A stretch of 64,000 bases of DNA. Source: an uncultured Armatimonadota bacterium. Its GTDB lineage: Bacteria; Armatimonadota; Fimbriimonadia; Fimbriimonadales; Fimbriimonadaceae. The position numbers and the translations under genes were made by a program. Shown here piece after piece: positions 1 to 64,000 of the stretch (its first letter is position 1; the number at the start of each line of letters is the position of its first letter). The notes under the pieces are model-generated. The model made no database searches and was not told the DNA's origin. It saw only the letters and a list, made by a program, of their open reading frames with translations. The stretch is from positions 62,001 through 126,000 of the forward strand of contig CAIYLG010000012.1 in assembly GCA_903927025.1 (NCBI GenBank). The letters run 5' to 3'.

Positions 1-3000
1 GTTGACGCGGAACACGTCCTCAATGCTCACCTGCTGAGGCGCAGCTGCAAGCGATTCCTTAGCGAGGTCCCGCATCGTGCGCTCATCAGCGGCTGGAGGG
101 TCTAGGACGAGGAGGCTGCGGTCCGTCGAGGGGACGGCGACGAGGTTGGGCTCGGGAACCGGAGAGCCATCCCCGACCCCACGCAGGTACTTGTTGAAGA
201 ACCCGATCATCTGCTCCCGCATGCTTCGGTTGTAGTCGTGGCCGCCCGGATACACGGTGCTGAGAGTGTCGGCATCCTTGCCGAACAGACCCCACATCTC
301 CTGCATCTTTTTATGGGTGAGGTTCATGCCTGCAGGGGTGAACTCGCCATCATTTTGAGCCCCCATGATGTACACCGGCTTGGGTGCCTGAATGCCGATC
401 ACGTCCGAGCGGTCGCCAATCTGGCTTGTGCCGGGAACGTGGTTGCACAGGCAACCGTTGTCTGGTGCCAGTTCCATGCTGGACATGTACACCACCGGTA
501 CTGCCGCTGAGTAGCGGTCGTCCGCGGCGAATGTATACAGCGTCGCCAAGCCGCCGCCAGAGGCTCCGGTGATGCCGACATGGGCCATGTCCGTATCCGG
601 TCGGGTTGCTATGTAGTCGAGGCCGCGGATGGCGTCCCACACGTAGTAGCCGGTGGTGTTGGTGCCACCCTCCAACATAAAGTAGTCGTCGTGTTCCCCT
701 TCTGCCCTTCGCTCGATGAGGCTGTCCCCCTCGAAGCTGTGGCCGGGACTGTCGATCGCGATGGCGATGTACCCCTGAAGCGCCTGGAATTGGCAGCGGT
801 ACTGGACCCGATCCTGGTCCTTTTTGTACTGCCAGTGCCCATTTACATTCACGATCACGGGTCGACGCGTGGGGCCAGGACCATCCGGAACGTACACGTG
901 AGCGGTGACATAGAACTTCGGCCTGCTCTCGAAAACAATCTTTTCGATGTGGTAGCCGTTGCCCTTTAGCACCCCAGTCTGCCGGGCATTCAAAGGCGTC
1001 TTCGGAGGCATCGGGTCGAGACCGAGCATGCGCAGAAGCTGGTGTTTTCGGTCGGCGCGAACCGCCTCAAAGTCGGTTCGCTTCGGCGTGGGTCTCGCCG
1101 ATTTGCGCTGGACCTCAGCGCGGAAGAATGCATCCACTTGGGCGCGGCCCTTTCCGCCCAAGACGTCATCGTCCATCAGAGGACCGGGAATCGGAGTGAA
1201 AGAATTCATGCCTTGCTCCCTTGCAATGAGTTCGCCAACGGTGAGAAAGCCCACGTTGAGGGCATTCATCATGTCTGGATAGAGGGCGGTCGAGTAGAGC
1301 GGACCTTCGGTACCCGGATCGATGAGGAGGACACTCTTCTTCGGGTCGGTTTGGGTCAGAAGCGTTTTCAGTGCCTGAGCGGCAGGCGGATAGGTCATTC
1401 GCTGCATGAACCGTCCCGCCAGCACGTAGATGTCGCCCTTTCCGTAGTGCATGTGGGCGACCCCTCCGTTCCCGGGAATCTCCCAGCCTTCGCTCGGCAG
1501 AAAGTGCTGGATGGCAATCTCCGGGGTATGAATGGTCGGTAGTCCGAGCAGTCCGCCTGGATCAAAGATCCCGCGGTTGGGGCTCCACTCCGCCGCGAGT
1601 GGCTTCGGAAGAAAGTCAAGCGGATACCGGTTTCCAAGGAAATCCTGCTGCATCACGATGAGGGTGACGCCGCGCTTGACTGGGTCTAACAGCTTGCGCT
1701 TCGTCGTGCGGTCAAAGCGAAAGAAGTTAGAGCCACGCGGTGCGATCAGCATCGTGCCAATCTTCTGCGGATCGATCACTTTCGGGTTGAGGAACCGCAT
1801 CGCCTCTTCGTTTCCGTAGATCTGGGGCGTGGGGCCGGGCATGGCAGGAATGACGATGTACGGCTTTTCGCCCTTCTCGAAATTCGGGAGACGGACAATC
1901 CCGAAGGAATTATCAACTTCAAGAGCAACGCACTGGCCGCATCGGTCTGCTGGTACAGAGGCACTGAACAGATCCCCTTGCCTCACCATTGGCACTTTAT
2001 GGAAGAAGGTCGTGCTGGGCAGCGGCTTCACCAGCAAACTTGCGGAGCGCAATTGATTAGCCGCAACGGAGACCGTGAGCTTCCCAGCATCTCGGTGCCA
2101 GGTGACAGATGGCTCCGTTCGTGGAGTTTCCATCGGCATGCGCTCCTGTTCAGGCGATGAAGGAGCCAAGGGACTTGCCTCCTCAGAGACAGCCTTTAGC
2201 GCATCGCTCCAAAAGAAGGTGTTCGTATGCATCCGCAGACGTTCTGTGAACGGCTTGTAGAAGGAAGATTCCTCGGATTTTGACAGTCCGCGCCAAGCGT
2301 GCCCGAAATCTTTGAATGGCTCAAACAGATTATCCGCCCCAAAATTGGGTCGAACGTCAATCGATCCACGGCGCGAAATGGGAGTGATCGGTCCGTCCGC
2401 CTCATGGCTCGCCTCAAACATTCCAAGCTGGAATCGGGCGCCGTAGTACTGGGCGAGATCTGAGAGCATAAACGTAGAGTTCTTCAGCTCTTTAAAGCGT
2501 GCCGCAGATTCTGTCGGGAGCCTTCCCGCATCGACCTGACTCACCAGATTGCGCAACTTGATCGCGAGGCGCTGAAGCTGTTCGCCAAAGCTCCCCAACT
2601 TGATTCGTCCGTCCTGAAGGTTCAGCTTTTCAAAAGCTGCTGTCTCGTGAATCGGCTGGAAAACCAGTGGATCAAACGGGTTGCCGTCGATGAATGACTG
2701 GGTGTCGCCGCCAGTCTCCAGTTCTGGAGCATGGTCTCGGTGATCGGGGCCGAGTGTGTAAGCCATGAACGCGAGCGGCACCACTGTGCTCGCCTCCTTC
2801 CACACTTCTGCGATCTTAGGGCCCTGCGATCCAAACCAGTCGCTCACTCGGGCGTCGAACACGGAGTCTGGCGTCTTGGGGTCGTAGCCGAGGCGTCCCC
2901 AGGTCATCCAGTACATCTCATCACGCTGGTGAATCCAGTCGACATATTTGTCGGCGGGGTTGGCGAGGTAGTAATCCTGCGACTTGGGATAGTAGGCGTC

Positions 3001-4242
3001 TTCACCCTCGATCGTGTAGCCGCTGGCGGTGCCCACTTTCATCGCGCTGATGCTGCGGCGCACCCAGTTTGGGTTGTAGAACGGGAAGATGCGGTGAGTG
3101 CCGTTTGCACGAACCTGCCACACGATCTTATAGGGGTTGTCTGGCCAGTGGCCACCGCCATCGGCGGGCCAGCCTTTCCAGGTCTTTGCATTCTTTCCCG
3201 CATCGCCCGCGTCGCTAAGGTAGTCCTCAAACGAGTAGCTGTTCCAGGTTGCCATGCGTCCTCCGGCGACGGGGTAAGGAGCTCCCCATTGTTCGCCGTT
3301 GTACTTGATCTCAACCGTAAAGTCCTTGCTGGCGCGGGCAAGCGGGAGCACGCGCTGGCGGCGAGTGATCCAACTTCGGGTGATTAGGGGGATGTCTCGA
3401 CCGCTCAGCTTCACCGCTTCGCCGTAACACTTGAAGAACGACTCGCTTTTGCCACTCTCACCAATTCGGAAGCCGATTGCGTCCAGCCCCGGGACGCCGC
3501 GGATCATCTTCTCGACGACCTCGCGGGTGTAGGTGTAGGCGTTTGCCTCGGTCTCCTGGTACGGAGGATTTGGATTTTGGGGAATCCGCATTCCCGCTTC
3601 GTAAGCCATCAGGCTCACGTGAATACCACGATCATGAGCCATCTCCACGACTCGGTTCAGTCGCGCCAGGTTGGCGGCCTTGACGTCTTCCGGCACTCCA
3701 ACCTTGGGGAAGGTAGGGCTACTGACAAAGTAGGCGTACAGGTTGGGTGCGTTGGTCACGCTGATATCCCAAGTGCCATGAATGTCCAGCCAGTTCAGCC
3801 GGCTTTTGGCCATCAAGTTCAGCAGGGTCGTCCAGTAATCGTCGTTTTGGAACCACCACCGGTTGGGGTCGGTGAGCGCGGCGGTGCTGAAGTCGGTATC
3901 GTGCTTCTTGTAGTCCCACGGGAGGGTGAGGAAGAGGTTGAGCCCTCGCTCGGGGAGGAAGGGTTTCCCAGTCACGTGGGTGTCCCATGCCGGTGGCCCG
4001 GTTCGCTTTAGCCGTTCCGCGAACTCAAAGGCGCCATACATCGCCCCCACCGGATCGCTGCCGATGATCGTCGCCTTGCCGCCTTCGGCATCGATTCGGT
4101 AAGACTCCTTGTCCTTAGACGGCTTGACCAGAACCTGAATTTTGGACAACTGGTTGCCTGCGACTTCCTGCAGCGCCTGTTTGCCAAAGTCGAGGGGCGT
4201 TGTGGACTGCACTGTCCACAGAATTGCGGCTAAACCCAACAT
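1..4242 (-). CDS. Secreted glycoside-hydrolase-like / esterase fusion (C-terminus cut by window edge)
   Basis: One uninterrupted reading frame of 1414 codons runs from an ATG at 4242 to base 1 without a stop, so the C-terminus is missing. A short hydrophobic leader (MLGLAAILWT) suggests export. Residues about 15-100 resemble the small alpha/beta domain that precedes the barrel in GH20/GH67/GH115-type enzymes (motif IIGSDPVGAMYGAFEFAE). Residues about 100-650 look like a TIM-barrel hydrolase rich in Trp and Tyr. I followed the frame base by base across the junction near 1030-1260: no stop or start-like break occurs. The last 330 or so residues are an alpha/beta hydrolase of the acetylxylan-esterase-like type, with nucleophile elbow GITGASGGG (540-600) and a likely catalytic His in PGGHDYN (about 236-250). 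It is divergent from a hexuronate-type transporter, which fits cleavage of decorated plant or microbial polysaccharide. Exact GH family and substrate are unknown. Confidence 0.75.
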   Translation of the reverse strand, partial: MLGLAAILWTVQSTTPLDFGKQALQEVAGNQLSKIQVLVKPSKDKESYRIDAEGGKATIIGSDPVGAMYGAFEFAERLKRTGPPAWDTHVTGKPFLPERGLNLFLTLPWDYKKHDTDFSTAALTDPNRWWFQNDDYWTTLLNLMAKSRLNWLDIHGTWDISVTNAPNLYAYFVSSPTFPKVGVPEDVKAANLARLNRVVEMAHDRGIHVSLMAYEAGMRIPQNPNPPYQETEANAYTYTREVVEKMIRGVPGLDAIGFRIGESGKSESFFKCYGEAVKLSGRDIPLITRSWITRRQRVLPLARASKDFTVEIKYNGEQWGAPYPVAGGRMATWNSYSFEDYLSDAGDAGKNAKTWKGWPADGGGHWPDNPYKIVWQVRANGTHRIFPFYNPNWVRRSISAMKVGTASGYTIEGEDAYYPKSQDYYLANPADKYVDWIHQRDEMYWMTWGRLGYDPKTPDSVFDARVSDWFGSQGPKIAEVWKEASTVVPLAFMAYTLGPDHRDHAPELETGGDTQSFIDGNPFDPLVFQPIHETAAFEKLNLQDGRIKLGSFGEQLQRLAIKLRNLVSQVDAGRLPTESAARFKELKNSTFMLSDLAQYYGARFQLGMFEASHEADGPITPISRRGSIDVRPNFGADNLFEPFKDFGHAWRGLSKSEESSFYKPFTERLRMHTNTFFWSDALKAVSEEASPLAPSSPEQERMPMETPRTEPSVTWHRDAGKLTVSVAANQLRSASLLVKPLPSTTFFHKVPMVRQGDLFSASVPADRCGQCVALEVDNSFGIVRLPNFEKGEKPYIVIPAMPGPTPQIYGNEEAMRFLNPKVIDPQKIGTMLIAPRGSNFFRFDRTTKRKLLDPVKRGVTLIVMQQDFLGNRYPLDFLPKPLAAEWSPNRGIFDPGGLLGLPTIHTPEIAIQHFLPSEGWEIPGNGGVAHMHYGKGDIYVLAGRFMQRMTYPPAAQALKTLLTQTDPKKSVLLIDPGTEGPLYSTALYPDMMNALNVGFLTVGELIAREQGMNSFTPIPGPLMDDDVLGGKGRAQVDAFFRAEVQRKSARPTPKRTDFEAVRADRKHQLLRMLGLDPMPPKTPLNARQTGVLKGNGYHIEKIVFESRPKFYVTAHVYVPDGPGPTRRPVIVNVNGHWQYKKDQDRVQYRCQFQALQGYIAIAIDSPGHSFEGDSLIERRAEGEHDDYFMLEGGTNTTGYYVWDAIRGLDYIATRPDTDMAHVGITGASGGGLATLYTFAADDRYSAAVPVVYMSSMELAPDNGCLCNHVPGTSQIGDRSDVIGIQAPKPVYIMGAQNDGEFTPAGMNLTHKKMQEMWGLFGKDADTLSTVYPGGHDYNRSMREQMIGFFNKYLRGVGDGSPVPEPNLVAVPSTDRSLLVLDPPAADERTMRDLAKESLAAAPQQVSIEDVFRVN

Positions 4243-4307
4243 ATCCTCGAAGCTTAGCACTCACCGAAGCGCCTGGCAAATCTGCTCACGGGTGTATAAA
4301 GGTGCTG

Positions 4308-5579
4308 GTGGACGATGATGACTTCCAAGGGGCGGCACCTGCCTCGCGATACCGATGGTGGATCTGTGCCCTCCTCTTCCTAGGCACGACCATTTGCTAT
4401 CTTGATCGCCAGGTCATAGGACTCCTCAAGACCACCTTGGAGCGAGATCTCCACCTCTCCGAAACGCAGTATGGGGACATTGTGTTTTGGTTTCAGGCCG
4501 CTTACGCGGCGGGTTATCTGTTTGCGGGTCGGCTGAATGATCTGCTCGGAGTAAGGCGGGGCTATGCCTGGTCGGTCGGACTCTGGAGTTTGGCGGCAGT
4601 GGCGCATGCCTTCGTACGAACGGTCAGCGGCTTCTCCATCGCCCGGGTTGGACTCGGACTTGCCGAAGGCGGCAATTTTCCGGCAGCGGTACGAGCCGTG
4701 AGCGAGTGGTTCCCGCGGCGAGAGCGGGCGCTGGCGACTGGCATTTTCAACGCTGGGTCTAACGTGGGGGTGATGGTCTCGGCCGCGATGGTGCCTTGGG
4801 TCACGCTCAAATTCGGTTGGCAGACCGCGTTTGCGGTCACGGGAGCCCTCGGCTTTGTCTGGCTGGTTCCTTGGCTGGCGTCTTACCAAGTTCCTCAGAA
4901 GCATTCGAAAGTTTCACCGTCCGAACTTGCGGTCATCGAGAGTGATCCTGCTGATCCGGTCGTCAAGGTGAGTTGGCTGGATCTGGCCCGCCATCGCTCG
5001 ACTTGGGCGTACGTCATCGCCACCTTTCTCACCGCCCCGGTTTGGTGGTTCTATCTCTTTTGGGTTCCCGATTTTCTCTTTAAGAACCTGCATTTCGATC
5101 TCAAGTCGGTGGGCTTGCCGTTGATCCTGGTGTATCTCATCGGCGACGTCGGGAGCGTTGCCGGGGGAGGAATGTCTGCGCTCCTGATGCGGCGTGGCTG
5201 CAGCCTCAACTCCGCCCGCAAGCTGTCGCTCTTGACCTGCGCTCTCTGCGTCCTCCCCATCATCGCCGCGTCGAGCGTCCAGAATCCTTGGGTGGCGACC
5301 GTTCTTATCGGCATTGCGGCGGCCGCGCACCAGGGATGGTCGGCCAACCTCTACACCCTGGCTTCCGATACTCACCCGAAGCAGGTGGTGAGCTCCGTCA
5401 TCGGCATGGGCGGCATGGCGGGGGCCATCGGGGGAATGTTTATGGCGAAGTTCGTCGGCCAGGTGTTGTCCGCCACCCACAGCTACGTCCTCCTCTTCGC
5501 AATCGCGCCAACCGCGTATCTTCTTGCGGTGGTGGTGATACACCTCTTAGTGCCAAAGGTGGAGATGCGGGCTCACTGA
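4308..5579 (+). CDS. MFS transporter, hexuronate/ACS (ExuT-like) family
   Basis: A 423-residue polytopic inner-membrane protein with about 12 hydrophobic segments. The N-terminal half has the anion:cation symporter hallmarks: an aromatic/acidic first helix ending ICYLDRQVIG, the loop GRLNDLLGVRRGYAWSVGLW, and GLGLAEGGNFPAAVRAVSEW, which is nearly the signature seen in hexuronate and glucarate transporters. The frame is open from 4200, but that start would overlap the divergent gene. The GTG codons at 4302 and 4308 follow AAAGG and give a normal ExuT length, so 4308 is preferred. The divergent neighbour is a secreted polysaccharide hydrolase-esterase, so import of released uronic acids is a reasonable inference. 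The exact substrate cannot be read from sequence. Confidence 0.85.
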   Translation: MDDDDFQGAAPASRYRWWICALLFLGTTICYLDRQVIGLLKTTLERDLHLSETQYGDIVFWFQAAYAAGYLFAGRLNDLLGVRRGYAWSVGLWSLAAVAHAFVRTVSGFSIARVGLGLAEGGNFPAAVRAVSEWFPRRERALATGIFNAGSNVGVMVSAAMVPWVTLKFGWQTAFAVTGALGFVWLVPWLASYQVPQKHSKVSPSELAVIESDPADPVVKVSWLDLARHRSTWAYVIATFLTAPVWWFYLFWVPDFLFKNLHFDLKSVGLPLILVYLIGDVGSVAGGGMSALLMRRGCSLNSARKLSLLTCALCVLPIIAASSVQNPWVATVLIGIAAAAHQGWSANLYTLASDTHPKQVVSSVIGMGGMAGAIGGMFMAKFVGQVLSATHSYVLLFAIAPTAYLLAVVVIHLLVPKVEMRAH

Positions 5580-5914
5580 GTCCGCAAGATCGTGGTGCCC
5601 AAATGGAACGTCCCGGTCGGTCGGGACCGGCCTGCGGCGTGTGCTTCAGCACACGGACCTGATCCCTATGTAGAGGGGAAGCTGCGACCCACGATCAAGT
5701 TGACGAAGAAATGCGTAAAGCGATCCGATAAGCAGCCAATCTAGACAAGCGTGATGGCCATGCGGTGGAGCCAGCGCTCCAATCGGGGCGCGCTCCGCGC
5801 AAATCCTAGAGGATTCGAACCTTTGTTTGAACCCCCAAAACCTTAGAGCACGTTAATATGAGGTCTGGCTTCGGCATCCATCGGATGCACCTCCAAGCCT
5901 GAGGTTCCAACATT
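5580..5914. other. Intergenic gap with hairpin repeat and promoter region
   Basis: No convincing gene. Its left part (about 5608-5655) carries a two-hairpin repeat listed separately. The right part is the presumed promoter region of the amidohydrolase pair, with GAGG about ten bases before the TTG start at 5915. Confidence 0.6.
5608..5655. repeat. Dispersed two-hairpin intergenic repeat, copy 1
   Basis: Two inverted repeats follow one another: TCCCG/CGGGA with a six-base loop (5611-5626), then the perfect seven-pair stem CGTGTGC-TTCA-GCACACG at 5638-5655. The whole block, including the linker GGCCTGCGGCGTG, matches a block at about 55480-55521 with few differences. A related stem with the same TTCA loop lies at 14380-14395. 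Function is unknown; it may be a terminator-like or REP-like element. Confidence 0.55.
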
Positions 5915-7180
5915 TTGAAATTCTCAAATTCTCTCTTTCTGCTGGGCTTCCTGGCCCCAGGGGTTTTGGCCCAAAGCAAGGACGTTTTTATCTCAAATGC
6001 CCACATTGAAACGGGTGACGGCAAGGTCATTGCCTCTGGTGGAATCTACATCCACGATGGCAAGATTGCCGCAGTGGGCGAAGGGCTTCAACCGCCAGCG
6101 GAAGCCACCGTCATCGATGCCAAAGGCGGGTATGTGTACCCAGGATTCATCGACGCCTACTCAACCGACGGTCTGAAGCTGCCCGATGTCCCCGCCTCGG
6201 GGCCGGCACCAGACACCCGAAACACGGCTCCCGCCACCATGTGGCACGCCAATCGCCGAGGGATTCGGTCCGATATCGTGGCGGCGAAATGCCTGGATAT
6301 CGCGGACCACACCAAAGACGCCTACGGCATGGGGATCACCACCGGGCTGCTCTCCTCCGGCAGCGGCTCCGTTCGTGGAATTGCCTCCGTGGTGGATTAC
6401 ATCGGCAAAGGCACCGTACTTCTTTCCGATGCCGCCGGTGAGCTTGCCCTTAGAGGCGGCGGAGGAGGAGGGGGCGGTGGCTACCCAGGAACCCTTTTTG
6501 GCGTCACCGCGCTCACTCGCCAGGTCATTATCGATGCCCAAGCCTATGCCGCTAATCCTCCCACAAAGAAGGATCAAAGTTTCGAGAACCTTCTGCCTCT
6601 GGCAACTGGGAAAATCCCTGCACTATTCGCCGCCGATTCTGCCCGCGAACTCGTTCGCGCTCGACGGTTTGCCGACGAGTTCGGGCTGAAGCTCATCATC
6701 AACGGAGGACGAGAAGCCTACAGAGAACTGGATTGGATCAAGGCGGGCAAGGTTCCTGTCATCCTGAGCCTCGACGTTACCGATGCACCGAGCAAGAAGC
6801 TCGAGACCACCCCGGATGCCACGCCCCAGCAGGTTCTGGATGAACGATACGACACGTGGCTCAAGCACTCGAAGAACCCACAGAAACTGAACGATGCGGG
6901 AGTTCCAATTGCATTTAGCCTCGGCGGAGGGTTTGCCGACTACCTGAAGGGAGTTCGCAAACTGGTTGCCCAAGGTCTCCCAAAGGACGCCGCACTCAAG
7001 GCGATGACATCAGGCGCTGCAGCCATTCTCGGCGTTGCCGACAAGGTTGGCACCATCGCCCCTGGCAAAGTGGCCAATTTCGCCATACTCAGCGGAGATT
7101 TCCTGGACGAAAAAACCACCGTTCAAAGCGTGGTTGTCGAAGGAACAAAGATGGATCTGAAAAAGGGAGGCTCCAAGTGA
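5915..7180 (+). CDS. Secreted amidohydrolase-like protein lacking the HxH metal motif
   Basis: A 421-residue protein with an N-terminal signal peptide (KFSNSLFLLGFLAPGVLAQS) followed by an amidohydrolase composite domain (imidazolonepropionase/PyrC-like superfamily). The start is TTG at 5915 with GAGG about ten bases upstream. The usual P-G-x-x-D-x-H-x-H on strand 1 reads YPGFIDAYSTDG, so both His metal ligands are absent. A glycine tract (about residues 178-187) lies in the middle. The C-terminal part (TSGAAAILGVADKVGTIAPGKVANFAILSGD) is the standard end of the family. The stop codon overlaps the start of the next, larger amidohydrolase, so the two are translationally coupled and probably act together. 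It may be a non-catalytic partner or use other ligands. Confidence 0.8.
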   Translation: MKFSNSLFLLGFLAPGVLAQSKDVFISNAHIETGDGKVIASGGIYIHDGKIAAVGEGLQPPAEATVIDAKGGYVYPGFIDAYSTDGLKLPDVPASGPAPDTRNTAPATMWHANRRGIRSDIVAAKCLDIADHTKDAYGMGITTGLLSSGSGSVRGIASVVDYIGKGTVLLSDAAGELALRGGGGGGGGGYPGTLFGVTALTRQVIIDAQAYAANPPTKKDQSFENLLPLATGKIPALFAADSARELVRARRFADEFGLKLIINGGREAYRELDWIKAGKVPVILSLDVTDAPSKKLETTPDATPQQVLDERYDTWLKHSKNPQKLNDAGVPIAFSLGGGFADYLKGVRKLVAQGLPKDAALKAMTSGAAAILGVADKVGTIAPGKVANFAILSGDFLDEKTTVQSVVVEGTKMDLKKGGSK

Positions 7181-9921
7181 ACACCGCCGCACTCATCGCC
7201 GTTTGCTTGGCTATGCAGGCCGCCGCTCCTGCCCAAACCCCAACGACTCCTGTGCCCGCCGCGCTGGTCCCTGTCGCACCCGTTTTCCCAGTTGAAACCA
7301 ACGCGGATAGAAAGCCGAAGCTGGTGACACACGGAGACGTGTTCATCAAGAACGGCAGGATTCTCACCGCAACTCACGGCACCATCGAAAAGGGAAGCAT
7401 CCTGGTGAAGGGCGGCAAGATTGTCGCCATCGGCGCTGATCTCAAGGCGCCGGCGGGCATCACTGTGATCGATGCTACCGGCAAGGTCATCGCTCCCGGC
7501 ATCGTGGATGCCCATATTCACCGGGGGATTGACAGCACGAACGAAGGTTCCGATGCCATTACCGGTGAGGGGCGCATCCTGGACGTGCTTAACCCGGACA
7601 GCAAAACGATTTGGCAGGCGGTCGCCAGTGGTGAAACCACTGGCCTCATCCTCCATGGCAGCGCCAACCCGGTGGGTGGCCAAAGCCTAGTTGCCAAGCT
7701 CAAATTCGGGCACAGCGCCTCCGAACTGCCAGTGCCGGATGCTCCACGCATGATCAAATTCGCCCTCGGCGAAAACGTGACGCGCTCGGGCTCGGCGAAC
7801 TCAGCCAGGTTCCCCCACACTCGAATGGGCGTCGAGGCGGTTTACCGCCGTGGCTTCACCCAGGCAAGGGAATATCTAAAGAAGTGGGAGGCTTACCAGG
7901 CAAAAAAGGCCACTGATCCCAAGGCGGTGCCGCCCCAGCGCGACCTTCGACTCGAAACGCTTGGAGATATCCTCAAGCGCAAAATTTGGGTTCAGTGTCA
8001 CTCCTACCGAGCTGACGAAATCCTGATGCTGGTTCGCCTGAGCCAGGAGTTTGGGTTCAAGGTTGGAGCGATGCAGCACGCGCTCGAGTCGTACAAAGTG
8101 GCTCCAGAGCTTGCCAAGGCAGGCGTGGGCGTTTCCATCTTTGCCGACGAATGGGCCGGCAAGCTGGAATTGTATGACTGCATTCCGTACGCGGCCTCGA
8201 TTCTTCACAAGGGCGGCGTCAACGTCTCCGTGAACACGGACGGCGTTTCGGGAACGACCGCGATCAATATTGACGCGGCAAAAGCGATGCGCTACGGCGG
8301 GCTCTCCGAGCAGGAAGCTCTCGACCTCATCACGATTAACCCTGCCCGCGAGCTCGGGGTGGATCATCGTGTGGGAAGCCTTGAGGTTGGCAAGGATGCG
8401 GACATCGTCATCTGGGACGGCCATCCACTAAGCGTGTACTCGCACGTGAACACCACCCTTATCGAAGGTGAGGTGTACTTCCAGCGCCGAGATGCCTTTG
8501 GCCTGGATGCTAAGTCCACCTTCAAGACAAAGCTCGATCCGTTCAAGTATTTGGCGGAAGAGACTCTTCCGAAGGCTTCTAGGGTTTACGCAATCGTCGG
8601 TGGAACTATCCACCCTGTTTCGGGTCCAGTCATCAAGAATGGAACCGTCCTGATCGCCGATGGCCTGGTGAAGGCGGTTGGCACCAAAGTGGCGATCCCC
8701 AAGAACGCGACAGTGGTAGACGCCCACGGACTTGGTGTCTATCCGGGTCTGATCGACGCCGGCACCACGCTCGGACTCATCGAGTTCGGCCAGGTTGGCC
8801 AGGCTACCGACGAGCGAGAACTCGGCGCTAACCAGCCCGACCTCGTCGCGGTAACCGCCGTTCAGGCCCAGAGTGAGCACCTTCCGACGACCCGAAATCA
8901 GGGAATCCTCACGGCGATGACCGCCCCCCGCGGTGGAACGATTTCAGGGCAGGCGTCCGTGATTGACACCTTTGGCTGGACAAGTGAGGCGATGGGGATC
9001 AAGCGAAAAGCTGGCCTCAGCATCAACTGGCCAGGGAGCGGCGGATTCAACTTCGACGGAGACGAGGATGACGACGATGGCGACGGCGCAGGCACCGCAA
9101 CCGAGCGATGGGCTCGCGCCAACAAGGCCGATACCAACGACATGGGAGGGGATCCGCAGCGCTCTCGAGCCGGCGGAGGTGCCGGCGGGGGCCAGAGAAA
9201 CCGTCCGCCCGCGGCGGGAGCGGCCGCTGGAGCCCAGGAGTCCATCCCTTCTGAAATCACCGTGCTCTTTGACAAGGCGATCAAGTACGGCAAGCAACAC
9301 GACGATACCGACCTGCAATTGGAGGCTCTCCAGCCGTACGTCAACGGTCAGCTGCCGGTGTTTGTCCATGCCAACAACGCTTCGGCGATTCGGAATGTCG
9401 TCGCTTTCGCCAAAAAGTACAAGCTTAAAGTTGTGATCCTCGGTGCCAACGAGGCTTGGCGTGAGGCAAAGCTGCTTGCCGAGAACCATATCCCGGTGGT
9501 GATTACAGCTGCCGGCAAGTCAACGCTCAGCGCGAACACCACATCAAACGACTGGGACCCTTACGATACGCCCTACGCGCAGCCCGCGCTTCTCAAGAAG
9601 GCGGGTGTGCAGTTCTGCTTCCAAAGCGATGGGTATTCGGACTCGATGAACCTGCCCCAGCGAGCAGCGGAGTCGTGCGCCTACGGTCTGTCGCCAGAGG
9701 ATGCACTCAAGGCTCTGACACAGTCTGCCGCCGAGATCCTGGGTGTTTCCGATAAGGTCGGAAGCCTGTCTCCCGGCAAACTGGGGAACGTGGTGATCAC
9801 TGACGGCGATCCGTTTGAGCTGACATCGAACATCCGCTACATCTTCGTCAACGGCCAGCCGGTCGAAGTCAAGAGCAAGTTCACCCGGTTGCGGGATCAG
9901 TACATGAAGCGAGTTCAGTAG
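7177..9921 (+). CDS. Secreted double-module amidohydrolase
   Basis: A 914-residue protein starting at GTG 7177, inside the previous gene's stop (GTGA overlap), with GGGAGG six bases upstream. A signal peptide is followed by two amidohydrolase modules. Module 1 (about residues 45-435) has the intact metal motif DAHIHRG (His113, His115), a conserved NTDGVSG segment and the typical tail GSLEVGKDADIVIWDG. Module 2 (about 470-900) starts YAIVGGTIHPVSG but reads YPGLIDAGTTLGL where the HxH should be, so it looks catalytically altered, like the upstream protein. A low-complexity Asp/Gly/Ala linker (about residues 628-685) sits inside module 2. Proteins with a degenerate YPGLIDAGT module are common in Acidobacteria and relatives. 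The substrate is unknown; a cyclic amide or peptide hydrolase is the family expectation. Confidence 0.85.
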   Translation: MNTAALIAVCLAMQAAAPAQTPTTPVPAALVPVAPVFPVETNADRKPKLVTHGDVFIKNGRILTATHGTIEKGSILVKGGKIVAIGADLKAPAGITVIDATGKVIAPGIVDAHIHRGIDSTNEGSDAITGEGRILDVLNPDSKTIWQAVASGETTGLILHGSANPVGGQSLVAKLKFGHSASELPVPDAPRMIKFALGENVTRSGSANSARFPHTRMGVEAVYRRGFTQAREYLKKWEAYQAKKATDPKAVPPQRDLRLETLGDILKRKIWVQCHSYRADEILMLVRLSQEFGFKVGAMQHALESYKVAPELAKAGVGVSIFADEWAGKLELYDCIPYAASILHKGGVNVSVNTDGVSGTTAINIDAAKAMRYGGLSEQEALDLITINPARELGVDHRVGSLEVGKDADIVIWDGHPLSVYSHVNTTLIEGEVYFQRRDAFGLDAKSTFKTKLDPFKYLAEETLPKASRVYAIVGGTIHPVSGPVIKNGTVLIADGLVKAVGTKVAIPKNATVVDAHGLGVYPGLIDAGTTLGLIEFGQVGQATDERELGANQPDLVAVTAVQAQSEHLPTTRNQGILTAMTAPRGGTISGQASVIDTFGWTSEAMGIKRKAGLSINWPGSGGFNFDGDEDDDDGDGAGTATERWARANKADTNDMGGDPQRSRAGGGAGGGQRNRPPAAGAAAGAQESIPSEITVLFDKAIKYGKQHDDTDLQLEALQPYVNGQLPVFVHANNASAIRNVVAFAKKYKLKVVILGANEAWREAKLLAENHIPVVITAAGKSTLSANTTSNDWDPYDTPYAQPALLKKAGVQFCFQSDGYSDSMNLPQRAAESCAYGLSPEDALKALTQSAAEILGVSDKVGSLSPGKLGNVVITDGDPFELTSNIRYIFVNGQPVEVKSKFTRLRDQYMKRVQ

Positions 9922-9931
9922 CAGGGTCGAG

Positions 9932-9962
9932 AAACCCCGAACGCCAACGGCGTTCGGGGTTT
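9932..9962. terminator. Bidirectional hairpin terminator
   Basis: A perfect 12-pair stem ACCCCGAACGCC / GGCGTTCGGGGT with loop AAC (9934-9960) is flanked by AA upstream and TT downstream. It sits between the ends of the convergent amidohydrolase operon and the P-loop kinase gene and could serve both. Confidence 0.75.
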
Positions 9963-9967
9963 GCAAC

Positions 9968-10525
9968 CTAAACTTGGGGTAGCCGGTGAATAGACTCCAA
10001 CCACTTCTGCGTTTCCCGAGGGTGCGTGAAGCGCAGCACTTTCGCGTCCTTCACCTCGTCGCACCATTCCAAAATGCGGGCGCGCTTTCGCTTGAAGGAC
10101 CTGAAGTGCCAAAGGAGGATGGAGTCCTTGGAGAAGGTTCCCTTTAGGGTCTCGACGTTTCCGTTGCAGATTGGACGCTTGTCGATACAGCGCACCAAGG
10201 TCCGAAACAATAGACGACGGAAGGAGAGCCAGCGCGGGTAGTCCAAGGCGACGATAAGCTGCACCCTTGAAAGCGGAATATCCTTCCAGACTGCGTATGC
10301 GGTGTCAACAATCCAAGCGTCTTCAGCGCATATTTTAGCGATACGCTCCCGCTGGATTTCGACTGGAACTTGAGCCCAGTTGGGATCAAACGTGAGGTCA
10401 TCTACAGAGTGCCACTGGATCCCAGAACGGCCGCTGATCTTGCCCGCCAGGGTGCTCTTCCCGGAGCCCGTGACTCCGTAAATCATGATTCTTGTTGCGC
10501 CGTGTAACGGGTCCGAGTCACTCAT
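9968..10525 (-). CDS. P-loop kinase, FlaR/topology-modulation-like
   Basis: A 185-residue cytoplasmic protein with a Walker A motif near the N-terminus (GVTGSGKST), then a short aromatic/acidic segment (WHSVDDLTFDPNW) typical of the adenylate-kinase-like family called FlaR or topology modulation protein. Family members are small NTPases of uncertain substrate. The start overlaps the end of the upstream beta-lactamase-family gene by 8 bases, so the pair is one transcription unit. Length is normal for the family. Confidence 0.75.
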   Translation of the reverse strand: MSDSDPLHGATRIMIYGVTGSGKSTLAGKISGRSGIQWHSVDDLTFDPNWAQVPVEIQRERIAKICAEDAWIVDTAYAVWKDIPLSRVQLIVALDYPRWLSFRRLLFRTLVRCIDKRPICNGNVETLKGTFSKDSILLWHFRSFKRKRARILEWCDEVKDAKVLRFTHPRETQKWLESIHRLPQV

Positions 10526-11969
10526 TGCCAGTCTTCAGGCGACCTTCAAAGCATGGACCCTCGGGTGGGCCGAAGGTGCAGGTGATTTGGCTCGACATCT
10601 TCGCGGCGGAATCGCTGAACTGATTGGTGACGATGACTCCGGTGGGGCTTTCAAGGTATCGCACGATAATCTCAAACGTGTCCGGGGCGATCCAGCTGCC
10701 TCTTGCGGCGACTCGCTGAGGTTCGGGCGTCCTGAATTTCACAAGGCTCGGAATCCAGCAGTCAATCCCGACCGAAAGGACGTTTTCTGGCTCCGCCGTG
10801 AAGAACCGGACAACGGCTTTGCCTGGGGCGAATTCGAACGACATTTGGCGCAGTCTATGATCGGGGAGTACGGACTCGTAAAGGTTTCCGGTTACACGCT
10901 CGGCGGTTGGCGATGAAGTCGCTCCCGTGACCAGTTTCAGCTTGAGCGTTTGGAGTCGGGCGAGGAGAGAACCATGGGCAATGTCATCTGACTCGAGAGG
11001 GGAATGGGAGGCAGGTTCGACGAGGTGCTTCCAAACCAGATCCAGAATTGCCTGCATATTTCCAGCGGCAGCCGTCGTCGCAACGATCATGTTCAGCTCG
11101 GGCAGGACGACACAGAACTGTCCGAACGCGCCGTCGCCGCGGTAGGCATGGTGGGTGCTTCTCCAAAACTGGTAGCCATATCCCTGCTGCCAGTCGGGAG
11201 TCTTATTCTCCGCGTTGCTGATATGGAAGCGCGTGGCATCCTCAATCCATGCGGCGGGCAAAAGCTGCTTGCCGTTCCACAGCCCTTTGTGAAGGTAGAA
11301 GAGCCCGAATTTTGCGATGGATTCGGTGGCAATGCTCATGCCCCAGCCGCCCACGCTGATGCCCTTTGGGCACGTCTCCCAAGTGGCTTCGGTGATGCCC
11401 AGGGGCTCTAGGAACCGAGGCTTCAGAAATTCTAAAAGTGACGTACGAGTGATTTGGGTGAGGATCGCGGACAGCACATAGCTGGCACTCGAGTTGTAGA
11501 GGAAGTGAGTTCCTGGTTCAAACGGTACTTCGCGGGCGAGGAATCCCTTCACCCAGTCTTGATCCTCGCGGAGGTACATCTCAGTCATATCGTCGGCGAC
11601 GTGGCCGCAGGACATCGTGAGAAGGTCTCGAATGCGCATGGCGGCGAGGTTCTCGGAGACGACTCCAGGGAGCTTGTCTGGGAAGAACGAAATGACCTTG
11701 TCATCCAGCCCCAACAGCCCTTCCTGAACGGCGAATCCGATCCCCGTAGACATGAAGCTTTTGCTGAGGGAATAAAGAAGGTGCTTGTCATGCTGCTGAT
11801 AGGGGAGCCACCAGCCTTCAGCGACCACGTGATCGTTCTTAACCACCATGAGGCTGTGAAGCTCCAATCCCTCTGATTCAATGCCGTCGAGAAACGCGAC
11901 AACGTTCTCCGAAAGGATTCCATGCGCCTCAGGCGCGGAACGGGGAAGGAGGAAATCAGTGTCTGCCAT
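10518..11969 (-). CDS. Serine hydrolase of the beta-lactamase (class C / PBP-like) family
   Basis: A 483-residue protein. The SxxK nucleophile motif is in LLYSLSKSFMS and a YxN-like motif in LYNSSASYVLS; a Gly-rich segment (GDGAFGQFCVVLPE) stands where the KTG-like box is expected. There is no clear signal peptide, so a cytoplasmic esterase or peptidase is as likely as an envelope enzyme. The C-terminal 120 residues form a separate domain of unknown function, common in this family. GGGGGT just before the ATG is a weak Shine-Dalgarno sequence. It leads a two-gene unit with the P-loop kinase. Confidence 0.8.
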   Translation of the reverse strand: MADTDFLLPRSAPEAHGILSENVVAFLDGIESEGLELHSLMVVKNDHVVAEGWWLPYQQHDKHLLYSLSKSFMSTGIGFAVQEGLLGLDDKVISFFPDKLPGVVSENLAAMRIRDLLTMSCGHVADDMTEMYLREDQDWVKGFLAREVPFEPGTHFLYNSSASYVLSAILTQITRTSLLEFLKPRFLEPLGITEATWETCPKGISVGGWGMSIATESIAKFGLFYLHKGLWNGKQLLPAAWIEDATRFHISNAENKTPDWQQGYGYQFWRSTHHAYRGDGAFGQFCVVLPELNMIVATTAAAGNMQAILDLVWKHLVEPASHSPLESDDIAHGSLLARLQTLKLKLVTGATSSPTAERVTGNLYESVLPDHRLRQMSFEFAPGKAVVRFFTAEPENVLSVGIDCWIPSLVKFRTPEPQRVAARGSWIAPDTFEIIVRYLESPTGVIVTNQFSDSAAKMSSQITCTFGPPEGPCFEGRLKTGNE

Positions 11970-12423
11970 GACCCCCAGAAGTTACCCCGGCTTGCTGTAC
12001 CCAGGGTTACACCACAGATAGGCAACAACCGAAGGAGTGCGGACTTCTGCACACCTGCGCCCTCGGCTTTAGCACAGGGCCGACCGCCAAGGCTAAGGGT
12101 CCGTCGTGAAAGGACCTGGATTGAAAATTCCGGGCCGCAGGCGTGATCAATCCTAATGCAATACAGTTTTGGGCTGGAAGCTTGCGCTGATCCCTGCGCT
12201 TAGGTTCAAGCGATACAATTCTAGGCGGCGACTTCTCCTGCCCGCGGCGGGAGAGGGTCCTGTATACAGGCACCTGGCCTAACTCCACAGTGGTCGGCAA
12301 TCCAGCCCAAGCGGAAGGTTGAACCGAAGCCGTATGGCATTATTTTAAACCCCACCCTCCCCAGACTGGTAGCGAAGGAATTGGCGGTGACCTTAAGATG
12401 TGGCTTCGGTGTAAGCTCGGCGA
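11970..12423. other. Divergent intergenic region, no gene seen
   Basis: About 450 bases between the divergent hydrolase and aldo/keto reductase genes. It holds an imperfect GC-rich inverted repeat near 12232-12255, a perfect 12-base palindrome CCTGTATACAGG at 12259-12270 (possible operator), and a degenerate relative of the TGCTTCAGCA hairpin near 12060. Short open frames here show no coding character. Confidence 0.5.
12412..12417 (+). promoter_or_regulatory. Putative -10 box of a leaderless transcript
   Basis: TAAGCT ends exactly six bases before the ATG at 12424 and no Shine-Dalgarno sequence precedes the ATG. The same hexamer at the same distance precedes the gene at 21790. GTGACC at 12387-12392 is a weak -35 candidate. 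Confidence 0.4.
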
Positions 12424-13401
12424 ATGCAGTTTCGCGCGTTTGGGAAGCACGGGTTTGACGTCTCGGAGATTGGGTTTGGGGCTTGGGCGATTGGGGGAAG
12501 CTGGGGGCCTCAATCGGAGGACGATTCGGTTGCGGCGCTTCACAAGGCGTTGGATCTCGGTGTCAACTTCATCGACACTGCCGCTGGCTACGGTGGAGGA
12601 AAGAGTGAGCGGATTATTGGCTCCGTCCTGAGCGGCCGCGGCGACAGTGGCACATTCGTTGCCACCAAAACGCCTCCGTCCCCGGGCAACTGGCCGCCTT
12701 CTCCATACGATATCGCCGAGGAGCGGTACAGCGAAGCGTATTTGCGACAGAACGTCGAAGAGCGATTGGAGTGCTTGGGCTCCAGTAAGATTGACCTGCT
12801 TCAGCTTCACACATGGACGCGAGCCTGGAATAGAAATCCGACCCCATTTCAGCACCTCCGCAAGCTTCAGCAGGAAGGCAAGGTTGGCCTCATCGGCGTC
12901 TCCACCCCTGAGCACGATCAGAACTCGGTAATCGACCTTATGCGCGGTGGGTTCATCGATGCCGTCCAGGTGATCTACAACATTTTCGAGCAGGAGCCAG
13001 CGGCAGAGCTGCTTGACGTTGCAGGTGAGACCGGCACTGGAATCATTGTTCGCGTGGCATTCGATGAGGGTGTGCTGACGGGCAAGTTTACGGAAGAGAC
13101 GGTATTCGCCCCGGATGACTTTCGAAACGGCTACTTTGCGGGGGATCGACTTGGCCGAGCGGTGAAGCGAGCGGAAGCGGTTCGCGAGACGTTGAACGGC
13201 ACCGGTTACACCATGGCTCAGGCGGCGCTGAAGTTTGCCCTGTCCCATCCTGCCGTCAGCACGGTGATCCCGGGAATGCGCAACGCGGCCCAGGCGGAAG
13301 CGAACTGCGGTGTTTCAGACCTTCCCGCGCTTAGCGAGGAACTTCTGAAGGAGCTGCATAAGCACAACTGGCGTCGAGCCTTCTGGTACGGCGGGAAATA
13401 A
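12424..13401 (+). CDS. Aldo/keto reductase
   Basis: A 325-residue NAD(P)H-dependent oxidoreductase of the AKR superfamily, a cytoplasmic TIM barrel. The catalytic tetrad is visible: Asp and Tyr in FIDTAAGYGGGKSE, Lys in FVATKTPP and His in LLQLHTW. The cofactor-binding C-terminal strand VSTVIPGMRN is present. It belongs to the bacterial group that acts on sugars or aldehydes, but the substrate cannot be specified. An antisense open frame covers most of this gene and is a shadow. The gene is monocistronic or co-oriented with the dioxygenase 42 bases downstream, which has its own promoter-like -10. Confidence 0.88.
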   Translation: MQFRAFGKHGFDVSEIGFGAWAIGGSWGPQSEDDSVAALHKALDLGVNFIDTAAGYGGGKSERIIGSVLSGRGDSGTFVATKTPPSPGNWPPSPYDIAEERYSEAYLRQNVEERLECLGSSKIDLLQLHTWTRAWNRNPTPFQHLRKLQQEGKVGLIGVSTPEHDQNSVIDLMRGGFIDAVQVIYNIFEQEPAAELLDVAGETGTGIIVRVAFDEGVLTGKFTEETVFAPDDFRNGYFAGDRLGRAVKRAEAVRETLNGTGYTMAQAALKFALSHPAVSTVIPGMRNAAQAEANCGVSDLPALSEELLKELHKHNWRRAFWYGGK

Positions 13402-13431
13402 CCGTACCAGCCGAATGTGCCCCTGGATTCG

Positions 13432-13437
13432 TAGAAT
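13432..13437 (+). promoter_or_regulatory. Putative -10 box of a leaderless transcript
   Basis: TAGAAT (five of six consensus bases) ends six bases before the ATG at 13444. No Shine-Dalgarno sequence is present, which supports transcription starting at or next to the A of the ATG. Confidence 0.5.
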
Positions 13438-13443
13438 AGAAGC

Positions 13444-14373
13444 ATGAGCGTTCACTCCATCCATCACGTCACCGCAGTCACCGCCCAGATTGCGCGGAAT
13501 CTTGAGTTCTATACAAATACTCTGGGGCTGCGCCTGGTGAAGAAGAGCGTGAACCAGGATGACGTGAGCGCTTACCACCTTTTCTATGCCGACGCCGCCG
13601 GTTCGCCTGGAACGGATATGACGTTCTTTGATTGGCCGAGCATTGGCTCCAACTCGCCCGGGCCAGGGACGGTCTCTCTCACCTCCTTTCGCATCCCTGG
13701 TGAGGCTCTGGAGTGGTGGGAAGCTCGGCTTGAGGCGGCAGGCTGTTTTCCAGAGACCGATCAGGATGAGCTGGGCCGGTCACGGGTTCTGTTTTCGGAC
13801 CCGGAGGGGCAAAGCCTTGAACTCGTGGACGACTCTGGGCTACCAGGAGGCTCTGTTCACCCATGGACTGCTCAAGTTGCCGCAGAACGCGCCATTCGCG
13901 GCATTAACGGGGTCGATCTGATCAGCGCGCGACCGCAGGGCACGATTCGAATCCTTAGTGAGATCCTCGGCTATCAATACGTCGAGGGTTCGGAAGGCAC
14001 GTTTGAAGCGAAAGATGACACCACCTATGGCTGCATTCGACTTCACGAGCCTGAGGCACGCCGTGTCGGCCGAGTGGGTGCAGGCGGAGTTCACCACGTC
14101 GCCTTTCGGGTGAAGGATGACGAAGAGCTTCTTGCCATTAAGGAGCAGGTTGAGGCAATGGGAATCGGTACCTCCGGCTACGTCGATCGTTTCTACTTCC
14201 ATAGCCTTTACTTCCGCGAGCCAGGCGGCGTGCTGTTCGAACTCGCCACCGACGGCCCCGGCTTCGCCAGCGACGAGTCGCAGGAAACCCTCGGCGAGAA
14301 GTTGGCGCTTCCTCCATTCCTAGAAGGTCGTCGAGCCCAAATCGAAGCCGGCCTAAAGCCGCTGACAGTCTGA
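13444..14373 (+). CDS. mhqO: Ring-cleaving dioxygenase, two-domain VOC (glyoxalase) fold
   Basis: A 309-residue cytoplasmic protein of two vicinal-oxygen-chelate modules. Module 1 starts SIHHVTAVTAQ, with the first metal His, and contains YTNTLGLRLVKKSVNQDD, a signature of the MhqO/LinE-like hydroquinone-type dioxygenases. Module 2 supplies a second metal His in GGVHHVAFRV and a Glu in GVLFELATDGPG. Length matches Bacillus MhqO (about 310). The expected reaction is Fe(II)-dependent ring opening of hydroquinone or catechol-type compounds, which fits detoxification. The symbol is by family resemblance; the true substrate is not shown by context. Confidence 0.75.
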   Translation: MSVHSIHHVTAVTAQIARNLEFYTNTLGLRLVKKSVNQDDVSAYHLFYADAAGSPGTDMTFFDWPSIGSNSPGPGTVSLTSFRIPGEALEWWEARLEAAGCFPETDQDELGRSRVLFSDPEGQSLELVDDSGLPGGSVHPWTAQVAAERAIRGINGVDLISARPQGTIRILSEILGYQYVEGSEGTFEAKDDTTYGCIRLHEPEARRVGRVGAGGVHHVAFRVKDDEELLAIKEQVEAMGIGTSGYVDRFYFHSLYFREPGGVLFELATDGPGFASDESQETLGEKLALPPFLEGRRAQIEAGLKPLTV

Positions 14374-14379
14374 GGGGGT

Positions 14380-14421
14380 GCGTGCTTCAGCACGCTTGCG
14401 CCCGGTTCTTCTGAGCCGGGC
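14380..14421. terminator. Two tandem hairpins between convergent genes
   Basis: Stem 1: GCGTGC-TTCA-GCACGC (14380-14395), sharing its loop with the repeat at 5638-5655. Stem 2: GCCCGGTTC-TTCT-GAGCCGGGC (14400-14421), nine pairs with one G-T. They lie between the ends of the dioxygenase gene and the convergent membrane-protein gene. There is no T-run, so termination is inferred from position and stem strength. Confidence 0.5.
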
Positions 14422-14453
14422 TGGAACGCCGGTGGCGCTCTTGGAGGAAATCG

Positions 14454-15587
14454 TTATTGCTGCAAACCCGCTCGGTGAAGGATGATCCGGGCCATCTCTT
14501 CCGGGGATGACCCGAGCGTGCGGACTGAGATGGGGATGCCATCCCCGATGACAGCGCGACGCATCTCCAGCTTGCGACGCAGATGTGAATCCAGAGTGGA
14601 GAGAAAGCCTTCAAAGTCGTGAAGATCAACTATGAGGCTTAGGTTTCCGCTTTTGGGTGCTTCGTGGACGTGGACTCCCGCGACGTCTTCCCACCGAATT
14701 CGAACCTCAGAAATGTTCGCGTCGGAATACAGAATCCCGTCCAAGCTCAATCGCAGGCGAGTGCGACTGAGTCCAGACACTCCCACGGCTCCCGCAATGA
14801 GACTCAAGGCGATGATCAGCACGCCATAAACGTGAAACGTGGTCTCCCGCGCCGGTTTCGGGTCGTGGGTGACCAACATGAAGATGCCGACTACAACCAG
14901 CCCAAACAGGACTCCGATGAGAGAGGCATACCGCGGCGGGCCTGGTCGGAAATCCTGCGTGCTCGTATCAACCGGCACCGAGGTTGTGGCAGGAATCGGA
15001 TGCCCGCCAGGTACCGAAACCACAAGCGGTGCAGACTCGGCGAAAGGGGAGAGGTCTCCAGGCAAGGCGATCGGAACGTCACGTCGAGCCTTAATCTCAT
15101 CCACAAACTGAGCCTTAGTGATCGAGATCAGGTCGGTTCGAATCGGGAGCCCCTCATCAATGAGACCGCTTTGGGCGAGTATGCGCTTCCGAGTCGCGTC
15201 AGAGAGGGCGTCCACGAACGCACGGGTGTCCTTCAGCCGCAGGACAGCGCGGAATTTGATTGTGTTCCCATCCGAAGTGTCCTGAATTGACACGCCGACA
15301 AGTTCGTTCCAAGGAACATCCACCCCGCTGATCCCCAGGTTCTGGTAGCAGATCCCCGCGTCGGAGAACTCAAGACGAACACGCATAATAGCCGCCAACC
15401 CATACCCAATCATCGCCGCGCAGGCGATCACGAATAGTGCACAGATGGCTAGCCCAGCCACCTGGTCGGCCTTTGGGTGGACTGCAGATGGGGCAAAAAC
15501 GATGCAAAGGATCAGGACAACGGACTGTGGGACGATCAGCAAAAACGTCTTCCCCAACCCCGGCCGGTACACCGTCGTCTGCGCCAT
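14454..15587 (-). CDS. Membrane protein with duplicated PH-like cytoplasmic domains
   Basis: A 377-residue protein I do not recognise by name. It has two hydrophobic hairpins (about residues 12-60 and 220-275), each followed by a soluble domain of about 100 residues. The two soluble domains are clearly homologous: GICYQNLGISGVDVPWNELV versus GILYSDANISEVRIRWEDVA, then a run ending in R(K)RILAQ / RRKLEMR and (E/D)G(L/I)PI. This half-and-half repeat resembles bacterial PH-like domains found next to membrane hairpins. The frame is open upstream to 15623, but the ATG at 15587 is preferred because a consensus TATAAT ends six bases before it. It is convergent with the dioxygenase gene. Confidence 0.65.
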   Translation of the reverse strand: MAQTTVYRPGLGKTFLLIVPQSVVLILCIVFAPSAVHPKADQVAGLAICALFVIACAAMIGYGLAAIMRVRLEFSDAGICYQNLGISGVDVPWNELVGVSIQDTSDGNTIKFRAVLRLKDTRAFVDALSDATRKRILAQSGLIDEGLPIRTDLISITKAQFVDEIKARRDVPIALPGDLSPFAESAPLVVSVPGGHPIPATTSVPVDTSTQDFRPGPPRYASLIGVLFGLVVVGIFMLVTHDPKPARETTFHVYGVLIIALSLIAGAVGVSGLSRTRLRLSLDGILYSDANISEVRIRWEDVAGVHVHEAPKSGNLSLIVDLHDFEGFLSTLDSHLRRKLEMRRAVIGDGIPISVRTLGSSPEEMARIILHRAGLQQ

Positions 15588-15593
15588 GCGACG

Positions 15594-15623
15594 ATTATAG
15601 GTGGCGCAGGGTGAACTCGGCAA
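15594..15623 (-). promoter_or_regulatory. Promoter of a leaderless transcript
   Basis: On the minus strand TTGCCG (15623-15618), an 18-base spacer and a perfect TATAAT (15599-15594) are followed by six bases and the ATG at 15587. A start about seven bases after the -10 would put the mRNA 5' end at the ATG. Confidence 0.6.
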
Positions 15624-15679
15624 TCAACTAGGGAACGCTGGCTTCTCCTAAGAAGCGGTTAAGACCCACGGGAAGCGAC

Positions 15680-15685
15680 TAGACT
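15680..15685 (+). promoter_or_regulatory. Putative -10 box of a leaderless transcript
   Basis: TAGACT ends seven bases before the ATG at 15693, the same geometry as several other genes in the window. The GGAAA that follows is a poor Shine-Dalgarno sequence. Confidence 0.4.
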
Positions 15686-15692
15686 GGAAACC

Positions 15693-18266
15693 ATGAAGCT
15701 TTGGGTTCCGGTGGTGGCGATTGCGGGAGTTGGGGTGCTGTTTGGAGCGATCACGGCGGTGAGGCAGACGCTGGGGCAGCAGCCGGACGGGTCGTTCCTT
15801 GTCTCGACCGGACAGAGGATCGAACTTCTGGGTGATGTCACCCGACTTGAAGGTGCCAGACCCAAGGACATGGCGGTCTCGCCGGATGGGCGGCTCATCG
15901 CCGTCTTGGCCCATTCACGGCTGGTGATCTGTGACCCAAGCGCGAAGATCATCTCCCAACGAAGCCTTGGCGCAGGACCACTCGGCATAGCCTGGGCACC
16001 GGATGGACAAACGATTTACTGCACGCTCAGTACCGGAAAAATCGGTGCCTTTGCGTGGAACGGCACCACTATCGCCGAACCCAAAACCTTCCGTTCTGCC
16101 CCCGCGAACATGAAGGCCAACCCAGGCACATCTGGACTGGCAGTCGGAAGGGATGGCTCAATCTATGCCGCCCTCAGCATCGAAAACGCGGTCAGTAAGA
16201 TTTCCCCTGCCGGTGAAGTGCTCGGCGTCTGGCACGTGGGCGCCTGCCCATACACAGTGTCGCTTTCTCCGGATGGCACAACCCTCGCTGTCGCGAACCG
16301 AGGTGGCACCGTCATCGCCCCGGCTCCCGAGCAGGGAGATCCGACGACGCGCCAGCCCTTCATGGGCACCGGCGTTGCCCATGCCAACGCAACCGGCACC
16401 GAGATCCAGATTGACCCTAGAACGGATGCCGCCCTTGTCGGCACCGTATCCCTCATCCAGGTTGCCGACGCCCAGTCGGAGCCCAAGTCGGTGATGGTGG
16501 GCCGCCAGCCCTCTGGCCTCTCCTTTTCGGCGGATGGCAAAACGCTGTACGCGGCCGATTCCGATGAGGACGCGGTCAGCTTCGTCAATGTCACCCAAGG
16601 CAAGGAGATCACAAGACTCCCAGTTTCGCCGAAGGAGGATCCCGGCTACGGTCAGATCCCTACTTCAGTGATCCCTTCCGCAGATGCCAAGAGCCTCTAC
16701 GTCACCCTTGGGGGAGCCAACGCGGTGGCGGTCATCGAGAACGGAGCGAAGCCCAAGGTCACTGGCATGTTTCCAACTGCTTGGTATCCCATCAGCGTTG
16801 CCCAGGTCGGGGATCACCTGTTGATCGCCGATGCAAAGGGAATCGGGTCCAGACCAGCGGCCAAAACGACCTCCTTTGGTGTCCATGATTCTGTGGGTGT
16901 CGTCCAATCAATCGCTCTGAAAGACGTAAATGACCTCGGTGCGATGACGCGACGTGTGGGCAAGAACAACGCCTGGACGAACACTCCTGGCCCTCGACCC
17001 AACCGAAAGCCGGTCCCGGTGCCGGAGCGGGTGGGCGAACCCAGTGTCTTTACCCACGTCGTCTACATCATCAAGGAGAACCTCTCGTACGACACCGCGA
17101 TGGGTGACTTTGCCGGTGCCAACGGTGACCCGTCCCTGTGCGTTTTTCCAGAGAATGTAACGCCCAACCATCATGCTTTGGCCCGCCAGTTCGGGGCCCT
17201 CGATAATTTCTACATCTCTGGTACCAACTCGGCCGACGGCCACCAGTGGGTGGATTCCAGCGCGGCTAACGACTACATCGAGCGGAACTACGCCGCCGCC
17301 CAGCGCAGCTACCCCTACGATGGCAATGATCCGCTCGCCTTTTCCCCGGCAGGCTTCCTGTGGTCCCAGGCGAGGGCGGCAGGGAAGTCGGTGCGCGTTT
17401 TTGGTGAGTTCGTGGACCACCCGTCTATCATTGACTCCAAAACCGGCAAGGGACCGGATTGGCAGCGATGCTGGGATGATTACAAGAGTGGCAAGAACGA
17501 AGTGGTGATCAAGGCGGAGACAGCCGAAGCAGGCCTGCGCCCCTACCTTGACCCAACCTATATCGGGTTTCCCGTCACCGTCACTGACCAATGGCGAGCC
17601 GATGTCTATCTCAAGCAGCTCAAGCAGTGGGAAACCAACGACTCGATGCCGAACCTGTCGATTCTTCTCCTCCCCAATGATCACACCGGCGGAACGCGTC
17701 CTGGCTGGCCGACTCCACGGGCTGAAGTTGCAGACAACGACCTGGCGCTCGGTCGGCTGGTCGAGGGGATTTCCCACTCGAAGTTTTGGGTCAACACCCT
17801 GATCATCGTTGCAGAAGATGACAGCCAAAATGGCGTCGACCACGTCGATGGCCATCGCTCAATCTGCATGTGCATTTCGCCTTACTCGCGAAAGGGCACC
17901 ACGATCAGCGATCTCTACAACCATGTCTCGATCGCTTCCACCATCGGTCGTGTCCTCGGCTGCCCGCCGATGACCCGGTTCGATCGAACCATCCGCCCGA
18001 TGTTTGGCTGCTTCACGGATAATCCTGATCTGAGTCCGTACACAGTCACTCCGAACCAGGTCGCTATCGATGAGCTGAACCCGCCAATCAAGAAGCTGAC
18101 TTCGCTGGAGGCTAAGCGGCTAGCCGCCGCTTGCGAGAAGATGGACTGGAGTGAACCGGATGTGCAGGACCAAGATCTGCTCAATCAGGCGATTTGGCAA
18201 CGGGAAGCGCCGAGAAGCGTGGGTCGAGCCGGGTACAGAACGGCCTACCCTGCCGCCCGGCGGTAA
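15693..18266 (+). CDS. Secreted beta-propeller phosphoesterase (PF04185-type)
   Basis: An 857-residue protein with an N-terminal membrane anchor or signal (LWVPVVAIAGVGVLFGAITA). Residues about 40-400 are YncE-like propeller blades (repeated AVSPDG, SLSPDG and SFSADG motifs). Residues about 440-840 are a phosphoesterase/phospholipase-C-like domain of the alkaline-phosphatase superfamily, with metal motifs VYIIKENLSYD, TPNHHALARQF and EDDSQNGVDHVDGHRS. The organisation (propeller plus phosphoesterase) is widespread in Acidobacteria, Planctomycetes and Armatimonadota. It probably acts outside the cytoplasm on phosphate mono- or diesters. ileS starts 15 bases downstream. Confidence 0.85.
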   Translation: MKLWVPVVAIAGVGVLFGAITAVRQTLGQQPDGSFLVSTGQRIELLGDVTRLEGARPKDMAVSPDGRLIAVLAHSRLVICDPSAKIISQRSLGAGPLGIAWAPDGQTIYCTLSTGKIGAFAWNGTTIAEPKTFRSAPANMKANPGTSGLAVGRDGSIYAALSIENAVSKISPAGEVLGVWHVGACPYTVSLSPDGTTLAVANRGGTVIAPAPEQGDPTTRQPFMGTGVAHANATGTEIQIDPRTDAALVGTVSLIQVADAQSEPKSVMVGRQPSGLSFSADGKTLYAADSDEDAVSFVNVTQGKEITRLPVSPKEDPGYGQIPTSVIPSADAKSLYVTLGGANAVAVIENGAKPKVTGMFPTAWYPISVAQVGDHLLIADAKGIGSRPAAKTTSFGVHDSVGVVQSIALKDVNDLGAMTRRVGKNNAWTNTPGPRPNRKPVPVPERVGEPSVFTHVVYIIKENLSYDTAMGDFAGANGDPSLCVFPENVTPNHHALARQFGALDNFYISGTNSADGHQWVDSSAANDYIERNYAAAQRSYPYDGNDPLAFSPAGFLWSQARAAGKSVRVFGEFVDHPSIIDSKTGKGPDWQRCWDDYKSGKNEVVIKAETAEAGLRPYLDPTYIGFPVTVTDQWRADVYLKQLKQWETNDSMPNLSILLLPNDHTGGTRPGWPTPRAEVADNDLALGRLVEGISHSKFWVNTLIIVAEDDSQNGVDHVDGHRSICMCISPYSRKGTTISDLYNHVSIASTIGRVLGCPPMTRFDRTIRPMFGCFTDNPDLSPYTVTPNQVAIDELNPPIKKLTSLEAKRLAAACEKMDWSEPDVQDQDLLNQAIWQREAPRSVGRAGYRTAYPAARR

Positions 18267-18281
18267 ACTGTCAGGTTCACT

Positions 18282-21032
18282 ATGGACCTCAGAAATACAC
18301 TAAATCTGCCAGATCCAGCGTTCACCATTCCGATGAAGGCTGACCTACCCAAACTGGAGCCATCAATTTTGGCTATTTGGGATGAGGAGCAGATTTACCA
18401 CCTGATCCAGGAGTCGAGAAAGACCGCGAAAGTCTTCAGCCTTCACGACGGCCCGCCCTACACCAATTCGCCTATCCACATCGGCACTGCCCTCAACAAG
18501 ATCCTCAAGGACTTTGTGGTGAAGTCGCGAACGATGTTGGGTTTCCGGGTGCCGTACGTGCCTGGCTTCGACAACCATGGCCTGCCGATCGAACAGGCGG
18601 TCATGAAGAAGTTTTCAGACAAAAAGATCGTCCCAACCGTTGTTGAGCTGCGAAAGGCCTGCCGAGAGCATGCCGCCCAGTACATCGACGTTCAGACCGC
18701 TCAGTTCAAGCGGCTCGGCGTTGCCGGCCTTTGGGAACAGCCATACGCCACTATGAACTTCCGGTTTGAAGCGGAGATCGTGCGGGTGTTCAAGCGCATG
18801 GTTGAAGGCGGCTATGTCTACAAAGGTTTGCGACCTACGCTTTGGAGCCCTACCCAGCGCACCGCACTTGCCGATACGGAAATCGTTTACAAGGACCACG
18901 TTTCCAAGGCGATCTACGTTCGGTTCCCCCTTCTGGAAGACCCGAATCGTCTGTTCGAGAAGTTCGCCAACTTCTACACCATCATCTGGACGACCACTCC
19001 CTGGACGATTCCCAGCAATCTCGCGGTCGCATTTGGGCCCGAGTTGGAATACGCGGTGGTTGAAGTCGGCCACGATCACTACCTCGTGCTGGAAGCCCGC
19101 GTGTCCGCTCTTGCCGAGATCCTTGGCTGGACCGACTACAAGGTCGTCGAAAAGCTGGATGGCATCAACCTGGAGCATGCCAAGTTCAAGCACCCGATCT
19201 TCGACCGTCCCTCGATCGCGGTGATGGCAGACTACGTCACCACCGACGACGGAACCGGTGTGGTTCACACCGCTCCATCTCATGGTCGCGACGACTTCTT
19301 CACCGGCCAGAAGTACGGACTTCCGGTACCGAACACCGTGGACGAGCGCGGAATCCTCACCGCAGAGTCAGGCGAGTTCGAGGGTGTGAGCTATAAGGAC
19401 TGCGATACCGTCGTGGTGGCTCGACTTGCGGAGACGGGCAACCTTCTGCTTGCCAGCGACTACGCCCACTCCTATCCGTACTCAGAGCGAGATGAGCGGC
19501 CGGTTATCTTCCGCGCCACCGAACAGTGGTTTGTGGGAATCGATCACAACGGCCTGCGCCAGCGAATGTTGGAGCAGATCCAGCAGGTCAACTGGATTCC
19601 ACCTCAGGGCCAGAATCGGATCGAAGCGATGGTGAGCGGTCGACCCGACTGGTGCATCTCGCGCCAGCGACCATGGGGCGTCGGTATCCCGATCTTCTAC
19701 GGTGCGAAGTCGCGAACGCCGGTGATGGACCCCGTTGCCATCGAAGCCGTTGCGAAGCTCGTTGAGAGCGAAGGCTCTGACGCCTGGTTTGAAAAGGAAG
19801 CTTCTGAGATTCTTCCGGCAGGCTATGTTCACCCGGAGACGGGCGAGACCGAATTCAGCAAAGAAACCGATGTCCTCGACGTTTGGTTCGACAGCGGCAG
19901 CACCTCGCTCTGTGTCTTCGAGGGTAACGTCTTCCCCGAGTGGAAGGAGAACTGGCCGGCGGACATGTACCTAGAGGGCTCCGACCAACATCGAGGCTGG
20001 TTCAACTCCTCGCTGGTCATCTGTACCGCGGTGAAGGGGCATGCTCCTTACAAGAACGTCATGACCCATGGCTGGGTGCTTGATGAGAAGGGCATGAAGC
20101 TATCCAAGCGCCTGGGCAATTCGGTAGACCCGATTGAGGCGTGCGATAAGTACGGCGCTGACGTCATCCGCCAATGGGTGGCCAGCGTTGACTATCCGAA
20201 CGACGTTCGAATCTCGGACAACCTGCTAAAGCAGTGCGGAGATGGGTATCGAACGATCCGAAACACAGTTCGCTTCCTGCTCAGCAACCTCGCCGGACTT
20301 GATGAGAACGAGTCGGTTCCGCTTCTTCCGCTCGACGAATGGATCGTGGAACAGGTCGACCTGCTGATGGCAGACTGCCTGGATGCCTACGACAAGTTTG
20401 AATTTGGAGCGGTGATCAACGCCGTGCACAACTTCTGCGCGAAGGAGCTCTCCAAGCAGTATCTCGACTCGATCAAGGATCGAATGTATTGCGACCCGAC
20501 TGTTTCGCCAGAGCGAAAGTCGGCTCAGATTGCCTGCCAATATGCTCTGACCCGCATCGTGAAGCTGATCGCCCCGATCCTGCCTTTCACCGCCGAGGAG
20601 ACTTGGAAGAAGATGGGCATGGACGGCAGCATCCACATTCAGCTTTTTGATGTGCCGACAAAGGAGCGACTGCAGGAGATCGAAGGCAGTGAGTTGCAGA
20701 CTCGGTTCTCCACCGTCTGGGGAGTACGCGAGGACGCGTTTGCCGAATTTGAGCAGTGGAAGGGCACCGACGGTATCAAGGACACCCAGGACGTCATCGT
20801 GACGATCACAGAAGATGCCGGAACCATTGCGATTCTTAAAGCGTTCGAAGCCCATGACCTCGCGATCTTGTTCAAGATGAGTGAAGTGGAGCTGAAAGAG
20901 GGTGAGCCTTCCGTGACGTTTATCAAGAGTCCCTATCTGAAGTGTGAGCGCTCTCGCATTCGACGTCCGGATGTGGAGTTGGTAGACGGAGTACCCCTTA
21001 CGAAGCGAGATCGCGCGGCGGTCGGTCTTTGA
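18282..21032 (+). CDS. ileS: Isoleucyl-tRNA synthetase
   Basis: A 916-residue class I synthetase. The HIGH signature is SPIHIGTALNK (about residue 64) and the KMSKS equivalent is GMKLSKRLGN (about residue 606). The CP1 editing domain includes WTTTPWTIPSNLAV and DDGTGVVHTAPSHGRDD. The C-terminal end is odd: most bacterial IleS proteins finish with a zinc knuckle of two Cys pairs (CERCW ... CxRC). Here the same place reads KCERSRIRRPDVE and then VPLTKRDRAAV, so only one Cys remains. Length is otherwise normal. The promoter candidate TAAACT ends 12 bases before the ATG with no Shine-Dalgarno sequence, so the leader would be very short. The TGA stop overlaps the TTG start of lspA. Confidence 0.97.
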   Translation: MDLRNTLNLPDPAFTIPMKADLPKLEPSILAIWDEEQIYHLIQESRKTAKVFSLHDGPPYTNSPIHIGTALNKILKDFVVKSRTMLGFRVPYVPGFDNHGLPIEQAVMKKFSDKKIVPTVVELRKACREHAAQYIDVQTAQFKRLGVAGLWEQPYATMNFRFEAEIVRVFKRMVEGGYVYKGLRPTLWSPTQRTALADTEIVYKDHVSKAIYVRFPLLEDPNRLFEKFANFYTIIWTTTPWTIPSNLAVAFGPELEYAVVEVGHDHYLVLEARVSALAEILGWTDYKVVEKLDGINLEHAKFKHPIFDRPSIAVMADYVTTDDGTGVVHTAPSHGRDDFFTGQKYGLPVPNTVDERGILTAESGEFEGVSYKDCDTVVVARLAETGNLLLASDYAHSYPYSERDERPVIFRATEQWFVGIDHNGLRQRMLEQIQQVNWIPPQGQNRIEAMVSGRPDWCISRQRPWGVGIPIFYGAKSRTPVMDPVAIEAVAKLVESEGSDAWFEKEASEILPAGYVHPETGETEFSKETDVLDVWFDSGSTSLCVFEGNVFPEWKENWPADMYLEGSDQHRGWFNSSLVICTAVKGHAPYKNVMTHGWVLDEKGMKLSKRLGNSVDPIEACDKYGADVIRQWVASVDYPNDVRISDNLLKQCGDGYRTIRNTVRFLLSNLAGLDENESVPLLPLDEWIVEQVDLLMADCLDAYDKFEFGAVINAVHNFCAKELSKQYLDSIKDRMYCDPTVSPERKSAQIACQYALTRIVKLIAPILPFTAEETWKKMGMDGSIHIQLFDVPTKERLQEIEGSELQTRFSTVWGVREDAFAEFEQWKGTDGIKDTQDVIVTITEDAGTIAILKAFEAHDLAILFKMSEVELKEGEPSVTFIKSPYLKCERSRIRRPDVELVDGVPLTKRDRAAVGL

Positions 21033-21541
21033 AGAAGCCGTTTACGTTTCTGATTCTCGCGATTGGTTTCCTGGTGCTGGACCAAGCCGTGAAATATTGG
21101 GTCCAGCAGGCGATCCCCCGAGGGGGATCGCTTCACGGCATGCCATGGCCGGGCGTATTTGAGCTGACGCTTCAGTACAACGAAGGCATCGCCTTCGGCT
21201 TTATGCAGGGCAAAGGCAAATTGCTGTCTCCCATCGCGGTGGCGATTGCAGCAGGAACTGCCTGGTACAGCTTCAAGAATCCCAAGGAGTCCTGGCTGAC
21301 GCACATCGCTTTGGCGCTTCTCGCCTCCGGTGCGATTGGGAATCTCTTGGACCGAATCGCCTTTGGCCGAGTCACGGACATGCTGTGGTTCCGTAAGATC
21401 AACTTCCCCGTGTTCAATGTGGCCGATTCCTGCATTACGGTGGCCACGATCCTGCTGATCTTCACCTGGTTCCGTGCCGCCGAGAAAGGGAAGGAAGCCT
21501 CCCAGACAATTGCTGAAACCCCGACTGCTGGAACCGAGTAA
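21029..21541 (+). CDS. lspA: Lipoprotein signal peptidase (signal peptidase II)
   Basis: A 170-residue membrane aspartyl protease that removes signal peptides from prolipoproteins. Four hydrophobic segments are seen. The conserved boxes are LDQAVKYWV, YNEGIAFGF, ASGAIGNLLDRIAFG (first catalytic Asp) and FPVFNVADSCI (second catalytic Asp). The start is TTG at 21029, overlapping the ileS stop (TTGA), so the two genes are coupled. ileS-lspA adjacency is common in bacteria. The window encodes several lipoproteins that would need it. Confidence 0.95.
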   Translation: MKKPFTFLILAIGFLVLDQAVKYWVQQAIPRGGSLHGMPWPGVFELTLQYNEGIAFGFMQGKGKLLSPIAVAIAAGTAWYSFKNPKESWLTHIALALLASGAIGNLLDRIAFGRVTDMLWFRKINFPVFNVADSCITVATILLIFTWFRAAEKGKEASQTIAETPTAGTE

Positions 21542-21552
21542 CGGTTTCTAGA

Positions 21553-21726
21553 ATGAGCAATCGGCCCAATATCCCGTTCGGAAGCCCAGGCGTCGTCATC
21601 ATCGCCCTCGCCTTCGCTCCCGTCATCATCAAGCACTGTCGTCCCGCCGTGAAAGTGATCGGCAAAGCGATCGAGAAAGTCGGCGTAAGCGTCCAGCGAA
21701 TCGCCGAAGCCAGCGCCAATCATTGA
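21553..21726 (+). CDS. Small single-pass membrane protein (57 aa), hypothetical
   Basis: ATG at 21553, eleven bases after lspA, to TGA at 21724-21726. The product starts MSNRPNIPFGSPG, continues with a hydrophobic segment (VVIIALAFAPVII), then a basic amphipathic helix (KHCRPAVKVIGKAIEKVG) and a polar tail. Codon choice resembles the neighbours, with many GCC, ATC and GTC codons. No Shine-Dalgarno sequence is obvious. Position suggests co-transcription with ileS-lspA. No family recognised. Confidence 0.5.
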   Translation: MSNRPNIPFGSPGVVIIALAFAPVIIKHCRPAVKVIGKAIEKVGVSVQRIAEASANH

Positions 21727-21777
21727 AGGCAGCGCTCCAGTTACAGATCTTCGCAAACTGCAGCGGTCTATCGGTGT

Positions 21778-21783
21778 TAAGCT
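21778..21783 (+). promoter_or_regulatory. Putative -10 box of a leaderless transcript
   Basis: TAAGCT ends six bases before the second in-frame ATG at 21790, which supports that start over the ATG at 21784. It is identical in sequence and spacing to the element at 12412. Confidence 0.4.
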
Positions 21784-21789
21784 ATGGGC

Positions 21790-22146
21790 ATGAAGCCTGC
21801 CAAAGTTCTCTTGTCGACGGCAGCGCTGATAGTGCTCCTTGCTCTCTCAGCTGAGTACAAGTCTCATCAGGGGGCGACAGTGAGCAATGCACCGTCAAAC
21901 GATGGATACGAAGCTACGGATCGACTTCCATCTTCGCGGCCCTTAGGTTGGCATAATCTGCCGACCACGAACGACGTTCCCGAAAAAGATACCTACCTCG
22001 GGGGCCGACTCTATGCCCGTCCAGACGGTGAGATCTTCACTGCTTTGGGTGATGTCGACCCGATACCAGACGCAAAGACAAGTCGGAACATCCCAAGTAA
22101 CTATTCGGTTGGACGTGCCTCAAAACCGGCAAATTCTCAGCATTGA
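21790..22146 (+). CDS. Small exported or anchored protein, hypothetical
   Basis: A 118-residue protein with an N-terminal hydrophobic segment (KVLLSTAALIVLLALSAEY) followed by a polar, Pro/Ser/Asn-rich domain with no predicted membrane segments and no cysteine. It is either a cleaved secreted protein or an N-terminally anchored one. The start at 21790 is chosen over 21784 because of the -10 spacing. No domain recognised. It is convergent with acsA. Confidence 0.6.
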   Translation: MKPAKVLLSTAALIVLLALSAEYKSHQGATVSNAPSNDGYEATDRLPSSRPLGWHNLPTTNDVPEKDTYLGGRLYARPDGEIFTALGDVDPIPDAKTSRNIPSNYSVGRASKPANSQH

Positions 22147-22198
22147 ACGTGAAGGATTCAGCGTCCCTTAGTCTTGGCACGACTTGACGCTACACCCA

Positions 22199-22223
22199 AA
22201 TTCCCCTCCGCGGGAGGGGAATT
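22199..22223. terminator. Perfect 11-pair hairpin between convergent genes
   Basis: AATTCCCCTCC, loop GCG, GGAGGGGAATT. It lies in the 140-base gap between the ends of the small exported protein gene and acsA. No T-run follows, so a terminator role is inferred from position. Confidence 0.55.
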
Positions 22224-22287
22224 CCAGTTCTTCCGCGTGGCTAACTCACAAACAGGACTGCGTTAGGCCAAAGCCAGCATTCCCTTC

Positions 22288-24300
22288 CTAGCCTTCAGAC
22301 GCCTCGTACTTGTCGCGCAACAGGTGAACCACGGTTGGGTCGGCCAACGTGGTCGTATCGCCGAGCGCGCGGCCTTCGGCCACGTCTCGGAGGAGACGGC
22401 GCATGATCTTTCCGCTTCGGGTTTTGGGAAGCTCGGCGGAGATGAAGATGTCGTCCGGACGGGCCAAGGCGCCGATCTTGTGGGCGACGTGCTTCTTGAG
22501 TTCATCCACGAGGCCCTCGTGGTTTTCATGGCCGCTTCGCAGAATGACAAAGGCGGCGATGGCCTGGCCCTTAATGTCGTGGGTCTTGCCGATGACGGCT
22601 GCCTCAGCGACGGCGTGGTGATCTACGAGAGCGCTCTCCACTTCCATCGTGCTGATGTTGTGTCCTGCGACAAGCATGATGTCGTCAACGCGGCCAAGGA
22701 GCCACAGGTAGCCCTCTTCGTCCAGCTTGATGCCGTCTCCGGCGAAGTAGGCGTTCTCAAAGCGGGACCAGTACGTCTTCTGGAACCGGGTCGGGTCGTT
22801 GAAGATGCCGCGCGTCATGCTGGGCCACGGCTTGGTGAGCACCAGGAAGCCGCCGGTGGGTGTTCCGGTGACATCTGGGCCGGTCACTTCCGTTTTGCCA
22901 CCCTGTTCGGTGAACACGCTGACGCTGATGCCTGGGAAGGGTTGGGTTGCCGAACCTGGCTTAGTCGCGGTGATGCCTGGGAGAGGGGTGACCATGATTG
23001 CGCCCGTCTCGGTCTGCCACCAGGTGTCGACGACCGGGCACTTGCCCTTACCGATGACCTCTTGGTACCAAATCCATGCCTCGGGGTTGATCGGCTCGCC
23101 GACGCTGCCAAGAAGACGAAGGGAAGAGAGGTCGCAGCGATCGGGATACTCGGTGCCCCACTTCATGAACGCGCGAATCGCGGTCGGCGCCGTGTAGAGA
23201 ATTGTCGCCTTGTGCTTCTCGATGATTCGCCAGAACCGGTCCTTGTCGGGGGTGTCGGGCGCGCCTTCATACATCAGGACGGTGGCACCGTTTGCCATGG
23301 GTCCGTAGACGATGTAGCTGTGACCGGTGACCCATCCGATGTCGGCGGTGCAGAAGTGAATGTCATCCTCTTTGAGGTCAAACACCAGCTTGCTGGTCGC
23401 CATCGTGCCGGTGAGGTAGCCGCCCGTGGTGTGAGTGATGCCCTTGGGCTTGCCGGTGGAACCGCTTGTGTAAAGGACGAAGAGAAGGTCTTCGCTGTCC
23501 ATCGGCTCACACGGGCAGTCTGTCGATTGGCTGGCAACGAGGTCGTGCCACCAGATGTCGCGTCCCTCAACCCATTTGCCTTCGTTATAGGCTGGAGTCT
23601 TGACCCCATTGGTCAAATCACCCGGCTTGCCCGCCCGCTTGAGGACGAGAACGTTGGTGACGCTTGGGCAACCGAGGTCGAGTGCCTCGTCTACGATGCT
23701 CTTCAGAGGGACAATTCCGCCGCGTCGCCAGCCGCCATCGGCGGTGACGATCACCTTGCACTGGGCGTCGTTCGTACGCTCTTCCAGCGAGTCGGCACTG
23801 AATCCGCCAAAGACCACGCTGTGGGCGGCGCCAATTCGAGCGCAGGCCAGAAGGGTCATCGCCAGTTCCGGCACCATAGGCATGTAGACGCTGACACGAT
23901 CTCCCTTGCCCACGCCGAGCGCCTTCAGGGCATTGGCGAGCCGAGAAACCTCATCCTTCAATTCACCGTAGGTAATGGTGCGAGAGTCGCCGGGTTCGCC
24001 TTCCCAGATGATGGCGGGCTTGTTGCGGCGATCTCCGAGGGCATGGCGATCCACGCAGTTGTAAGATGCGTTCAGCTTGCCGCCGAGAAACCACTTGGCG
24101 TAGGGCGGCGTGTATTCGCAAATCGTGTCAAACGGTTCAAACCAGTCAAGCTTGCGCGCCCAGTCTGCCCAGAAAGCTTCTGGGTCGGCGGCAGCATCTT
24201 GATAGATTTTAGGGTCGTTGGCGTTGGCCTGAGCGATGAATTCCGGTGAAGGTGGAAAGGTTCGAGATTCTTGGAGAAGCGTTTGGATCGTCTCAGACAT
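22288..24300 (-). CDS. acsA: Acetyl-coenzyme A synthetase
   Basis: A 670-residue AMP-forming ligase that activates acetate to acetyl-CoA through acetyl-AMP. Visible motifs are the P-loop YTSGSTGKPKGI, the adenylate-binding WWQTETGAIM, the hinge region GRVDDIMLVAGHNIS and the C-terminal catalytic lysine in PKTRSGKIMRR, the residue acetylated in other bacteria. The ATG at 24300 is preferred over the TTG one codon upstream; GGGAGA ends five bases before it. Length is typical. A 641-codon antisense frame lies across it and is a shadow. Confidence 0.97.
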   Translation of the reverse strand: MSETIQTLLQESRTFPPSPEFIAQANANDPKIYQDAAADPEAFWADWARKLDWFEPFDTICEYTPPYAKWFLGGKLNASYNCVDRHALGDRRNKPAIIWEGEPGDSRTITYGELKDEVSRLANALKALGVGKGDRVSVYMPMVPELAMTLLACARIGAAHSVVFGGFSADSLEERTNDAQCKVIVTADGGWRRGGIVPLKSIVDEALDLGCPSVTNVLVLKRAGKPGDLTNGVKTPAYNEGKWVEGRDIWWHDLVASQSTDCPCEPMDSEDLLFVLYTSGSTGKPKGITHTTGGYLTGTMATSKLVFDLKEDDIHFCTADIGWVTGHSYIVYGPMANGATVLMYEGAPDTPDKDRFWRIIEKHKATILYTAPTAIRAFMKWGTEYPDRCDLSSLRLLGSVGEPINPEAWIWYQEVIGKGKCPVVDTWWQTETGAIMVTPLPGITATKPGSATQPFPGISVSVFTEQGGKTEVTGPDVTGTPTGGFLVLTKPWPSMTRGIFNDPTRFQKTYWSRFENAYFAGDGIKLDEEGYLWLLGRVDDIMLVAGHNISTMEVESALVDHHAVAEAAVIGKTHDIKGQAIAAFVILRSGHENHEGLVDELKKHVAHKIGALARPDDIFISAELPKTRSGKIMRRLLRDVAEGRALGDTTTLADPTVVHLLRDKYEASEG

Positions 24301-24406
24301 CAATGTCTCCCATGGCAGTGCGAAGGAATTTTAGCCTACAGTCCCCTCTGCTGTGCTGGTAGAACTGCCATCAGTGGTGGCACCGTGCTAAAGTTGACTC
24401 GTTCTC

Positions 24407-24907
24407 ATGACCCTACACGTCCCCTTTGAGCAATTTGCCAAGACCGTTTTGCGCATGACCCAGACGAAGGACGTGTTCGTGAGTCCCCATGGATTTGGCA
24501 CGCTGGCGACCGCCGCCGACCCCGAGAAATCGCTCCTCGTCATCAGCCACTCCGATCACGCCCTCGCTGCTGCCAAGCAGAAGCTGACTCAGGCTGGGCT
24601 CGAGCCGCACGACGGCATCTGGAAGTTGACGGATGAAGTGCTGACTGAGGAGATGGCCCCCTCCGAAGCGTATATCGCCGCTGTTGCCTATAAGAGTGGC
24701 GACACCATGCCCGGCGTCTGGGTCGATGCCCACGCCACCCTGCCCACCCAGATCCAGGTGTTAAGGGCTATGTTTGACGAGTTTCGTCAGACCGGAGAAC
24801 TTCCAGACGTGTCGTTCGAAGAGTTCGTGCGCCTCTCCGAGCCGAACGTGGTGGTGGTTTCGCCGAACGAGGTGCAGAGTTTTCTAGAAAAGAAGGTTGA
24901 CGCGTAG
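24407..24907 (+). CDS. Hypothetical cytoplasmic protein
   Basis: A 166-residue soluble protein with no signal or membrane segment. The N-terminal half (VFVSPHGFGTLATAADPEKS, LLVISHSDHALAAAKQKL) looks like an alpha/beta fold. The C-terminal helix EFRQTGELPDVSFEEFVRLSE is acidic. I recognise no family. It is divergent from acsA with about 100 bases between. TAAAGT ends 12 bases before the ATG without a Shine-Dalgarno sequence, similar to ileS. Confidence 0.6.
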   Translation: MTLHVPFEQFAKTVLRMTQTKDVFVSPHGFGTLATAADPEKSLLVISHSDHALAAAKQKLTQAGLEPHDGIWKLTDEVLTEEMAPSEAYIAAVAYKSGDTMPGVWVDAHATLPTQIQVLRAMFDEFRQTGELPDVSFEEFVRLSEPNVVVVSPNEVQSFLEKKVDA

Positions 24908-25002
24908 CTGAGGGTTATCGAGTATCGCCTGTTTGCGAGTTGGAAGCGACGACCAACTCGCACCTAGCCCACCAGCCTTTAATCTTGAGCAAGCAACCGC
25001 CG

Positions 25003-25386
25003 TTACGGCGTAACCGTCAACGTGGCAGTCTTGTTGTCAGACCCCAAGGTCGACTGGATGGTCACGTCAGTGTTCGCGGCCACTGCAGTGGTGGTGATCG
25101 TAAAGGTGCCAGTGGTGGCACCCTGCGAGACCGTCACGAACGACACGTCCGGTGAGGCGACTGCGCTGTTGGAGCTTGCGAGGGTCACGGTGGTGCCGCC
25201 GGCAGGAGCTGCCGCTGAAAGGGTGATGGTGCCAACCGGCTTGGTTGTGCCGCCCTTGATGCTGGGCGGATTGAGGCTGAGCTTCTTCAGCGTCGGACCG
25301 ATGACGGCAGTTCCCAACGCTCCTCCACCTGAACATCCGGACAGGCAGGCGGCTATCAACAGTGATAAGATGACGTACCGAAACAT
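25003..25386 (-). CDS. Lipoprotein with a single Ig-like repeat module
   Basis: A 127-residue lipoprotein. The start at 25386 gives a textbook signal (MFRYVILSLLIAACLSGC) with lipobox LSGC; the longer upstream frame is discounted. The mature part is one module of about 90 residues: LSLNPPSIKGGTTKPVGTI, then TVTLASSNSAVASPDVSFV and TTGTFTITTTAV, ending TATLTVTP. The same pattern is repeated twelve times in the giant protein at 29500-35052, so this is a one-module relative. A CATAAT box ends six bases before the ATG, consistent with a leaderless mRNA. It is divergent from the caspase gene and is probably part of the same locus. Confidence 0.75.
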   Translation of the reverse strand: MFRYVILSLLIAACLSGCSGGGALGTAVIGPTLKKLSLNPPSIKGGTTKPVGTITLSAAAPAGGTTVTLASSNSAVASPDVSFVTVSQGATTGTFTITTTAVAANTDVTIQSTLGSDNKTATLTVTP

Positions 25387-25439
25387 TTCAGCATTATGCG
25401 TGAAACTCAGCAGGTGCGCAGCCGTAATGCAATGCTGAA
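25387..25439. promoter_or_regulatory. Divergent promoter with 9-base inverted repeat
   Basis: TTCAGCATT (25387-25395) and AATGCTGAA (25431-25439) are perfect inverted copies 35 bases apart in the gap between the Ig-like lipoprotein and caspase genes. The left arm overlaps the lipoprotein's CATAAT box (minus strand, 25398-25393). This could be a binding site for a regulator of both genes. Confidence 0.4.
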
Positions 25440-25459
25440 CGATTGCTTTGGATAGATTA

Positions 25460-27004
25460 ATGAGAGCTGACCGATTCTTAAAAGGAGCCAGCGTCCGGTG
25501 GGCTGCCACGCTATCCATCTTCGCGCTTGCGACGCTGTGCACTGCCGAGAAATATGCGGTGCTGATTGGGGTGAATGTTTACTCTGACTCGGTCATTCCT
25601 ACCCTCAACTGTGCTGCCGCAGATGCTCGGGAGATTGCCAAGACGCTTGTTGAGTCGGATGGATTTCTGCCAGCCAATGTCCATGTCCTCACGGCTGAAC
25701 ACCGTGGCAACGAGAGCAAGGTCCCCGAATCAGAGATGCCGACCAGCCAGAATATCGGCGCTCAGCTCGACTGGCTAACTACGGTAGCCAAACCCGGGGA
25801 TACCGTTTTCTTCTTCTTTGCTGGTCATGGGCTGCAATTTGAAGACCAGGCATGGCTCGTGCCTGTCAATGCAAATATTCACGGCAAATACGTGTTCAAG
25901 CACTCCGCCGTACCCGCCGAAGAAATCCGGAAAGCGTTTGAGAAGATTCCATGCCTGCTCGTCAGCGCCTTCGATATGTGCCGGACCCAAAAGGATTCTT
26001 GGGTGGATACACCCTCGAGGGGATTTCGGTTGGGATTTCGGTTGGGCCAGCTCCAAGAGAGATCGATTGTGACGGTCCATCCGGCAAAGGCAGATCACCC
26101 TTTTTCAAGCGAATCGGTATCGATTTTTGCCTGCCAGCCAGGCCAGTTCAGTTGGGAATCCCACGACCTTGGGCGCGGGTTTTTCAGCAAATGCCTGCAG
26201 GAAGCCCTTTCCTACAGCGCGGACTCGAACGGGTCGCTGACGATCCGAGAGATTGTGGATCGGCTTCATGACAACGTACTGGCAAGCGTCGGCGCATATG
26301 GACTGTCGGAGGCCCAAGAGCCAGACGCATTCCCGTCAAACGACTCGGTGTATCGCCGAGTCTTCGCAAACGGTTTAAAGCCGAGGACGGGGGATGCAAA
26401 GGCAGGCTCTGGAACCCCAAAGCGCTCTGCATCTGACCTGACTTCACGCGACGCTGACGACGGCTACCTGGAATCTTTCCAAACCGGGTTTCGACTCTAC
26501 AAGCGGAAGCAGTATCGTGAGGCTCAAAGCGAGTTTGAAAAGACCGTCGCCATCCGGCGAACTCCGGCAGTGCTCCGAATCCTTGGAGACTGTCGCTACA
26601 AGCTCAACGACAAGGTGGCGGCTCGAGAATTCTTCAACCAGTCCATCGCCCAAGACCCCAAATACTCGCCCGCCTACAGCGACCTTGGCTATATGGAGGA
26701 CTACGACGCTAAGGATTTCAAGAAGGCAGAAGAGTTCTACCAGTTAGCAATAAAGTGCGACCCTGGTAACCCTGCGCCAGTGAACAACTTGGCAAGGGTG
26801 ATGGAGGAACTGCATCGCCCAGAGGAGTGCCTCAGGCTGTATCTGAAGGCAGTGGACCTGGATCCCAACAGCGGTCTCTTTGAGGCGAACCTTGCCCTGC
26901 AATATCACAACATGAGGAATGACGCAGAGGCGATCAAGCACGCTCAGATGGCTAAAGCCCTTGGTCTGGAAGAGCACAAAGTGTTTGAACTGCTGAAGCT
27001 CTAG
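25460..27004 (+). CDS. Secreted caspase-family (C14) protease with TPR repeats
   Basis: A 514-residue protein. A signal peptide (residues about 14-29) precedes a caspase-like fold: strand 1 KYAVLIGVNVYSD, the catalytic His123 in FFFFAGHGLQ and the catalytic Cys174 in SAFDMCRTQKDS. Residues about 325-510 form three or more TPR-like repeats (GFRLYKRKQYREAQSEFEK, YSDLGYMEDYDAKDFKKAEE, ALQYHNMRNDAEAIKHAQMA). The ATG at 25460 is preferred to the TTG at 25448. A 12-base tandem duplication occurs at 26021-26044. The domain order is known for bacterial orthocaspases, but export makes it likely to act in the periplasm or at the envelope. It overlaps the convergent DUF4384-like gene by 4 bases. Confidence 0.85.
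   Translation: MRADRFLKGASVRWAATLSIFALATLCTAEKYAVLIGVNVYSDSVIPTLNCAAADAREIAKTLVESDGFLPANVHVLTAEHRGNESKVPESEMPTSQNIGAQLDWLTTVAKPGDTVFFFFAGHGLQFEDQAWLVPVNANIHGKYVFKHSAVPAEEIRKAFEKIPCLLVSAFDMCRTQKDSWVDTPSRGFRLGFRLGQLQERSIVTVHPAKADHPFSSESVSIFACQPGQFSWESHDLGRGFFSKCLQEALSYSADSNGSLTIREIVDRLHDNVLASVGAYGLSEAQEPDAFPSNDSVYRRVFANGLKPRTGDAKAGSGTPKRSASDLTSRDADDGYLESFQTGFRLYKRKQYREAQSEFEKTVAIRRTPAVLRILGDCRYKLNDKVAAREFFNQSIAQDPKYSPAYSDLGYMEDYDAKDFKKAEEFYQLAIKCDPGNPAPVNNLARVMEELHRPEECLRLYLKAVDLDPNSGLFEANLALQYHNMRNDAEAIKHAQMAKALGLEEHKVFELLKL
26021..26044 (+). repeat. 12-base in-frame tandem duplication
   Basis: GGATTTCGGTTG occurs twice in direct succession, duplicating GFRL within the caspase domain after the catalytic Cys. 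It keeps the frame. Confidence 0.8.
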
Positions 27005-27912
27005 CGCTTGAAGGTGACGTCCACAGGGTCAAGCCCCCAGTCGGTAAGGCCCTTTGGGTCGCTTCCAGAACACATCTTGATGAGGTTTGCCAGTGGATCT
27101 TTTGTGGGCTCAAACTCAACTCTGGGGTCAGGAGCAGACTTTGAAGCCAGGGAAAACAGGTCAACCGGATGGGTTGTGGCGATAAAGCGGAAGCGTTCGA
27201 TTCCGGTCTTGAACCCAGTCGGCAGGTCTGCCGTCATCAGCTCTCCGCAACGGATCCATCCTGAGTGAGGGGCCAGTCGGATGGGGCCGCCATTCGACTT
27301 GGAAGGGATGACGTCGACTCCGGCCGCGCAGTCGATATCCACGATCGAGACGAAAACGGGGATGTTGCTATCGTTTTCCGCTTCGAACCAGAAGTGAGCG
27401 CCTGTTTTGACCGTGGATGTCTTTGATGTTGCGACCCTTTGACCAGACTCGAGATGAATCGAACCGTGAATTTTGACAGGGCTATGTGGGTTTGGATTGA
27501 CGAGGTCCGTTAGGCTGAACGCGCGCCAAATGCTTTCTGGATTGGCCTTCTCTCCACGCGGCATTCCGGCTCTGGAAGTGAACTTAACGTAGATATCCTG
27601 GCCCTTGGGTGCTTGGTCCTTGCTTTTGGGAATCGGATACCAGCCATTTTCGGGTGTGAGGAGATGCTCATGACCATAGATTAGGAGTTTCACTACACCG
27701 GATCCAACAGCTCTCACGGATTGCCCTGCATATAACTTGAAAGCGGTTGTCTGAGCCGAATTTAGGGGGATCGCCTTCTTCCTCGCCGGATTCTGGAGCA
27801 ACACAGAGCAGGATGAAGACCGAATCCAGCCCGCGAAAGTGTCTTGGGCAGGCTTTTGTGCCGCGCAAGCGCTCATCGCAATCGCGAGCTGTCCGAAAAG
27901 GCTAAGGTTCAT
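27001..27912 (-). CDS. Exported DUF4384-like protein
   Basis: A 303-residue protein with an N-terminal signal (NLSLFGQLAIAMSACAAQK) whose AMSAC could be a lipobox. The C-terminal half (about residues 160-270: ENDSNIPVFVSIVDIDCAAG, then VIPSKSNGGPIRLAPHSGW and RFRFIATTHPVDLFSL) follows the layout of DUF4384-type domains, often found with bacterial caspases. Assignment rests on pattern, not a search. The ATG at 27912 follows a GTG codon and lies 13 bases after the CHASE2 gene stop, so the two are co-transcribed. It may present or modulate a ligand for the caspase or CHASE2 partner. Confidence 0.55.
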   Translation of the reverse strand: MNLSLFGQLAIAMSACAAQKPAQDTFAGWIRSSSCSVLLQNPARKKAIPLNSAQTTAFKLYAGQSVRAVGSGVVKLLIYGHEHLLTPENGWYPIPKSKDQAPKGQDIYVKFTSRAGMPRGEKANPESIWRAFSLTDLVNPNPHSPVKIHGSIHLESGQRVATSKTSTVKTGAHFWFEAENDSNIPVFVSIVDIDCAAGVDVIPSKSNGGPIRLAPHSGWIRCGELMTADLPTGFKTGIERFRFIATTHPVDLFSLASKSAPDPRVEFEPTKDPLANLIKMCSGSDPKGLTDWGLDPVDVTFKR

Positions 27913-27925
27913 CACGGCAATCTCA

Positions 27926-29371
27926 CTACTCTTTCAGATCGCCTGAAGGTTGCGGTTCAGGTTCAGGTTCAGGTTTCGGCGCTGGCTTTTCGTGGTTATG
28001 ATGTTCTCGACGGTGGACGGCACGCACCAGCCAATGATCAATGCCGGTATGGAGAATCAGCGCCGCCGCGACGATGATCGCATCGTCCCAAACGAGTCGA
28101 ATCGTGCCCACAAAAGGAATCACGACAAGCCCGAGCACAAGAATGGTGAGAGCTGTCACCGACCAAAAGATCTTGAAAACATGCTTATGAGGATGCTTCT
28201 CTCGTGAAAACGCCCAAATCAACAGTTCGATAAGGCTGTTTGCCAAGAGGGTTAGTCCAAAGTCGGCGGCAATCCTTCCCGCTGGGGTCCACTGCCGCAG
28301 CGGGGCTCGCACAAGGGTGTCCACTGCGCAGCCGTGGAGCAGAACCCCCGAATAGAGCGAAGAGTGCCCAGGGATTCGAAAGAGGTCATCCGTTCGCTTC
28401 AACGGTCTCCCATCATCGGTTTCTGTTCGCACCGCGCCCAGGAGAACGACTTTGCCGTGAAAGCGCTTGTCATCGGCTTCGACCGGTTGCTTAAGGCTCT
28501 TGGAGGAAATCCGTGAGCGGTCTAAGGTGTCGATGAGCCTGTAGTCCACCAAGAAGCCACGAGTTTTTAGAGACCGGGCAGGGTTGAAGTTCGACTCTGC
28601 CTCAATCGCCCAAGAGAGCAGTGGGCCTAGTTCGGCCGCTTCCGGACGAGCCACTTTTCCGGCACCATAGGCAAGCGAGCGCAACCGAGTTGGCACTCCG
28701 TCGACCTGTGTCCAGCAGAACATCCTCAGCACGGAATCAAGGCGAGTTTCCATTTCGGCTGACTTTCCCTGGTACAGGTCGTTACCGATTCCCAAGCCAA
28801 CTGCCATTCCGCTGTAGCCGACGCCCAGCCACTTATCTTCGGTGTCCGCCGCATGTCGATCCACTCCCAGGAAGATCGGGATCCCGTGTTTAGATTCAAA
28901 CTCCCGACAATGCTGCAGGAACTCAGGGTCCTGTACAGAAGTCGGGTTGCCCTTGAGTCCAGCCGAAATATCCACGTCGACCGCGATCGCCTTAGGTTTC
29001 GCAGGTGCCAATCGCTCGAAAATGTTTAGCAGTGCCTGCCGCGAAACGGCCTGCTGCTCTGCAGGGTCGTCAGAAGGAGAGAGATTGTTCGAAGGCTCCT
29101 TGTCGATATCGGCGATGTTCACCACCGCAACCGGAGTATCGACGCTAGATCCGAGCGCCAACACCTTTTGAATGAGGTCGTATGTCCACAGCCGGTTGGT
29201 TTCGTAGACGCTCAGTGGCTCAAGAAGATATTTCTTCCCGGTGACCAGCACACCGGCCAACAACAGGCATAAGAGGTATCGGCCCCATATCGAACCGTGA
29301 AGGCTGCTGACGAGGTCCATCGCGCCTTTGCGCGGTGCGTCTGGTTTTGTCGCTGCCTTCGTGGGGTCCAT
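27926..29371 (-). CDS. CHASE2-domain membrane protein
   Basis: A 481-residue protein: an N-terminal membrane segment (LLCLLLAGVLVTG), a large extracytoplasmic CHASE2 sensor domain (about residues 50-360; motifs KPKAIAVDVDIS, FHGKVVLLGAVRTE, SGVLLHGCAVDTLVR) and three C-terminal membrane helices. It ends in a Pro/Glu-rich tail (EPEPEPEPQPSGD) encoded by short tandem repeats. No kinase, cyclase or other output domain follows the helices, so signalling must pass through a partner. The ATG at 29371 is preferred to upstream TTG and GTG codons. It leads the two-gene unit with the DUF4384-like gene and is divergent from the giant repeat protein. Confidence 0.8.
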   Translation of the reverse strand: MDPTKAATKPDAPRKGAMDLVSSLHGSIWGRYLLCLLLAGVLVTGKKYLLEPLSVYETNRLWTYDLIQKVLALGSSVDTPVAVVNIADIDKEPSNNLSPSDDPAEQQAVSRQALLNIFERLAPAKPKAIAVDVDISAGLKGNPTSVQDPEFLQHCREFESKHGIPIFLGVDRHAADTEDKWLGVGYSGMAVGLGIGNDLYQGKSAEMETRLDSVLRMFCWTQVDGVPTRLRSLAYGAGKVARPEAAELGPLLSWAIEAESNFNPARSLKTRGFLVDYRLIDTLDRSRISSKSLKQPVEADDKRFHGKVVLLGAVRTETDDGRPLKRTDDLFRIPGHSSLYSGVLLHGCAVDTLVRAPLRQWTPAGRIAADFGLTLLANSLIELLIWAFSREKHPHKHVFKIFWSVTALTILVLGLVVIPFVGTIRLVWDDAIIVAAALILHTGIDHWLVRAVHRREHHNHEKPAPKPEPEPEPQPSGDLKE

Positions 29372-29499
29372 GTTTAAGTGTTTCTTATTAAACACCAAGT
29401 GGGCTTTTGCTATTCAGGGACACGTGGTAGGATCAGTCCAGCAACCTTGCCTGGGGTAAGTCCTAAAAGCTCCACTGTTGCCCGTGATTGGATACTTCC

Positions 29500-32400
29500 A
29501 TGCTTGTTCGCCGAGTTCAATTTCCATCCCTTTATCGACCAGTTGTTACCAGCCTTCTTTTGGTGACATTCGCACTTCTAAGTGCCCAGAACATCCTGAA
29601 CCCCAAGTGGGTTGCAAATGGTGCTGGGAGTCCATCCGAACACCCAAAGTTCTCTGCCGACGGCAGCCGGGTCGTCGTGTGGGGAATAGCGTCCTCAAGC
29701 TCAACTTCGGCTTCGAACTGGTCGGTCTTTAACGTCGCAGATGGCAAAGTTTTGGCTACCGGTGACCTAGACGGCTCAAACGGAACGATGTCTGGCGCCG
29801 TCCTTAGCCCAGATGGGAAGACTCTGTATTACGGCACGACGTCAGGGATTTTCGCCTATTCGGTCGACACCCACACCCAAGTCGCTCTGCCGGTCACCGG
29901 CGCTTCGGCAAGCAACGGGGCGATGTACCTGGACATCTCCAAGGATGGGAACCTGCTGGCCTATGTGCTGGTGGATCCGATCACCAAAGACAACCTGATC
30001 TACACATACAGTCTGACGTCCCACACCGTTCTTCACCAGATCGATATCAAGAATGCGGCGACCTCGAATCACACTGTCGCGCTGAAACTCATTGCGAATG
30101 ATACGCAGGTGGTCGTCAGTGGTCCAACGATTTACTCCGTGAATGGTGGCGCTCCTCTGGCCACTGGAACGGAAGGCAATACTGACCTCGCCGTTTCGCC
30201 AGACGGCACGATGATCTTCACTACGCTGAGCAGCAAGGTCAGCGCCTATTCCGCAACGGACCTTCATCTGATCTGGGGACCTGTCTCCGTGCCGGGCCTG
30301 TACGATGCGGGGTCCGTCACTCAGGATGGCGGAGCGATTCTCTTTACAACAACGGCTACCAAACAGTGGATCGTCAAAGGACTCTCGACCGCGAGCGGTT
30401 CGGCGCTCCCAAATTTGACGATCAGTCGTCCGAGTGTCGACTACTCTCCCTACATCACCTCGATTCCCGGGTCTAGCCAAATTTTGGTTGGGCCCGAGCA
30501 GTCTGGTGGCGGCGGTGGCTTCGGAAGCTACTACAGCGAACCTGGTGCCGAAGTTTGGACTTACAACTCATCCAATGGCACCGGAGCATTCGTTGCCAAG
30601 TTTTGCGAAGGGAACGTTGTGAACACCGACCTCACTTTGGTCGGTATATCCGGCACTGTCTCCGGTCAACCTGTGCAGCAGGTCGTCGATACAGAACTCC
30701 ATTATTCGGGGAACTCCGTAGTGGTGCGCAGCGCATCGAATGGAGCTATTCAAAGCACCCTGCCAAACGGGGCAGTAGTGAGCCCGAACGGAAAGTGGTA
30801 CGCACAGATTTCGGGCAATGGCCTTGGAATCTATAACGTCGCCGACGCAACTCGAGTCACATCGACAACTTTCACGGGTGTGACGCTTAGCACTGTTCGG
30901 TGGGGCGGCAACGGGATGATCGCTGTGACCGGGACTCAGGGCTTTGGCAGCGCCGCCGGACCTCTTTGTGTTCCGTTTGACGGCTCTAACCTTTCGTCAA
31001 CCTACACAACCTTGAATTTTGGAAATGATGCCTATCGGATTTCTCCGGATGGAACCAAGATTGCCGACCTCAGCTACTACTACTATTTCTCATCAGGCTC
31101 GGTAGATATTTGGGATACCGTTGCCGGAACTAAGATCACCACGATCAACCCTGCCTCTTCCTCATCGTCAATAGACGATGTCACTTTCTCAGGCAACAAT
31201 CTGTTGGGAGTTCACGACCTCTACTCAACCAATACTTCGACCTATGCGCAGACGGTGCAGTACCGGGTTTTCGACGTTTCGACCGCAACCCCAGTGCTAG
31301 TCCGGTCGCTGATTTATCAGGCTCCAGCCACCGTCACCAATTCTGGCGGTGGACTTTCGCCAGACGGTCAGGTGATCGCGCTGGGGCACTACACTTCCAG
31401 CCTTGTGTCAGACCCCAGGAAACAGTCTTCAGTTCGACTCTACAGCGTGGCGAGTGGAGCCCTCCTGAACCAATGGGACAATCAATTTGCAGCGAACTTA
31501 AGCGGCAGCAGTAGCTATGCTCCCTTTGGCTTTACACCGGACAGTTCGGCAATCTTCTGGGTGGACGGCAGCGCGCTGGTGGCGGCCCCGGTCGTTCCCT
31601 TCCAGATGTCGCTTGCACTGAATCCAACTGCAGTGTTCGGTGGAATAACTTCAACGGCAACGGTTACCGTTAATCCTGCCCAGAAGTCGGACGTGACCTT
31701 TGCACTCTCTGCATCTTCAGCCAGCGCCTCCGTGCCAGCTTCGATCACGGTTCCAGCGGGATCGACTTCGGCGACCTTCTCGGTGACCACTCAACAGCTG
31801 AGCTCAACCGTAGCGGTGCTCATCAGCGCTACTTACAACGGTGCAAACGCCTCTTCGACGCTGACGATCAATCCGTACTCGGTGGCGAGCCTCTCCCTAG
31901 CACCTACGACCGTGCCAGGTGGGACCTCCAGTACCGGCACGGTTAAGCTCGTCCAGACCACGGGATCCCTGGGAGCCAACGTGACGCTGGGCGTGAACAG
32001 CACGGATGCTCAGGTTCCAAACACGGTGTTCGTTCCCGGCGGTTCGAATCAGGCAACCTTCTCAGTCACCACGAACGGTGTCGCAAATGACAAGACAGTC
32101 AAGGTCACAGCGGGTATCGGCAGCAGTCAGCAGACAGCTAGCCTGACCATCACTGCTCCGGTGCTGTCAAGCGTAACAGTGAGCCCCACGTCGGTTGTTG
32201 GCGGATCGATATCAACCGGAACCGTGACCTTAATCGGAAACGCTCCCACCGGCGGCGTGGTGATTGGACTCACCTCTAGCAACACAAGTGTGGCAACCGT
32301 TCCGCTTTCGGTGACGATTCCAGCTGGAACCAACACCGCGACCTTCCCGATCAACACCTCCGGGGTTTTAACAAATGCGACAGTGACGATCACTGCGACG

Positions 32401-35052
32401 GACGTAGGGAACACTTCGACCACCACGAAGACGGCGACCCTCACCGTTCAGGTTCCGCCTCTGCTGAGTGTCACTGTGTCACCAACGACGGTAACAGGAG
32501 GTTCGCAGGCCGCCGTGACGGGCACCGTCACTTTGGGCGGGATTGCCGCTTCGGCTGGCGACGTCATCAAACTGGCCAGTTCCAACGCGACACTCGTAAC
32601 AGTTCCGGCTTCGGTTACGGTTGCAGCCGGGGCAACCACCGCAACGTTTACGTTGACTACCGGAGCGGTGACGACCGCCCAGGCAATCACCATCACCGCA
32701 ACGTTTAATGGAACCAACACCACGACAACCTTGAACTTGACTCCATTCACGGTCACAGGCGTCGCGTTGAACCCCACGACTGTGGTGGGTGGAGGTTCCA
32801 GCACGGGCACGGTGACGATATCCCAACCGCCTGCTAACGGTGCGGTGACGGTCAGCCTGAATTCAGGATCCAAGGACGCTCAGGTTCCTGCGACGGTGAC
32901 GATCGCAGTCGGATCAACGACGACGACGTTTACGGTCACGACAAACGTGGTGTCCAACAACGAGGTTGTGAACATCGGCGCGTCGATCGGCGCGAGCCAA
33001 CAGTCGGCCAAGCTGACAATCAATGCGGCAACGCTGACATCATTGACCGTTTCTCCTGCGACGGTGGCTGGTGGGTCTTCCGCTACCGGTACCGCGACTA
33101 TCTCTCAGGCTGCACCGACTGGCGGAGTGTCCGTCGCACTTGCCTCGGACAGCGCGGGTGCTACCGTACCAGCCGCGGTTGTGGTGCCTTCTGGAAGCAC
33201 GACTGCGACCTTTACGATCACCACAACTGGGGTCAAATCTCAGACCACTGCCAACATCACCGGGACGTTGGGTACCGGCTCGAAGTCTGCACCCCTCACG
33301 ATCAATCCGGCAACAATTCAGAGCTTAGCAGTGGCACCCACAAGCGTGGTGGGAGGCTCGCAGTCCACTGCAACGGGCACCGTGACTATGAGTGGCGTTG
33401 CCGCACCAGCAGGCGATGTCATCACCTTGACCAGTTCGGCTCCGAGCATTGCCTCGGTTCCAGCTTCCGTCACGGTGACGGGCAGTCAGGGTACGGCGAC
33501 GTTCACCGTGGCCACTCAGTCCGTCACTTCTTCAACAAGCGTGACGATTACCGCGACCTTCAACGGCGGCACAAAGACCACGTCGCTCACGGTGAATCCA
33601 TTCCAGATCTCCAGTCTGACGATCACGCCGGCTTCGCTCATCGGTGGCAACGCAGCTTCCGGCACGGTTGTGATTTCTCAAGCGGCAGGAAGCGCTGGTG
33701 CCATCGTATCGCTCTCCTCGGGCACCGCGGATGCGAAAGTTCCAAGCTCGGTGACGGTCCCTGGAGGTGCCAGTTCTGCGACATTCGCAATCACCACAAA
33801 TGCGGTGGCGGCAGACGAATCTGCTTCGATTTCGGCAGCTGCTGGAACGGGGACCGGTAGCAAGTCGGCCAGCCTCTTGATTCAGGCTCCTAAGCTTGCG
33901 ACATTCGCCGTTTCACCGACAAGCGTGATCGGGGGAAATACAAGCTCTGGCTCTGTTTCGCTTACGGGCATTGCCCCTACCGGAGGGCTTACGGTCACTC
34001 TCACTTCCTCCAGCAAGGCGGCGGTTGTGCCAGCAACGGTCCAGATTCAGGGTGGAGCGAGTTCAGCCACTTTCTCAATCCTGACGACTGGCGTCTCGAC
34101 TTCGACTACAGCGACAATACAAGCAAAACTTGGTGCAGGGACTCCGTTGACCGCCTCGCTGACCGTTCAGCCCCCGTCTCTAGCAAGCGTATCGCTCAGT
34201 GATAGCTCTGTGATTGGCGGCTCGAAAGCAACGATCACAGGGACGGTAACTCTCAGCGGGTTCGCCCCGACCGGTGGCCTCAAGGTCACGCTCGCTTCCT
34301 CCAACAAGGTGGCGGCTACCGTCCTTGCCACCGTCACGGTGCCAGCAGGTGCATCCTCGACCACCTTTGTGGTGACCCATCTGTTAGTGAAGGCATCCAG
34401 CACCACTTCGATCTCGGGCACTCTCAATGGTGCGAGCCAATCAGCGACCTTGACGGTGAACCCATTCCAAGTGCTTGGGCTCACGTTGTCTCCAACTTCG
34501 ATCTACAGTGGTGCTTCCGCAACGGGAACCGTGACGCTGAATGCGGCACCAGGTACCAAGAGCGGGGCGATTGTTGTGAAGCTCACGTCCTCCTCCAAGA
34601 GTGCCACGCTCCCTGCATCCGTCTCGGTTGCGGTGGGATCAACGACGGGAACGTTCGCGGTTAAGGCGGGCACGGTCACCGCTTCAACCCCGGCGACGAT
34701 CACAGGGACTTACTTGAGCAGTTCGCAGCAGGCCTCGCTCACGATTCTGCCTTTGCCGTTGCTGACTTCCATCACGGTGAGTCCGTCCAGCGTGGTCGGC
34801 AGCTCTTCGACCCCGGTCGTCGGAAGCTTGACCATCTCTGGCCCGGCTCCTGCGGCTGGTTTCGTGGTGAAGCTCACCAGCTCCAACACGGCCGCAGCCA
34901 CGGTTCCTGCCTCGGTCACGATCCCAGCAGGGGCTACTTCGGTGACGTTTGCGGTGGCCCACAAGAAGGTGACCGCATCGAAGTCTGTCAACATCTCCGG
35001 AACGCTGAACGGGCACAGCGGTTCGACGACTCTGACTGTGTTGCCTGGATAA
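29500..35052 (+). CDS. Giant secreted beta-propeller plus 12-module Ig-like repeat protein
   Basis: An 1850-residue exported protein. The signal peptide covers about residues 12-30 (YRPVVTSLLLVTFALLSAQ). Residues about 35-700 are WD40-like propeller repeats (AVLSPDGKTLYYG, LAVSPDGTMIFTT, YRISPDGTKIADLS, GLSPDGQVIALG). From about 31600 twelve Ig-like modules of 93-99 residues follow, each V(S/A)PTxVxGGxSxTGTV, a V(x)L(x)SS strand, VPASVTVPxGxxxATFxV, and a final SxxLTV. There is no C-terminal sorting motif or membrane helix. It is divergent from the CHASE2 gene. The ATG at 29500 is used rather than the TTG at 29488. Likely cell-surface or secreted; a binding or adhesive role is inferred only. 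Confidence 0.85.
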   Translation: MLVRRVQFPSLYRPVVTSLLLVTFALLSAQNILNPKWVANGAGSPSEHPKFSADGSRVVVWGIASSSSTSASNWSVFNVADGKVLATGDLDGSNGTMSGAVLSPDGKTLYYGTTSGIFAYSVDTHTQVALPVTGASASNGAMYLDISKDGNLLAYVLVDPITKDNLIYTYSLTSHTVLHQIDIKNAATSNHTVALKLIANDTQVVVSGPTIYSVNGGAPLATGTEGNTDLAVSPDGTMIFTTLSSKVSAYSATDLHLIWGPVSVPGLYDAGSVTQDGGAILFTTTATKQWIVKGLSTASGSALPNLTISRPSVDYSPYITSIPGSSQILVGPEQSGGGGGFGSYYSEPGAEVWTYNSSNGTGAFVAKFCEGNVVNTDLTLVGISGTVSGQPVQQVVDTELHYSGNSVVVRSASNGAIQSTLPNGAVVSPNGKWYAQISGNGLGIYNVADATRVTSTTFTGVTLSTVRWGGNGMIAVTGTQGFGSAAGPLCVPFDGSNLSSTYTTLNFGNDAYRISPDGTKIADLSYYYYFSSGSVDIWDTVAGTKITTINPASSSSSIDDVTFSGNNLLGVHDLYSTNTSTYAQTVQYRVFDVSTATPVLVRSLIYQAPATVTNSGGGLSPDGQVIALGHYTSSLVSDPRKQSSVRLYSVASGALLNQWDNQFAANLSGSSSYAPFGFTPDSSAIFWVDGSALVAAPVVPFQMSLALNPTAVFGGITSTATVTVNPAQKSDVTFALSASSASASVPASITVPAGSTSATFSVTTQQLSSTVAVLISATYNGANASSTLTINPYSVASLSLAPTTVPGGTSSTGTVKLVQTTGSLGANVTLGVNSTDAQVPNTVFVPGGSNQATFSVTTNGVANDKTVKVTAGIGSSQQTASLTITAPVLSSVTVSPTSVVGGSISTGTVTLIGNAPTGGVVIGLTSSNTSVATVPLSVTIPAGTNTATFPINTSGVLTNATVTITATDVGNTSTTTKTATLTVQVPPLLSVTVSPTTVTGGSQAAVTGTVTLGGIAASAGDVIKLASSNATLVTVPASVTVAAGATTATFTLTTGAVTTAQAITITATFNGTNTTTTLNLTPFTVTGVALNPTTVVGGGSSTGTVTISQPPANGAVTVSLNSGSKDAQVPATVTIAVGSTTTTFTVTTNVVSNNEVVNIGASIGASQQSAKLTINAATLTSLTVSPATVAGGSSATGTATISQAAPTGGVSVALASDSAGATVPAAVVVPSGSTTATFTITTTGVKSQTTANITGTLGTGSKSAPLTINPATIQSLAVAPTSVVGGSQSTATGTVTMSGVAAPAGDVITLTSSAPSIASVPASVTVTGSQGTATFTVATQSVTSSTSVTITATFNGGTKTTSLTVNPFQISSLTITPASLIGGNAASGTVVISQAAGSAGAIVSLSSGTADAKVPSSVTVPGGASSATFAITTNAVAADESASISAAAGTGTGSKSASLLIQAPKLATFAVSPTSVIGGNTSSGSVSLTGIAPTGGLTVTLTSSSKAAVVPATVQIQGGASSATFSILTTGVSTSTTATIQAKLGAGTPLTASLTVQPPSLASVSLSDSSVIGGSKATITGTVTLSGFAPTGGLKVTLASSNKVAATVLATVTVPAGASSTTFVVTHLLVKASSTTSISGTLNGASQSATLTVNPFQVLGLTLSPTSIYSGASATGTVTLNAAPGTKSGAIVVKLTSSSKSATLPASVSVAVGSTTGTFAVKAGTVTASTPATITGTYLSSSQQASLTILPLPLLTSITVSPSSVVGSSSTPVVGSLTISGPAPAAGFVVKLTSSNTAAATVPASVTIPAGATSVTFAVAHKKVTASKSVNISGTLNGHSGSTTLTVLPG
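31600..35049 (+). repeat. Twelve tandem Ig-like modules with a three-module superperiod
   Basis: Module starts are near 31600, 31881, 32161, 32457, 32752, 33031, 33312, 33607, 33892, 34177, 34471 and 34756. Modules 4, 7 and 10 share an insertion in the first loop (GGSQAAVTGTV, GGSQSTATGTV, GGSKATITGTV) and end in PF. Modules 2, 5 and 8 share D-A-(Q/K)-V-P. Modules 3, 6 and 9 share APTGG. This shows expansion by triplets. Confidence 0.7.
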
Positions 35053-35095
35053 GGGTTGGGGTGATGGATTGGAAGTGCCCCCAAACGGGGCTGAT

Positions 35096-35740
35096 TCAGG
35101 GAAGCGAGGGCTTTCTGGGGGACCGTTTCGGCGGTGCCACGAGGCGCTCCCGCCAGTTGGCGGCTAGTTTCTCGTGATACGCGTCGGCGAGTTGCTTGGC
35201 GTAGGTTTCCAGGGGATCTAGCCCGTAGAGTTTGCGAAACTCGTCGACTCGCTTTGCATCTTCGACTGGGTCGATGAACATCTCACCCTTGTCATCCTTC
35301 CCCTGAGTTCCAAAGCGTTGGAGTTTGCCGTCGCCTACTTGGACTCGGTCAAAAAGATAGGCGTAGAAGCGACCGGCGATTACATGGCCCTTGGCGAGCG
35401 GCTCAATCAAGGTGAGGCACTTCTTTTGGAATGGGTGATCCTGGTCGGCGTGCTGGACCAGGAGCCAGGCATTTCCGCAAGCCTCGTCTCCAACCATCGC
35501 AGGTGTCGGCCACCCGAACTTGTCGACGATCCACTTCATCCGCTCAGTGTCTTTGTGGTCGATCTCCCTCAGCGAATCGAATACTTCTTTGGAAGGCCGC
35601 TTGCCTCCACCCATCTCATTGATCAGCTTCATACGAATCTCCTGGTCCACCTTGGCCATCCCGTTGATGTCGGCGGCAAGGTGAGGATAGAGCGGCGCCG
35701 TGGAAGCGGTTTGGATGCAAACGAGAAGGAGGGGAATCAC
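35096..35740 (-). CDS. DUF6624-family secreted protein
   Basis: A 214-residue protein starting at GTG 35740, with a signal-like N-terminus (IPLLLVCIQTASTA). The body carries the DUF6624 pattern: FGWPTPAMVGDEACGNAW, then LLVQHADQDHPFQKKCL, then AYLFDRVQVGDGKLQRFGTQ and near the end KLYGLDPLETYAK. Function of the family is unknown. TAAAAA ends six bases before the GTG with no Shine-Dalgarno sequence. It is convergent with the giant repeat gene (43-base gap). Confidence 0.75.
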   Translation of the reverse strand: MIPLLLVCIQTASTAPLYPHLAADINGMAKVDQEIRMKLINEMGGGKRPSKEVFDSLREIDHKDTERMKWIVDKFGWPTPAMVGDEACGNAWLLVQHADQDHPFQKKCLTLIEPLAKGHVIAGRFYAYLFDRVQVGDGKLQRFGTQGKDDKGEMFIDPVEDAKRVDEFRKLYGLDPLETYAKQLADAYHEKLAANWRERLVAPPKRSPRKPSLP

Positions 35741-35869
35741 AGCGACTTTTTACCCCCAAATGGAGCGTATCGATCCTGTCAGAACCGGTTTGCAGAGCGG
35801 TCCCCTAGCTCGCGAGATGCACTTTGAAGGTCACACGGCACCCTCGCCTGCCGCGCTCCCAAGGATGAC

Positions 35870-36055
35870 CTAGACAGGCTTATCCTCAAGTCGCTTTACG
35901 GTAAACAGATGATCAAAGCTTTCAATATATGGCGCAAGTTCGTCCGATAGAACCTCGGCGAGAAATTCCTCGACGGTGCTTAGGCCAGATTCCGTTGCTC
36001 TGTGCATGGCAAGGTCGTACATCTGATCGGACAACAGAAGTTGGACGCTGTGCAT
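35870..36055 (-). CDS. Small antitoxin-like or hypothetical protein (61 aa)
   Basis: A 61-residue acidic protein, beginning HSVQLLLSDQMYDLAMHRA and continuing ESGLSTVEEFLAEVLSDEL. This short strand followed by two helices resembles ribbon-helix-helix or antitoxin-type small proteins. No adjacent toxin gene is visible, so a toxin-antitoxin role is not supported by context. The ATG lies downstream of an AT-rich stretch (about 36085-36105) that may be its promoter. Confidence 0.5.
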   Translation of the reverse strand: MHSVQLLLSDQMYDLAMHRATESGLSTVEEFLAEVLSDELAPYIESFDHLFTVKRLEDKPV

Positions 36056-36308
36056 ATTTGGGTCTGTCCGTGCGGTGTTCCCGACCTATTTATTATCGTT
36101 CTAATTGACCTTGCAGTAGATCCACCGGTATGGCTCCAAGGCCCACTGACGCCATAAATTCAATCTCCTAGAAATCAACTCCCGTGGAAGGCGAGCGAGA
36201 CGACCTTGGCAATGTGAGGGAAATGATCGAATTCTCTGAGACCGCTCGGATCAAGGCTCCATGGAGCATCTGCACCGTCACCAAGAGTACGTGCGTTCCT
36301 CCGACCTT

Positions 36309-36848
36309 CTACGGCTTGACGGCAGGAATCTGTTGAATCGGATCAAGAATCAGATCCTCGTGTAGAGATATGTCTGCTTTCGAGATGGGCTTCTGCTTTG
36401 CACCATCGCCTGACGACCAGCCTATGTTGCTGAGTACCCCAACTAGCACGTAATTCCGATTTCGAACGACGATCTTTACTCCGCCCTTGATGTTGGTTAA
36501 TTCTTTCTCCGATAGCCAGTAGGTCTGACCGATTGCTCGACCTGTCACGACACTGCTTCTCGCGAATTTCGCGGGAGCCGTCCAATTCTGGCCAATCGTC
36601 ACACTATCTGCAATTTTTGAAGCCTGCGCAGCCGATGGTTCGCAGTAGGAGTTGACCGTAAAGCTCGCACCGTCGCCTTTTCGTTCAGCCATCCAACTTC
36701 CTCGCGTCGCCGATTTATCCCTAAATCAAACGTGAAATCGCGGGAAATGGGCATCCACTGGAAGGATGGAAGTTCCTTGTTGGGATGTACAAGCGGCGGC
36801 AATGATTGGAACTGCGAAAGCGAATACGCCTTCCGGCGTTTTGGTCAT
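36309..36848 (-). pseudogene. Small lipoprotein gene interrupted by an in-frame TGA
   Basis: From an ATG at 36848, preceded by GGAG at a seven-base distance, 40 codons encode a short lipoprotein signal (TPEGVFAFAVPIIAAAC, lipobox AAAC) and part of a mature region, then a TGA at 36728-36726. The same frame continues after the stop and opens again at an ATG at 36692 (GAGGAAG four bases upstream), giving 127 more codons (TVNSYCEPSAAQASKIADSV, then WLSEKELTNIKGGVKIVV) to the stop at 36309. The simplest reading is a nonsense mutation in one gene. The alternative is two real genes, a tiny lipoprotein and a soluble protein, because both starts have ribosome-binding sites. No family recognised. Confidence 0.5.
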
Positions 36849-36911
36849 TGAATGACTCCGGATGACTATCCGACGGGAAATTGAATACTGCCGATAGCCG
36901 TCGAGAAACCA

Positions 36912-37301
36912 CTAGGGAAGCGGCGGATAATCCCCGGCAGTGCCGTCAACCAGCGCTCTCGCGCGGTGATTCCAGCTGCGACGATATAGGCCAGCGGCAA
37001 AGGCACCGACGATGAGAGACAGCACGGCGGCGAAGCCAACTGTAACTGCCACATTGGACAGGTCAAACATCTCGGCAAGCGATGACTCCAGGCCGATTTG
37101 GACCACGATGAAGATCGCGAGGGTGACTCCGAACAGGATCTGGACGTTAAACCAGAAGATCATCGTAAAGACCCACCTCGGCAATCGCTCTTGCGGAGCG
37201 GGGTATTCCTTCTTGATCCGATTCCAGACGGCAAGGTTGTCCATCTGCTTGAGGCAGCGAAGCTCGAGAGAGCTTGGAATCCTGCCTTCTGACGGTGCCA
37301 T
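36912..37301 (-). CDS. Small two-helix membrane protein, hypothetical
   Basis: A 129-residue protein with a soluble N-terminal helix region (LAVWNRIKKEYPAPQERLPRW) and two hydrophobic segments (MIFWFNVQILFGVTLAIFIV; VAVTVGFAAVLSLIVGAFAA), then a short basic and Pro-rich tail. The ATG at 37301 is three bases after the stop of the AGE epimerase gene, so it is the last gene of the rhaB-epimerase operon. No family recognised. Confidence 0.6.
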   Translation of the reverse strand: MAPSEGRIPSSLELRCLKQMDNLAVWNRIKKEYPAPQERLPRWVFTMIFWFNVQILFGVTLAIFIVVQIGLESSLAEMFDLSNVAVTVGFAAVLSLIVGAFAAGLYRRSWNHRARALVDGTAGDYPPLP

Positions 37302-37304
37302 CAC

Positions 37305-38573
37305 TTACTCTTCTACGGAAAGGGCTCGAAAAATCTTCGCGGTTTCCATAAGCGCTCTCGCTTCGTGATAGGCGGCCTTCCACATGTGTCCCTTTCGGTC
37401 CTTGTGGTCGGCTGGATCGGCCGGGGAGCCGTCCTGCTGGATCATCTCAAACCAGCCTCGATTCTCTGAGTCGATCTGATGTTCCTTGATCCACTTCCAG
37501 GTCGCCACCGCCGCCTCAAGGTAGTCATCGGTGGGCGCATCGGGAAGAAGGGAGGTTCGTGTCAGACCATAAAGTGCCTCGGCCTGAGTCCACCAGCCTT
37601 TTGCGCGGAGTAGGGGACGTCCCCCCGCAGTTCCGTTCGTGTAGAACCCACCAAACTCCAGGTCCATTCCGTAGAGAAGGGTGTTGTCCGCTAGGCTGAT
37701 GGCGCGCTGAGCCGTTTTGGGGTCAACGCTTCCCGTCAATGTTTCGGCTGCGTCGATCAACAGGTGAGCGGCCTCGATGTCGTGGCCGTAGGACACTCTG
37801 TCTGGAACTGGGGTCCAATCTGGCTTGGCGTAGATGTGGAGCCAGCCGGCGGGATCGTACAACTTGTCCTCAAGAATTTCCTTGACTTCTGCCAAACGCT
37901 CTAGGAGGAGAGGGTCTCGCCAGCTCTTCGCGAGTTCGGCGAAGGCCTCCATGAGGTGAAGGTGCGTGTTCTGAGACTTCTGGCCGTAAGGGGTCCCGAT
38001 ATCATCGCCAAGCTTTTCGCCGCGGCGATCCGGGGCCTTGAGCAAAGGGGCACCCGAAACATCGCAACACTCGAAGTAGCCACCGTTTGAGGAATCGTGG
38101 ACGCATTTCTCAAGCCAGCCGAAGACCTTCTTTGCTGCTTCTAGAGGTGCGGCGTCACCCAATGCTCTGTGTGCCGCAGCTAACGCATAAAGCGTAAAGG
38201 CTCCCCCGTAGGTATGCCCCTTTTGGCTCCCTTCGGGTCTGGGCTTGTCTGAGATATCGACCATCCAAGTCACGGCACCCGTCTCCGGTTCAACAAAGAC
38301 ACGTTCCAAGTACTCGGCCCCGTGGCGAGCAACTTGGGCGAACTCCTCAGCGCGGTCTCCGCCCTGCATCGCCACAGCTGCGCCCACCCAAGTCATTCGG
38401 CTTTGGAAAACAACGCCACGAGATGTGGACGGCTTGCGCATCCAGCGGGCATCGTAAACCTGCCAAAACCCTCCCATCGAGTCGACGCAGGCGGGGAACC
38501 ATGGGTCGAGGAGATCCCGCCAAAGGCTGAGTTCAATTTCGTCGGCGAGGGGACCTAGTTCGGTTCGATTCAT
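37305..38573 (-). CDS. N-acylglucosamine 2-epimerase / cellobiose 2-epimerase family protein
   Basis: A 422-residue (alpha/alpha)6-barrel sugar epimerase or isomerase, cytoplasmic. Catalytic-site motifs of the family are present: GHTYGGAFTLYALAAAH, QNTHLHLMEAFAEL, the cellobiose-2-epimerase-like YGHDIEAAHLLIDAA, and the C-terminal MWKAAYHEARALME. Its start overlaps the rhamnulokinase stop by 4 bases (ATGA), implying a shared sugar pathway. Family members interconvert mannose/glucose, mannose/fructose or disaccharides; context hints at a deoxysugar or mannose-type substrate, but this is not proven. Confidence 0.8.
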   Translation of the reverse strand: MNRTELGPLADEIELSLWRDLLDPWFPACVDSMGGFWQVYDARWMRKPSTSRGVVFQSRMTWVGAAVAMQGGDRAEEFAQVARHGAEYLERVFVEPETGAVTWMVDISDKPRPEGSQKGHTYGGAFTLYALAAAHRALGDAAPLEAAKKVFGWLEKCVHDSSNGGYFECCDVSGAPLLKAPDRRGEKLGDDIGTPYGQKSQNTHLHLMEAFAELAKSWRDPLLLERLAEVKEILEDKLYDPAGWLHIYAKPDWTPVPDRVSYGHDIEAAHLLIDAAETLTGSVDPKTAQRAISLADNTLLYGMDLEFGGFYTNGTAGGRPLLRAKGWWTQAEALYGLTRTSLLPDAPTDDYLEAAVATWKWIKEHQIDSENRGWFEMIQQDGSPADPADHKDRKGHMWKAAYHEARALMETAKIFRALSVEE

Positions 38574-39913
38574 ATGGGGAGATAGACCTTGGGCTGAGCG
38601 CTCCTAGATACTACAGCCTCCATCTCCTGCTTTGACTCAATCAGACCGGAAGCAAGCATCTGCATTGCCAGATTTCCGAGAACCGTGGCTTCTGCAGGCC
38701 CCGCAATCACATTTAGGCCGCTTTCGTTGGCAAGGGACTGGCAGAACGACTCGCTCTGCGATCCTCCTCCGCCCACCCTGAATTCCGTGAATTTTCGACT
38801 CGTAAGCGAAGTTAGTTCGGCGGGTTGTCTGGCGATTGTGCTGGTAAGGCTGGCCAGGGCGAGCCCGGCCCACTCAGCGTCGGTCTTGGGTGGACGACTT
38901 ACCTTGCCGGCACAGGTTTCCACCATTGAAGTGGGGTTGTAGAAGTCCTGGTGCACAAGGTCGACACGCTCTTCGATCTCGGCAGCAGTGCGTAGCCAAT
39001 CGGGCACGCTTGATTTGATTCCAAGCTCCTCGTGAATCCTATTGATCACATAAAAGCCAGCGATGTTCTTAAGGAAGCGAACTCTGCCATCGACAGTTCG
39101 CTCATTGGTGAACTGGGCTGCCTCCGCCTCGGGAGTGGCCAGTGGCTTATCGAGGACGCACCCAGCTAGGGACCAGGTACCCACGTTCAGAAACATTTGA
39201 TCGTCCGAGAGGTGACCAAAGCCGCAAACTGCGCTCGCAGTATCGTGGCTTCCGACGTGAGCGACTCTGACCCCAGGTCGAATTTCTCTGCCGATCTGGC
39301 CGGGGAGAGTCGGCTCCACGTCCGGCATCGGCCATCCAGCGATGGCGAACGCCTCTTCACTCCACTTGTTGTCTAGACCCAGAAGTTGGGTTGTGGATGC
39401 CTGCGTGAGCTCATGATGAATCTGGCCGGTTGTTAAATAGGCAAGTAGGTCTGGCAGAACGAGGAACCGTGGGCAGCGGGTCGAGAAGCTCGGGTCGGCT
39501 GTCTGGCGAGCAACAAGCTGACAGATGGTGTTGAATGGTTGATGCTGGATGCCGGTGAGCTCGTAGAGGCGGTGCCGATACGGGGCAAGGGACTCGAAAG
39601 CGACCAGGTTGGAGTTGTCGCGGTAGCACATTGGTGCCTGGGCGAGATTTCCGCTGGAATCCAGAAATCCGTGGTCAACCCCCCATGTGTCAATGCCAAT
39701 AGTTGACGAATCAAAGTGGGAAGCGGCATAGTCTGCGGCACGCTGAACCAGGCCCATGATCTGGTCAAGGTTCCAGTAGAGCCTGCCGTCTCGCTCATCA
39801 GGTCCATGGGGAATTTGTTCGATAACTTCGAACTGGATCTGCCCATCGACGAGCTTTCCTGCCGCAAAGCGACCCGAAGTCGCCCCAAAATCAACCGCCA
39901 CCGCACCATGCAT
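38570..39913 (-). CDS. rhaB: Rhamnulokinase-like FGGY carbohydrate kinase
   Basis: A 447-residue FGGY-family kinase. The N-terminal phosphate-binding loop AVDFGATSGRFAAGKL is of rhamnulokinase type, followed by IDTWGVDHGFLD with the catalytic Asp and by HVGSHDTASAVCGFG. The adenosine motif is EFRVGGGGSQSESFCQSLAN. RhaB phosphorylates L-rhamnulose with ATP. No RhaA or RhaD gene is in the window, and the partner is an AGE-family epimerase, so the true substrate may differ. The start lies 10 bases after the CsoR-like gene; TAAAAC seven bases before the ATG could be its own -10. Confidence 0.75.
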   Translation of the reverse strand: MHGAVAVDFGATSGRFAAGKLVDGQIQFEVIEQIPHGPDERDGRLYWNLDQIMGLVQRAADYAASHFDSSTIGIDTWGVDHGFLDSSGNLAQAPMCYRDNSNLVAFESLAPYRHRLYELTGIQHQPFNTICQLVARQTADPSFSTRCPRFLVLPDLLAYLTTGQIHHELTQASTTQLLGLDNKWSEEAFAIAGWPMPDVEPTLPGQIGREIRPGVRVAHVGSHDTASAVCGFGHLSDDQMFLNVGTWSLAGCVLDKPLATPEAEAAQFTNERTVDGRVRFLKNIAGFYVINRIHEELGIKSSVPDWLRTAAEIEERVDLVHQDFYNPTSMVETCAGKVSRPPKTDAEWAGLALASLTSTIARQPAELTSLTSRKFTEFRVGGGGSQSESFCQSLANESGLNVIAGPAEATVLGNLAMQMLASGLIESKQEMEAVVSRSAQPKVYLPI

Positions 39914-39923
39914 TGCCGGTGTT

Positions 39924-40211
39924 TTACTTCAAAAAACGGTTGAGTGTGACCTTGATTTCTGCGAGCCTCTCATCCGAGGACATGTTGCTGCAGTTATCGT
40001 TATCCGAGCAGTCGTTCCCGTAGACGCAGTTCTCGAGATGGGTGGACAGCATGAGGACACCAAATTGGTCCAGCGCAGCTCGCAGGGCAGAAACCTGAGT
40101 GAGGATGTCGACACAGTAGCGGCCATCGTCCACCATCTTTTGGATGCCGGCTACCTGACCCGAAATTCTTGCGAGCCGCTTCCTTGCGTCCTGACTAACC
40201 CTGTCATTCAT
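39924..40211 (-). CDS. CsoR/FrmR-family (DUF156) metal- or aldehyde-sensing repressor
   Basis: A 95-residue all-helical repressor. It has the family layout: KRLARISGQVAGIQKMV, the first ligand Cys in YCVDILTQ, then His and Cys in STHLENCV, the Cys-His-Cys set used for Cu(I) in CsoR. The sequence after the last Cys is unusual: VYGNDCSDNDNCSNM adds two cysteines and several acidic residues. It heads the rhaB-epimerase run. In other bacteria such regulators control metal exporters or formaldehyde dehydrogenases; none is adjacent here, so its target is unclear. Confidence 0.85.
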   Translation of the reverse strand: MNDRVSQDARKRLARISGQVAGIQKMVDDGRYCVDILTQVSALRAALDQFGVLMLSTHLENCVYGNDCSDNDNCSNMSSDERLAEIKVTLNRFLK

Positions 40212-40288
40212 GTTTATTAGATACAGTGTAACCCCTTTCGGTTCTCACTCTGCGGCCGTGGTAGGGAGGTTGGGGCAGTGCCGAACGG

Positions 40289-40294
40289 TACACT
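40289..40294 (+). promoter_or_regulatory. Putative -10 box of a leaderless transcript
   Basis: TACACT ends seven bases before the ATG at 40302 and no Shine-Dalgarno sequence is present immediately upstream. This supports 40302 over the in-frame GTG at 40278. Confidence 0.45.
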
Positions 40295-40301
40295 TTCGCA
40301 A

Positions 40302-41792
40302 ATGTCTGAACGAACCCTACGCCTCTACGACACAATGACGCGCCAGGTGAAGCCCCTCGAACTGGTCGAGCCGGGTCACCTTCGCTTTTATTCGTGTGGG
40401 CCGACGGTTTACTCCTACGCTCACATTGGCAACTTTAGAACGTTTCTTACTGCGGACCTGATTATCCGAACCGCGCAGGCGCTGGGAACTCGAGTGACGT
40501 ACGTGAGCAACATCACGGATGTGGGCCACCTCACGCAGGATGATGTCGCCGACGCCGGTGGCGAAGACAAAATGGCGCGCGCTCTCCAGTCTAAAGAGGG
40601 AGAGCAGTTCAACAACGTTTGGGAACTGGCCGAGTACTACGAAGACGCATTCCTTGAAGACTGGGCCCGGCTCAACCTCAAGGAGCCGCAGGTCCGTCCG
40701 CGTGCAACCCAGCACATGAGAGAGCAGATCGTGGCGGCAGAGCAGCTGATTGCTCAGGGCAACGCCTACGAGACGCCGACGGGCGTGTATTTCAACGTCG
40801 AAAGCTTCCCCAGCTACGGAAAGCTGAGCGGCAACACTCAGGAGAACCTCAAGAAAGCTTCTAGAGAAGTGGTCCTTGACGACAATAAGCGGGATCAGAG
40901 CGACTTTGCGCTTTGGAAGAAAGACGATAAGCACCTGATGCAGTGGTACTCGCCGTTTGGCTGGGGCTTTCCCGGCTGGCACTTGGAGTGCTCCGTGATG
41001 GCGCGAATGTATCTCGGAGAGACGCTTGACCTCCATGCTGGCGGAGAAGATCTCATCTTCCCGCACCATGAATGCGAAATAGCGCAATCGGAAGCGCTCA
41101 CGGGGAAGCCGTTCTCTAACCACTGGATTCACACGCGCTTCCTGCAGGTCAACGGCGAGAAGATGAGTAAGAGCCTCGGCAACTACTACACCGTCCGCTT
41201 CCTGCTCGAGAAGGGCGCCGATCCGTTGGCTATTCGCTATGCGCTCATTTCGGGCGTGTACACAAAGCCACTCAACTTCACAGACCAGAGCCTCAGCGAC
41301 GCGATGGGGAATATCGACCGCTACCGGCGCAGCGATGCGGCCGTAGCGGCTGGATTGGAAGCGGCACGACCGGGTGACGATGCAATTGGCACCCTGTTGG
41401 AAGAGCTTTACGATCAGGCGTTGGACGCAATGTGCAATGACCTCAACACCTCGGTGGCCCTCGCAAAGGCACTTGAAGGAACGCGAGTCATTCTTCGCGA
41501 GGCGGAGACCCTCTCGCTGGCCTCTGCCGAGAGCGGCAAGGTCTACCTTGATCGTATCAACGATCTCCTTGGGATTGTCCGCCCAGAGCGCGTCCTTGCC
41601 GACCTGCAAACCGAATCTGCACCTAAGGTTGACGAAGCGAGAATTGGGGCCTTGATTCAGGAGCGGATCGACGCGAAGAAGGCGAAAAACTTCGCGTTGG
41701 CTGACCAGATCCGAAAGGACCTGGAAGCGGAAGGAATTGAGCTTCGAGACACGCCGGAAGGCACCGTTTGGGTCTTGAAGTCTACGCTTTAG
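40302..41792 (+). CDS. cysS: Cysteinyl-tRNA synthetase
   Basis: A 496-residue class I synthetase that charges tRNA-Cys. The signature HIGN is in YSYAHIGNFRT and KMSKS in NGEKMSKSLGN. Zinc ligands are the Cys of FYSCGPTVY, the Cys of GWHLECSVMA and the His/Cys of PHHECEIAQSE. The C-terminal tRNA-binding part (RIGALIQERIDAKKAKNFAL) is complete. The ATG at 40302 is preferred because the family starts close to the LRLYDTMTR strand. It is divergent from the CsoR-like gene and convergent with lexA. Confidence 0.97.
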   Translation: MSERTLRLYDTMTRQVKPLELVEPGHLRFYSCGPTVYSYAHIGNFRTFLTADLIIRTAQALGTRVTYVSNITDVGHLTQDDVADAGGEDKMARALQSKEGEQFNNVWELAEYYEDAFLEDWARLNLKEPQVRPRATQHMREQIVAAEQLIAQGNAYETPTGVYFNVESFPSYGKLSGNTQENLKKASREVVLDDNKRDQSDFALWKKDDKHLMQWYSPFGWGFPGWHLECSVMARMYLGETLDLHAGGEDLIFPHHECEIAQSEALTGKPFSNHWIHTRFLQVNGEKMSKSLGNYYTVRFLLEKGADPLAIRYALISGVYTKPLNFTDQSLSDAMGNIDRYRRSDAAVAAGLEAARPGDDAIGTLLEELYDQALDAMCNDLNTSVALAKALEGTRVILREAETLSLASAESGKVYLDRINDLLGIVRPERVLADLQTESAPKVDEARIGALIQERIDAKKAKNFALADQIRKDLEAEGIELRDTPEGTVWVLKSTL

Positions 41793-41801
41793 GGCCGGAT
41801 G

Positions 41802-41823
41802 CGCCGGCAGAAAACTGCCGGCG
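41802..41823. terminator. Perfect 9-pair hairpin between cysS and lexA
   Basis: CGCCGGCAG-AAAA-CTGCCGGCG lies ten bases after the cysS stop and about thirty from the convergent lexA stop. No T-run follows. A shared terminator is inferred from position. Confidence 0.6.
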
Positions 41824-41854
41824 TTAGGCACTTGGCGGGCGCAACCCTAGCCGA

Positions 41855-42487
41855 TTAGAATGCCATTCCTTCGTAGTCTCGAATCAGTCCGACTACTTTT
41901 CCAATGACGAAACTGTCCTCTTGGCGAACCTCGATTGGGTCGTAGGCAGGATTGCTGGGCATCAGTCTCACGCCTTTAGCGTCTTTGTGAAGCCTCTTTA
42001 CGGTGGCCTCTTCTCCCAGCATGAAGGCGACTAGGTCTCCATGGTTGGCGGTGACTTGTGGCTTGATAACCACTAAATCCCGCGGCATGATTCCCTCACC
42101 GGACATCGAATCGCCTTTGATGCGGAGCAAGAATGCGTTTTCGATCGTGCGTACCATTTCGCTTGGCACTGCGATGAAATCCTCAGCATGGTCATCCGAG
42201 TGGCCAATCGGCACGCCTGCGGCAATGGTGCCGTAAAGGGGCAACATCCTTACCTTGTTGGAGCTTTGGTATTCCGGGTGAATCACTTTGATCGAACGAG
42301 GAGTGTTCGATCGAGAAATGTATCCCTTTCTGCCCAAAGCGTCCAAGTGGACCGTGACTCCCCTAAGGGAGCCGATCTGAAATTCGGCGCCAATCTCGCG
42401 GATGGAGGGCGGATATCCCTCTTTTTCCACGTAATCCAAAATGAATTGAAGAATCTTCTGCTGCCGCTTGGTGAGTCCTTTCGCCAT
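41855..42487 (-). CDS. lexA: LexA repressor (SOS regulator)
   Basis: A 210-residue self-cleaving repressor. The N-terminal winged helix has LTKRQQKILQFILDYV and PPSIREIGAEFQIGSLRGVT as the recognition region. The Ala-Gly cleavage site is in GTIAAGVPIG, the catalytic Ser in KGDSMSGEGI and the catalytic Lys in EEATVKRLH. The ATG at 42487 is chosen because LexA proteins start just before LTxRQ and AGGGGA precedes it; an in-frame ATG at 42523 is possible. RecA-stimulated autocleavage is the family mechanism. The upstream promoter contains an inverted repeat that may be its own operator. Confidence 0.95.
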   Translation of the reverse strand: MAKGLTKRQQKILQFILDYVEKEGYPPSIREIGAEFQIGSLRGVTVHLDALGRKGYISRSNTPRSIKVIHPEYQSSNKVRMLPLYGTIAAGVPIGHSDDHAEDFIAVPSEMVRTIENAFLLRIKGDSMSGEGIMPRDLVVIKPQVTANHGDLVAFMLGEEATVKRLHKDAKGVRLMPSNPAYDPIEVRQEDSFVIGKVVGLIRDYEGMAF

Positions 42488-42534
42488 GCCCAATCCCCTT
42501 GCTCCACCTGCGAATGACGCCATCCCCAGGAACG

Positions 42535-42572
42535 AGTAGACAAACTATACACTTTAATCTGTCTACTGTAAA
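42535..42572 (-). promoter_or_regulatory. lexA promoter with candidate autoregulatory operator
   Basis: On the minus strand TTTACA (42572-42567), a 17-base spacer and TATAGT (42549-42544) form a near-consensus promoter. Perfect eight-base inverted copies AGTAGACA (42535-42542) and TGTCTACT (42560-42567) flank the -10. An operator at this place would block RNA polymerase, as expected for LexA autorepression. Confidence 0.6.
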
Positions 42573-42658
42573 GGCCCAATTCCTGTAGAAAGTGAGCGCA
42601 TATTGGCCCCTCATGCCATACTACTAAACTTCTCAACAGCCATCAGGTAGCCCAAACC

Positions 42659-44527
42659 GTGTCGATAAACAAGTTTCAAGAAAAGATATTTCGAACAGGA
42701 TGCGGAAGCGTCGTCCTGTACATCTCTGCAGCCGTATTCTTCGGCGGCATGTTCTACTTAGGCTGCGGCCTAGGTGGCAACGTCAACGGTCAGAATTCTG
42801 CCGACAACCGAATCGTTGCCGTCGATATATCCGGAACGCCGGTCTATTACGACGATATCAACAAGATGGTTGAGGGTCAGAAGGCCTCTGAGATCCAGCA
42901 GATCAGCCAATCAGGCGGTACACCGTCACCTGATTCGATCTCGCCGGTACAGGAAGCAAAGATTTACGGAGATGTTCTCACCCAGTCCATCAAGGGGACT
43001 GCCACCTATCTCCTTGCCAAGAAGTCTGGCGTCGTGTTTAGCGACGATCTCATCACCAGGGAGGAGGAAAAGACCTTCGAGAGCCAGGTGATGATGATGA
43101 AGATGCAGCTGGTTCAGCAGAAGAAGCTGTCTGCGACCGCTACCGATAAAGAATTTGATGAGGCGCTCAAGAAACAGAGCGGTTCAAGCGTTACCGAAGC
43201 CAAGAAGATGTTCCATCAGCGACTCGTAGAGGCGCTGAAAGATCAGAAAACTCGCCCCCAGCTTGAGATTCAGCTTGCCAGCCAACTTCTGCTGGCCAAG
43301 ATCACTCAGGACTTGAGACCGACCGACAAAGAGTTGATGGCCGGATATGACGACTACGTCATGAAGCGAATCCTCTTTGTCGCGCATCCCGGCTCGACGG
43401 TCGAGAGTCAAATCGAAAAGGCAAAGGCAGACATTAAGGCCGGCGTACCCTTCGATACCGTTATCGACCGATATTCCGGTGAAGCTCCTCCCAGCAAGGG
43501 CGGCAAGCCCAGCCAGAACTCGATCAACCTACTGGCCAGCCAAATCGAGCTGATGCCCGAGTTCAAGCCAATCGCTTCGCTGAAGATCAACGACGTCAGT
43601 GACGTCATTGACACTGCCCAAGGCAAGGCGATCTACAAGCTGCTGATCAAGACCAACGCTGCTCCAAAGGACTTCGACAAGAAGAAGGCTGAAATTGCCA
43701 AGAGCTTTGCCGAGACGAAGGCTCAGCCGAAGCTGGATAAGGAGATCAAGGATTACATGACCTCCAGCGCGGTGAGCTGGAAGATTCCTGCCCTGAAAGC
43801 GATCTTCGATTGGAATGAAGCTCAGAAGGACACCACGACCAGTCCTGCAGAACTTTCCAAGAAGATGGGCGCAATCGTCGACGAAGCCAAGAAGGCCGCA
43901 ACTTCCGGCAAGGGCGATGCCAGGCCAGCAATGCTCACTTGGTACGTCGCATTCGATTCCATCTGGAATGCGCCTGGAGCCGATAAGGAGAAGCTGCGCG
44001 GAGATCGAATCGTTGTTCTCAAGGCGCTCACGTCCATTCAGCCATACTTCGCGCTCAAGCTGGAACTGGTTGATCTGTTGATTGCTTCGAAGGCCGGCGA
44101 TGAGGCGGTCGAGGTTCTCAAGTCTGCGGCGTCATCGAACTACCTGTATGATCCTGAAGGTCAAAAGGACTTCCAAGACGTTCAGGCCAAGATGATCGCG
44201 CTCAAGGATGCAGGCTACTTGAAGCCGGCCGCAGAAGCCGAGATCCAAAAGATCCAGGATAGCTGGAAGACTGAGAACGCCAAGGCCGAAGCAGACAAGG
44301 CTCTCGCAAAGCAACAGGAAGAGCAGGCTAAGAAAGAGGCTGCCGCAAATGATGCCAAGCAAAAGGCGGAAACCCTGAAGCAAAAGGCTGACGCGGACAA
44401 AAACAAGAAGCCAGGCGACGGATCCGTAACTGCAGGTGGAATCACGGCAAAGGTCGCTCCTGGCCAGCCAGTTCCTCCAGCTAAGACTCCGGCAGGGACA
44501 ACGCCTCCCGCGCCAATTAAGAAATAA
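42659..44527 (+). CDS. Membrane-anchored parvulin-type peptidyl-prolyl isomerase / chaperone
   Basis: A 622-residue protein starting at GTG 42659. A single membrane segment (VVLYISAAVFFGGMFYLGC) anchors it. Residues about 60-240 form a SurA/PrsA-like N-terminal chaperone domain. A parvulin-like domain lies at about 235-340 (RILFVAHPGSTVESQIEKA, then PSKGGKPSQNSINLL and SDVIDTAQGKAIYKLLIK). A Lys/Ala/Gln-rich helical region and a Pro-rich tail end the protein. The role is folding of exported proteins. The stop overlaps the ATG of rsmI by one base (TAATG), so the two are coupled, an unusual pairing. It is divergent from lexA. Confidence 0.75.
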   Translation: MSINKFQEKIFRTGCGSVVLYISAAVFFGGMFYLGCGLGGNVNGQNSADNRIVAVDISGTPVYYDDINKMVEGQKASEIQQISQSGGTPSPDSISPVQEAKIYGDVLTQSIKGTATYLLAKKSGVVFSDDLITREEEKTFESQVMMMKMQLVQQKKLSATATDKEFDEALKKQSGSSVTEAKKMFHQRLVEALKDQKTRPQLEIQLASQLLLAKITQDLRPTDKELMAGYDDYVMKRILFVAHPGSTVESQIEKAKADIKAGVPFDTVIDRYSGEAPPSKGGKPSQNSINLLASQIELMPEFKPIASLKINDVSDVIDTAQGKAIYKLLIKTNAAPKDFDKKKAEIAKSFAETKAQPKLDKEIKDYMTSSAVSWKIPALKAIFDWNEAQKDTTTSPAELSKKMGAIVDEAKKAATSGKGDARPAMLTWYVAFDSIWNAPGADKEKLRGDRIVVLKALTSIQPYFALKLELVDLLIASKAGDEAVEVLKSAASSNYLYDPEGQKDFQDVQAKMIALKDAGYLKPAAEAEIQKIQDSWKTENAKAEADKALAKQQEEQAKKEAAANDAKQKAETLKQKADADKNKKPGDGSVTAGGITAKVAPGQPVPPAKTPAGTTPPAPIKK

Positions 44528-45243
44528 TGAGCGAAACTGAGGGAAGCGGCAAGCTGACGCTGGTCGCTACCCCTATCGGCAACCTTGCCGATCTGTCGCC
44601 CCGAGCAGTTGAATCGCTCGGGGCGGCCGATTTTTGGATTGTTGAAGATTCTCGAATCAGCGGAAAGTTGGCGAGTCACCTCGGTTTGAAAAAGCCAATG
44701 CGGATTCTCAACGATCACACCTCGAGAAACCAAGTTGAGCGCTATCTGGCCGACCTGGTTGCTGGAGGACATGCCGCCCTGCTTACCGACGGCGGGGCGC
44801 CAGCGATAAGCGATCCCGGTTCGATTCTCACCGATTTATGCCACGAGGCGGGCGTCCAGCTTGAGGCGATTCCCGGCCCCAGTGCGGTTGTCACCGCGCT
44901 GATGCTGAGCGGATTCTTTGCTCAGCGTTTCGCCTTTCTTGGGTTTTTGGGCAGAAAGCCTGGCCCGATGAAGAGCGAGATGAAGGTCTTTGCCGATTCT
45001 CCTCTGACCCTTGTGCTTTTCGAGTCCCCGCACCGCCTAGACGTGCTGCTTAAGGCGGCCTTTGAAGCGCTGGGGCCCAGAAGGTACGTCATCTGCCGGG
45101 AACTCACGAAGATGCATGAGCAAGCGTACAGATCCACTCTTCCTGAGATTCCGACGGAAGGGCAGGTTCCGCGCAAAGGCGAACTGACCCTCGTGATCGA
45201 GGGTCGCAGAAAGAAGGATGTCGACACCTTCGACGAGGACTAG
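44527..45243 (+). CDS. rsmI: 16S rRNA 2'-O-ribose C1402 methyltransferase
   Basis: A 238-residue SAM-dependent methyltransferase of the tetrapyrrole-methylase fold, modifying cytidine 1402 in the ribosomal decoding centre. Motifs: LTLVATPIGNLADLSPRAVE, VEDSRISGKL, LLTDGGAPAISDPGS and IPGPSAVVTALMLSG, followed by FLGRKPGPM and LFESPHRLDVLL. Length is slightly short because the C-terminal accessory domain seen in E. coli is reduced. It is coupled to the parvulin gene and overlaps the convergent LuxR-type gene by 4 bases. Confidence 0.93.
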   Translation: MSETEGSGKLTLVATPIGNLADLSPRAVESLGAADFWIVEDSRISGKLASHLGLKKPMRILNDHTSRNQVERYLADLVAGGHAALLTDGGAPAISDPGSILTDLCHEAGVQLEAIPGPSAVVTALMLSGFFAQRFAFLGFLGRKPGPMKSEMKVFADSPLTLVLFESPHRLDVLLKAAFEALGPRRYVICRELTKMHEQAYRSTLPEIPTEGQVPRKGELTLVIEGRRKKDVDTFDED

Positions 45244-45851
45244 TAGCTTCGGCCGATGCCAACGATCGTGTCGTTGAGTTCGCCTTCGCCGGGCGTGAAT
45301 CGGAAGCTGTAGGAGCCAGAAAGCGACTTAGGAGCCTTGGCGCTCACGCTGAGCTCGGCATCGGCTTCCATGGAGGCACCGAGAGAGAGGGCCTCGTCTA
45401 AATCTGCACTGTCGATCAGGTCCGACATCTTGGAGCCTGACGGCACTGGCTTGTTCGAAAACAGAACCTCGCCTTCGAGACTCAGCAAAACGATCCAATC
45501 AGATGCGACGCTCAGGATCGCGTCTCCAATAGATGCCTCCACCTTGGCTGCAACCGGAGCGGACTTACCAGCCTGCTCAATCATGTGGTCGGCAACAAGC
45601 TTCAGGCACTCGTTGACGTACTGAAGATTTTCCACCGCCGCCTTGGATCGCTCGCTGGCGTACTTGGCAACGACCTCGGTTCGGCTCGATGCCTGATACT
45701 TGGCCAGGATGCGGCGCCAGTAGGTGCCGACAGTATCTGGGCTGATACCGAGCTTTATCGCGATTTCTTTATCGGTCAATCCGCGAGCGGCAAGTACAAG
45801 TACCTGTTCCTCGCGCTTTGGTGCTTCACCAGTGACTGTGGAGTCTGACAT
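45240..45851 (-). CDS. LuxR-type HTH regulator with PAS-like C-terminal domain
   Basis: A 203-residue protein. The GerE/LuxR helix-turn-helix is at the N-terminus (about residues 12-66: LVLAARGLTDKEIAIKLGIS, then TVGTYWRRILAKYQASSRTEV). A helical linker and a PAS-like sensor (about 105-200: ILSVASDWIVLLSLEGEVLF, MSDLIDSADLDEAL, YSFRFTPGEGELNDTIVGIG) follow. Most LuxR-family proteins have the HTH at the C-terminus, so the order is reversed. No receiver domain is present. GATACT/TACTCT lies 7-9 bases before the ATG. It is divergent from the pilin-like gene and could regulate it. Confidence 0.75.
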   Translation of the reverse strand: MSDSTVTGEAPKREEQVLVLAARGLTDKEIAIKLGISPDTVGTYWRRILAKYQASSRTEVVAKYASERSKAAVENLQYVNECLKLVADHMIEQAGKSAPVAAKVEASIGDAILSVASDWIVLLSLEGEVLFSNKPVPSGSKMSDLIDSADLDEALSLGASMEADAELSVSAKAPKSLSGSYSFRFTPGEGELNDTIVGIGRSY

Positions 45852-45983
45852 CGCTCTTAGAGTATCCCGAACAGCGCAAATTTACTTAACATATTTTTGA
45901 AATCAACAATTCCTAAGACGTTTTTGAGGAATTCGGTGCCTTCACTTTCTTTCTTCGTGCGAATGCTGTCTCCTGACTCGCTG

Positions 45984-45989
45984 TATCAT
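45984..45989 (+). promoter_or_regulatory. -10 box of a leaderless transcript
   Basis: TATCAT (five of six consensus bases) ends six bases before the ATG at 45996; no Shine-Dalgarno sequence intervenes. This fixes the pilin-like start, which otherwise could be placed up to 99 bases further upstream. Confidence 0.55.
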
Positions 45990-45995
45990 CCTGTA

Positions 45996-47054
45996 ATGAA
46001 CACTTGGTTCAGACAAAAGCGGCTTGGTGCATTCACTCTGATTGAACTACTTGTGGTGATTGCGATCATCGCAATCCTTGCCGCTATCCTGTTTCCGGTG
46101 TTTGCCCAGGCGAAGGGAGCGGCAAAGCGCACCATGTGCCTCAGCAACCTTAAGCAGATTGGGACTGCGACTCAGATCTACGTCAACGATTACGACGATA
46201 CGTTTTTTGAGGATCGATTCAATTGCGGAGGGACGGCGGCAAACGGGTTTAGTGCAGTATCCGTCTGCAACGAATACACGTCAAACGGCACTCTGAGCCC
46301 GGACGCTCCCGATCAGTCCAACCCCAGTCTTGCAGGGGGCACCGCTTCCTCGCCTGCCAACGAGAGGCTATTTTGGGTGTATGCGCTGTATCCGTATACG
46401 CGAAGCTATCTCTTGTTCAAAGACCCTGATAGCTCAAGTGCCTTCTACCCAGGCAGCGGAGTTGTCGAGAATTTCACAAAGGGTGACGGAGCTCAAACCT
46501 CGCAGGACTACGGCGGACAGAACAGCTTTGGGACGAACTTTGGCTGGATCACCTCTGCCGCGTCCAGCAGTGGAGGCTCCACAAGCCTGCCCAGTGCGGT
46601 CTCCAACACATCTATCCCCCGTATCTCCAGCACGATCCTCGCCATGGACAGCGGCTACTGGAAAACAGGTCCCGATGTGGTGAATGCAACCGGCTTAACC
46701 AACTGTTCACATCTCACTGCAGGCGTTTGCCCTTTACAGGGTGGAACGAACGTCGAGTACTACCAAGTGATTGGAGGAACCGTCCCTGCAAACCAAAGCC
46801 CATACTTCGTGAGTTTTTGGGCGAACCAAGGCGGGGGCCACTATTCGCAGAACGGGTCCAACCCCAAGTACGTCACCGCATCGACCAACCCATCGGCATC
46901 CCAGTTTCTAGCCCAGGACCTCTCTCGCCACAATGGCAGGTTCAACGTCGAGTTCACCGACACCCACGCCAAGAACATGGATTTCCACGTGACGATCGGA
47001 GATGTGTGTTACTGGTCGACCGACGTTGAGGGGCCTCACCCGAACTGCAACTAG
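45996..47054 (+). CDS. DUF1559-family prepilin-like protein
   Basis: A 352-residue protein with a type IV prepilin leader: a short basic start ([10 protein letters not shown]), the cleavage/methylation site [22 protein letters not shown] and a helical stalk ending [20 protein letters not shown]. The remainder is a large extracytoplasmic domain. Where H-X9-DG proteins have their C-terminal motif, this reads [18 protein letters not shown], so the Gly is replaced by Thr. Such proteins are abundant in Planctomycetes and Armatimonadota; they are probably processed by a prepilin peptidase and assembled at or near the envelope. It overlaps the convergent lyxose isomerase gene by 4 bases. Confidence 0.9.
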
Positions 47055-47620
47055 AGATCGCTGACGAGCCTGATAACGGGCGGCTCGTCTTCAACCACAT
47101 CTGGGTACCGACCGACTTCGGCGTTCACGAAGAAATTGTCGGTTAGGTCGTCGTTGGCTGTGGAGACTTCCCCTATGATGCACTCCTCGCTGAGGGGGAC
47201 AAACTCATGGTAGGTGCCTGGATTGATCTTCACGCGCCAGCCTGAATGGAGGTCAATGATTGAACCAGAGGGGAGCGAGATCGGCTGCCCGTTTAGCTTT
47301 ACTGATACTTCCGATCCGGTGCTCGCTTCTGGCTTGCCATTCCATAGCTGAATTCGCAACACTCCATACCGGGAGATGATGTCTTCCGTCTTCTTCGCAT
47401 GACAGTGCGCCGGAGTAGTCATCCCTTCTTTGGCGTACATCAGCTTTTCGCAATATTCAGCTTCCTCGGCCAGGTTCACCAGCACAAGGCCCCAACATTG
47501 GCAGTCGCCAAGGCCGAAGTCCGTTACATCCCATTTAGGTGTCGGTGGCAACGTCCAGCCGTGCCGCTGAAAACAGGTGTCTGCGTCCTGAATGAGTTGG
47601 TTGATTTCGCTTCTTTTCAC
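47051..47620 (-). CDS. D-lyxose / D-mannose isomerase (cupin type)
   Basis: A 189-residue cupin. The GTG at 47620 overlaps the upstream kinase stop (GTGA) and gives the family's usual beginning [13 protein letters not shown]. Metal ligands are visible in [14 protein letters not shown] and GTYHEFVPL. Family enzymes interconvert D-lyxose with D-xylulose and D-mannose with D-fructose using Mn2+. The adjacent PfkB kinase could phosphorylate the ketose product. An in-frame GTG at 47644 is a less likely start. Confidence 0.85.
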
Positions 47621-48696
47621 GCGGTCACCGTGAGGGTTGGCCACCCCTTTTGGATCCGCTCCTCCGTTTCTGCCCAGGAGCGAATGCCGGAAATTGCGTC
47701 ATGGCCCTCGCAGCTGCAGGCACCCACAGCGACTGCGGCACGGGCGGCGTCCTCGGGGCAGAAACTGTGCAGCCAACCCATCAGCAGGCCCGCGACCGTT
47801 GCATCGCCCGCCCCGGTAGTTCCTGCCACGTCGACGGCAAAGCAGGGAGTCCAAACACGGCAGCCACGCCACTCAGAGGCATTGATCGGTAAAGCGTGCC
47901 CGATATCCCCGAATTCACTTCTAGCCGCAAGGTAAAGCCCTAGAGTGCCGGCTTTGACCCCCACAACTTGGGCCCCCATCGTCAGTGCGCGTTCTGTTAA
48001 CTCCTCAATTTTCATCTTTGGGATCGGTTGACGTCCGTGGTCGAGAAACCCCTCTCGTTCGAGCATAAAGAACAATTCCTCAGCGTTGGGCAGAAAGAGA
48101 TCTGTATACGGCAACACTTGTTCCAGGATTTGATACCAGTTCGCTTGGGCGGCGGCTCCGCTGAGGTCTGGCAGACTCATGTCGAGGGAGGTTGTCACTC
48201 CGAGGTCCTTGGCCCTCTTGAATAGGCTTACCAATTCCCGTCCGCCATCTTCGTGCATCTTGGCCATCAGCGTGGGATAGCCAAAGTGCATCAGCCGGGT
48301 CCGTCTAATACGGTCGTCGCTAACATCGGCGGATGTAAACGTATCGTTGCAACCTGGGTAGTGCAGGAACATCCGATCTTCGCCGGTGAGACTGATCACG
48401 ACGGAGTAGGAGGTTGAATCTTGGTCAGACACTGCCATCCCGGCGCTCAAGCCGCTTCCTGTGCGCTCTAGTACCTCGCAGACTGCCTTGCCGAAGAGAT
48501 CGTCTCCGATCTTGCCACAGAGCCCTGTGATGACTCCGAGTCGATGGAGAGCCTGCCCGGTGTTGGATACCACGCCTCCCGTGCTCAGCTGAGCGGCCCC
48601 GACCTCAATCAGACGACCTGGATCAAAGGTGACTCGGCTTTCAAAGCCGGGGATGATGTCGAGACAGATATGGCCAGCAACCAGCGCATCAACCAT
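47617..48696 (-). CDS. PfkB-family carbohydrate kinase
   Basis: A 359-residue ribokinase-like kinase. The N-terminal substrate signature is AQLSTGGVVSNTGQALHRLG. The C-terminal signature with the catalytic Asp and anion hole is VAGTTGAGDATVAGLLMG. It overlaps the upstream oxidoreductase gene by 8 bases and the downstream isomerase by a GTGA junction, so the three form one operon. The likely substrate is a ketose such as xylulose or fructose, by association with the isomerase. Confidence 0.88.
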   Translation of the reverse strand: MVDALVAGHICLDIIPGFESRVTFDPGRLIEVGAAQLSTGGVVSNTGQALHRLGVITGLCGKIGDDLFGKAVCEVLERTGSGLSAGMAVSDQDSTSYSVVISLTGEDRMFLHYPGCNDTFTSADVSDDRIRRTRLMHFGYPTLMAKMHEDGGRELVSLFKRAKDLGVTTSLDMSLPDLSGAAAQANWYQILEQVLPYTDLFLPNAEELFFMLEREGFLDHGRQPIPKMKIEELTERALTMGAQVVGVKAGTLGLYLAARSEFGDIGHALPINASEWRGCRVWTPCFAVDVAGTTGAGDATVAGLLMGWLHSFCPEDAARAAVAVGACSCEGHDAISGIRSWAETEERIQKGWPTLTVTA

Positions 48697-49843
48697 GGCT
48701 GCCGTCCGCGACTTTAACGGTCATGCCGGTTCGCTGCGATTCTAGAGCGGCCGTGAACAGGTGGTGGCTTCCAAGTGCCTCTTCCGGCGTTGCGCATCGA
48801 AAATCCCCGTCCATACCGTCTCCGTGGGTCAGTTCATCGACAAACGCCGCCCACATCTGGAGGATCGCATCGCTAAAGCCAAATTCAAAGATTCCGCCAG
48901 TGAGTGTGGGGTAGGCGGATTCGTAGCCGACGTCTTCATGACGCCAAGCCTGGGCGCTTCCGGGCGCAAACGGCATTGTCCTAATCAACTTCGGATCCTT
49001 GGTGCTGAATTCCGCACTCATCTGTGTGCCTAGAACTCGGAGGTACCAAGTGTTCATGTCGCCTGGAGAAATTCGCTTCGTCTCCAGAACCATCGGGAAA
49101 CCCTGACTCGTTTCGCAGGCGAGGATCGCGTTGTCCCAGGTTTCGCAGTCAGAAATGCCCCCTTTGCCGTCTGGACGGGTTTTCACGATGTTGCTTAGAA
49201 GAGCTCGCACGTTGATAGGGCTCCAGCCGAGTCGTAGCGGTACGTGGAGGATGTGCATGCCGAGATCTCCCATGCAGCCATATTCACCGCAGGTGGCAAT
49301 CTTCCGTTTCCAGTTGATCGGCTTGCTTGGGTCTAGATCGGAACTGTGCAGAAAGCCAGCCCGGACCTCGATGATTTCTCCAAAGTCGCCAGCCTCCGCG
49401 TGGTGGAAGATCCTTCTTGCGCCTGGAAAGTAGGGGAATTCGCCTGAGCATCGGACCAGGACCTGAGGGTGTTCCTGGGCGCACGCAAGGATCTTCTCAG
49501 CAGCGGCAAGGTCGATTCCGAATGGCTTCTCGGCAAGAAGATGCTTTCCGGCTGAAATGATGTCGCAGTAGATCTGTTCGTGGAGATTGTGCGGCACCGC
49601 ACAGTACACGGCTTCGACATCCGGGTTGGCAAGTAGTTCGCGATAATCCGCGGTGATCTGGGTCACGTTGAAGTTGTCCGTGAACCACTGGGTCGCGCCT
49701 GGATTTGCGTCGCATACCGCGACGATTTCTGGACGGGCTTCGGTTTGAAGGAGGTGGCACCAACGCGCCGCCGCACTGCCAAATTCGCGGCCCATTAGGC
49801 CACAGCCAATAATTCCGAACCGCACCGTCCGTTGAGGCTTCAC
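48689..49843 (-). CDS. Gfo/Idh/MocA-family sugar oxidoreductase
   Basis: A 384-residue NAD(P)-dependent dehydrogenase. The Rossmann motif is FGIIGCGLMGREFGSA, the cofactor Asp is in VAVCDANPG and the catalytic Lys in LLAEKPFGID. The C-terminal half is the usual beta-sheet substrate domain. It starts at GTG 49843, preceded at exactly six bases by TAAACT. As first gene of the dehydrogenase-kinase-isomerase operon it may oxidise a sugar or polyol feeding the lyxose/mannose route. Substrate unknown. Confidence 0.87.
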   Translation of the reverse strand: MKPQRTVRFGIIGCGLMGREFGSAAARWCHLLQTEARPEIVAVCDANPGATQWFTDNFNVTQITADYRELLANPDVEAVYCAVPHNLHEQIYCDIISAGKHLLAEKPFGIDLAAAEKILACAQEHPQVLVRCSGEFPYFPGARRIFHHAEAGDFGEIIEVRAGFLHSSDLDPSKPINWKRKIATCGEYGCMGDLGMHILHVPLRLGWSPINVRALLSNIVKTRPDGKGGISDCETWDNAILACETSQGFPMVLETKRISPGDMNTWYLRVLGTQMSAEFSTKDPKLIRTMPFAPGSAQAWRHEDVGYESAYPTLTGGIFEFGFSDAILQMWAAFVDELTHGDGMDGDFRCATPEEALGSHHLFTAALESQRTGMTVKVADGSHG

Positions 49844-49849
49844 GGTGCC

Positions 49850-49855
49850 AGTTTA
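49850..49855 (-). promoter_or_regulatory. Putative -10 box of a leaderless transcript
   Basis: TAAACT on the minus strand ends six bases before the GTG start at 49843; no Shine-Dalgarno sequence is present. No good -35 is seen. Confidence 0.45.
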
Positions 49856-49863
49856 CACCTGCC

Positions 49864-49893
49864 GTCCGGGCTCGATTTGAGCCGAGCCCGGAC
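49864..49893. terminator. Perfect 11-pair hairpin after argDF
   Basis: GTCCGGGCTCG, an eight-base loop, CGAGCCCGGAC. It lies just downstream of the argDF stop (minus strand, 49902) and upstream of the oxidoreductase promoter. No T-run follows. Confidence 0.6.
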
Positions 49894-49901
49894 GCAAAGG
49901 G

Positions 49902-52007
49902 TCACAGCCCGAGAATCTTCTGAATGAGCGCCTTTTGCGCATGGAATCGATTTTCTGCTTGGTCAACGACCTTGGATTGAGGTCCATCGATAACCTCTTC
50001 GGTCACTTCAAACCCTCGTCGTGCGGGCAGGCAGTGGAGGAAAATGGCGTTCTTATCCGCGATCTCCATCACCTTGCCATTCACCTGATATGGCTCGAAT
50101 ACCTTGAGGCGATGGTCCTGTTCGTGCTCGTCCCCCATCGACACCCAAACGTCCGTGTAAACCACGTGGGCTCCGGTGAGACCCTCTTCCAAATTGGTCG
50201 TCTGGGTCATCCCCTCAATGGGTTCGAGCCGGAAGTTCTCAGGTCCGCAGATGGTGAACGGATGTCCCAGCCGGGTGGCAAGCTTGGCGAGTGACCGGGC
50301 CACATTGTTGCCGTCACCCACGTAGGTGATCTTGACCTTGTCGGTGCCAAAAGACTCCTGAATCGTCTGCATATCCGCCAGTGCCTGGCAAGGATGCTCC
50401 CATTCGGTGAGGGCGTTGATGACGGGGACTTCTGCCCATTGTGCCAACTCGGTCAGGTGCTTCTGCCAATAGAGTCGAGCCACGATGAGGTTGCACCATC
50501 GCGAAAGATTCTGGGCGATATCCTTGATGGGTTCTCTTGAACCCATCGCGATATCTCCCTTTCCAAGATGGATCGGCTGGCCGCCCAATTCTCGGATTGC
50601 GGCTTCAAATGAGACTCGTGTTCGAAGCGACTGCTTTTCGAAGACCATCGCCACCGTGCGATTTTCGACGCCGGTGATGACGGCAGGGGCGACCTTCCTT
50701 CGGTGCTTGCTGAAAGCGGCAAGGTCAAGAATCTCTTCGATCTGAGCAAGAGAGAGGTCGTCAATCGAGAGGAAGTCGTGCAGGGGTGCTGGCGATACCT
50801 TCACCGTTGCCGTCTTAGGAAGAACTGGTGCGGTCACCTGGATGACTTCTGCGATGATTCCGAGCGCATGCTCGATCTGCTCTTCCGTCACGATAAGCGG
50901 TGGCACAAATCGGAGGCAATACTCGTCGGTCGCGTTGATGATCAGCTTTTGCTCAAAGCATTTCTTAACAATGTCCCGGGCGATTGGCTGCTCGAGCTGA
51001 GCTCCGATCATAAGACCTCTGCCGGATACGGCAAACCCCATCGAGGTCAGAGCGGTTTTAAGCTTCTCACCCAACTCGGCGGTCTTCGTGAGCAGGTCCT
51101 GGTGCTCGATGGTGTCGATCACCGCGAGGGCTGTGGCACAGGCGAGAGGGTTTCCGCCAAAAGTGGACCCGTGATCGCCTGGTTCAAGAATCTCTGCGGC
51201 CTTACCGGCGGCCATCGTTGCGCCTATTGGGACTCCGCCAGCCAAAGCCTTTGCAGTGACCACGACATCAGGCTTGAGATCGTGATGCTGGTACGTGAAC
51301 CATTTGCCTGAGCGACCCATGCCGCACTGAATTTCATCCAGCATGAACAGAGCGTTGTGTTCCTCACACAGGTTCTGCGCCTCATGGAGAAATTCTGGAG
51401 TGAGCTCCAGGATGCCACCCTCGCCCATGATGGGTTCGAGGAGGATCGCCGCCACTTTGTGCGAGAACGCGTCTCGGAGCTCTTCAATGCTGTTTGGCGC
51501 GATGTGCACGAACCCAGGCACGATCGGCTCGAAGGGCCGCTGATACTTTCGCTGTCCGGTTGCAGACAGAGCACCGAGCGATCTTCCGTGGAAGGACCTC
51601 TGAAGGGTGATGATGGTGTAGTCCCCGTCTGGTCGCTTAGAATTGCCGTGCTTCTTGGCGATTTTGAGGGCGCACTCAATTGCAGTGGCGCCGCAGTTTG
51701 CAAAGAACACCCGGTCCATCCCGCTTATCTTGCAGAGCTTTGCCGCCAGTTGGGCCTGGGGTGCGGTCAGCAGGATATTCGAAGTGTGGATAAGTTGCTG
51801 AGCCTGGCGAGTGATGGCTGCTACAACGGCTGGGTGGCAGTGCCCCAATTGGCATACCGCGATTCCGGCAAGCAGGTCTAGATACTCGTTGCCTCGGTTG
51901 TCCCAGAGGCTGCATCCGGATCCCTGAACGAACAGCGCGGGCATCCGGTTGTAGGTATGCATCACATACTGGTCGTCGGTTGATTTGATAGTGTCGTACT
52001 TGAGCAT
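49902..52007 (-). CDS. argD-argF: Fused acetylornithine aminotransferase - ornithine carbamoyltransferase
   Basis: A single frame of 701 residues encodes two arginine-pathway enzymes. Residues about 1-395 are a class III PLP aminotransferase: RVFFANCGATAIECALKIAK, EPIMGEGGI, FMLDEIQCGMGRSGKW and the PLP lysine in VTAKALAGGVPIGA. Residues about 405-701 are an ornithine carbamoyltransferase: carbamoyl-phosphate loop FEKQSLRTRVSFEAA (STRTR replaced by SLRTR), EHPCQALADMQTI, DVWVSMGDE for ornithine binding and HCLPARRGFEV. The linker (about 395-410: PVLPKTATVKVSPAP) has no stop or start. AAGGAATCA precedes the ATG. ArgD makes N-acetylornithine and ArgF uses ornithine two steps later, so an acetyl-removing enzyme (ArgJ or ArgE) must be encoded elsewhere. 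The two genes are normally separate. Confidence 0.93.
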   Translation of the reverse strand: MLKYDTIKSTDDQYVMHTYNRMPALFVQGSGCSLWDNRGNEYLDLLAGIAVCQLGHCHPAVVAAITRQAQQLIHTSNILLTAPQAQLAAKLCKISGMDRVFFANCGATAIECALKIAKKHGNSKRPDGDYTIITLQRSFHGRSLGALSATGQRKYQRPFEPIVPGFVHIAPNSIEELRDAFSHKVAAILLEPIMGEGGILELTPEFLHEAQNLCEEHNALFMLDEIQCGMGRSGKWFTYQHHDLKPDVVVTAKALAGGVPIGATMAAGKAAEILEPGDHGSTFGGNPLACATALAVIDTIEHQDLLTKTAELGEKLKTALTSMGFAVSGRGLMIGAQLEQPIARDIVKKCFEQKLIINATDEYCLRFVPPLIVTEEQIEHALGIIAEVIQVTAPVLPKTATVKVSPAPLHDFLSIDDLSLAQIEEILDLAAFSKHRRKVAPAVITGVENRTVAMVFEKQSLRTRVSFEAAIRELGGQPIHLGKGDIAMGSREPIKDIAQNLSRWCNLIVARLYWQKHLTELAQWAEVPVINALTEWEHPCQALADMQTIQESFGTDKVKITYVGDGNNVARSLAKLATRLGHPFTICGPENFRLEPIEGMTQTTNLEEGLTGAHVVYTDVWVSMGDEHEQDHRLKVFEPYQVNGKVMEIADKNAIFLHCLPARRGFEVTEEVIDGPQSKVVDQAENRFHAQKALIQKILGL

Positions 52008-52243
52008 TGATTCCTTCGTTTAAGTGGCCATGACTGCGCAATTTGGCGCGAGTCGAAGAACGAGAGGCTGAGGGGAGACGGGGTGCGGATTAGGCGCTGG
52101 GCGGTTTGCCCGACTCCCCTAGATACGTGGCGTACGACGGCGCAGCTGGCGCGGAAGCGGCGCTTTGGTGTTGAGTCCCAATGTCGGGGAACCACCTGTC
52201 ATCGTTCTAACCATACCTGAAATACATATTCATCAGGAAATCC

Positions 52244-52272
52244 TTGCACGCGGCGCTCTCCCGGACTATAAT
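52244..52272 (+). promoter_or_regulatory. Strong sigma-70-type promoter
   Basis: TTGCAC, a 17-base spacer and a perfect TATAAT (52267-52272). It is the best promoter match seen in the window. Transcription would start near 52279 and give a leader of about 108 bases. Confidence 0.75.
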
Positions 52273-52278
52273 GGCCTA

Positions 52279-52387
52279 GCAGTTTGAACCTGCAACCCGA
52301 TTTGGGTGTTGAGGGTATAACTCTCGAAGCGCTGGTTCAAAGGCGCATTAACATTCCGAAAGGAATGGTTTGTCAGGAGGTGTTTGT
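52279..52387 (+). ncRNA. Structured 5' leader, candidate cis-regulatory RNA
   Basis: An outer stem TTTGAACC / GGTTCAAA (52283-52290 with 52334-52341) encloses two hairpins: CAACCC-GATTT-GGG(TG)TTG (52293-52311) and AGGG-TATAA-CTCT (52312-52324). A third hairpin CATTCC-GAAA-GGAATG (52352-52367) has a GNRA tetraloop and stands just before the strong AGGAGG (52375-52380). This order suggests control of translation initiation. It does not match a riboswitch class I can recall. Confidence 0.5.
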
Positions 52388-52528
52388 ATGACTAAGAAGA
52401 TTTTCGCGCTCGTGATGGTGGTCAGCGTTCTCGGTGCATTTTTGGCTGGATGCAAGAAGGATGAGGCCGGAGCTGACAGCGCTTCAGCTGCATCGTCCGC
52501 AGCTTCGTCCGATTCTGCAACCAAGTAA
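52388..52528 (+). CDS. Tiny lipoprotein, 46 aa
   Basis: The 46-residue product has a signal peptide (KKIFALVMVVSVLGAFLAGC) with lipobox LAGC. The mature part is about 25 residues: KKDEAGADSASAASSAASSD then SATK, a low-complexity Ala/Ser/Asp chain. AGGAGG lies seven bases before the ATG. A near-consensus promoter, a structured leader and a strong terminator surround it, so it is probably highly expressed. It resembles entericidin- or Lpp-like small lipoproteins in layout only. Confidence 0.8.
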   Translation: MTKKIFALVMVVSVLGAFLAGCKKDEAGADSASAASSAASSDSATK

Positions 52529-52569
52529 GCTAATTTAGCCGAACGCTGCCCATTTAACGGGCATCAATA

Positions 52570-52605
52570 AAGGGTTCCTGTCCAAGAGTGACAGGAACCC
52601 TTTTT
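52570..52605 (+). terminator. Rho-independent terminator
   Basis: A perfect 13-pair stem AAGGGTTCCTGTC / GACAGGAACCCTT with a seven-base loop, followed by T5. It ends the tiny lipoprotein transcript. The A-rich left flank means it can also act for the convergent coiled-coil lipoprotein gene. Confidence 0.9.
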
Positions 52606-52615
52606 GATTTGTGGT

Positions 52616-53161
52616 CTACAGGTTTTGTAGCTTTTGCGCCGTCTCTTTGACTTTTGCGCTTGCCGAATCGTATTCCGACTCAGCGTCTTTCAACTTTTTC
52701 TGAAGATCTTGATATTCGGCGTCGGCATGCTCCAGCTTCTCGCGAACATCCTGGACCGATTTTGTGGCGTTGTCTTTAACTTTCTTCGCCTCCGCCACCT
52801 TGTCATCCATCTCCTTTTGGAGTTTTTTGATGTTGAGGGCTGCCTCCAATCTCTGGAGCTGATCCTTCACGGAGTCTAACTTCAGTGAATCGAGGCTGGT
52901 AGGCGCTTTGATCTCCGACAGTTTTGTCTTAACGTTTTCGAGACTCGACTTGGCGGATTCGATCGCCGGCTTGGCAGAATCCAGATTGATGTTTGCCGCC
53001 TGCTTTGAGGCGCTCTGCCAAGCCTTGCTGGCAAAACCTGCCGCGGTACTCATTGCAGCCTTGCCCTGAGCCAAGGCTTGATCCTGTTGTTTTTGGTCAC
53101 AGCCCGCCACCCCGATTGCCAAGGCAATCAGAACGGGGGCTGCTTTTTGTATCGTTTTCAT
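52616..53161 (-). CDS. Coiled-coil lipoprotein
   Basis: A 181-residue lipoprotein (signal PVLIALAIGVAGC, lipobox VAGC). The mature chain is almost wholly helical and rich in Lys, Ala, Glu, Ser and Gln, with heptad-like patterns (LEAALNIKKLQKEMDDKV, VQDVREKLEHADAEYQDL). No known domain. Its start overlaps the stop of the nucleotidyltransferase gene (ATGA), so it is made from the same mRNA. A structural or periplasmic spacer role is inferred. Confidence 0.75.
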   Translation of the reverse strand: MKTIQKAAPVLIALAIGVAGCDQKQQDQALAQGKAAMSTAAGFASKAWQSASKQAANINLDSAKPAIESAKSSLENVKTKLSEIKAPTSLDSLKLDSVKDQLQRLEAALNIKKLQKEMDDKVAEAKKVKDNATKSVQDVREKLEHADAEYQDLQKKLKDAESEYDSASAKVKETAQKLQNL

Positions 53162-54090
53162 CCTAGGTAATCGCCGTGGAGGATTTCAGATTGAATATCT
53201 CCATCGGACGATACGGGGCCACCAAGGATTGCGTGGCGAATATTTCCCTTCACCTTTACATTTGCGCCGGGAAGAATCACGGAATCCTCAATGGACTCAC
53301 ACTCCAGCGTGGCACCCTCGCCTACTACGACGTTGGCGCCGAGCGTGCCCTTTACGGAGGCAGATGGATCGACAATCGTGGCGCCCTTAATCTGAAATGC
53401 GCTGGTCTCAAGGTAGGAATCCAGCGTCCCGGTGTCAAACCAGACGCCCCCGTAGACACCAGCAAGGACGGTTTCCCCCTCGTTGATCAGGGTTTGAATG
53501 GCATCGGTGATCTCGTACTCGCCACGTGCGCTTGGCTGCAGATCTGGCAGCACGCGCCAAATCTTTGGGCTAAAGAAGTACATTCCCGCCATTGCGAGGT
53601 TGCTCTGAGGATTTTTTGGCTTTTCTTCCAACCGAACGATTCGGTCCCCTTCGACGTTTGCAACGCCAAATCGAGAGGGGTCTTCCACCTCTTTCACGAT
53701 GTTCAGATTTGCGCAGCCGCTATCCAGAAACCTCTTGGCGTGGTCGGCAAATCCTTCGCTATACACGGCGTCACCAAGATACAGCACAAAGCTGTCCTCT
53801 CCCACAAAATCCTTGGCGAACCCAACCGCATGGGCCAATCCCTTTGGATCTTCCTGCTTGACGTACGTGAGGTGAACGCCAAAGGCTGAGCCATCGTCAA
53901 GCGCCTCGCGCATTTGACCTTCGTTTTCTCCAACGACCACGCAGATGTCGGCAATGCCCATCTCTTTCAGTCGGTCGAACGCGTACTCAATCGTAAGTCG
54001 ATTTGCAATCGGCAAAATCGGCTTGGGAATGATGCGGGTGACGGGATACAGACGGCTGCCCTTTCCAGCAGCAAGAATTACACCTTTCAT
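53158..54090 (-). CDS. Sugar nucleotidyltransferase (RmlA/GlmU-like) with beta-helix tail
   Basis: A 310-residue enzyme that joins a sugar-1-phosphate to an NTP. The nucleotide loop is GVILAAGKGSRLYPVTRIIP followed by KPILPIANR; the metal Asp is in FVLYLGDAVYSE. Residues about 235-300 are hexapeptide repeats of a left-handed beta-helix (VDPSASVKGTLGANVVVGEG). The ATG at 54090 is preferred over the TTG at 54102. Similar two-domain proteins make dTDP-glucose, UDP-glucose or GDP-mannose-type donors; which one cannot be told. It leads an operon with the coiled-coil lipoprotein, hinting at envelope or polysaccharide biogenesis. Confidence 0.85.
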   Translation of the reverse strand: MKGVILAAGKGSRLYPVTRIIPKPILPIANRLTIEYAFDRLKEMGIADICVVVGENEGQMREALDDGSAFGVHLTYVKQEDPKGLAHAVGFAKDFVGEDSFVLYLGDAVYSEGFADHAKRFLDSGCANLNIVKEVEDPSRFGVANVEGDRIVRLEEKPKNPQSNLAMAGMYFFSPKIWRVLPDLQPSARGEYEITDAIQTLINEGETVLAGVYGGVWFDTGTLDSYLETSAFQIKGATIVDPSASVKGTLGANVVVGEGATLECESIEDSVILPGANVKVKGNIRHAILGGPVSSDGDIQSEILHGDYLG

Positions 54091-54219
54091 AGTTATTACC
54101 AAATCGCAAATAGGCGTTCAAACGTGAGTCGAACCGCAACGATAATACACTGATGACGGGGGCTTGGCCACTCGTAAAAACGGTTCGGATTCGGGGTTTC
54201 GACGGTATTCTGACCAACT

Positions 54220-55443
54220 ATGTTGGCGAGGCAATTCCGGATAGCGGCTGGGGCTCTTGCCTGTGCGGTTGCTGTGGCCGGATGCCATGGCGGCGACAAG
54301 GACGCCTATCCCACTTGGACGCTCGAGCCGAGGTCCTACACCCCCAGGGAAGGTTCCTCCAACGCCTATGACACCTATGCTCTGGCGGCGCAGGACGTGG
54401 AGCAGAAAGCGCCCGATCTGGTCAAGCGCGTCTCCTTCTTTCCCGGCCATCGAGCTGAGGCCGAGAAACTTATCGGTGCTACGGTGGACAAGGTGATGCG
54501 TGCTACGCATGAAACATGCACTTTTGAATTTGTTCCCCACAAGCCATTCGAGCCGGTTCCGTATCAGCGCGGCTGGCGAATGATTGGTCGCGTCTTTCTC
54601 TGGCGTGTTGAAGATGGCTGCCGGAGTGGGAATTTTGACAAGGCGATTGCCAATGCCGAAGCCGGGACGAAGTTTGGCTTTGGTCTCACTGGAGGCAGTG
54701 CAATCGACGCGTCTCTTGGCCTGGCGGTAGCCGACGATATTCGTCGCGCCTTGGCACGCTATCTCGCGAAAATGTCTGCGGTCCAATTGGACCGTCTTGG
54801 GAAGGGATTCAAAACCGTTCTCGCGGAGAAACCGGCCATCTCGACCGCTATTCGTCATGAGCAGGACAGTGCGCTTCTAATGATCCAATTCCTTCAAGAC
54901 TCTGTCAAAACCGGAGACCTGAAGAAGGTGCAGGAAAAGCTTGGGCCCGAGGTGAACGAGACGGTGCGCTACCTCGACGGCGTTGCCAGCAACGAAACCA
55001 AGCGCAAAGCCTTCTTTGAAGGGCTCGCGAAGAGCGCGGCTGAGGAGATCGGCCTTGTCGAACAGCAGTCCATGGAGCCGGCGAGCACGCGCAAGATTGA
55101 GCATAAAAAGAGCAGCGACGCGTGGAAGTCGCTCACCAAGCACGTAGCGGGTACCGCAAGACCCCTGCTGGACCTTAACGATGCAACGGTGGCCCGTACT
55201 CGGCTGCTGATCCTGTACGCGGAAGTGTTTCGGATCAACAAGAATGGCAAGCCATTCCCGCGGTCTCTGGCCGCCTTCAGCCCCGAGCTGACGATAGACC
55301 CATACTCTGGCGCACCCCTCATCTACAGCGCAGATACCGCCCAGTTCTCCATCTACAGCGTCGGCTCAAACGGCCAGGACGATGGCGGGGATACCGATGC
55401 GACGTTCACGAAGCCCGATCTCAAACTAGAGATCGGTGACTAG
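54220..55443 (+). CDS. Lipoprotein, hypothetical, with GspG-like C-terminal motif
   Basis: A 407-residue lipoprotein. The signal is ARQFRIAAGALACAVAVAGC (lipobox VAGC). The large helical middle (about residues 60-320) matches nothing I recognise. The last 60 residues (LTIDPYSGAPLIYSADTAQF, then SIYSVGSNGQDDGGDTD) resemble the C-terminus of GspG/pilin-like and related Planctomycete and Armatimonadota secreted proteins, where the acidic loop binds calcium. TATTCT ends eight bases before the ATG without a Shine-Dalgarno sequence. It is divergent from the nucleotidyltransferase operon. Confidence 0.7.
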   Translation: MLARQFRIAAGALACAVAVAGCHGGDKDAYPTWTLEPRSYTPREGSSNAYDTYALAAQDVEQKAPDLVKRVSFFPGHRAEAEKLIGATVDKVMRATHETCTFEFVPHKPFEPVPYQRGWRMIGRVFLWRVEDGCRSGNFDKAIANAEAGTKFGFGLTGGSAIDASLGLAVADDIRRALARYLAKMSAVQLDRLGKGFKTVLAEKPAISTAIRHEQDSALLMIQFLQDSVKTGDLKKVQEKLGPEVNETVRYLDGVASNETKRKAFFEGLAKSAAEEIGLVEQQSMEPASTRKIEHKKSSDAWKSLTKHVAGTARPLLDLNDATVARTRLLILYAEVFRINKNGKPFPRSLAAFSPELTIDPYSGAPLIYSADTAQFSIYSVGSNGQDDGGDTDATFTKPDLKLEIGD

Positions 55444-55975
55444 GTAATGCAGTCGCTGCGGGGCAGCCAACCAAGGGAACATCCCGATTCGCCGGGACGG
55501 CCTGCGGCGTGATGCTTCAGCGCAAGCTCCGGCGGCTGAGAATCTGCAAGGCTTTTCTCGCGAACTAAAGCATGGGTCCGCGGGCCGGCTGAAGCCTAAT
55601 GCCATCCAGTTTGAGATTTGCCACTTGGTGCAGTTGGATTCACAGTCCAAGGTGAGCAAGGCAAGGTGCTTCGGATCGGTTCCCGCTCCCGCCGGGTTTG
55701 GCAGGAGAAGGAGTCGCTCCCGGAAACTGGGTCGCTTGAACCTAACTGCTGTGTGAACCGATTGCTCCCAATCTCAACATGGATGGCGTTGGGCTGAAAC
55801 CAACGCTCCTATTTGGGACTGGTATTTCTCCGTGGTCTGTCCGCGCTACCCATGGTGAACGCCCGTATCGACGGGGGCTAAAAGAAGCGATTTCGAAGGC
55901 TTTGAGGTGTCCGGCATCATATCTTCATCGGGCAACAACAAGGCCCACAAGAAAAACATCCAAGGACAAATTGAA
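55444..55975. other. Long intergenic region, no gene seen
   Basis: About 530 bases without a convincing reading frame. It contains the second copy of the two-hairpin repeat (55480-55521) and a small inverted repeat CCCGT-atcg-ACGGG near 55862-55876. The last part carries the ribosome-binding site AAGGA for the gene at 55976. Confidence 0.5.
55480..55521. repeat. Dispersed two-hairpin intergenic repeat, copy 2
   Basis: TCCCG-attcgc-CGGGA, then the linker GGCCTGCGGCGTG and GATGCTTCAGCGC. It matches 5608-5655 in order and sequence, though its second stem is partly decayed. It sits downstream of a lipoprotein gene, as copy 1 sits downstream of the MFS gene. Confidence 0.5.
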
Positions 55976-56569
55976 ATGAAACTTCGAACTCTAATTTCAC
56001 TCGCAGGAATCGCCGTTATCGCCGCCGCAGCATGTGCACAGGGCCCAGTCAAGGGACGAAGCTTCACCTACAGCAGCATGGACTCTGCAAGCGGAGACTA
56101 CAGCACCAGCGGAACCACTACACTCAAGGCTCGAACCGACGTAACCGTCAATCCTTACCTGTACATCACCGGCAATCTCGGCGCTGCGTGGACGGTGGAT
56201 GGCTGGGGTAAGGGAATCGACTCTCAGGTCAACAGCATCAAGTTTTATCACAACGAGACTCTGACGCTGGTCTGCGCAGGATTCGACAATCCTTCTAAGA
56301 TCCAAGGCACCAAAACTGGCGCCCAGGCGGTCACTTTGAACGGTCAGTTCGCCCTGTTCAACGATCAGAGCGGCGCTAGCCTGTACGACAGCGGAATGTT
56401 GCCAATCGCAAAGCTGAACGGTCTGTTCACCGCAAGCGGCCCCAACTTCCAGGTCGCTCAGACAGGCGGCATCATGAGACTGGACCTCGGACGACAAATC
56501 GTCATCGATCCAACCGTTGGACCTGGCGTCTACGAGAACGTTGGAACGATCACGGTGGTTCGCAACTAA
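55976..56569 (+). CDS. Secreted protein, hypothetical
   Basis: A 197-residue exported protein. The signal peptide is KLRTLISLAGIAVIAAAACA, cleaved near AQG. The mature domain is beta-rich (TTTLKARTDVTVNPYLYITG, then MLPIAKLNGLFTASGPNFQV and RQIVIDPTVGPGVYENVGTI) with no cysteine and no known domain. AAGGAC lies eight bases before the ATG; the longer upstream frame is discounted. A strong terminator follows. Confidence 0.7.
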   Translation: MKLRTLISLAGIAVIAAAACAQGPVKGRSFTYSSMDSASGDYSTSGTTTLKARTDVTVNPYLYITGNLGAAWTVDGWGKGIDSQVNSIKFYHNETLTLVCAGFDNPSKIQGTKTGAQAVTLNGQFALFNDQSGASLYDSGMLPIAKLNGLFTASGPNFQVAQTGGIMRLDLGRQIVIDPTVGPGVYENVGTITVVRN

Positions 56570-56585
56570 GCTTCACACACATGGC

Positions 56586-56618
56586 AAAGCCCAGGCGAGA
56601 AGGCGCCTGGGCTTTTTT
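56586..56618. terminator. Rho-independent terminator
   Basis: A perfect 12-pair stem AAAGCCCAGGCG / CGCCTGGGCTTT, loop AGAAGG, followed by T-run to 56618. It lies between the convergent secreted-protein and acnA genes. Confidence 0.88.
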
Positions 56619-56622
56619 GCGA

Positions 56623-59274
56623 TTATACGAGTGAGCGGAGCACGTACTGCAGGATTCCACCGTTGAGGTAGTAAAGATTCTCCTGCGGGGTGTCGATACG
56701 CACCTTAACCTCTAGCTCGGTCACCTTGCCCTCGGGTGAGGTCGCGGTCAACTTCAGGATCTTCCCATCTGCGAAGCCGGAGGCAACGGCAGCGGAGAGA
56801 CCTGCTAGATCGAACGACTCGTGTCCGGTGAGCCCCAAACTTTCGATGGATGCACCATTGGTGAACTCGAGAGGCACCACACCCATTCCAATGAGGTTGG
56901 AGCGGTGGATGCGCTCGAAGCTCTGAGCCAAGACTGCCTTGACGCCAAGCATCATCGTTCCCTTTGCCGCCCAGTCTCGGCTGGAACCCGATCCGTACTC
57001 CTTGCCAGCAAGGATCAGAAGCGGCGTGCCCGCCTTCTGGTAGTCCATGGAGGCTTCGTAGATTGTGGTGACTTCGCCTGTCGGCAGGTAAGTGGTGAAT
57101 CCGCCTTCGGTACCTGGGGCAAGCTGGTTCTTGAGGCGAACGTTGGCAAACGTGCCTCGAACCATCACTTCGTCATGTCCTCGGCGTGAGCCGTAGGAGT
57201 TGAACATCGCGGTTGGAACGCCGCGCTCCGATAGATACTTTCCGGCCGGCGAGCTCGCCTTGATGTTGCCAGCGGGCGAAATGTGGTCGGTCGTGATGCT
57301 GTCTCCCAACACTGCCAAAGCGCGCATACCGGTCAGGTCCGCAACTGCTTCAGGAGCCTGGAGGCTCATTCCGTTGAAGTAGGGAGGGTTCTTGATGTAG
57401 GTCGACTCGTCGCGCCAAGAGAAGTTGTCTCCGCCGGTGACGGAGATCTCTGCCCATCGCTCATCGCCCTTGAACACATCTTCGTAGTTGTCGATGTACA
57501 GCTCTTTGCGAACAGCCTTGTGGTTTGTTTCCGCAATCTCTGCCTGAGTCGGCCAGATATCTTTGAGATACACCGGCTGTCCGTCGCTGCCCGTTCCGAG
57601 GGGCTCTGTGGACAGGTCGATTTCAATCGTTCCCGCAAGCGCATAGGCGACTACAAGGGGAGGCGACATCAGGTAGTTGGCCTTGATGTCCTGGTTGATC
57701 CGTCCCTCAAAGTTTCGGTTGCCGCTGAGCACGCTGCACACGACGAGGTTCTCTTCGTTGATCTGCTTGGAGATCTCCTCAGGAAGCGGGCCGGAGTTTC
57801 CGATACAGGTCATGCATCCGTAGCCAACCACATTGAACCGCAACTCATTGAGGTAGTCAAGCAGGCCAGCCTTCTCTAGGATGTCGCTAGCAACGCGAGA
57901 TCCCGGGGCAAGGGATGTCTTAACCCACGGCTTCGTCGTGAGGCCCTTCTCCACTGCCTTCTTGGCAAGGAGACCGGCCGCCGTCATGACGGATGGGTTC
58001 GAGGTATTCGTACAGCTCGTGATCGAAGCAATCACAACCGCGCCATGGCGAACTCCATCAGGAGTGCCAACGCCCTCGGTGAGCTGGGAAGCGAATGTCG
58101 ACTTGAAGTTGTCAGATGCCGTGGTGAGCAGAAGTCGGTCCTGGGGCCGCTTGGGACCAGCCACCGACGGGACCACGGTGGAGAGCTCCAGTTCAAGGAC
58201 GTCGGTGTACTCGCACTCAGGGCTACCCGCGTGGTGGAACAGTTCCTGCTCCTTGAAGTAATCCTCAACGAGCTGCACCTGAGCTTCTGGGCGGCCGGTG
58301 AGTCGGAGGTATCGAAGCGCCTCGTCGTCAACGGGGAAAATAGCGCAGGTGGCGCCGAATTCGGGCGACATGTTGCCGATCGTGGCTCGGTCGGCCAAAG
58401 GCAGATTCTGGAGGCCAGGTCCAAAGAACTCCACGAACTTGCCGACGACGCCCTTCTTTCGGAGCATTTCGGTGACGGTAAGCACGAGGTCCGTCGCAGT
58501 TGCGCCTTCTGGAAGCTTGCCAGTCAGCCGGAATCCGATGACCTGAGGGATGAGCATGCTCACCGGTTGGCCCAGCATAGCTGCCTCTGCTTCGATACCT
58601 CCAACGCCCCAGCCGAGAACGCCGATGCCGTTGATCATCGTGGTGTGAGAGTCGGTTCCCACGATGGTGTCTGGATAAACCGTCTTTTCGCCATCATCCT
58701 TCACAAAGGCAACTCGGGCGAGATGCTCTAAGTTGACCTGGTGGACGATACCGGTGTTGGGCGGGACCACGCGGAAGTTGTTGAGCGCCTGTTGCCCCCA
58801 CTTTAGGAATTCATATCGTTCTTGGTTTCGTTCGAATTCCAGGTCTCGGTTGATTGTGAGCGCGTCCGATCTGCCAAAGGCATCGGTCTGTACGGAGTGA
58901 TCGATGACCAGCTCTACAGGCTGAAGCGGGTTGATCTTCTTCGGGTCACCGCCGAGGGCCACCATCGCATCGCGCATCGCGGCCAGGTCGACCACGCAGG
59001 GGACGCCAGTGAAGTCCTGAAGGATAACTCGGGCTGGGGTGAAGGAGATCTCGGTGCTGGGCTCGGCCTTAGCATCCCAGTTTGCGAGCGCCTCGATATC
59101 GGCGGCAAATACGCTGACTCCGTTCTCGGTTCTCAACAGGTTCTCAAGGAGAATCCGGAGAGAGTAGGGAAGTCTATCGATTGCGTAGCCCTTCTCTTTG
59201 AGGGCCTTGAGACTGTAGAACTGGTATTCAGTTCCGTTGCTGGTGAGGGTTTTCTTCGCGCTAAAACTATTCAA
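56623..59274 (-). CDS. acnA: Aconitate hydratase A
   Basis: An 883-residue TCA-cycle enzyme that isomerises citrate to isocitrate with a [4Fe-4S] cluster. Cluster Cys ligands are in [14 protein letters not shown] and [17 protein letters not shown]. Substrate residues are in [20 protein letters not shown] and in [16 protein letters not shown]. The AcnA/IRP1 domain order and length are complete. It starts at TTG 59274, with AGGAG nine bases upstream. It is monocistronic. Confidence 0.97.
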
Positions 59275-59460
59275 ATCGGCCTGCTCCTAACACGCCCGAT
59301 CTCCCGGTCGAGTTGGAGTTTTCCTTCAGGGCCAAGGAGCGGTATCTAGGTTGAATATACCCATCCTCGTGAATCTTCGACCGACGATAGAGGGAGCCAT
59401 CGTTAGGTTCTCGCCTTCGAATTGGCACAAACCAGGCGCATACTGTTAATAGGAAAGCCA

Positions 59461-61659
59461 ATGAGAAAGCCGTTCAACATTGCCGTAGGGTTGGTGCTCA
59501 CAGCCGCATTTGCACAGGGTAATGTGCGGCAGGACAGTCGTCCGGTGACGATCACCTTGCAGGCCATGCGGCTGGAGGCAACCCTTAAAAAGCTGAGCGC
59601 TTCTACCGGTCTTCAGCTGGTTGCATCTCCTCAAACGGCACAGGACGTTGTGACGGTTCGGTGGAAAGACGTTCCCATAGACGAGGGGCTAAAGCGACTG
59701 GCGGATGCTGTGGATGGCTCTTGGCGCACCGAAGGGCAAATTTTGCGATTGATTAGGACGTCTGATCAGCAACATCTGCAAGACGCCAGAGAACGTGCCT
59801 ACAACACCGAAGAGATTCGGAAGTCTATTGCCATGCGACTTGAACAGTCTAAGGCTCAGCCGGCTTGGTCACCTCAGGTGGCTGATGCCCTCGCCATAAA
59901 GGTGGCGGCTCACCTCAAGCGCTTTAATCCCAATAGCCAATACTCCGCCTGGTACCAGAACTCGATGAACCTGAGTCAGGAGGCGCCAACGGGTCGTGTC
60001 CTGACTCAAATCTTAATGACATTGGATCCGGTCGAACTCGCTACGATCACGACGGGCATCTCAACGGTGTGGTCCACGAACCCCACCTCCATGCAGCGGC
60101 AGATGCCGCCCCATGTGAGTAACGCAATTGATCAGTTTGCGCAGGCGCAGGCTGATTGGAACCAGGCCCTCATTCGACACAGCGTTCAAAACCCAACTTT
60201 CGAAGGTTCAACTTATGCCGTGAGCGGATTTGGGGAACTGGGTCATCTGGAGGAGGGAACTCCGCAGGTAGCCACCGCCTTGGTGAAGGCCCAGCGCGTT
60301 GGAGAGCTTTCAGGCATTAGCGTAGAGTTCTCCGCATACGATGCGAAAGGGAAGCGAATCGCGCTCAGCCAGGCTTACCTAGCGAGCGAATTTATGTCGG
60401 TGTCGGACTCGACCGTCAAGGATACGAACACACCAAGCGAGCCGGTGATCCTCGTGCCAGATGAGGGCGCACTGATCGCGAAGCGCCTCGAAGGCTTCGG
60501 ACGCACGGGCGGATCGCCGCTTCCCCCTGACTTAGTTGCTCGCCTGTCTCAATGCGATGTGACCGATCCGTTGTCGTGGATCACGTCTCCTTGCCTAGTC
60601 TCTGCCGCCGAGGCAAAGGGGCTCAATATGGTGGCCTGCCTCAGCGATATGTCGATGATGACGGGGATGTCAGATTCCACAAAGAAGCTGCGTGCGTCTC
60701 AGTTCCTGAAGCGACTGGAGATGTTCGGACACTCCGTCCAGGCGGCAGATGGATGGCTAACCGTGAAGCCGAGGCGCCCAGTGACAACCCGACTGACGAG
60801 AGCCGATCGGTTTGAAATGAAAGCGTATCTGCAGAGACTTCTTCAGACGAGTCCGATGCATCTAGAGGAGCTCGCGGAATTTGCACTCCATCTTCCAGAT
60901 CAGCAGGACAACTTTATGCCTTCGCTAATGGCAGTTGCGATCAATCGCTCGACTCGATCCTTCAACGACAGCAATACCCTTCGATTCCTCGCCTTGACGA
61001 CGAAAGACCAGCGCCAGCGGATGCAGGGTGATGGGCTGGCTATTCGATCCCTCAGCAACGAAGCTCAGAATTGCCTTGCGAAGATGGTATTTGGAGGCTA
61101 CTCCGCCCTCCAGTACTCGCCACCTACGACAGGAAACCCAAGGCAGGGGTTCAACCAAGGCGAATACGAGCTTTACAGCAATGGGATTCTGCATGAGCCC
61201 ACCGAAGCGTTGCCGATTGGGTTTCCCGATCAAGCCTACGTCGCGCTCCATGTGGATTCATCCGGTGTCGCTTTGGCCGATGATAGTGGCGCTCGGTTTA
61301 CTTCCATTTCTCGAGCAATGACCGCACGAGACCTAGCCTGGCAGAGATACTCCCAAGAGCGGCCAGACCTCTTCCCCTGGGCTTCGCATCCAGGGCAACA
61401 GCTGAACCTAACCAATTTGCAGTTTGGGAAACAGTTCACCATGCGATTTGAATTCAGATTCACTCCGGTCCTTACGATGACGAAGAGCTTGGAGGAGCAA
61501 TCTCCCGACGGAAACAGCTCTGGTGGAATCGCTTCCTTTCCTGAAGACTTTCGCAAGGAGTACGAGAAATCGTATGAGGAATACAGGAAGGCCTACGCGA
61601 ATAGCAAGCCTGGACAGTTTTCGGCACCGCCAGGTCAGCAGAACATTCCGCCCTACTAG
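59461..61659 (+). CDS. Secreted protein with secretin/TonB short N-terminal (STN) domain
   Basis: A 732-residue exported protein. After the signal peptide (KPFNIAVGLVLTAAFAQG) comes an STN-like domain (about residues 25-105: VTITLQAMRLEATLKKLSAS, VASPQTAQDVVTVRWKDVP, LADAVDGSWRTEGQILRL). The remaining 600 residues contain no secretin or TonB barrel and match no family I know; the C-terminus is Pro/Gln-rich. The ATG at 59461 follows AGGAAAG; the longer frame from 59422 is discounted. TAA-to-start distance to the next gene is about 65 bases, so co-transcription is possible. Confidence 0.65.
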   Translation: MRKPFNIAVGLVLTAAFAQGNVRQDSRPVTITLQAMRLEATLKKLSASTGLQLVASPQTAQDVVTVRWKDVPIDEGLKRLADAVDGSWRTEGQILRLIRTSDQQHLQDARERAYNTEEIRKSIAMRLEQSKAQPAWSPQVADALAIKVAAHLKRFNPNSQYSAWYQNSMNLSQEAPTGRVLTQILMTLDPVELATITTGISTVWSTNPTSMQRQMPPHVSNAIDQFAQAQADWNQALIRHSVQNPTFEGSTYAVSGFGELGHLEEGTPQVATALVKAQRVGELSGISVEFSAYDAKGKRIALSQAYLASEFMSVSDSTVKDTNTPSEPVILVPDEGALIAKRLEGFGRTGGSPLPPDLVARLSQCDVTDPLSWITSPCLVSAAEAKGLNMVACLSDMSMMTGMSDSTKKLRASQFLKRLEMFGHSVQAADGWLTVKPRRPVTTRLTRADRFEMKAYLQRLLQTSPMHLEELAEFALHLPDQQDNFMPSLMAVAINRSTRSFNDSNTLRFLALTTKDQRQRMQGDGLAIRSLSNEAQNCLAKMVFGGYSALQYSPPTTGNPRQGFNQGEYELYSNGILHEPTEALPIGFPDQAYVALHVDSSGVALADDSGARFTSISRAMTARDLAWQRYSQERPDLFPWASHPGQQLNLTNLQFGKQFTMRFEFRFTPVLTMTKSLEEQSPDGNSSGGIASFPEDFRKEYEKSYEEYRKAYANSKPGQFSAPPGQQNIPPY

Positions 61660-61724
61660 ACAGCTCATTGCGACGATATTTCATCAAATTGAGCTATCCA
61701 TCCGTAGGCAGATAAAGCGGGAGG

Positions 61725-62780
61725 TTGGTTGAGTGCGCCATCATCTCCTTGATGTTTCTTGCCGCATTCTTGATTTCATTAGGGCAGAGTCAGCCCGATT
61801 CCGTTCCCGTTGATGCATTTCCAGGTGAGAAGCATCTGAAGAATGTCCGCCAGCTAACGTTTGGCGGTCAGAATGCCGAAGCGTACTGGAACAAAGAGGG
61901 CACAAAGCTGATTTTTCAGTCTCAGCAACCCGGCTATCCGGATGAACAGATCTTTACGATGAATGCGGATGGCTCTGACAAGCGCCTTGTAAGCACCGGC
62001 AAAGGTCGGTGTACCTGCAGCTACTTCAGCCCAGATGGCAAGTACATTTACTTCAGCTCAACCCATGAGCGAAACCCAGGCAAGCAGGCGGACATTGACC
62101 GCAGCAAGGGTTATGTGTGGATGGTGAACCCCGACTATGCGCTCTACCGCGCCAACCTGGATGGCACTGGAATCACTCCGATCATCAAGCGAGATGGCTA
62201 CGTGGCCGAAACCACGATTGCCCCAAATGGCAAGTACCTCACGTTCACAGGAAGCTTTGATGGCGACCTCGATATCTACCGAGCAAACCTGGACGGCTCA
62301 AACATCAAGCGATTGACGAACATCATCGGCTACGATGGCGGTCCCTTTGTAAGTTGGGACTCCAAGAAGATTGCCTATCGCCGACAGGCAGTCAACAATG
62401 AAGCGGAGAAGCAGGATTACCTGGACCTTCTTCATCAGAACCTTGTCCGCCCTGGAAAGCTTGAGATATGGGTAATGGACGCCGATGGAAGCCATAAGCA
62501 TGAGGTCACTCATCTTGGAGGCGCTTCGTTTGCTCCGTTCATTCATCCGGACGGAAAGCACATCATCTTTAGCACCAACTTTGCCGACCCCAAGGGGCGA
62601 GAGTTTGATCTGTATATGTGCACGCTCGACGGTAAGAACTTGGAACGTGTGACGACCGCTCCCCAGTTCGATGGCTTCCCGATGTGGACCCGAGACGGTA
62701 AGAAGCTCGTCTTCGCCTCCAACCGGTATGGAAAGCAGCCGCGCGAAACGAATCTTTTCGTTGCAGACTGGGTGCCTTAG
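61725..62780 (+). CDS. TolB-like beta-propeller secreted protein
   Basis: A 351-residue protein: an N-terminal signal (ISLMFLAAFLISLGQSQ) and six or so PD40/TolB blades (AYWNKEGTKLIFQSQQPG, CSYFSPDGKYIYFSSTHE, TIAPNGKYLTFTGSFDG, MWTRDGKKLVFASNRYGKQ). Start choice is uncertain: TTG at 61725 directly follows GGGAGG, while ATG 61752 has CATCAT seven bases upstream. Function may be periplasmic binding or a peptidase-like sensor; no catalytic domain is attached. It overlaps the convergent epimerase gene by 4 bases. Confidence 0.8.
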   Translation: MVECAIISLMFLAAFLISLGQSQPDSVPVDAFPGEKHLKNVRQLTFGGQNAEAYWNKEGTKLIFQSQQPGYPDEQIFTMNADGSDKRLVSTGKGRCTCSYFSPDGKYIYFSSTHERNPGKQADIDRSKGYVWMVNPDYALYRANLDGTGITPIIKRDGYVAETTIAPNGKYLTFTGSFDGDLDIYRANLDGSNIKRLTNIIGYDGGPFVSWDSKKIAYRRQAVNNEAEKQDYLDLLHQNLVRPGKLEIWVMDADGSHKHEVTHLGGASFAPFIHPDGKHIIFSTNFADPKGREFDLYMCTLDGKNLERVTTAPQFDGFPMWTRDGKKLVFASNRYGKQPRETNLFVADWVP

Positions 62781-63769
62781 GACTTCAAGCAGAAGTCGAC
62801 CAGGATCTTGTCCATCAGTGCGTCCGTCTTCTCGTCAGCTTGTTGACGAGAAGCATCTGCGCTAAACCACGCCATGATCTCTCTGGCTCCAGCCGAGAAT
62901 GGCGTGGTGCACTTGAATTCGGGAACCAAGCGTTTGATCTTTGAATTGTCAAAGATAGAACTGTGAGTTTTGTCGCCGAGCAGGCTTGCGCCCCATCCCT
63001 GGTCGTAAGTGGCAATGACTCCTGATGGGACGTGGACTTTATTTGCGGTCGTTCCGGCGGCTTCAGCGACGATGTCGAAGATCTGATTCCATGTGAGCCA
63101 CTCGTCTGAGGTGATGTGGATCGCATCTCCAATAACGTGAGAGTTGCCGAGAAGGCCAACAAAGCCCTTGGCAAAGTCTGTGTGGTGGGTCAGAGTCCAA
63201 ATCGAAGTTCCGTCACCGTGAACGATCACTGGTTTGCCTTTCAGCATCCGATCCACAACGGTGTAGCCGCCGTCGAACGGGAGCAGCGTCTTGTCGTAGG
63301 TGTGTGATGGGCGGACGATGGTGTAGGGGAACTTTCGCTCCCGATAGGCCGCCACCAGCATCTCTTCGCAGGCTATTTTGTCTCGCGAGTAGCCCCAGAA
63401 CGGATTGTCCAGCAGCGTCGATTCCGTGATAGGCAATGAATTCGCCGGAGTTTGATACGCCGATGCGGAGGAGATAAAAACGAACTGCTTCGTCTTGCCT
63501 TCAAAGAGTTTGATATCGGTTTCGATATGCTTAGGTGTGAAGGCGATCCAGTCAACAACTACGTCCCACTCATGGCCCTGCAAGGCGGCTTCTGCCGAGG
63601 CGAGGTCACGAATATCGCCATTTAAGACCTTGACCCCATCCGGAGTCGGTCGCGAAGATTTGCCACGGTTGAGCAGGTAGATGTCCATGCCCTTTGCGGC
63701 AGCCAGCGGCGTGCAGGCCGAGCTAATGATGCCGGTGCCGCCGATAAAGAGAACCTTCAATCCGCTCAT
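62777..63769 (-). CDS. NAD(P)-dependent epimerase / SDR-family protein
   Basis: A 330-residue extended short-chain dehydrogenase. The nucleotide loop is KVLFIGGTGIISSACTPLA. The Ser-Tyr-Lys set appears as FISSASAYQT and FWGYSRDKIACEEM. It resembles the plant CSP41/isoflavone-reductase-like group acting on nucleotide sugars or related compounds. The start lies 11 bases after the stop of the truncated oxidoreductase gene, so they share an operon. Confidence 0.82.
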   Translation of the reverse strand: MSGLKVLFIGGTGIISSACTPLAAAKGMDIYLLNRGKSSRPTPDGVKVLNGDIRDLASAEAALQGHEWDVVVDWIAFTPKHIETDIKLFEGKTKQFVFISSASAYQTPANSLPITESTLLDNPFWGYSRDKIACEEMLVAAYRERKFPYTIVRPSHTYDKTLLPFDGGYTVVDRMLKGKPVIVHGDGTSIWTLTHHTDFAKGFVGLLGNSHVIGDAIHITSDEWLTWNQIFDIVAEAAGTTANKVHVPSGVIATYDQGWGASLLGDKTHSSIFDNSKIKRLVPEFKCTTPFSAGAREIMAWFSADASRQQADEKTDALMDKILVDFCLKS

Positions 63770-63780
63770 TGTTGTTTCCG

Positions 63781-64000
63781 TTAATCGAGTTCGTCTGCGT
63801 ATGTGTCGGGAGCCATCGCTTCCGGCTTTTCTGTGTGGGTGGTGAGGTGAATGTGCTTCTCGAGTGTCGACGACTTTTCAAAAGCGTGCATGACCTCTAG
63901 CACGTGGTGGGCGAGCTCTCCGCTTGCACGTGGTTTCTTGTTGCCCCGAATTGCGTACGCCATATCGAGAACCCCAACTCCTCGGGCGTTCTCAGAGAAC
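63781..64000 (-). CDS. Gfo/Idh/MocA-family oxidoreductase, C-terminal fragment (window edge)
   Basis: Only the last 72 residues are in the window; the frame is open to base 64000 and continues beyond it. The sequence SENARGVGVLDMAYAIRGN, followed by KKPRASGELAHHVLEVMHAF, is a typical C-terminus of sugar-type Gfo/Idh/MocA dehydrogenases. It is upstream of and likely co-transcribed with the epimerase. Confidence 0.75.
   Translation of the reverse strand, partial: FSENARGVGVLDMAYAIRGNKKPRASGELAHHVLEVMHAFEKSSTLEKHIHLTTHTEKPEAMAPDTYADELD

Follow-up and report, generated by a model that had tools for sequence, protein, structure and literature searches.

The window analysed here, a stretch of 64,000 nucleotides from a member of the Fimbriimonadaceae (a bacterial family of soils and fresh waters), carries on its minus strand an open reading frame of 701 codons, opened by an ATG, in which acetylornithine aminotransferase (ArgD) is followed by ornithine carbamoyltransferase (OTC, ArgF). 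The features of the locus are as follows.

49902..52007, minus strand: gene for the ArgD-OTC fusion (701 codons and a stop codon); 31 genomes have a matching uninterrupted architecture
52012..52016, minus strand: possible Shine-Dalgarno sequence AAGGA, 4 nt 5' of the ATG, read from the sequence
50835..51983, minus strand: ArgD (acetylornithine aminotransferase) domain, residues 9-391 (TIGR00707, Aminotran_3)
51249..51251, minus strand: K253, the lysine expected to bind PLP (AKxLxGG), unchanged across 27 fusions
50781..50834, minus strand: linker, residues 392-409, poorly conserved in sequence and nearly constant in length
49905..50780, minus strand: ornithine carbamoyltransferase domain, residues 410-701 (TIGR00658, NF001986, OTCace_N, OTCace)
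50616..50630, minus strand: carbamoyl-phosphate loop SLRTR, residues 460-464; FEKQSLRTR fits FxKxSxRT
50133..50153, minus strand: ornithine-binding SMG loop DVWVSMG, residues 619-625 (DxxxSMG)
50025..50036, minus strand: HCLP motif, residues 658-661, from the alignment
53158..54102, minus strand: sugar-nucleotidyltransferase-like gene upstream of the fusion, a syntenic marker at many fusion loci and two split loci

A preliminary description of this DNA had reported both enzymes in one frame at exactly these coordinates and length, to which we add the strand. Its further statement that the frame contains no internal stop or start holds in part: there is neither a stop nor an ATG between the domains, but two in-frame GTG codons (V393 and V403) lie in the linker, with no ribosome-binding site evident at either. 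The ATG at the head of the gene is backed by the conserved N-terminus MLKYDTIK in an alignment of 27 fusion proteins. The ArgD domain is joined to a canonical OTC domain by a flexible linker of 18 residues, which places the junction where it had been expected, near 50800; linker identity between the window protein and its relatives is 22-33%, and AlphaFold pLDDT falls below 50 at residues 397-409. The AlphaFold model, for which 27 fusions were used, shows two folded domains, with a mean pLDDT of 80 and a pTM of 0.62, and is of moderate confidence and silent on assembly. The gene lies outside any arg operon, and the window holds no other arg genes beside it. A small lipoprotein-like ORF (MTKKIFALVMVVSVLGAFLAGCKK...) faces it on the plus strand at about 52400-52525, and a similar small gene occupies the same place at locus L059 of genome G023.

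Both halves keep their catalytic motifs, as the preliminary description had it, with catalytic residues invariant in 27 fusion proteins. The ArgD half scores 454 bits on TIGR00707 over residues 14-389 (curated cut-off 410), and its best PDB matches are ArgD structures, for example Thermotoga 2ord. R142, D224, Q227, K253, G280 and T282 are invariant, and K253 is presumably the PLP-binding lysine by analogy with class-III aminotransferases. The presence of argJ, argC and argB in the genome is consistent with N-acetylornithine, rather than ornithine, a LysW adduct or succinyl-diaminopimelate, as the likely substrate of this half. The OTC half exceeds its curated cut-offs over residues 410-700 on both TIGR00658 (325.7 bits against 280.9) and NF001986 (360.3 bits against 306), and its PDB sequence matches are OTCs, such as 3gd5. 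The OTC motifs FxKxSxRT, HPxQ, DxxxSMG and HxLP (PMC4581275) are all present, as FEKQSLRT, HPCQ, DVWVSMG and HCLP; SLRTR, HPxQ, DxxxSMG and HCLP are invariant among the 27 proteins. The carbamoyl-phosphate loop had been singled out for reading SLRTR rather than STRTR. The loop is indeed there, but we reject the idea that it is an oddity: the residue between S and R in FxKxSxRT is a free position (PMC4581275), and SLRTR also occurs in the phylum's standalone and neighbouring unfused OTCs.

The architecture is shared by 31 of the 291 Armatimonadota genomes, all within the Fimbriimonadaceae, the window's own family; outside the Armatimonadota, one contig scan tuned to the window sequence found no fusion. 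The relatives are 57-82% identical to the window protein. Thirty of the 31 fusions are free of any stop, and in the remaining one (G008, locus L036) a single in-frame TAG falls in the OTC half and leaves the junction clear. A stop at the linker, which would have undermined the fusion, was looked for in the assemblies and none was found, the junction being uninterrupted in all 31 genomes. The ArgD and OTC halves are both under purifying selection: in pairwise comparisons with four relatives dN/dS is roughly 0.01-0.1 for each, dS being close to saturation or saturated. That the fusion is an artefact of sequencing, assembly or gene calling is almost inconceivable, even though metagenome bins make up most of the comparison set and G008 has its internal TAG: the same continuous frame runs through 31 genomes of many species with variable linkers, single-contig assemblies (G007, G154 and G155) among them, and this, together with purifying selection on each half, excludes an assembly artefact and leads us to reject the artefact reading for the fusion class as a whole.

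The window's own genome (5.25 Mb, 98.4% complete) appears to depend on the fusion for two steps of arginine synthesis. A six-frame search recovered the fusion and six weaker matches. The only OTC-like one among these (L005) is pyrB, which adjoins pyrC and scores as an aspartate carbamoyltransferase (ATCase); the rest are distantly related class-III aminotransferases, one of which (L002) adjoins an aldehyde-dehydrogenase-like gene. This search of the assembly turned up no further argD or argF, and the possibility that intact separate genes make the fusion redundant is rejected, the nearest homologues being pyrB and unrelated class-III aminotransferases. The assemblies fully support the initial proposal of a natural ArgD-ArgF fusion that is not redundant. 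Contig C58 carries argC and argJ side by side, while argB lies on C26, argG on C15 and argH on C20; no match to N-acetylornithine carbamoyltransferase (AOTCase) was found in this genome. With argC, argJ, argB, argG and argH all present, the genome is equipped to go from glutamate to arginine by way of ArgJ, and the fusion supplies the ArgD and ArgF steps. There is a practical warning here for annotation, as single-domain searches can yield apparent standalone argD and argF genes where there are none, or lead to one of the pair being recorded as absent.

Which route the fusion serves is best judged from its company in other genomes. Within a 61-genome comparison that includes 37 members of the family (19 with the fusion, 18 without), ArgJ is present in 18 of the 19 fusion genomes and in 1 of the 18 others (Fisher p about 2e-8, ignoring relatedness), whereas AOTCase occurs in none of the 19 and in 12 of the 18 (Fisher p about 1e-5, ignoring relatedness); the ArgJ association is phylogenetically clumped, and the effective sample is far below 37 genomes. 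There is one exception on each side. G016 (94% complete) has ArgJ, and no fusion was found in it. G008 (89% complete) has the fusion, and neither argC nor argJ was found over the cut-off; its stop codon and these absences may reflect either pathway decay or sequencing error. Because the fusion tracks ArgJ and never occurs together with AOTCase, it probably belongs to the ornithine route, in which ArgJ would act after the first half and before the second, and the two arginine routes are mutually exclusive inside one family and even one genus. The identity of the alternative route as that of AOTCase is indicated by NF003384 scores of 358 and 391 (cut-off 288) in two genomes only. Genomes G002, G003 and G010 (L077, L079 and L081) and 10 more have AOTCase without ArgJ or the fusion, and at L077 the AOTCase gene is adjoined by argC, an aminotransferase gene and argB. 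At loci L062-L067 (G035 and genomes of family f5) OTC and argH are present and argC and argJ were not found over the cut-off, which suggests that arginine may be made there from ornithine of another source.

If the carbamoyltransferase half were itself an AOTCase acting on N-acetylornithine, the fused steps would be consecutive and ordinary substrate channelling would account for the fusion. Close relatives do run the AOTCase route, with the proteins of G002 and G010 giving the two NF003384 scores above, and their AOTCases carry SLRTR as well. We nevertheless regard this reading as very improbable and reject it on motif, score and genome co-occurrence: (i) the fusion half passes the OTC cut-offs and must fall under the NF003384 cut-off of 288, since that family is missing from its top 25, where the lowest listed score is 239.8 bits; (ii) it has the DxxxSMG ornithine loop and FxKxSxRT (PMC4581275) and (iii) ArgJ is present, and fusion and AOTCase are found together in 0 of 19 genomes. 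The standalone OTC of G023 likewise gives 146 bits on NF003384 (cut-off 288). The preliminary description was thus right that the ArgD and OTC steps are not consecutive, for the genome has ArgJ for the intervening step and an OTC half that bears the ornithine motif and is no AOTCase.

With regard to origin, the fusion is accounted for simply by argD and argF being neighbouring genes. In six Armatimonadota genomes of other families (G065, G067, G105, G116, G117 and G219) argD and argF are adjacent and in frame, with just one stop codon and a short spacer between them; these pairs match the fusion in enzymes, order, strand and frame and differ from it by one stop, and hence in yielding two proteins. 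Similar neighbours occur in plasmid records of several phyla and in Verrucomicrobiota, where locus L021 reads argC-argJ-argB-argD-argF-argG as separate neighbouring genes. The plasmid pairs, from several records, and those of L021 and L022 share the enzymes, order and strand of the fusion but again encode two proteins; L021 and L022, which had appeared as fusions in a first table, were rejected as such. From the six one-stop pairs and a second, apparently independent fusion, it is likely that the window's gene arose through loss of the stop between adjacent in-frame argD and argF genes. In a tree of the OTC half the Fimbriimonadaceae fusions and G023 form one clade (support 100/100), and a single fusion event in the ancestor of this lineage is the best explanation of the sequence data; the Fimbriimonadaceae fusion is old and conserved.

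The second fusion is that of G071 and G074 (L105 and L106), from another Armatimonadota family. It shares the domain order of the window protein and is uninterrupted, and in G074 both halves are above the family cut-offs. It is, however, only 43-44% identical, has a different linker and a carbamoyl-phosphate loop reading SLRTK, and its locus in G074 (L106) also holds argB, a GNAT-type acetyltransferase gene and argH. As both of its halves lie outside the Fimbriimonadaceae fusion clade, it is apparently the product of an independent event.

Two genomes look like one-sided losses from a once-fused gene. G023 (L059) has the OTC half only, 67% identical and at the fusion locus, where it shares the upstream nucleotidyltransferase and a flanking gene with the fusion loci. 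G036 (L061) has the ArgD half only, also at the fusion locus, and has AOTCase. G023 nests within the fusion clade, a tree excluding it being rejected (AU p 0.007), and excluding G036 together with G030 is likewise disfavoured (AU p 0.039), both tests having been run after the first trees had been inspected. Remnants of the missing half were looked for in G023 and G036 and none was found. In G023 argC and argJ over the cut-off were not found, and the missing ArgD half would be the one unneeded by its remaining pathway. Retention of ArgD beside AOTCase in G036 hints at a second ArgD role, for example in lysine synthesis. One phylum thus offers a rare natural series that runs from neighbouring genes one stop apart through two separate fusion events to partial loss in two later cases.

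We favor the view that the fusion is likely a bifunctional enzyme of arginine biosynthesis, with both halves inferred to be active. By established enzymology, the ArgD half would make N2-acetylornithine, a separate ArgJ would move the acetyl group onto glutamate and so free ornithine, and the OTC half would carbamoylate ornithine to citrulline. As a whole, the account of a bifunctional enzyme with ArgJ acting between its halves, one origin by stop loss and a second, independent lineage strikes us as highly probable. What the cell gains is a separate matter. Because many relatives lack the fusion and two retain one half only, the fusion as such is not essential. We infer fixed 1:1 production and co-location as the benefit, which may lie in the 1:1 production, in co-location around ArgJ, or in nothing at all.

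The last of these, that a stop codon was lost between adjacent genes and that the tethering is selectively neutral and of no functional benefit, is a serious contender, if not the one we would choose. The argD and argF genes are neighbours in many bacteria, six Armatimonadota are one in-frame stop codon away from fusion, and either half can survive alone, as in G023 and G036. What argues the other way is that fusion became fixed twice, independently, in one phylum and has lasted long, through several genera, and, more weakly, that the other arg genes do not adjoin the fusion, such that operon maintenance alone does not hold the pair together.

The preliminary description had held that simple channelling cannot explain the fusion. 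That is too strong, given that a complex with ArgJ could still bridge both steps. Free ArgD enzymes are dimers. Most anabolic OTCs are trimers (PMC4581275). If a single polypeptide is to keep both interfaces, at least six copies of it would be needed. Such a parity problem is met in CAD, where trimeric ATC and dimeric DHO are modelled as a dimer of trimers and the protein dissociates upon mutation of either interface (PMC9863657); by this analogy we would expect hexamers (dimers of trimers) or larger assemblies. It is conceivable, if rather unlikely, that assemblies of this kind act as a scaffold that holds ArgJ and channels acetylornithine through ornithine to citrulline. A chain whose interfaces are unsatisfied below six copies, as CAD is modelled (PMC9863657), the association of the fusion with ArgJ and a linker conserved in length and not in sequence are consistent with this, but the oligomeric states are borrowed from homologues and ArgJ is encoded on another contig than the fusion. 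More doubtful still is the specific proposal that a self-assembling ArgD/OTC hexamer or larger particle docks ArgJ between its halves as a three-step arginine metabolon. In any case the fusion lends itself well to asking why enzymes of non-consecutive steps become joined: through neutral loss of a stop, for the sake of a fixed stoichiometry, or to scaffold the intervening enzyme.

There is precedent for fusions in the arginine pathway, even of non-consecutive enzymes; the new element is the ArgD-ArgF pairing, of which no description was found in the open-licence PMC papers searched, those on Armatimonadetes and ornithine carbamoyltransferase included, though an earlier account elsewhere is possible. 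In marine gammaproteobacteria argH(A) fuses argininosuccinate lyase to an N-acetylglutamate synthase domain (PMC1382215). Like ArgD-OTC, it is a natural fusion of non-consecutive arginine-pathway enzymes in one bacterial group, with operon adjacency the suggested cause; unlike ArgD-OTC, it joins the last and first steps, and its acetyltransferase is often redundant with argA (PMC1382215), whereas the search of the window's genome gave no argD or argF besides the fusion. The argA-B gene of Xanthomonas encodes a bifunctional N-acetylglutamate synthase-kinase, shown biochemically (PMC1865377), and so also places two arginine-pathway activities on one bacterial chain, the bifunctionality of ArgD-OTC being predicted; its steps, 1 and 2, are consecutive, and its domains are unrelated to those of ArgD-OTC. 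CAD (CPS2-DHO-ATC) of animals differs more widely, in that it belongs to the pyrimidine pathway, covers consecutive steps and contains ATC rather than OTC. Nevertheless, CAD ties a trimeric transcarbamylase to a dimeric partner enzyme through a linker and is modelled as hexamers, and it is in this respect a plausible structural analogue of the fusion (PMC9863657, PMC4581275).

Follow-up and report, generated by a model that had tools for sequence, protein, structure and literature searches.

Does the structured leader in front of a gene for a 46-residue lipoprotein represent a new regulatory RNA, or does it serve the message that carries it? The question is raised by a 64,000-nucleotide stretch of DNA (here called the window) from a Fimbriimonas-like genome of the Fimbriimonadaceae, for which a sequence-only reading had proposed that the leader may be a new cis-regulatory RNA or that the transcript may work as an RNA. 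The features on which that proposal was built, namely a leader of about 108 bases (109 as delimited here), an outer stem with two hairpins, a GAAA-capped hairpin, an AGGAGG, the lipoprotein and a terminator, were all confirmed from the sequence.

The lipoprotein gene, its promoter and its surroundings

The basic elements of the unit are arranged as follows.

52244-52272, + strand: promoter P1, made up of TTGCAC, a spacer of 17 bases and TATAAT (TATAAT at 52267-52272)
52279-52387, + strand: P1 leader of 109 nt, with +1 assumed at the TATAAT start plus 12 and the ATG at 52388
52375-52380, + strand: Shine-Dalgarno sequence AGGAGG
52388-52528, + strand: lipoprotein open reading frame of 46 amino acids, with the lipobox LAGC and about 25 mature residues, many of them A, S, D or K
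52569-52603, + strand: intrinsic terminator, the inverted repeat of which also shows up as a self-match

Matches to the protein were found in 55 of the 101 genomes searched (E ≤ 0.01), a protein profile matched 68 of the 85 family genomes (E ≤ 0.001; paralogues counted in), and purifying selection acts on the signal peptide (pN/pS of 0.21). The lipoprotein had no Pfam or NCBIfam match above cut-off, entericidin profiles included, and no solved relative. When it was compared with LptM, model NF047847 gave 11.7 bits (E of 0.22), which is below the cut-off of 27.7 bits, and the open-licence literature searched contained no paper on the lipoprotein or its leader. The protein presumably plays a role in the envelope.

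Together with its promoter, leader, strong ribosome-binding site (RBS) and terminator, the gene occurs family-wide and often at one conserved position: 31 of the 50 leader-bearing loci have a divergent argD-argF gene, a convergent nucleotidyltransferase gene or both as neighbors, a count made on flanks of at most about 1.5 kb per locus, in which absence is weak evidence. Sequence and covariance-model searches found no further copies in the window's genome. Divergent from the lipoprotein gene lies an open reading frame of 701 amino acids (49902-52007, minus strand) resembling an argD-argF fusion, with a class-III aminotransferase domain (argD-like) at residues 17 to 389 and both domains of an ornithine/aspartate carbamoyltransferase at residues 411 to 695. 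A gene for a coiled-coil, lipoprotein-like protein of 181 amino acids (52616-53161, minus strand) converges on the unit and is found at the equivalent position in genomes G004, G012 and G019. The terminator inverted repeat may be common to both units, also serving this converging gene, which ends at 52616.

P1 had been described as a near-consensus promoter, but its TTGCAC matches TTGACA at only three of six positions; a consensus scan reported no sigma-70 site at P1. TTGCA is the usual −35 in the family, and promoters of the form TTG(C/A/T)-N-TATAA(T/A/C) were present in 32 of 63 homologous upstream regions, compared to 0.1 in shuffles. Since TTGC-N-TATAAT gave 36 matches in five genomes and its reversed control 19, P1 is not a rare promoter type. 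In a sister Fimbriimonas group (L028, L030, L032, L033, L034, L038 and L047), P1 is overlapped by the motif GAAYC-N17-CGTA (CGTG in L028), which we take to resemble an ECF-sigma promoter. As a regular expression, this motif matched 8 of the 63 regions, against 0.5 in shuffles. For F. ginsengisoli, 30 rpoE-type genes are listed in PMC4072686.

Known RNA classes and the fold of the P1 leader

No Rfam family reached its gathering score in the window or at 20 loci. Permissive settings brought up three candidates only, each far under its cut-off and rejected: mir-5886 (26.7 bits, cut-off of 85; 52542-52634, including the terminator), Rhino_CRE (17.5 bits, cut-off of 45) and Alpha_RBS (12.5 bits, cut-off of 38).

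Regulatory readings of the leader were then considered by type. No internal terminator was found in it. A hairpin that could sequester the RBS (ACACU...AGGUGU), suggestive by eye, was discarded, its energies being no lower than those of shuffles in most rows. More generally, the energies of RBS helices resembled those of shuffles (median p of 0.41; 4 of 44 below 0.1), and an RNA thermometer found no support in the accessibility of the RBS (unpaired probability of 0.44 versus 0.43 in shuffles, p = 0.60). As to a riboswitch or attenuator, the homologues had no aptamer-like consensus in common: the covariance model R1, built from four leaders, strongly matched 4 of 61 genomes (G000, G004, G012 and G019, with E below 1e-30), beyond which it gave two weak matches (E of 0.25 and 0.88), and DNA similarity to P1 and the leader was confined to G004, G012 and G019. 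With no shared consensus, leader terminator or consistent masking of the RBS, the suggestion of a new cis-regulatory class (switch, attenuator or thermosensor) was not sustained; the data provide no evidence of a new regulatory RNA class, and the leader is probably no riboswitch-like regulator.

The following structures can be drawn in the 5' part of the leader.

52283-52341, + strand: outer stem of 8 pairs, UUUGAACC (52283-52290) with GGUUCAAA (52334-52341), around two hairpins
52279-52293, + strand: 5' hairpin GCAG-UUUGAAC-CUGC, which would form in place of the outer stem and is predicted in the G012 and G019 leaders
52295-52307, + strand: inner hairpin ACCC/GGGU, conserved, with one-sided changes only
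52329-52346, + strand: hairpin GCGCU-GGUUCAAA-GGCGC, which cannot coexist with the outer stem and is 5'-terminal in the putative P2 transcript described below

The outer stem was present in the minimum free energy (MFE) fold of the whole transcript and in that of nucleotides 52279 to 52346 alone, where none of 200 shuffles was equally stable (z of −3.28). The segment 52277-52390 (z of −2.44, 4 of 200 shuffles equally stable) preferred the GCGCU/GGCGC hairpin, which excludes the outer stem. The preferred folds differ between these contexts because the hairpin at 52329-52346 and the outer stem share GGUUCAAA. The loops UUUGAAC (52279-52293) and GGUUCAAA (52329-52346) are perfectly complementary and could form kissing loops, the core of which is invariant in the four closest genomes.

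The earlier claim that no other 5' region in the window has even half as much structure as the leader proved wrong. When 141 intergenic upstream regions of 109 bases were folded from the window's genome, 19 equaled or exceeded the leader's MFE of −35.8 in stability, one of them within the window itself (3576, plus strand, MFE of −36.1). Only when measured against shuffles was the P1 leader (52279-52387) the most structured of 20 compared in the window (z of −2.28; next, −2.15). Compensatory changes, for which covariation analysis had been proposed, were found in the separate GAAA hairpin (see below) and not in the outer stem, where 7 of the 8 pairs are invariant in four sequences and therefore uninformative on covariation. 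The covariation term of the four closest leaders was small, and the 5' hairpin at 52279-52293 was invariant in four sequences except for one loop base.

These alternative folds could constitute a bistable regulator specific to this clade, in which UUGAACC of the P1 transcript either pairs with GGUUCAA in the outer stem, or both segments sit in the loops of the GCAG/CUGC and GCGCYG/CGGCGC hairpins and kiss, a signal or protein shifting the balance and hence decay or translation. Its complementary segments are indeed perfect and invariant in the four closest leaders, but invariant pairs provide no test, and part of this invariance belongs to the P2 promoter. Similarly, each fold comes close to the optimum in one or another sequence or context, with RNAalifold favoring the hairpins, yet the leader offers neither a terminator nor consistent RBS masking on which a switch could act, and nothing comparable is demonstrable beyond four genomes. 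We consider such a regulator unlikely.

A probable internal promoter and the predicted 5' ends

Within the leader and beyond it, a second promoter type was apparent.

52314-52321, + strand: probable −10 element of P2, GGTATAAC, with TATAAC at 52316-52321; as RNA, part of the hairpin at 52309-52327
52328-52387, + strand: putative P2 leader of about 60 nt, with a 5'-terminal hairpin, a tetraloop hairpin and an unpaired RBS
G000:C53:47907-47935 and tRNA loci L103-L108, L111, L114 and L117-L120: sites of the putative stable-RNA promoter motif TTGC-N-GGTATAA(A/C)

The motif GGTATAA(A/C) was present in 28 of the 63 upstream regions, against 0.2 in shuffles, and the base following GGTATAA was A or C in all 28 and never T. 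It lay inside 13 of 37 P1 leaders, always at leader nucleotides 30 to 36 and in variable surrounding sequence. In other genera it is the sole promoter-like element, sometimes with a TTGC −35 located 16 to 17 bases upstream. When 16 genomes were searched for TTGC-N(17-20)-GGTATAA(A/C), 12 of the 20 matches immediately preceded a tRNA gene (Gly, Ile, Thr, Asn or Glu); two others belonged to the lipoprotein gene (G030 and G057), and six had no adjoining tRNA. The tRNA-Gly gene of the four closest genomes carries TTGCATTC...GGTATAAC with a diverged spacer. These sequence matches suggest that TTGC-N-GGTATAA(A/C) marks promoters of stable RNAs in the Fimbriimonadaceae. Since the GGTATAA(A/C) type is found before tRNA genes, GGTATAAC at 52314-52321 is most simply read as the −10 of P2, a probable second promoter internal to the leader and about 49 bp from P1, and a promoter −10 accounts better for the apparent structure of the GGGUAUAAC arm. 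The window's P2 has no recognizable −35, the best candidate matching 2 of 6 positions of TTGACA where TTGCA was sought at about 17 bases. In the window's genome, GGGTATAAC occurs only four times, and in the sampled part of that genome GGTATAA(A/C) was not found upstream of any called gene of at least 90 amino acids. The sequence-only reading had missed this internal promoter, a hairpin conserved in the 3'UTR and the conservation of the unit throughout the family.

A P2 transcript, with +1 at about 52328, would begin with an A followed by the GCGCU-GGUUCAAA-GGCGC hairpin, the GAAA hairpin and an open RBS. Counterpart 5' hairpins were located at nucleotides 1 to 2 of all 13 internal P2 starts. 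A hairpin beginning at nucleotides 1 to 3 was found at 13 of 13 internal P2 starts (7.1 in shuffles), 11 of 11 P2-only starts (6.3) and 31 of 35 P1 starts (21.0); in sum, 24 of 24 P2 and 31 of 35 P1 leaders have a stem within a few nucleotides of the predicted 5' end. The first five nucleotides of P2 transcripts had a mean unpaired probability of 0.18 at the predicted start, which rose to 0.33 and 0.28 when the start was shifted two nucleotides upstream and downstream, respectively, and to 0.76 and 0.61 when it was shifted by ten. Compared to controls in which the first six nucleotides were fixed and the middle was shuffled, the value was lower in 24 of 24 cases (0.18 versus 0.45, p = 1.2e-7). 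The effect was weaker at P1 starts (0.38 versus 0.55, lower in 27 of 35, p = 2.4e-5), and in the first 45 nucleotides of P1 leaders taken alone, pairing began no earlier than in shuffles (23 of 35 versus 19.1, highest 26). In G012 (L017), the first P1 nucleotides were less paired than in shuffles, and the window's own P2 leader was only mildly unusual (z of −1.52). In three genomes of one other genus, the 5' hairpin was 95.8% paired, with one pair appearing as A-U, U-A and G-C, values within the shuffle range. In our view, the case for the start, and likewise for the function, rests mainly on the pairing peak at the predicted P2 start.

Structure was also conserved across the family. In 50 leaders, taken from the assumed start (12 nt after the first −10 base) to the ATG, the mean z was −2.07, compared to −0.61 for length-matched sequence on the far side of each promoter, upstream of it (p = 3.4e-6, paired Wilcoxon test); it was −1.93 for the 29 syntenic non-duplicate leaders and −0.43 for 141 other upstream regions that served as controls in the window's genome. 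Hairpins of at least four pairs capped by GNRA or UNCG were present in 15 of 46 leaders, against 3.7 ± 1.9 in shuffles (never more than 9 over 300 rounds), 3 for the antisense strand and 9 in the 141 control regions, and this sense-strand specificity argues for selection acting on the RNA. In the window, this hairpin is the following.

52352-52367, + strand: GAAA-capped hairpin CAUUCC/GGAAUG, before the RBS

In six Fimbriimonas-group rows, which were picked for having the tetraloop, a choice that inflates pairing, 91.7% of the cells were paired and 4 of 6 pairs were changed on both sides. None of 500 shuffles reached the covariation score, and slid versions paired at 28 to 53%. G012, with a five-base loop and six pairs read by hand, was left out of these rows. 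Negative z-scores, strand-specific tetraloops, compensatory changes and a maximum of pairing where the 5' end is predicted support a leader that is genuine, conserved and selected for structure, whose shape is kept while its sequence turns over.

The same observations weigh on the view that promoter DNA and a high G+C content produce the structure incidentally, in an ordinary UTR. The role of the GGGUAUAAC hairpin arm as a promoter element and the unexceptional raw MFE fit this view, whereas dinucleotide-shuffle z-scores, the sense-strand bias of the tetraloops, the sharpness of the 5'-end pairing peak and the compensatory changes do not, and we hold it to be improbable. Still less probable is that the inner GGUAUAAC is an RNA element, either a hairpin or a pause signal, instead of a promoter: it follows the P1 −10 by 44 to 50 bases in 13 of 13 cases and is frequently extended to GGGUAUAACCC, but it is the sole promoter-like element in other genera, has a TTGC −35 in several, equals the −10 of tRNA genes, and pairing peaks at the start predicted from it.

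The 3' end of the message carries a further hairpin.

52547-52563, + strand: 3'UTR hairpin UGCCC-AUUUAAC-GGGCA, 3' of the stop codon

In six rows chosen for this form, 96.7% of the cells were paired and 3 of 5 pairs were changed on both sides. When read by eye, 18 of 20 Fimbriimonas-group genomes showed AUUUA downstream of the stop codon, and UUUA-loop hairpins resembling that of the window occur at L027 and L051. A dual-function small mRNA, the transcript of which also acts as an RNA through the AUUUA hairpin or its loops as contact sites, would suit a short message with both ends closed and a conserved AUUUA loop in its 3'UTR, but is very improbable given a coding sequence under purifying selection and a leader sequence unconserved across the family.

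A lipoprotein message of a known design

The explanation that we favor, with a probability of roughly 0.6, is that the unit produces a strongly transcribed small-lipoprotein mRNA with a hairpin sealing its 5' end, a design that is known but of which this instance has not been described. The promoter motifs, the hairpins and their statistics are observations, from which we infer start sites, a stabilizing effect and high expression. The E. coli ompA and papA leaders have 5'-terminal stem-loops followed by a single-stranded ribosome site and are protected from 5'-end-dependent decay. The unit described here likewise concerns an envelope-related mRNA with a stem at or beside the predicted 5' end and an open ribosome site, protection being presumed, but it belongs to another phylum, encodes another protein, has no sequence relation to these leaders and possesses two starts, one with a tRNA-type −10. 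Braun's lipoprotein gene, lpp, is also monocistronic and encodes a small lipoprotein between a strong promoter and a terminator; our gene has this layout, but Pfam and NCBIfam gave its product no match above cut-off. Tandem P1/P2 promoters are a feature of stable RNA operons, which the unit resembles in having two promoters, one with the −10 type of tRNA genes, and from which it differs in that its product is an mRNA and that the window's P2 has a degenerate −35. Entericidins and Atu8019 of Agrobacterium, as described in PMC7296081, are tiny lipoproteins comparable in size (mature part of about 25 to 32 amino acids), although the protein studied here matched no entericidin profile.

According to the favored explanation, P1, with its TATAAT, and P2, with the tRNA-gene-type −10 GGTATAAC, would both feed one gene, and each start would place the first nucleotides in or beside a stem, followed by a second, often tetraloop-capped hairpin and then by the open AGGAGG. 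The paired 5' end would hinder RppH and 5'-sensing RNases (decay of the RNase E/J type) and yield a long-lived message, the other end of which would be closed by the 3'UTR hairpin and the terminator. An envelope lipoprotein would probably be supplied steadily and in large amounts. The window's genome encodes both RNase J (528.6 bits, cut-off of 400) and RNase E/G (337.7 bits, cut-off of 25.5). As stated in PMC3997798, RNase E and RppH require single-stranded 5' ends, such that 5' structure stabilizes a message, and Bacillus mRNAs are stabilized by 5' hairpins, with RNase J involved.

A more speculative extension, which we put forward only tentatively, is that this mRNA family is built like stable RNAs, with a tRNA-type promoter and a start locked to base 1 or 2 of a hairpin, so that lipoprotein output would track the supply of tRNA and hence the growth rate, the hairpin keeping its shape while its sequence is free; in the window's clade, P1 would add a switch formed by kissing loops or by the outer stem.

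These findings bring to notice an uncharacterized, widespread small lipoprotein, and they suggest that TTGCA-N17-GGTATAA(A/C) may serve as a stable-RNA promoter signature for a phylum with little transcription data in the literature searched. They also put to an evolutionary test an idea that comes mainly from a small number of messages in E. coli and Bacillus: within one family of Armatimonadota, a single mRNA appears to have kept its 5'-terminal hairpin at the predicted start despite sequence turnover, while the accessibility of the RBS is not specially controlled.
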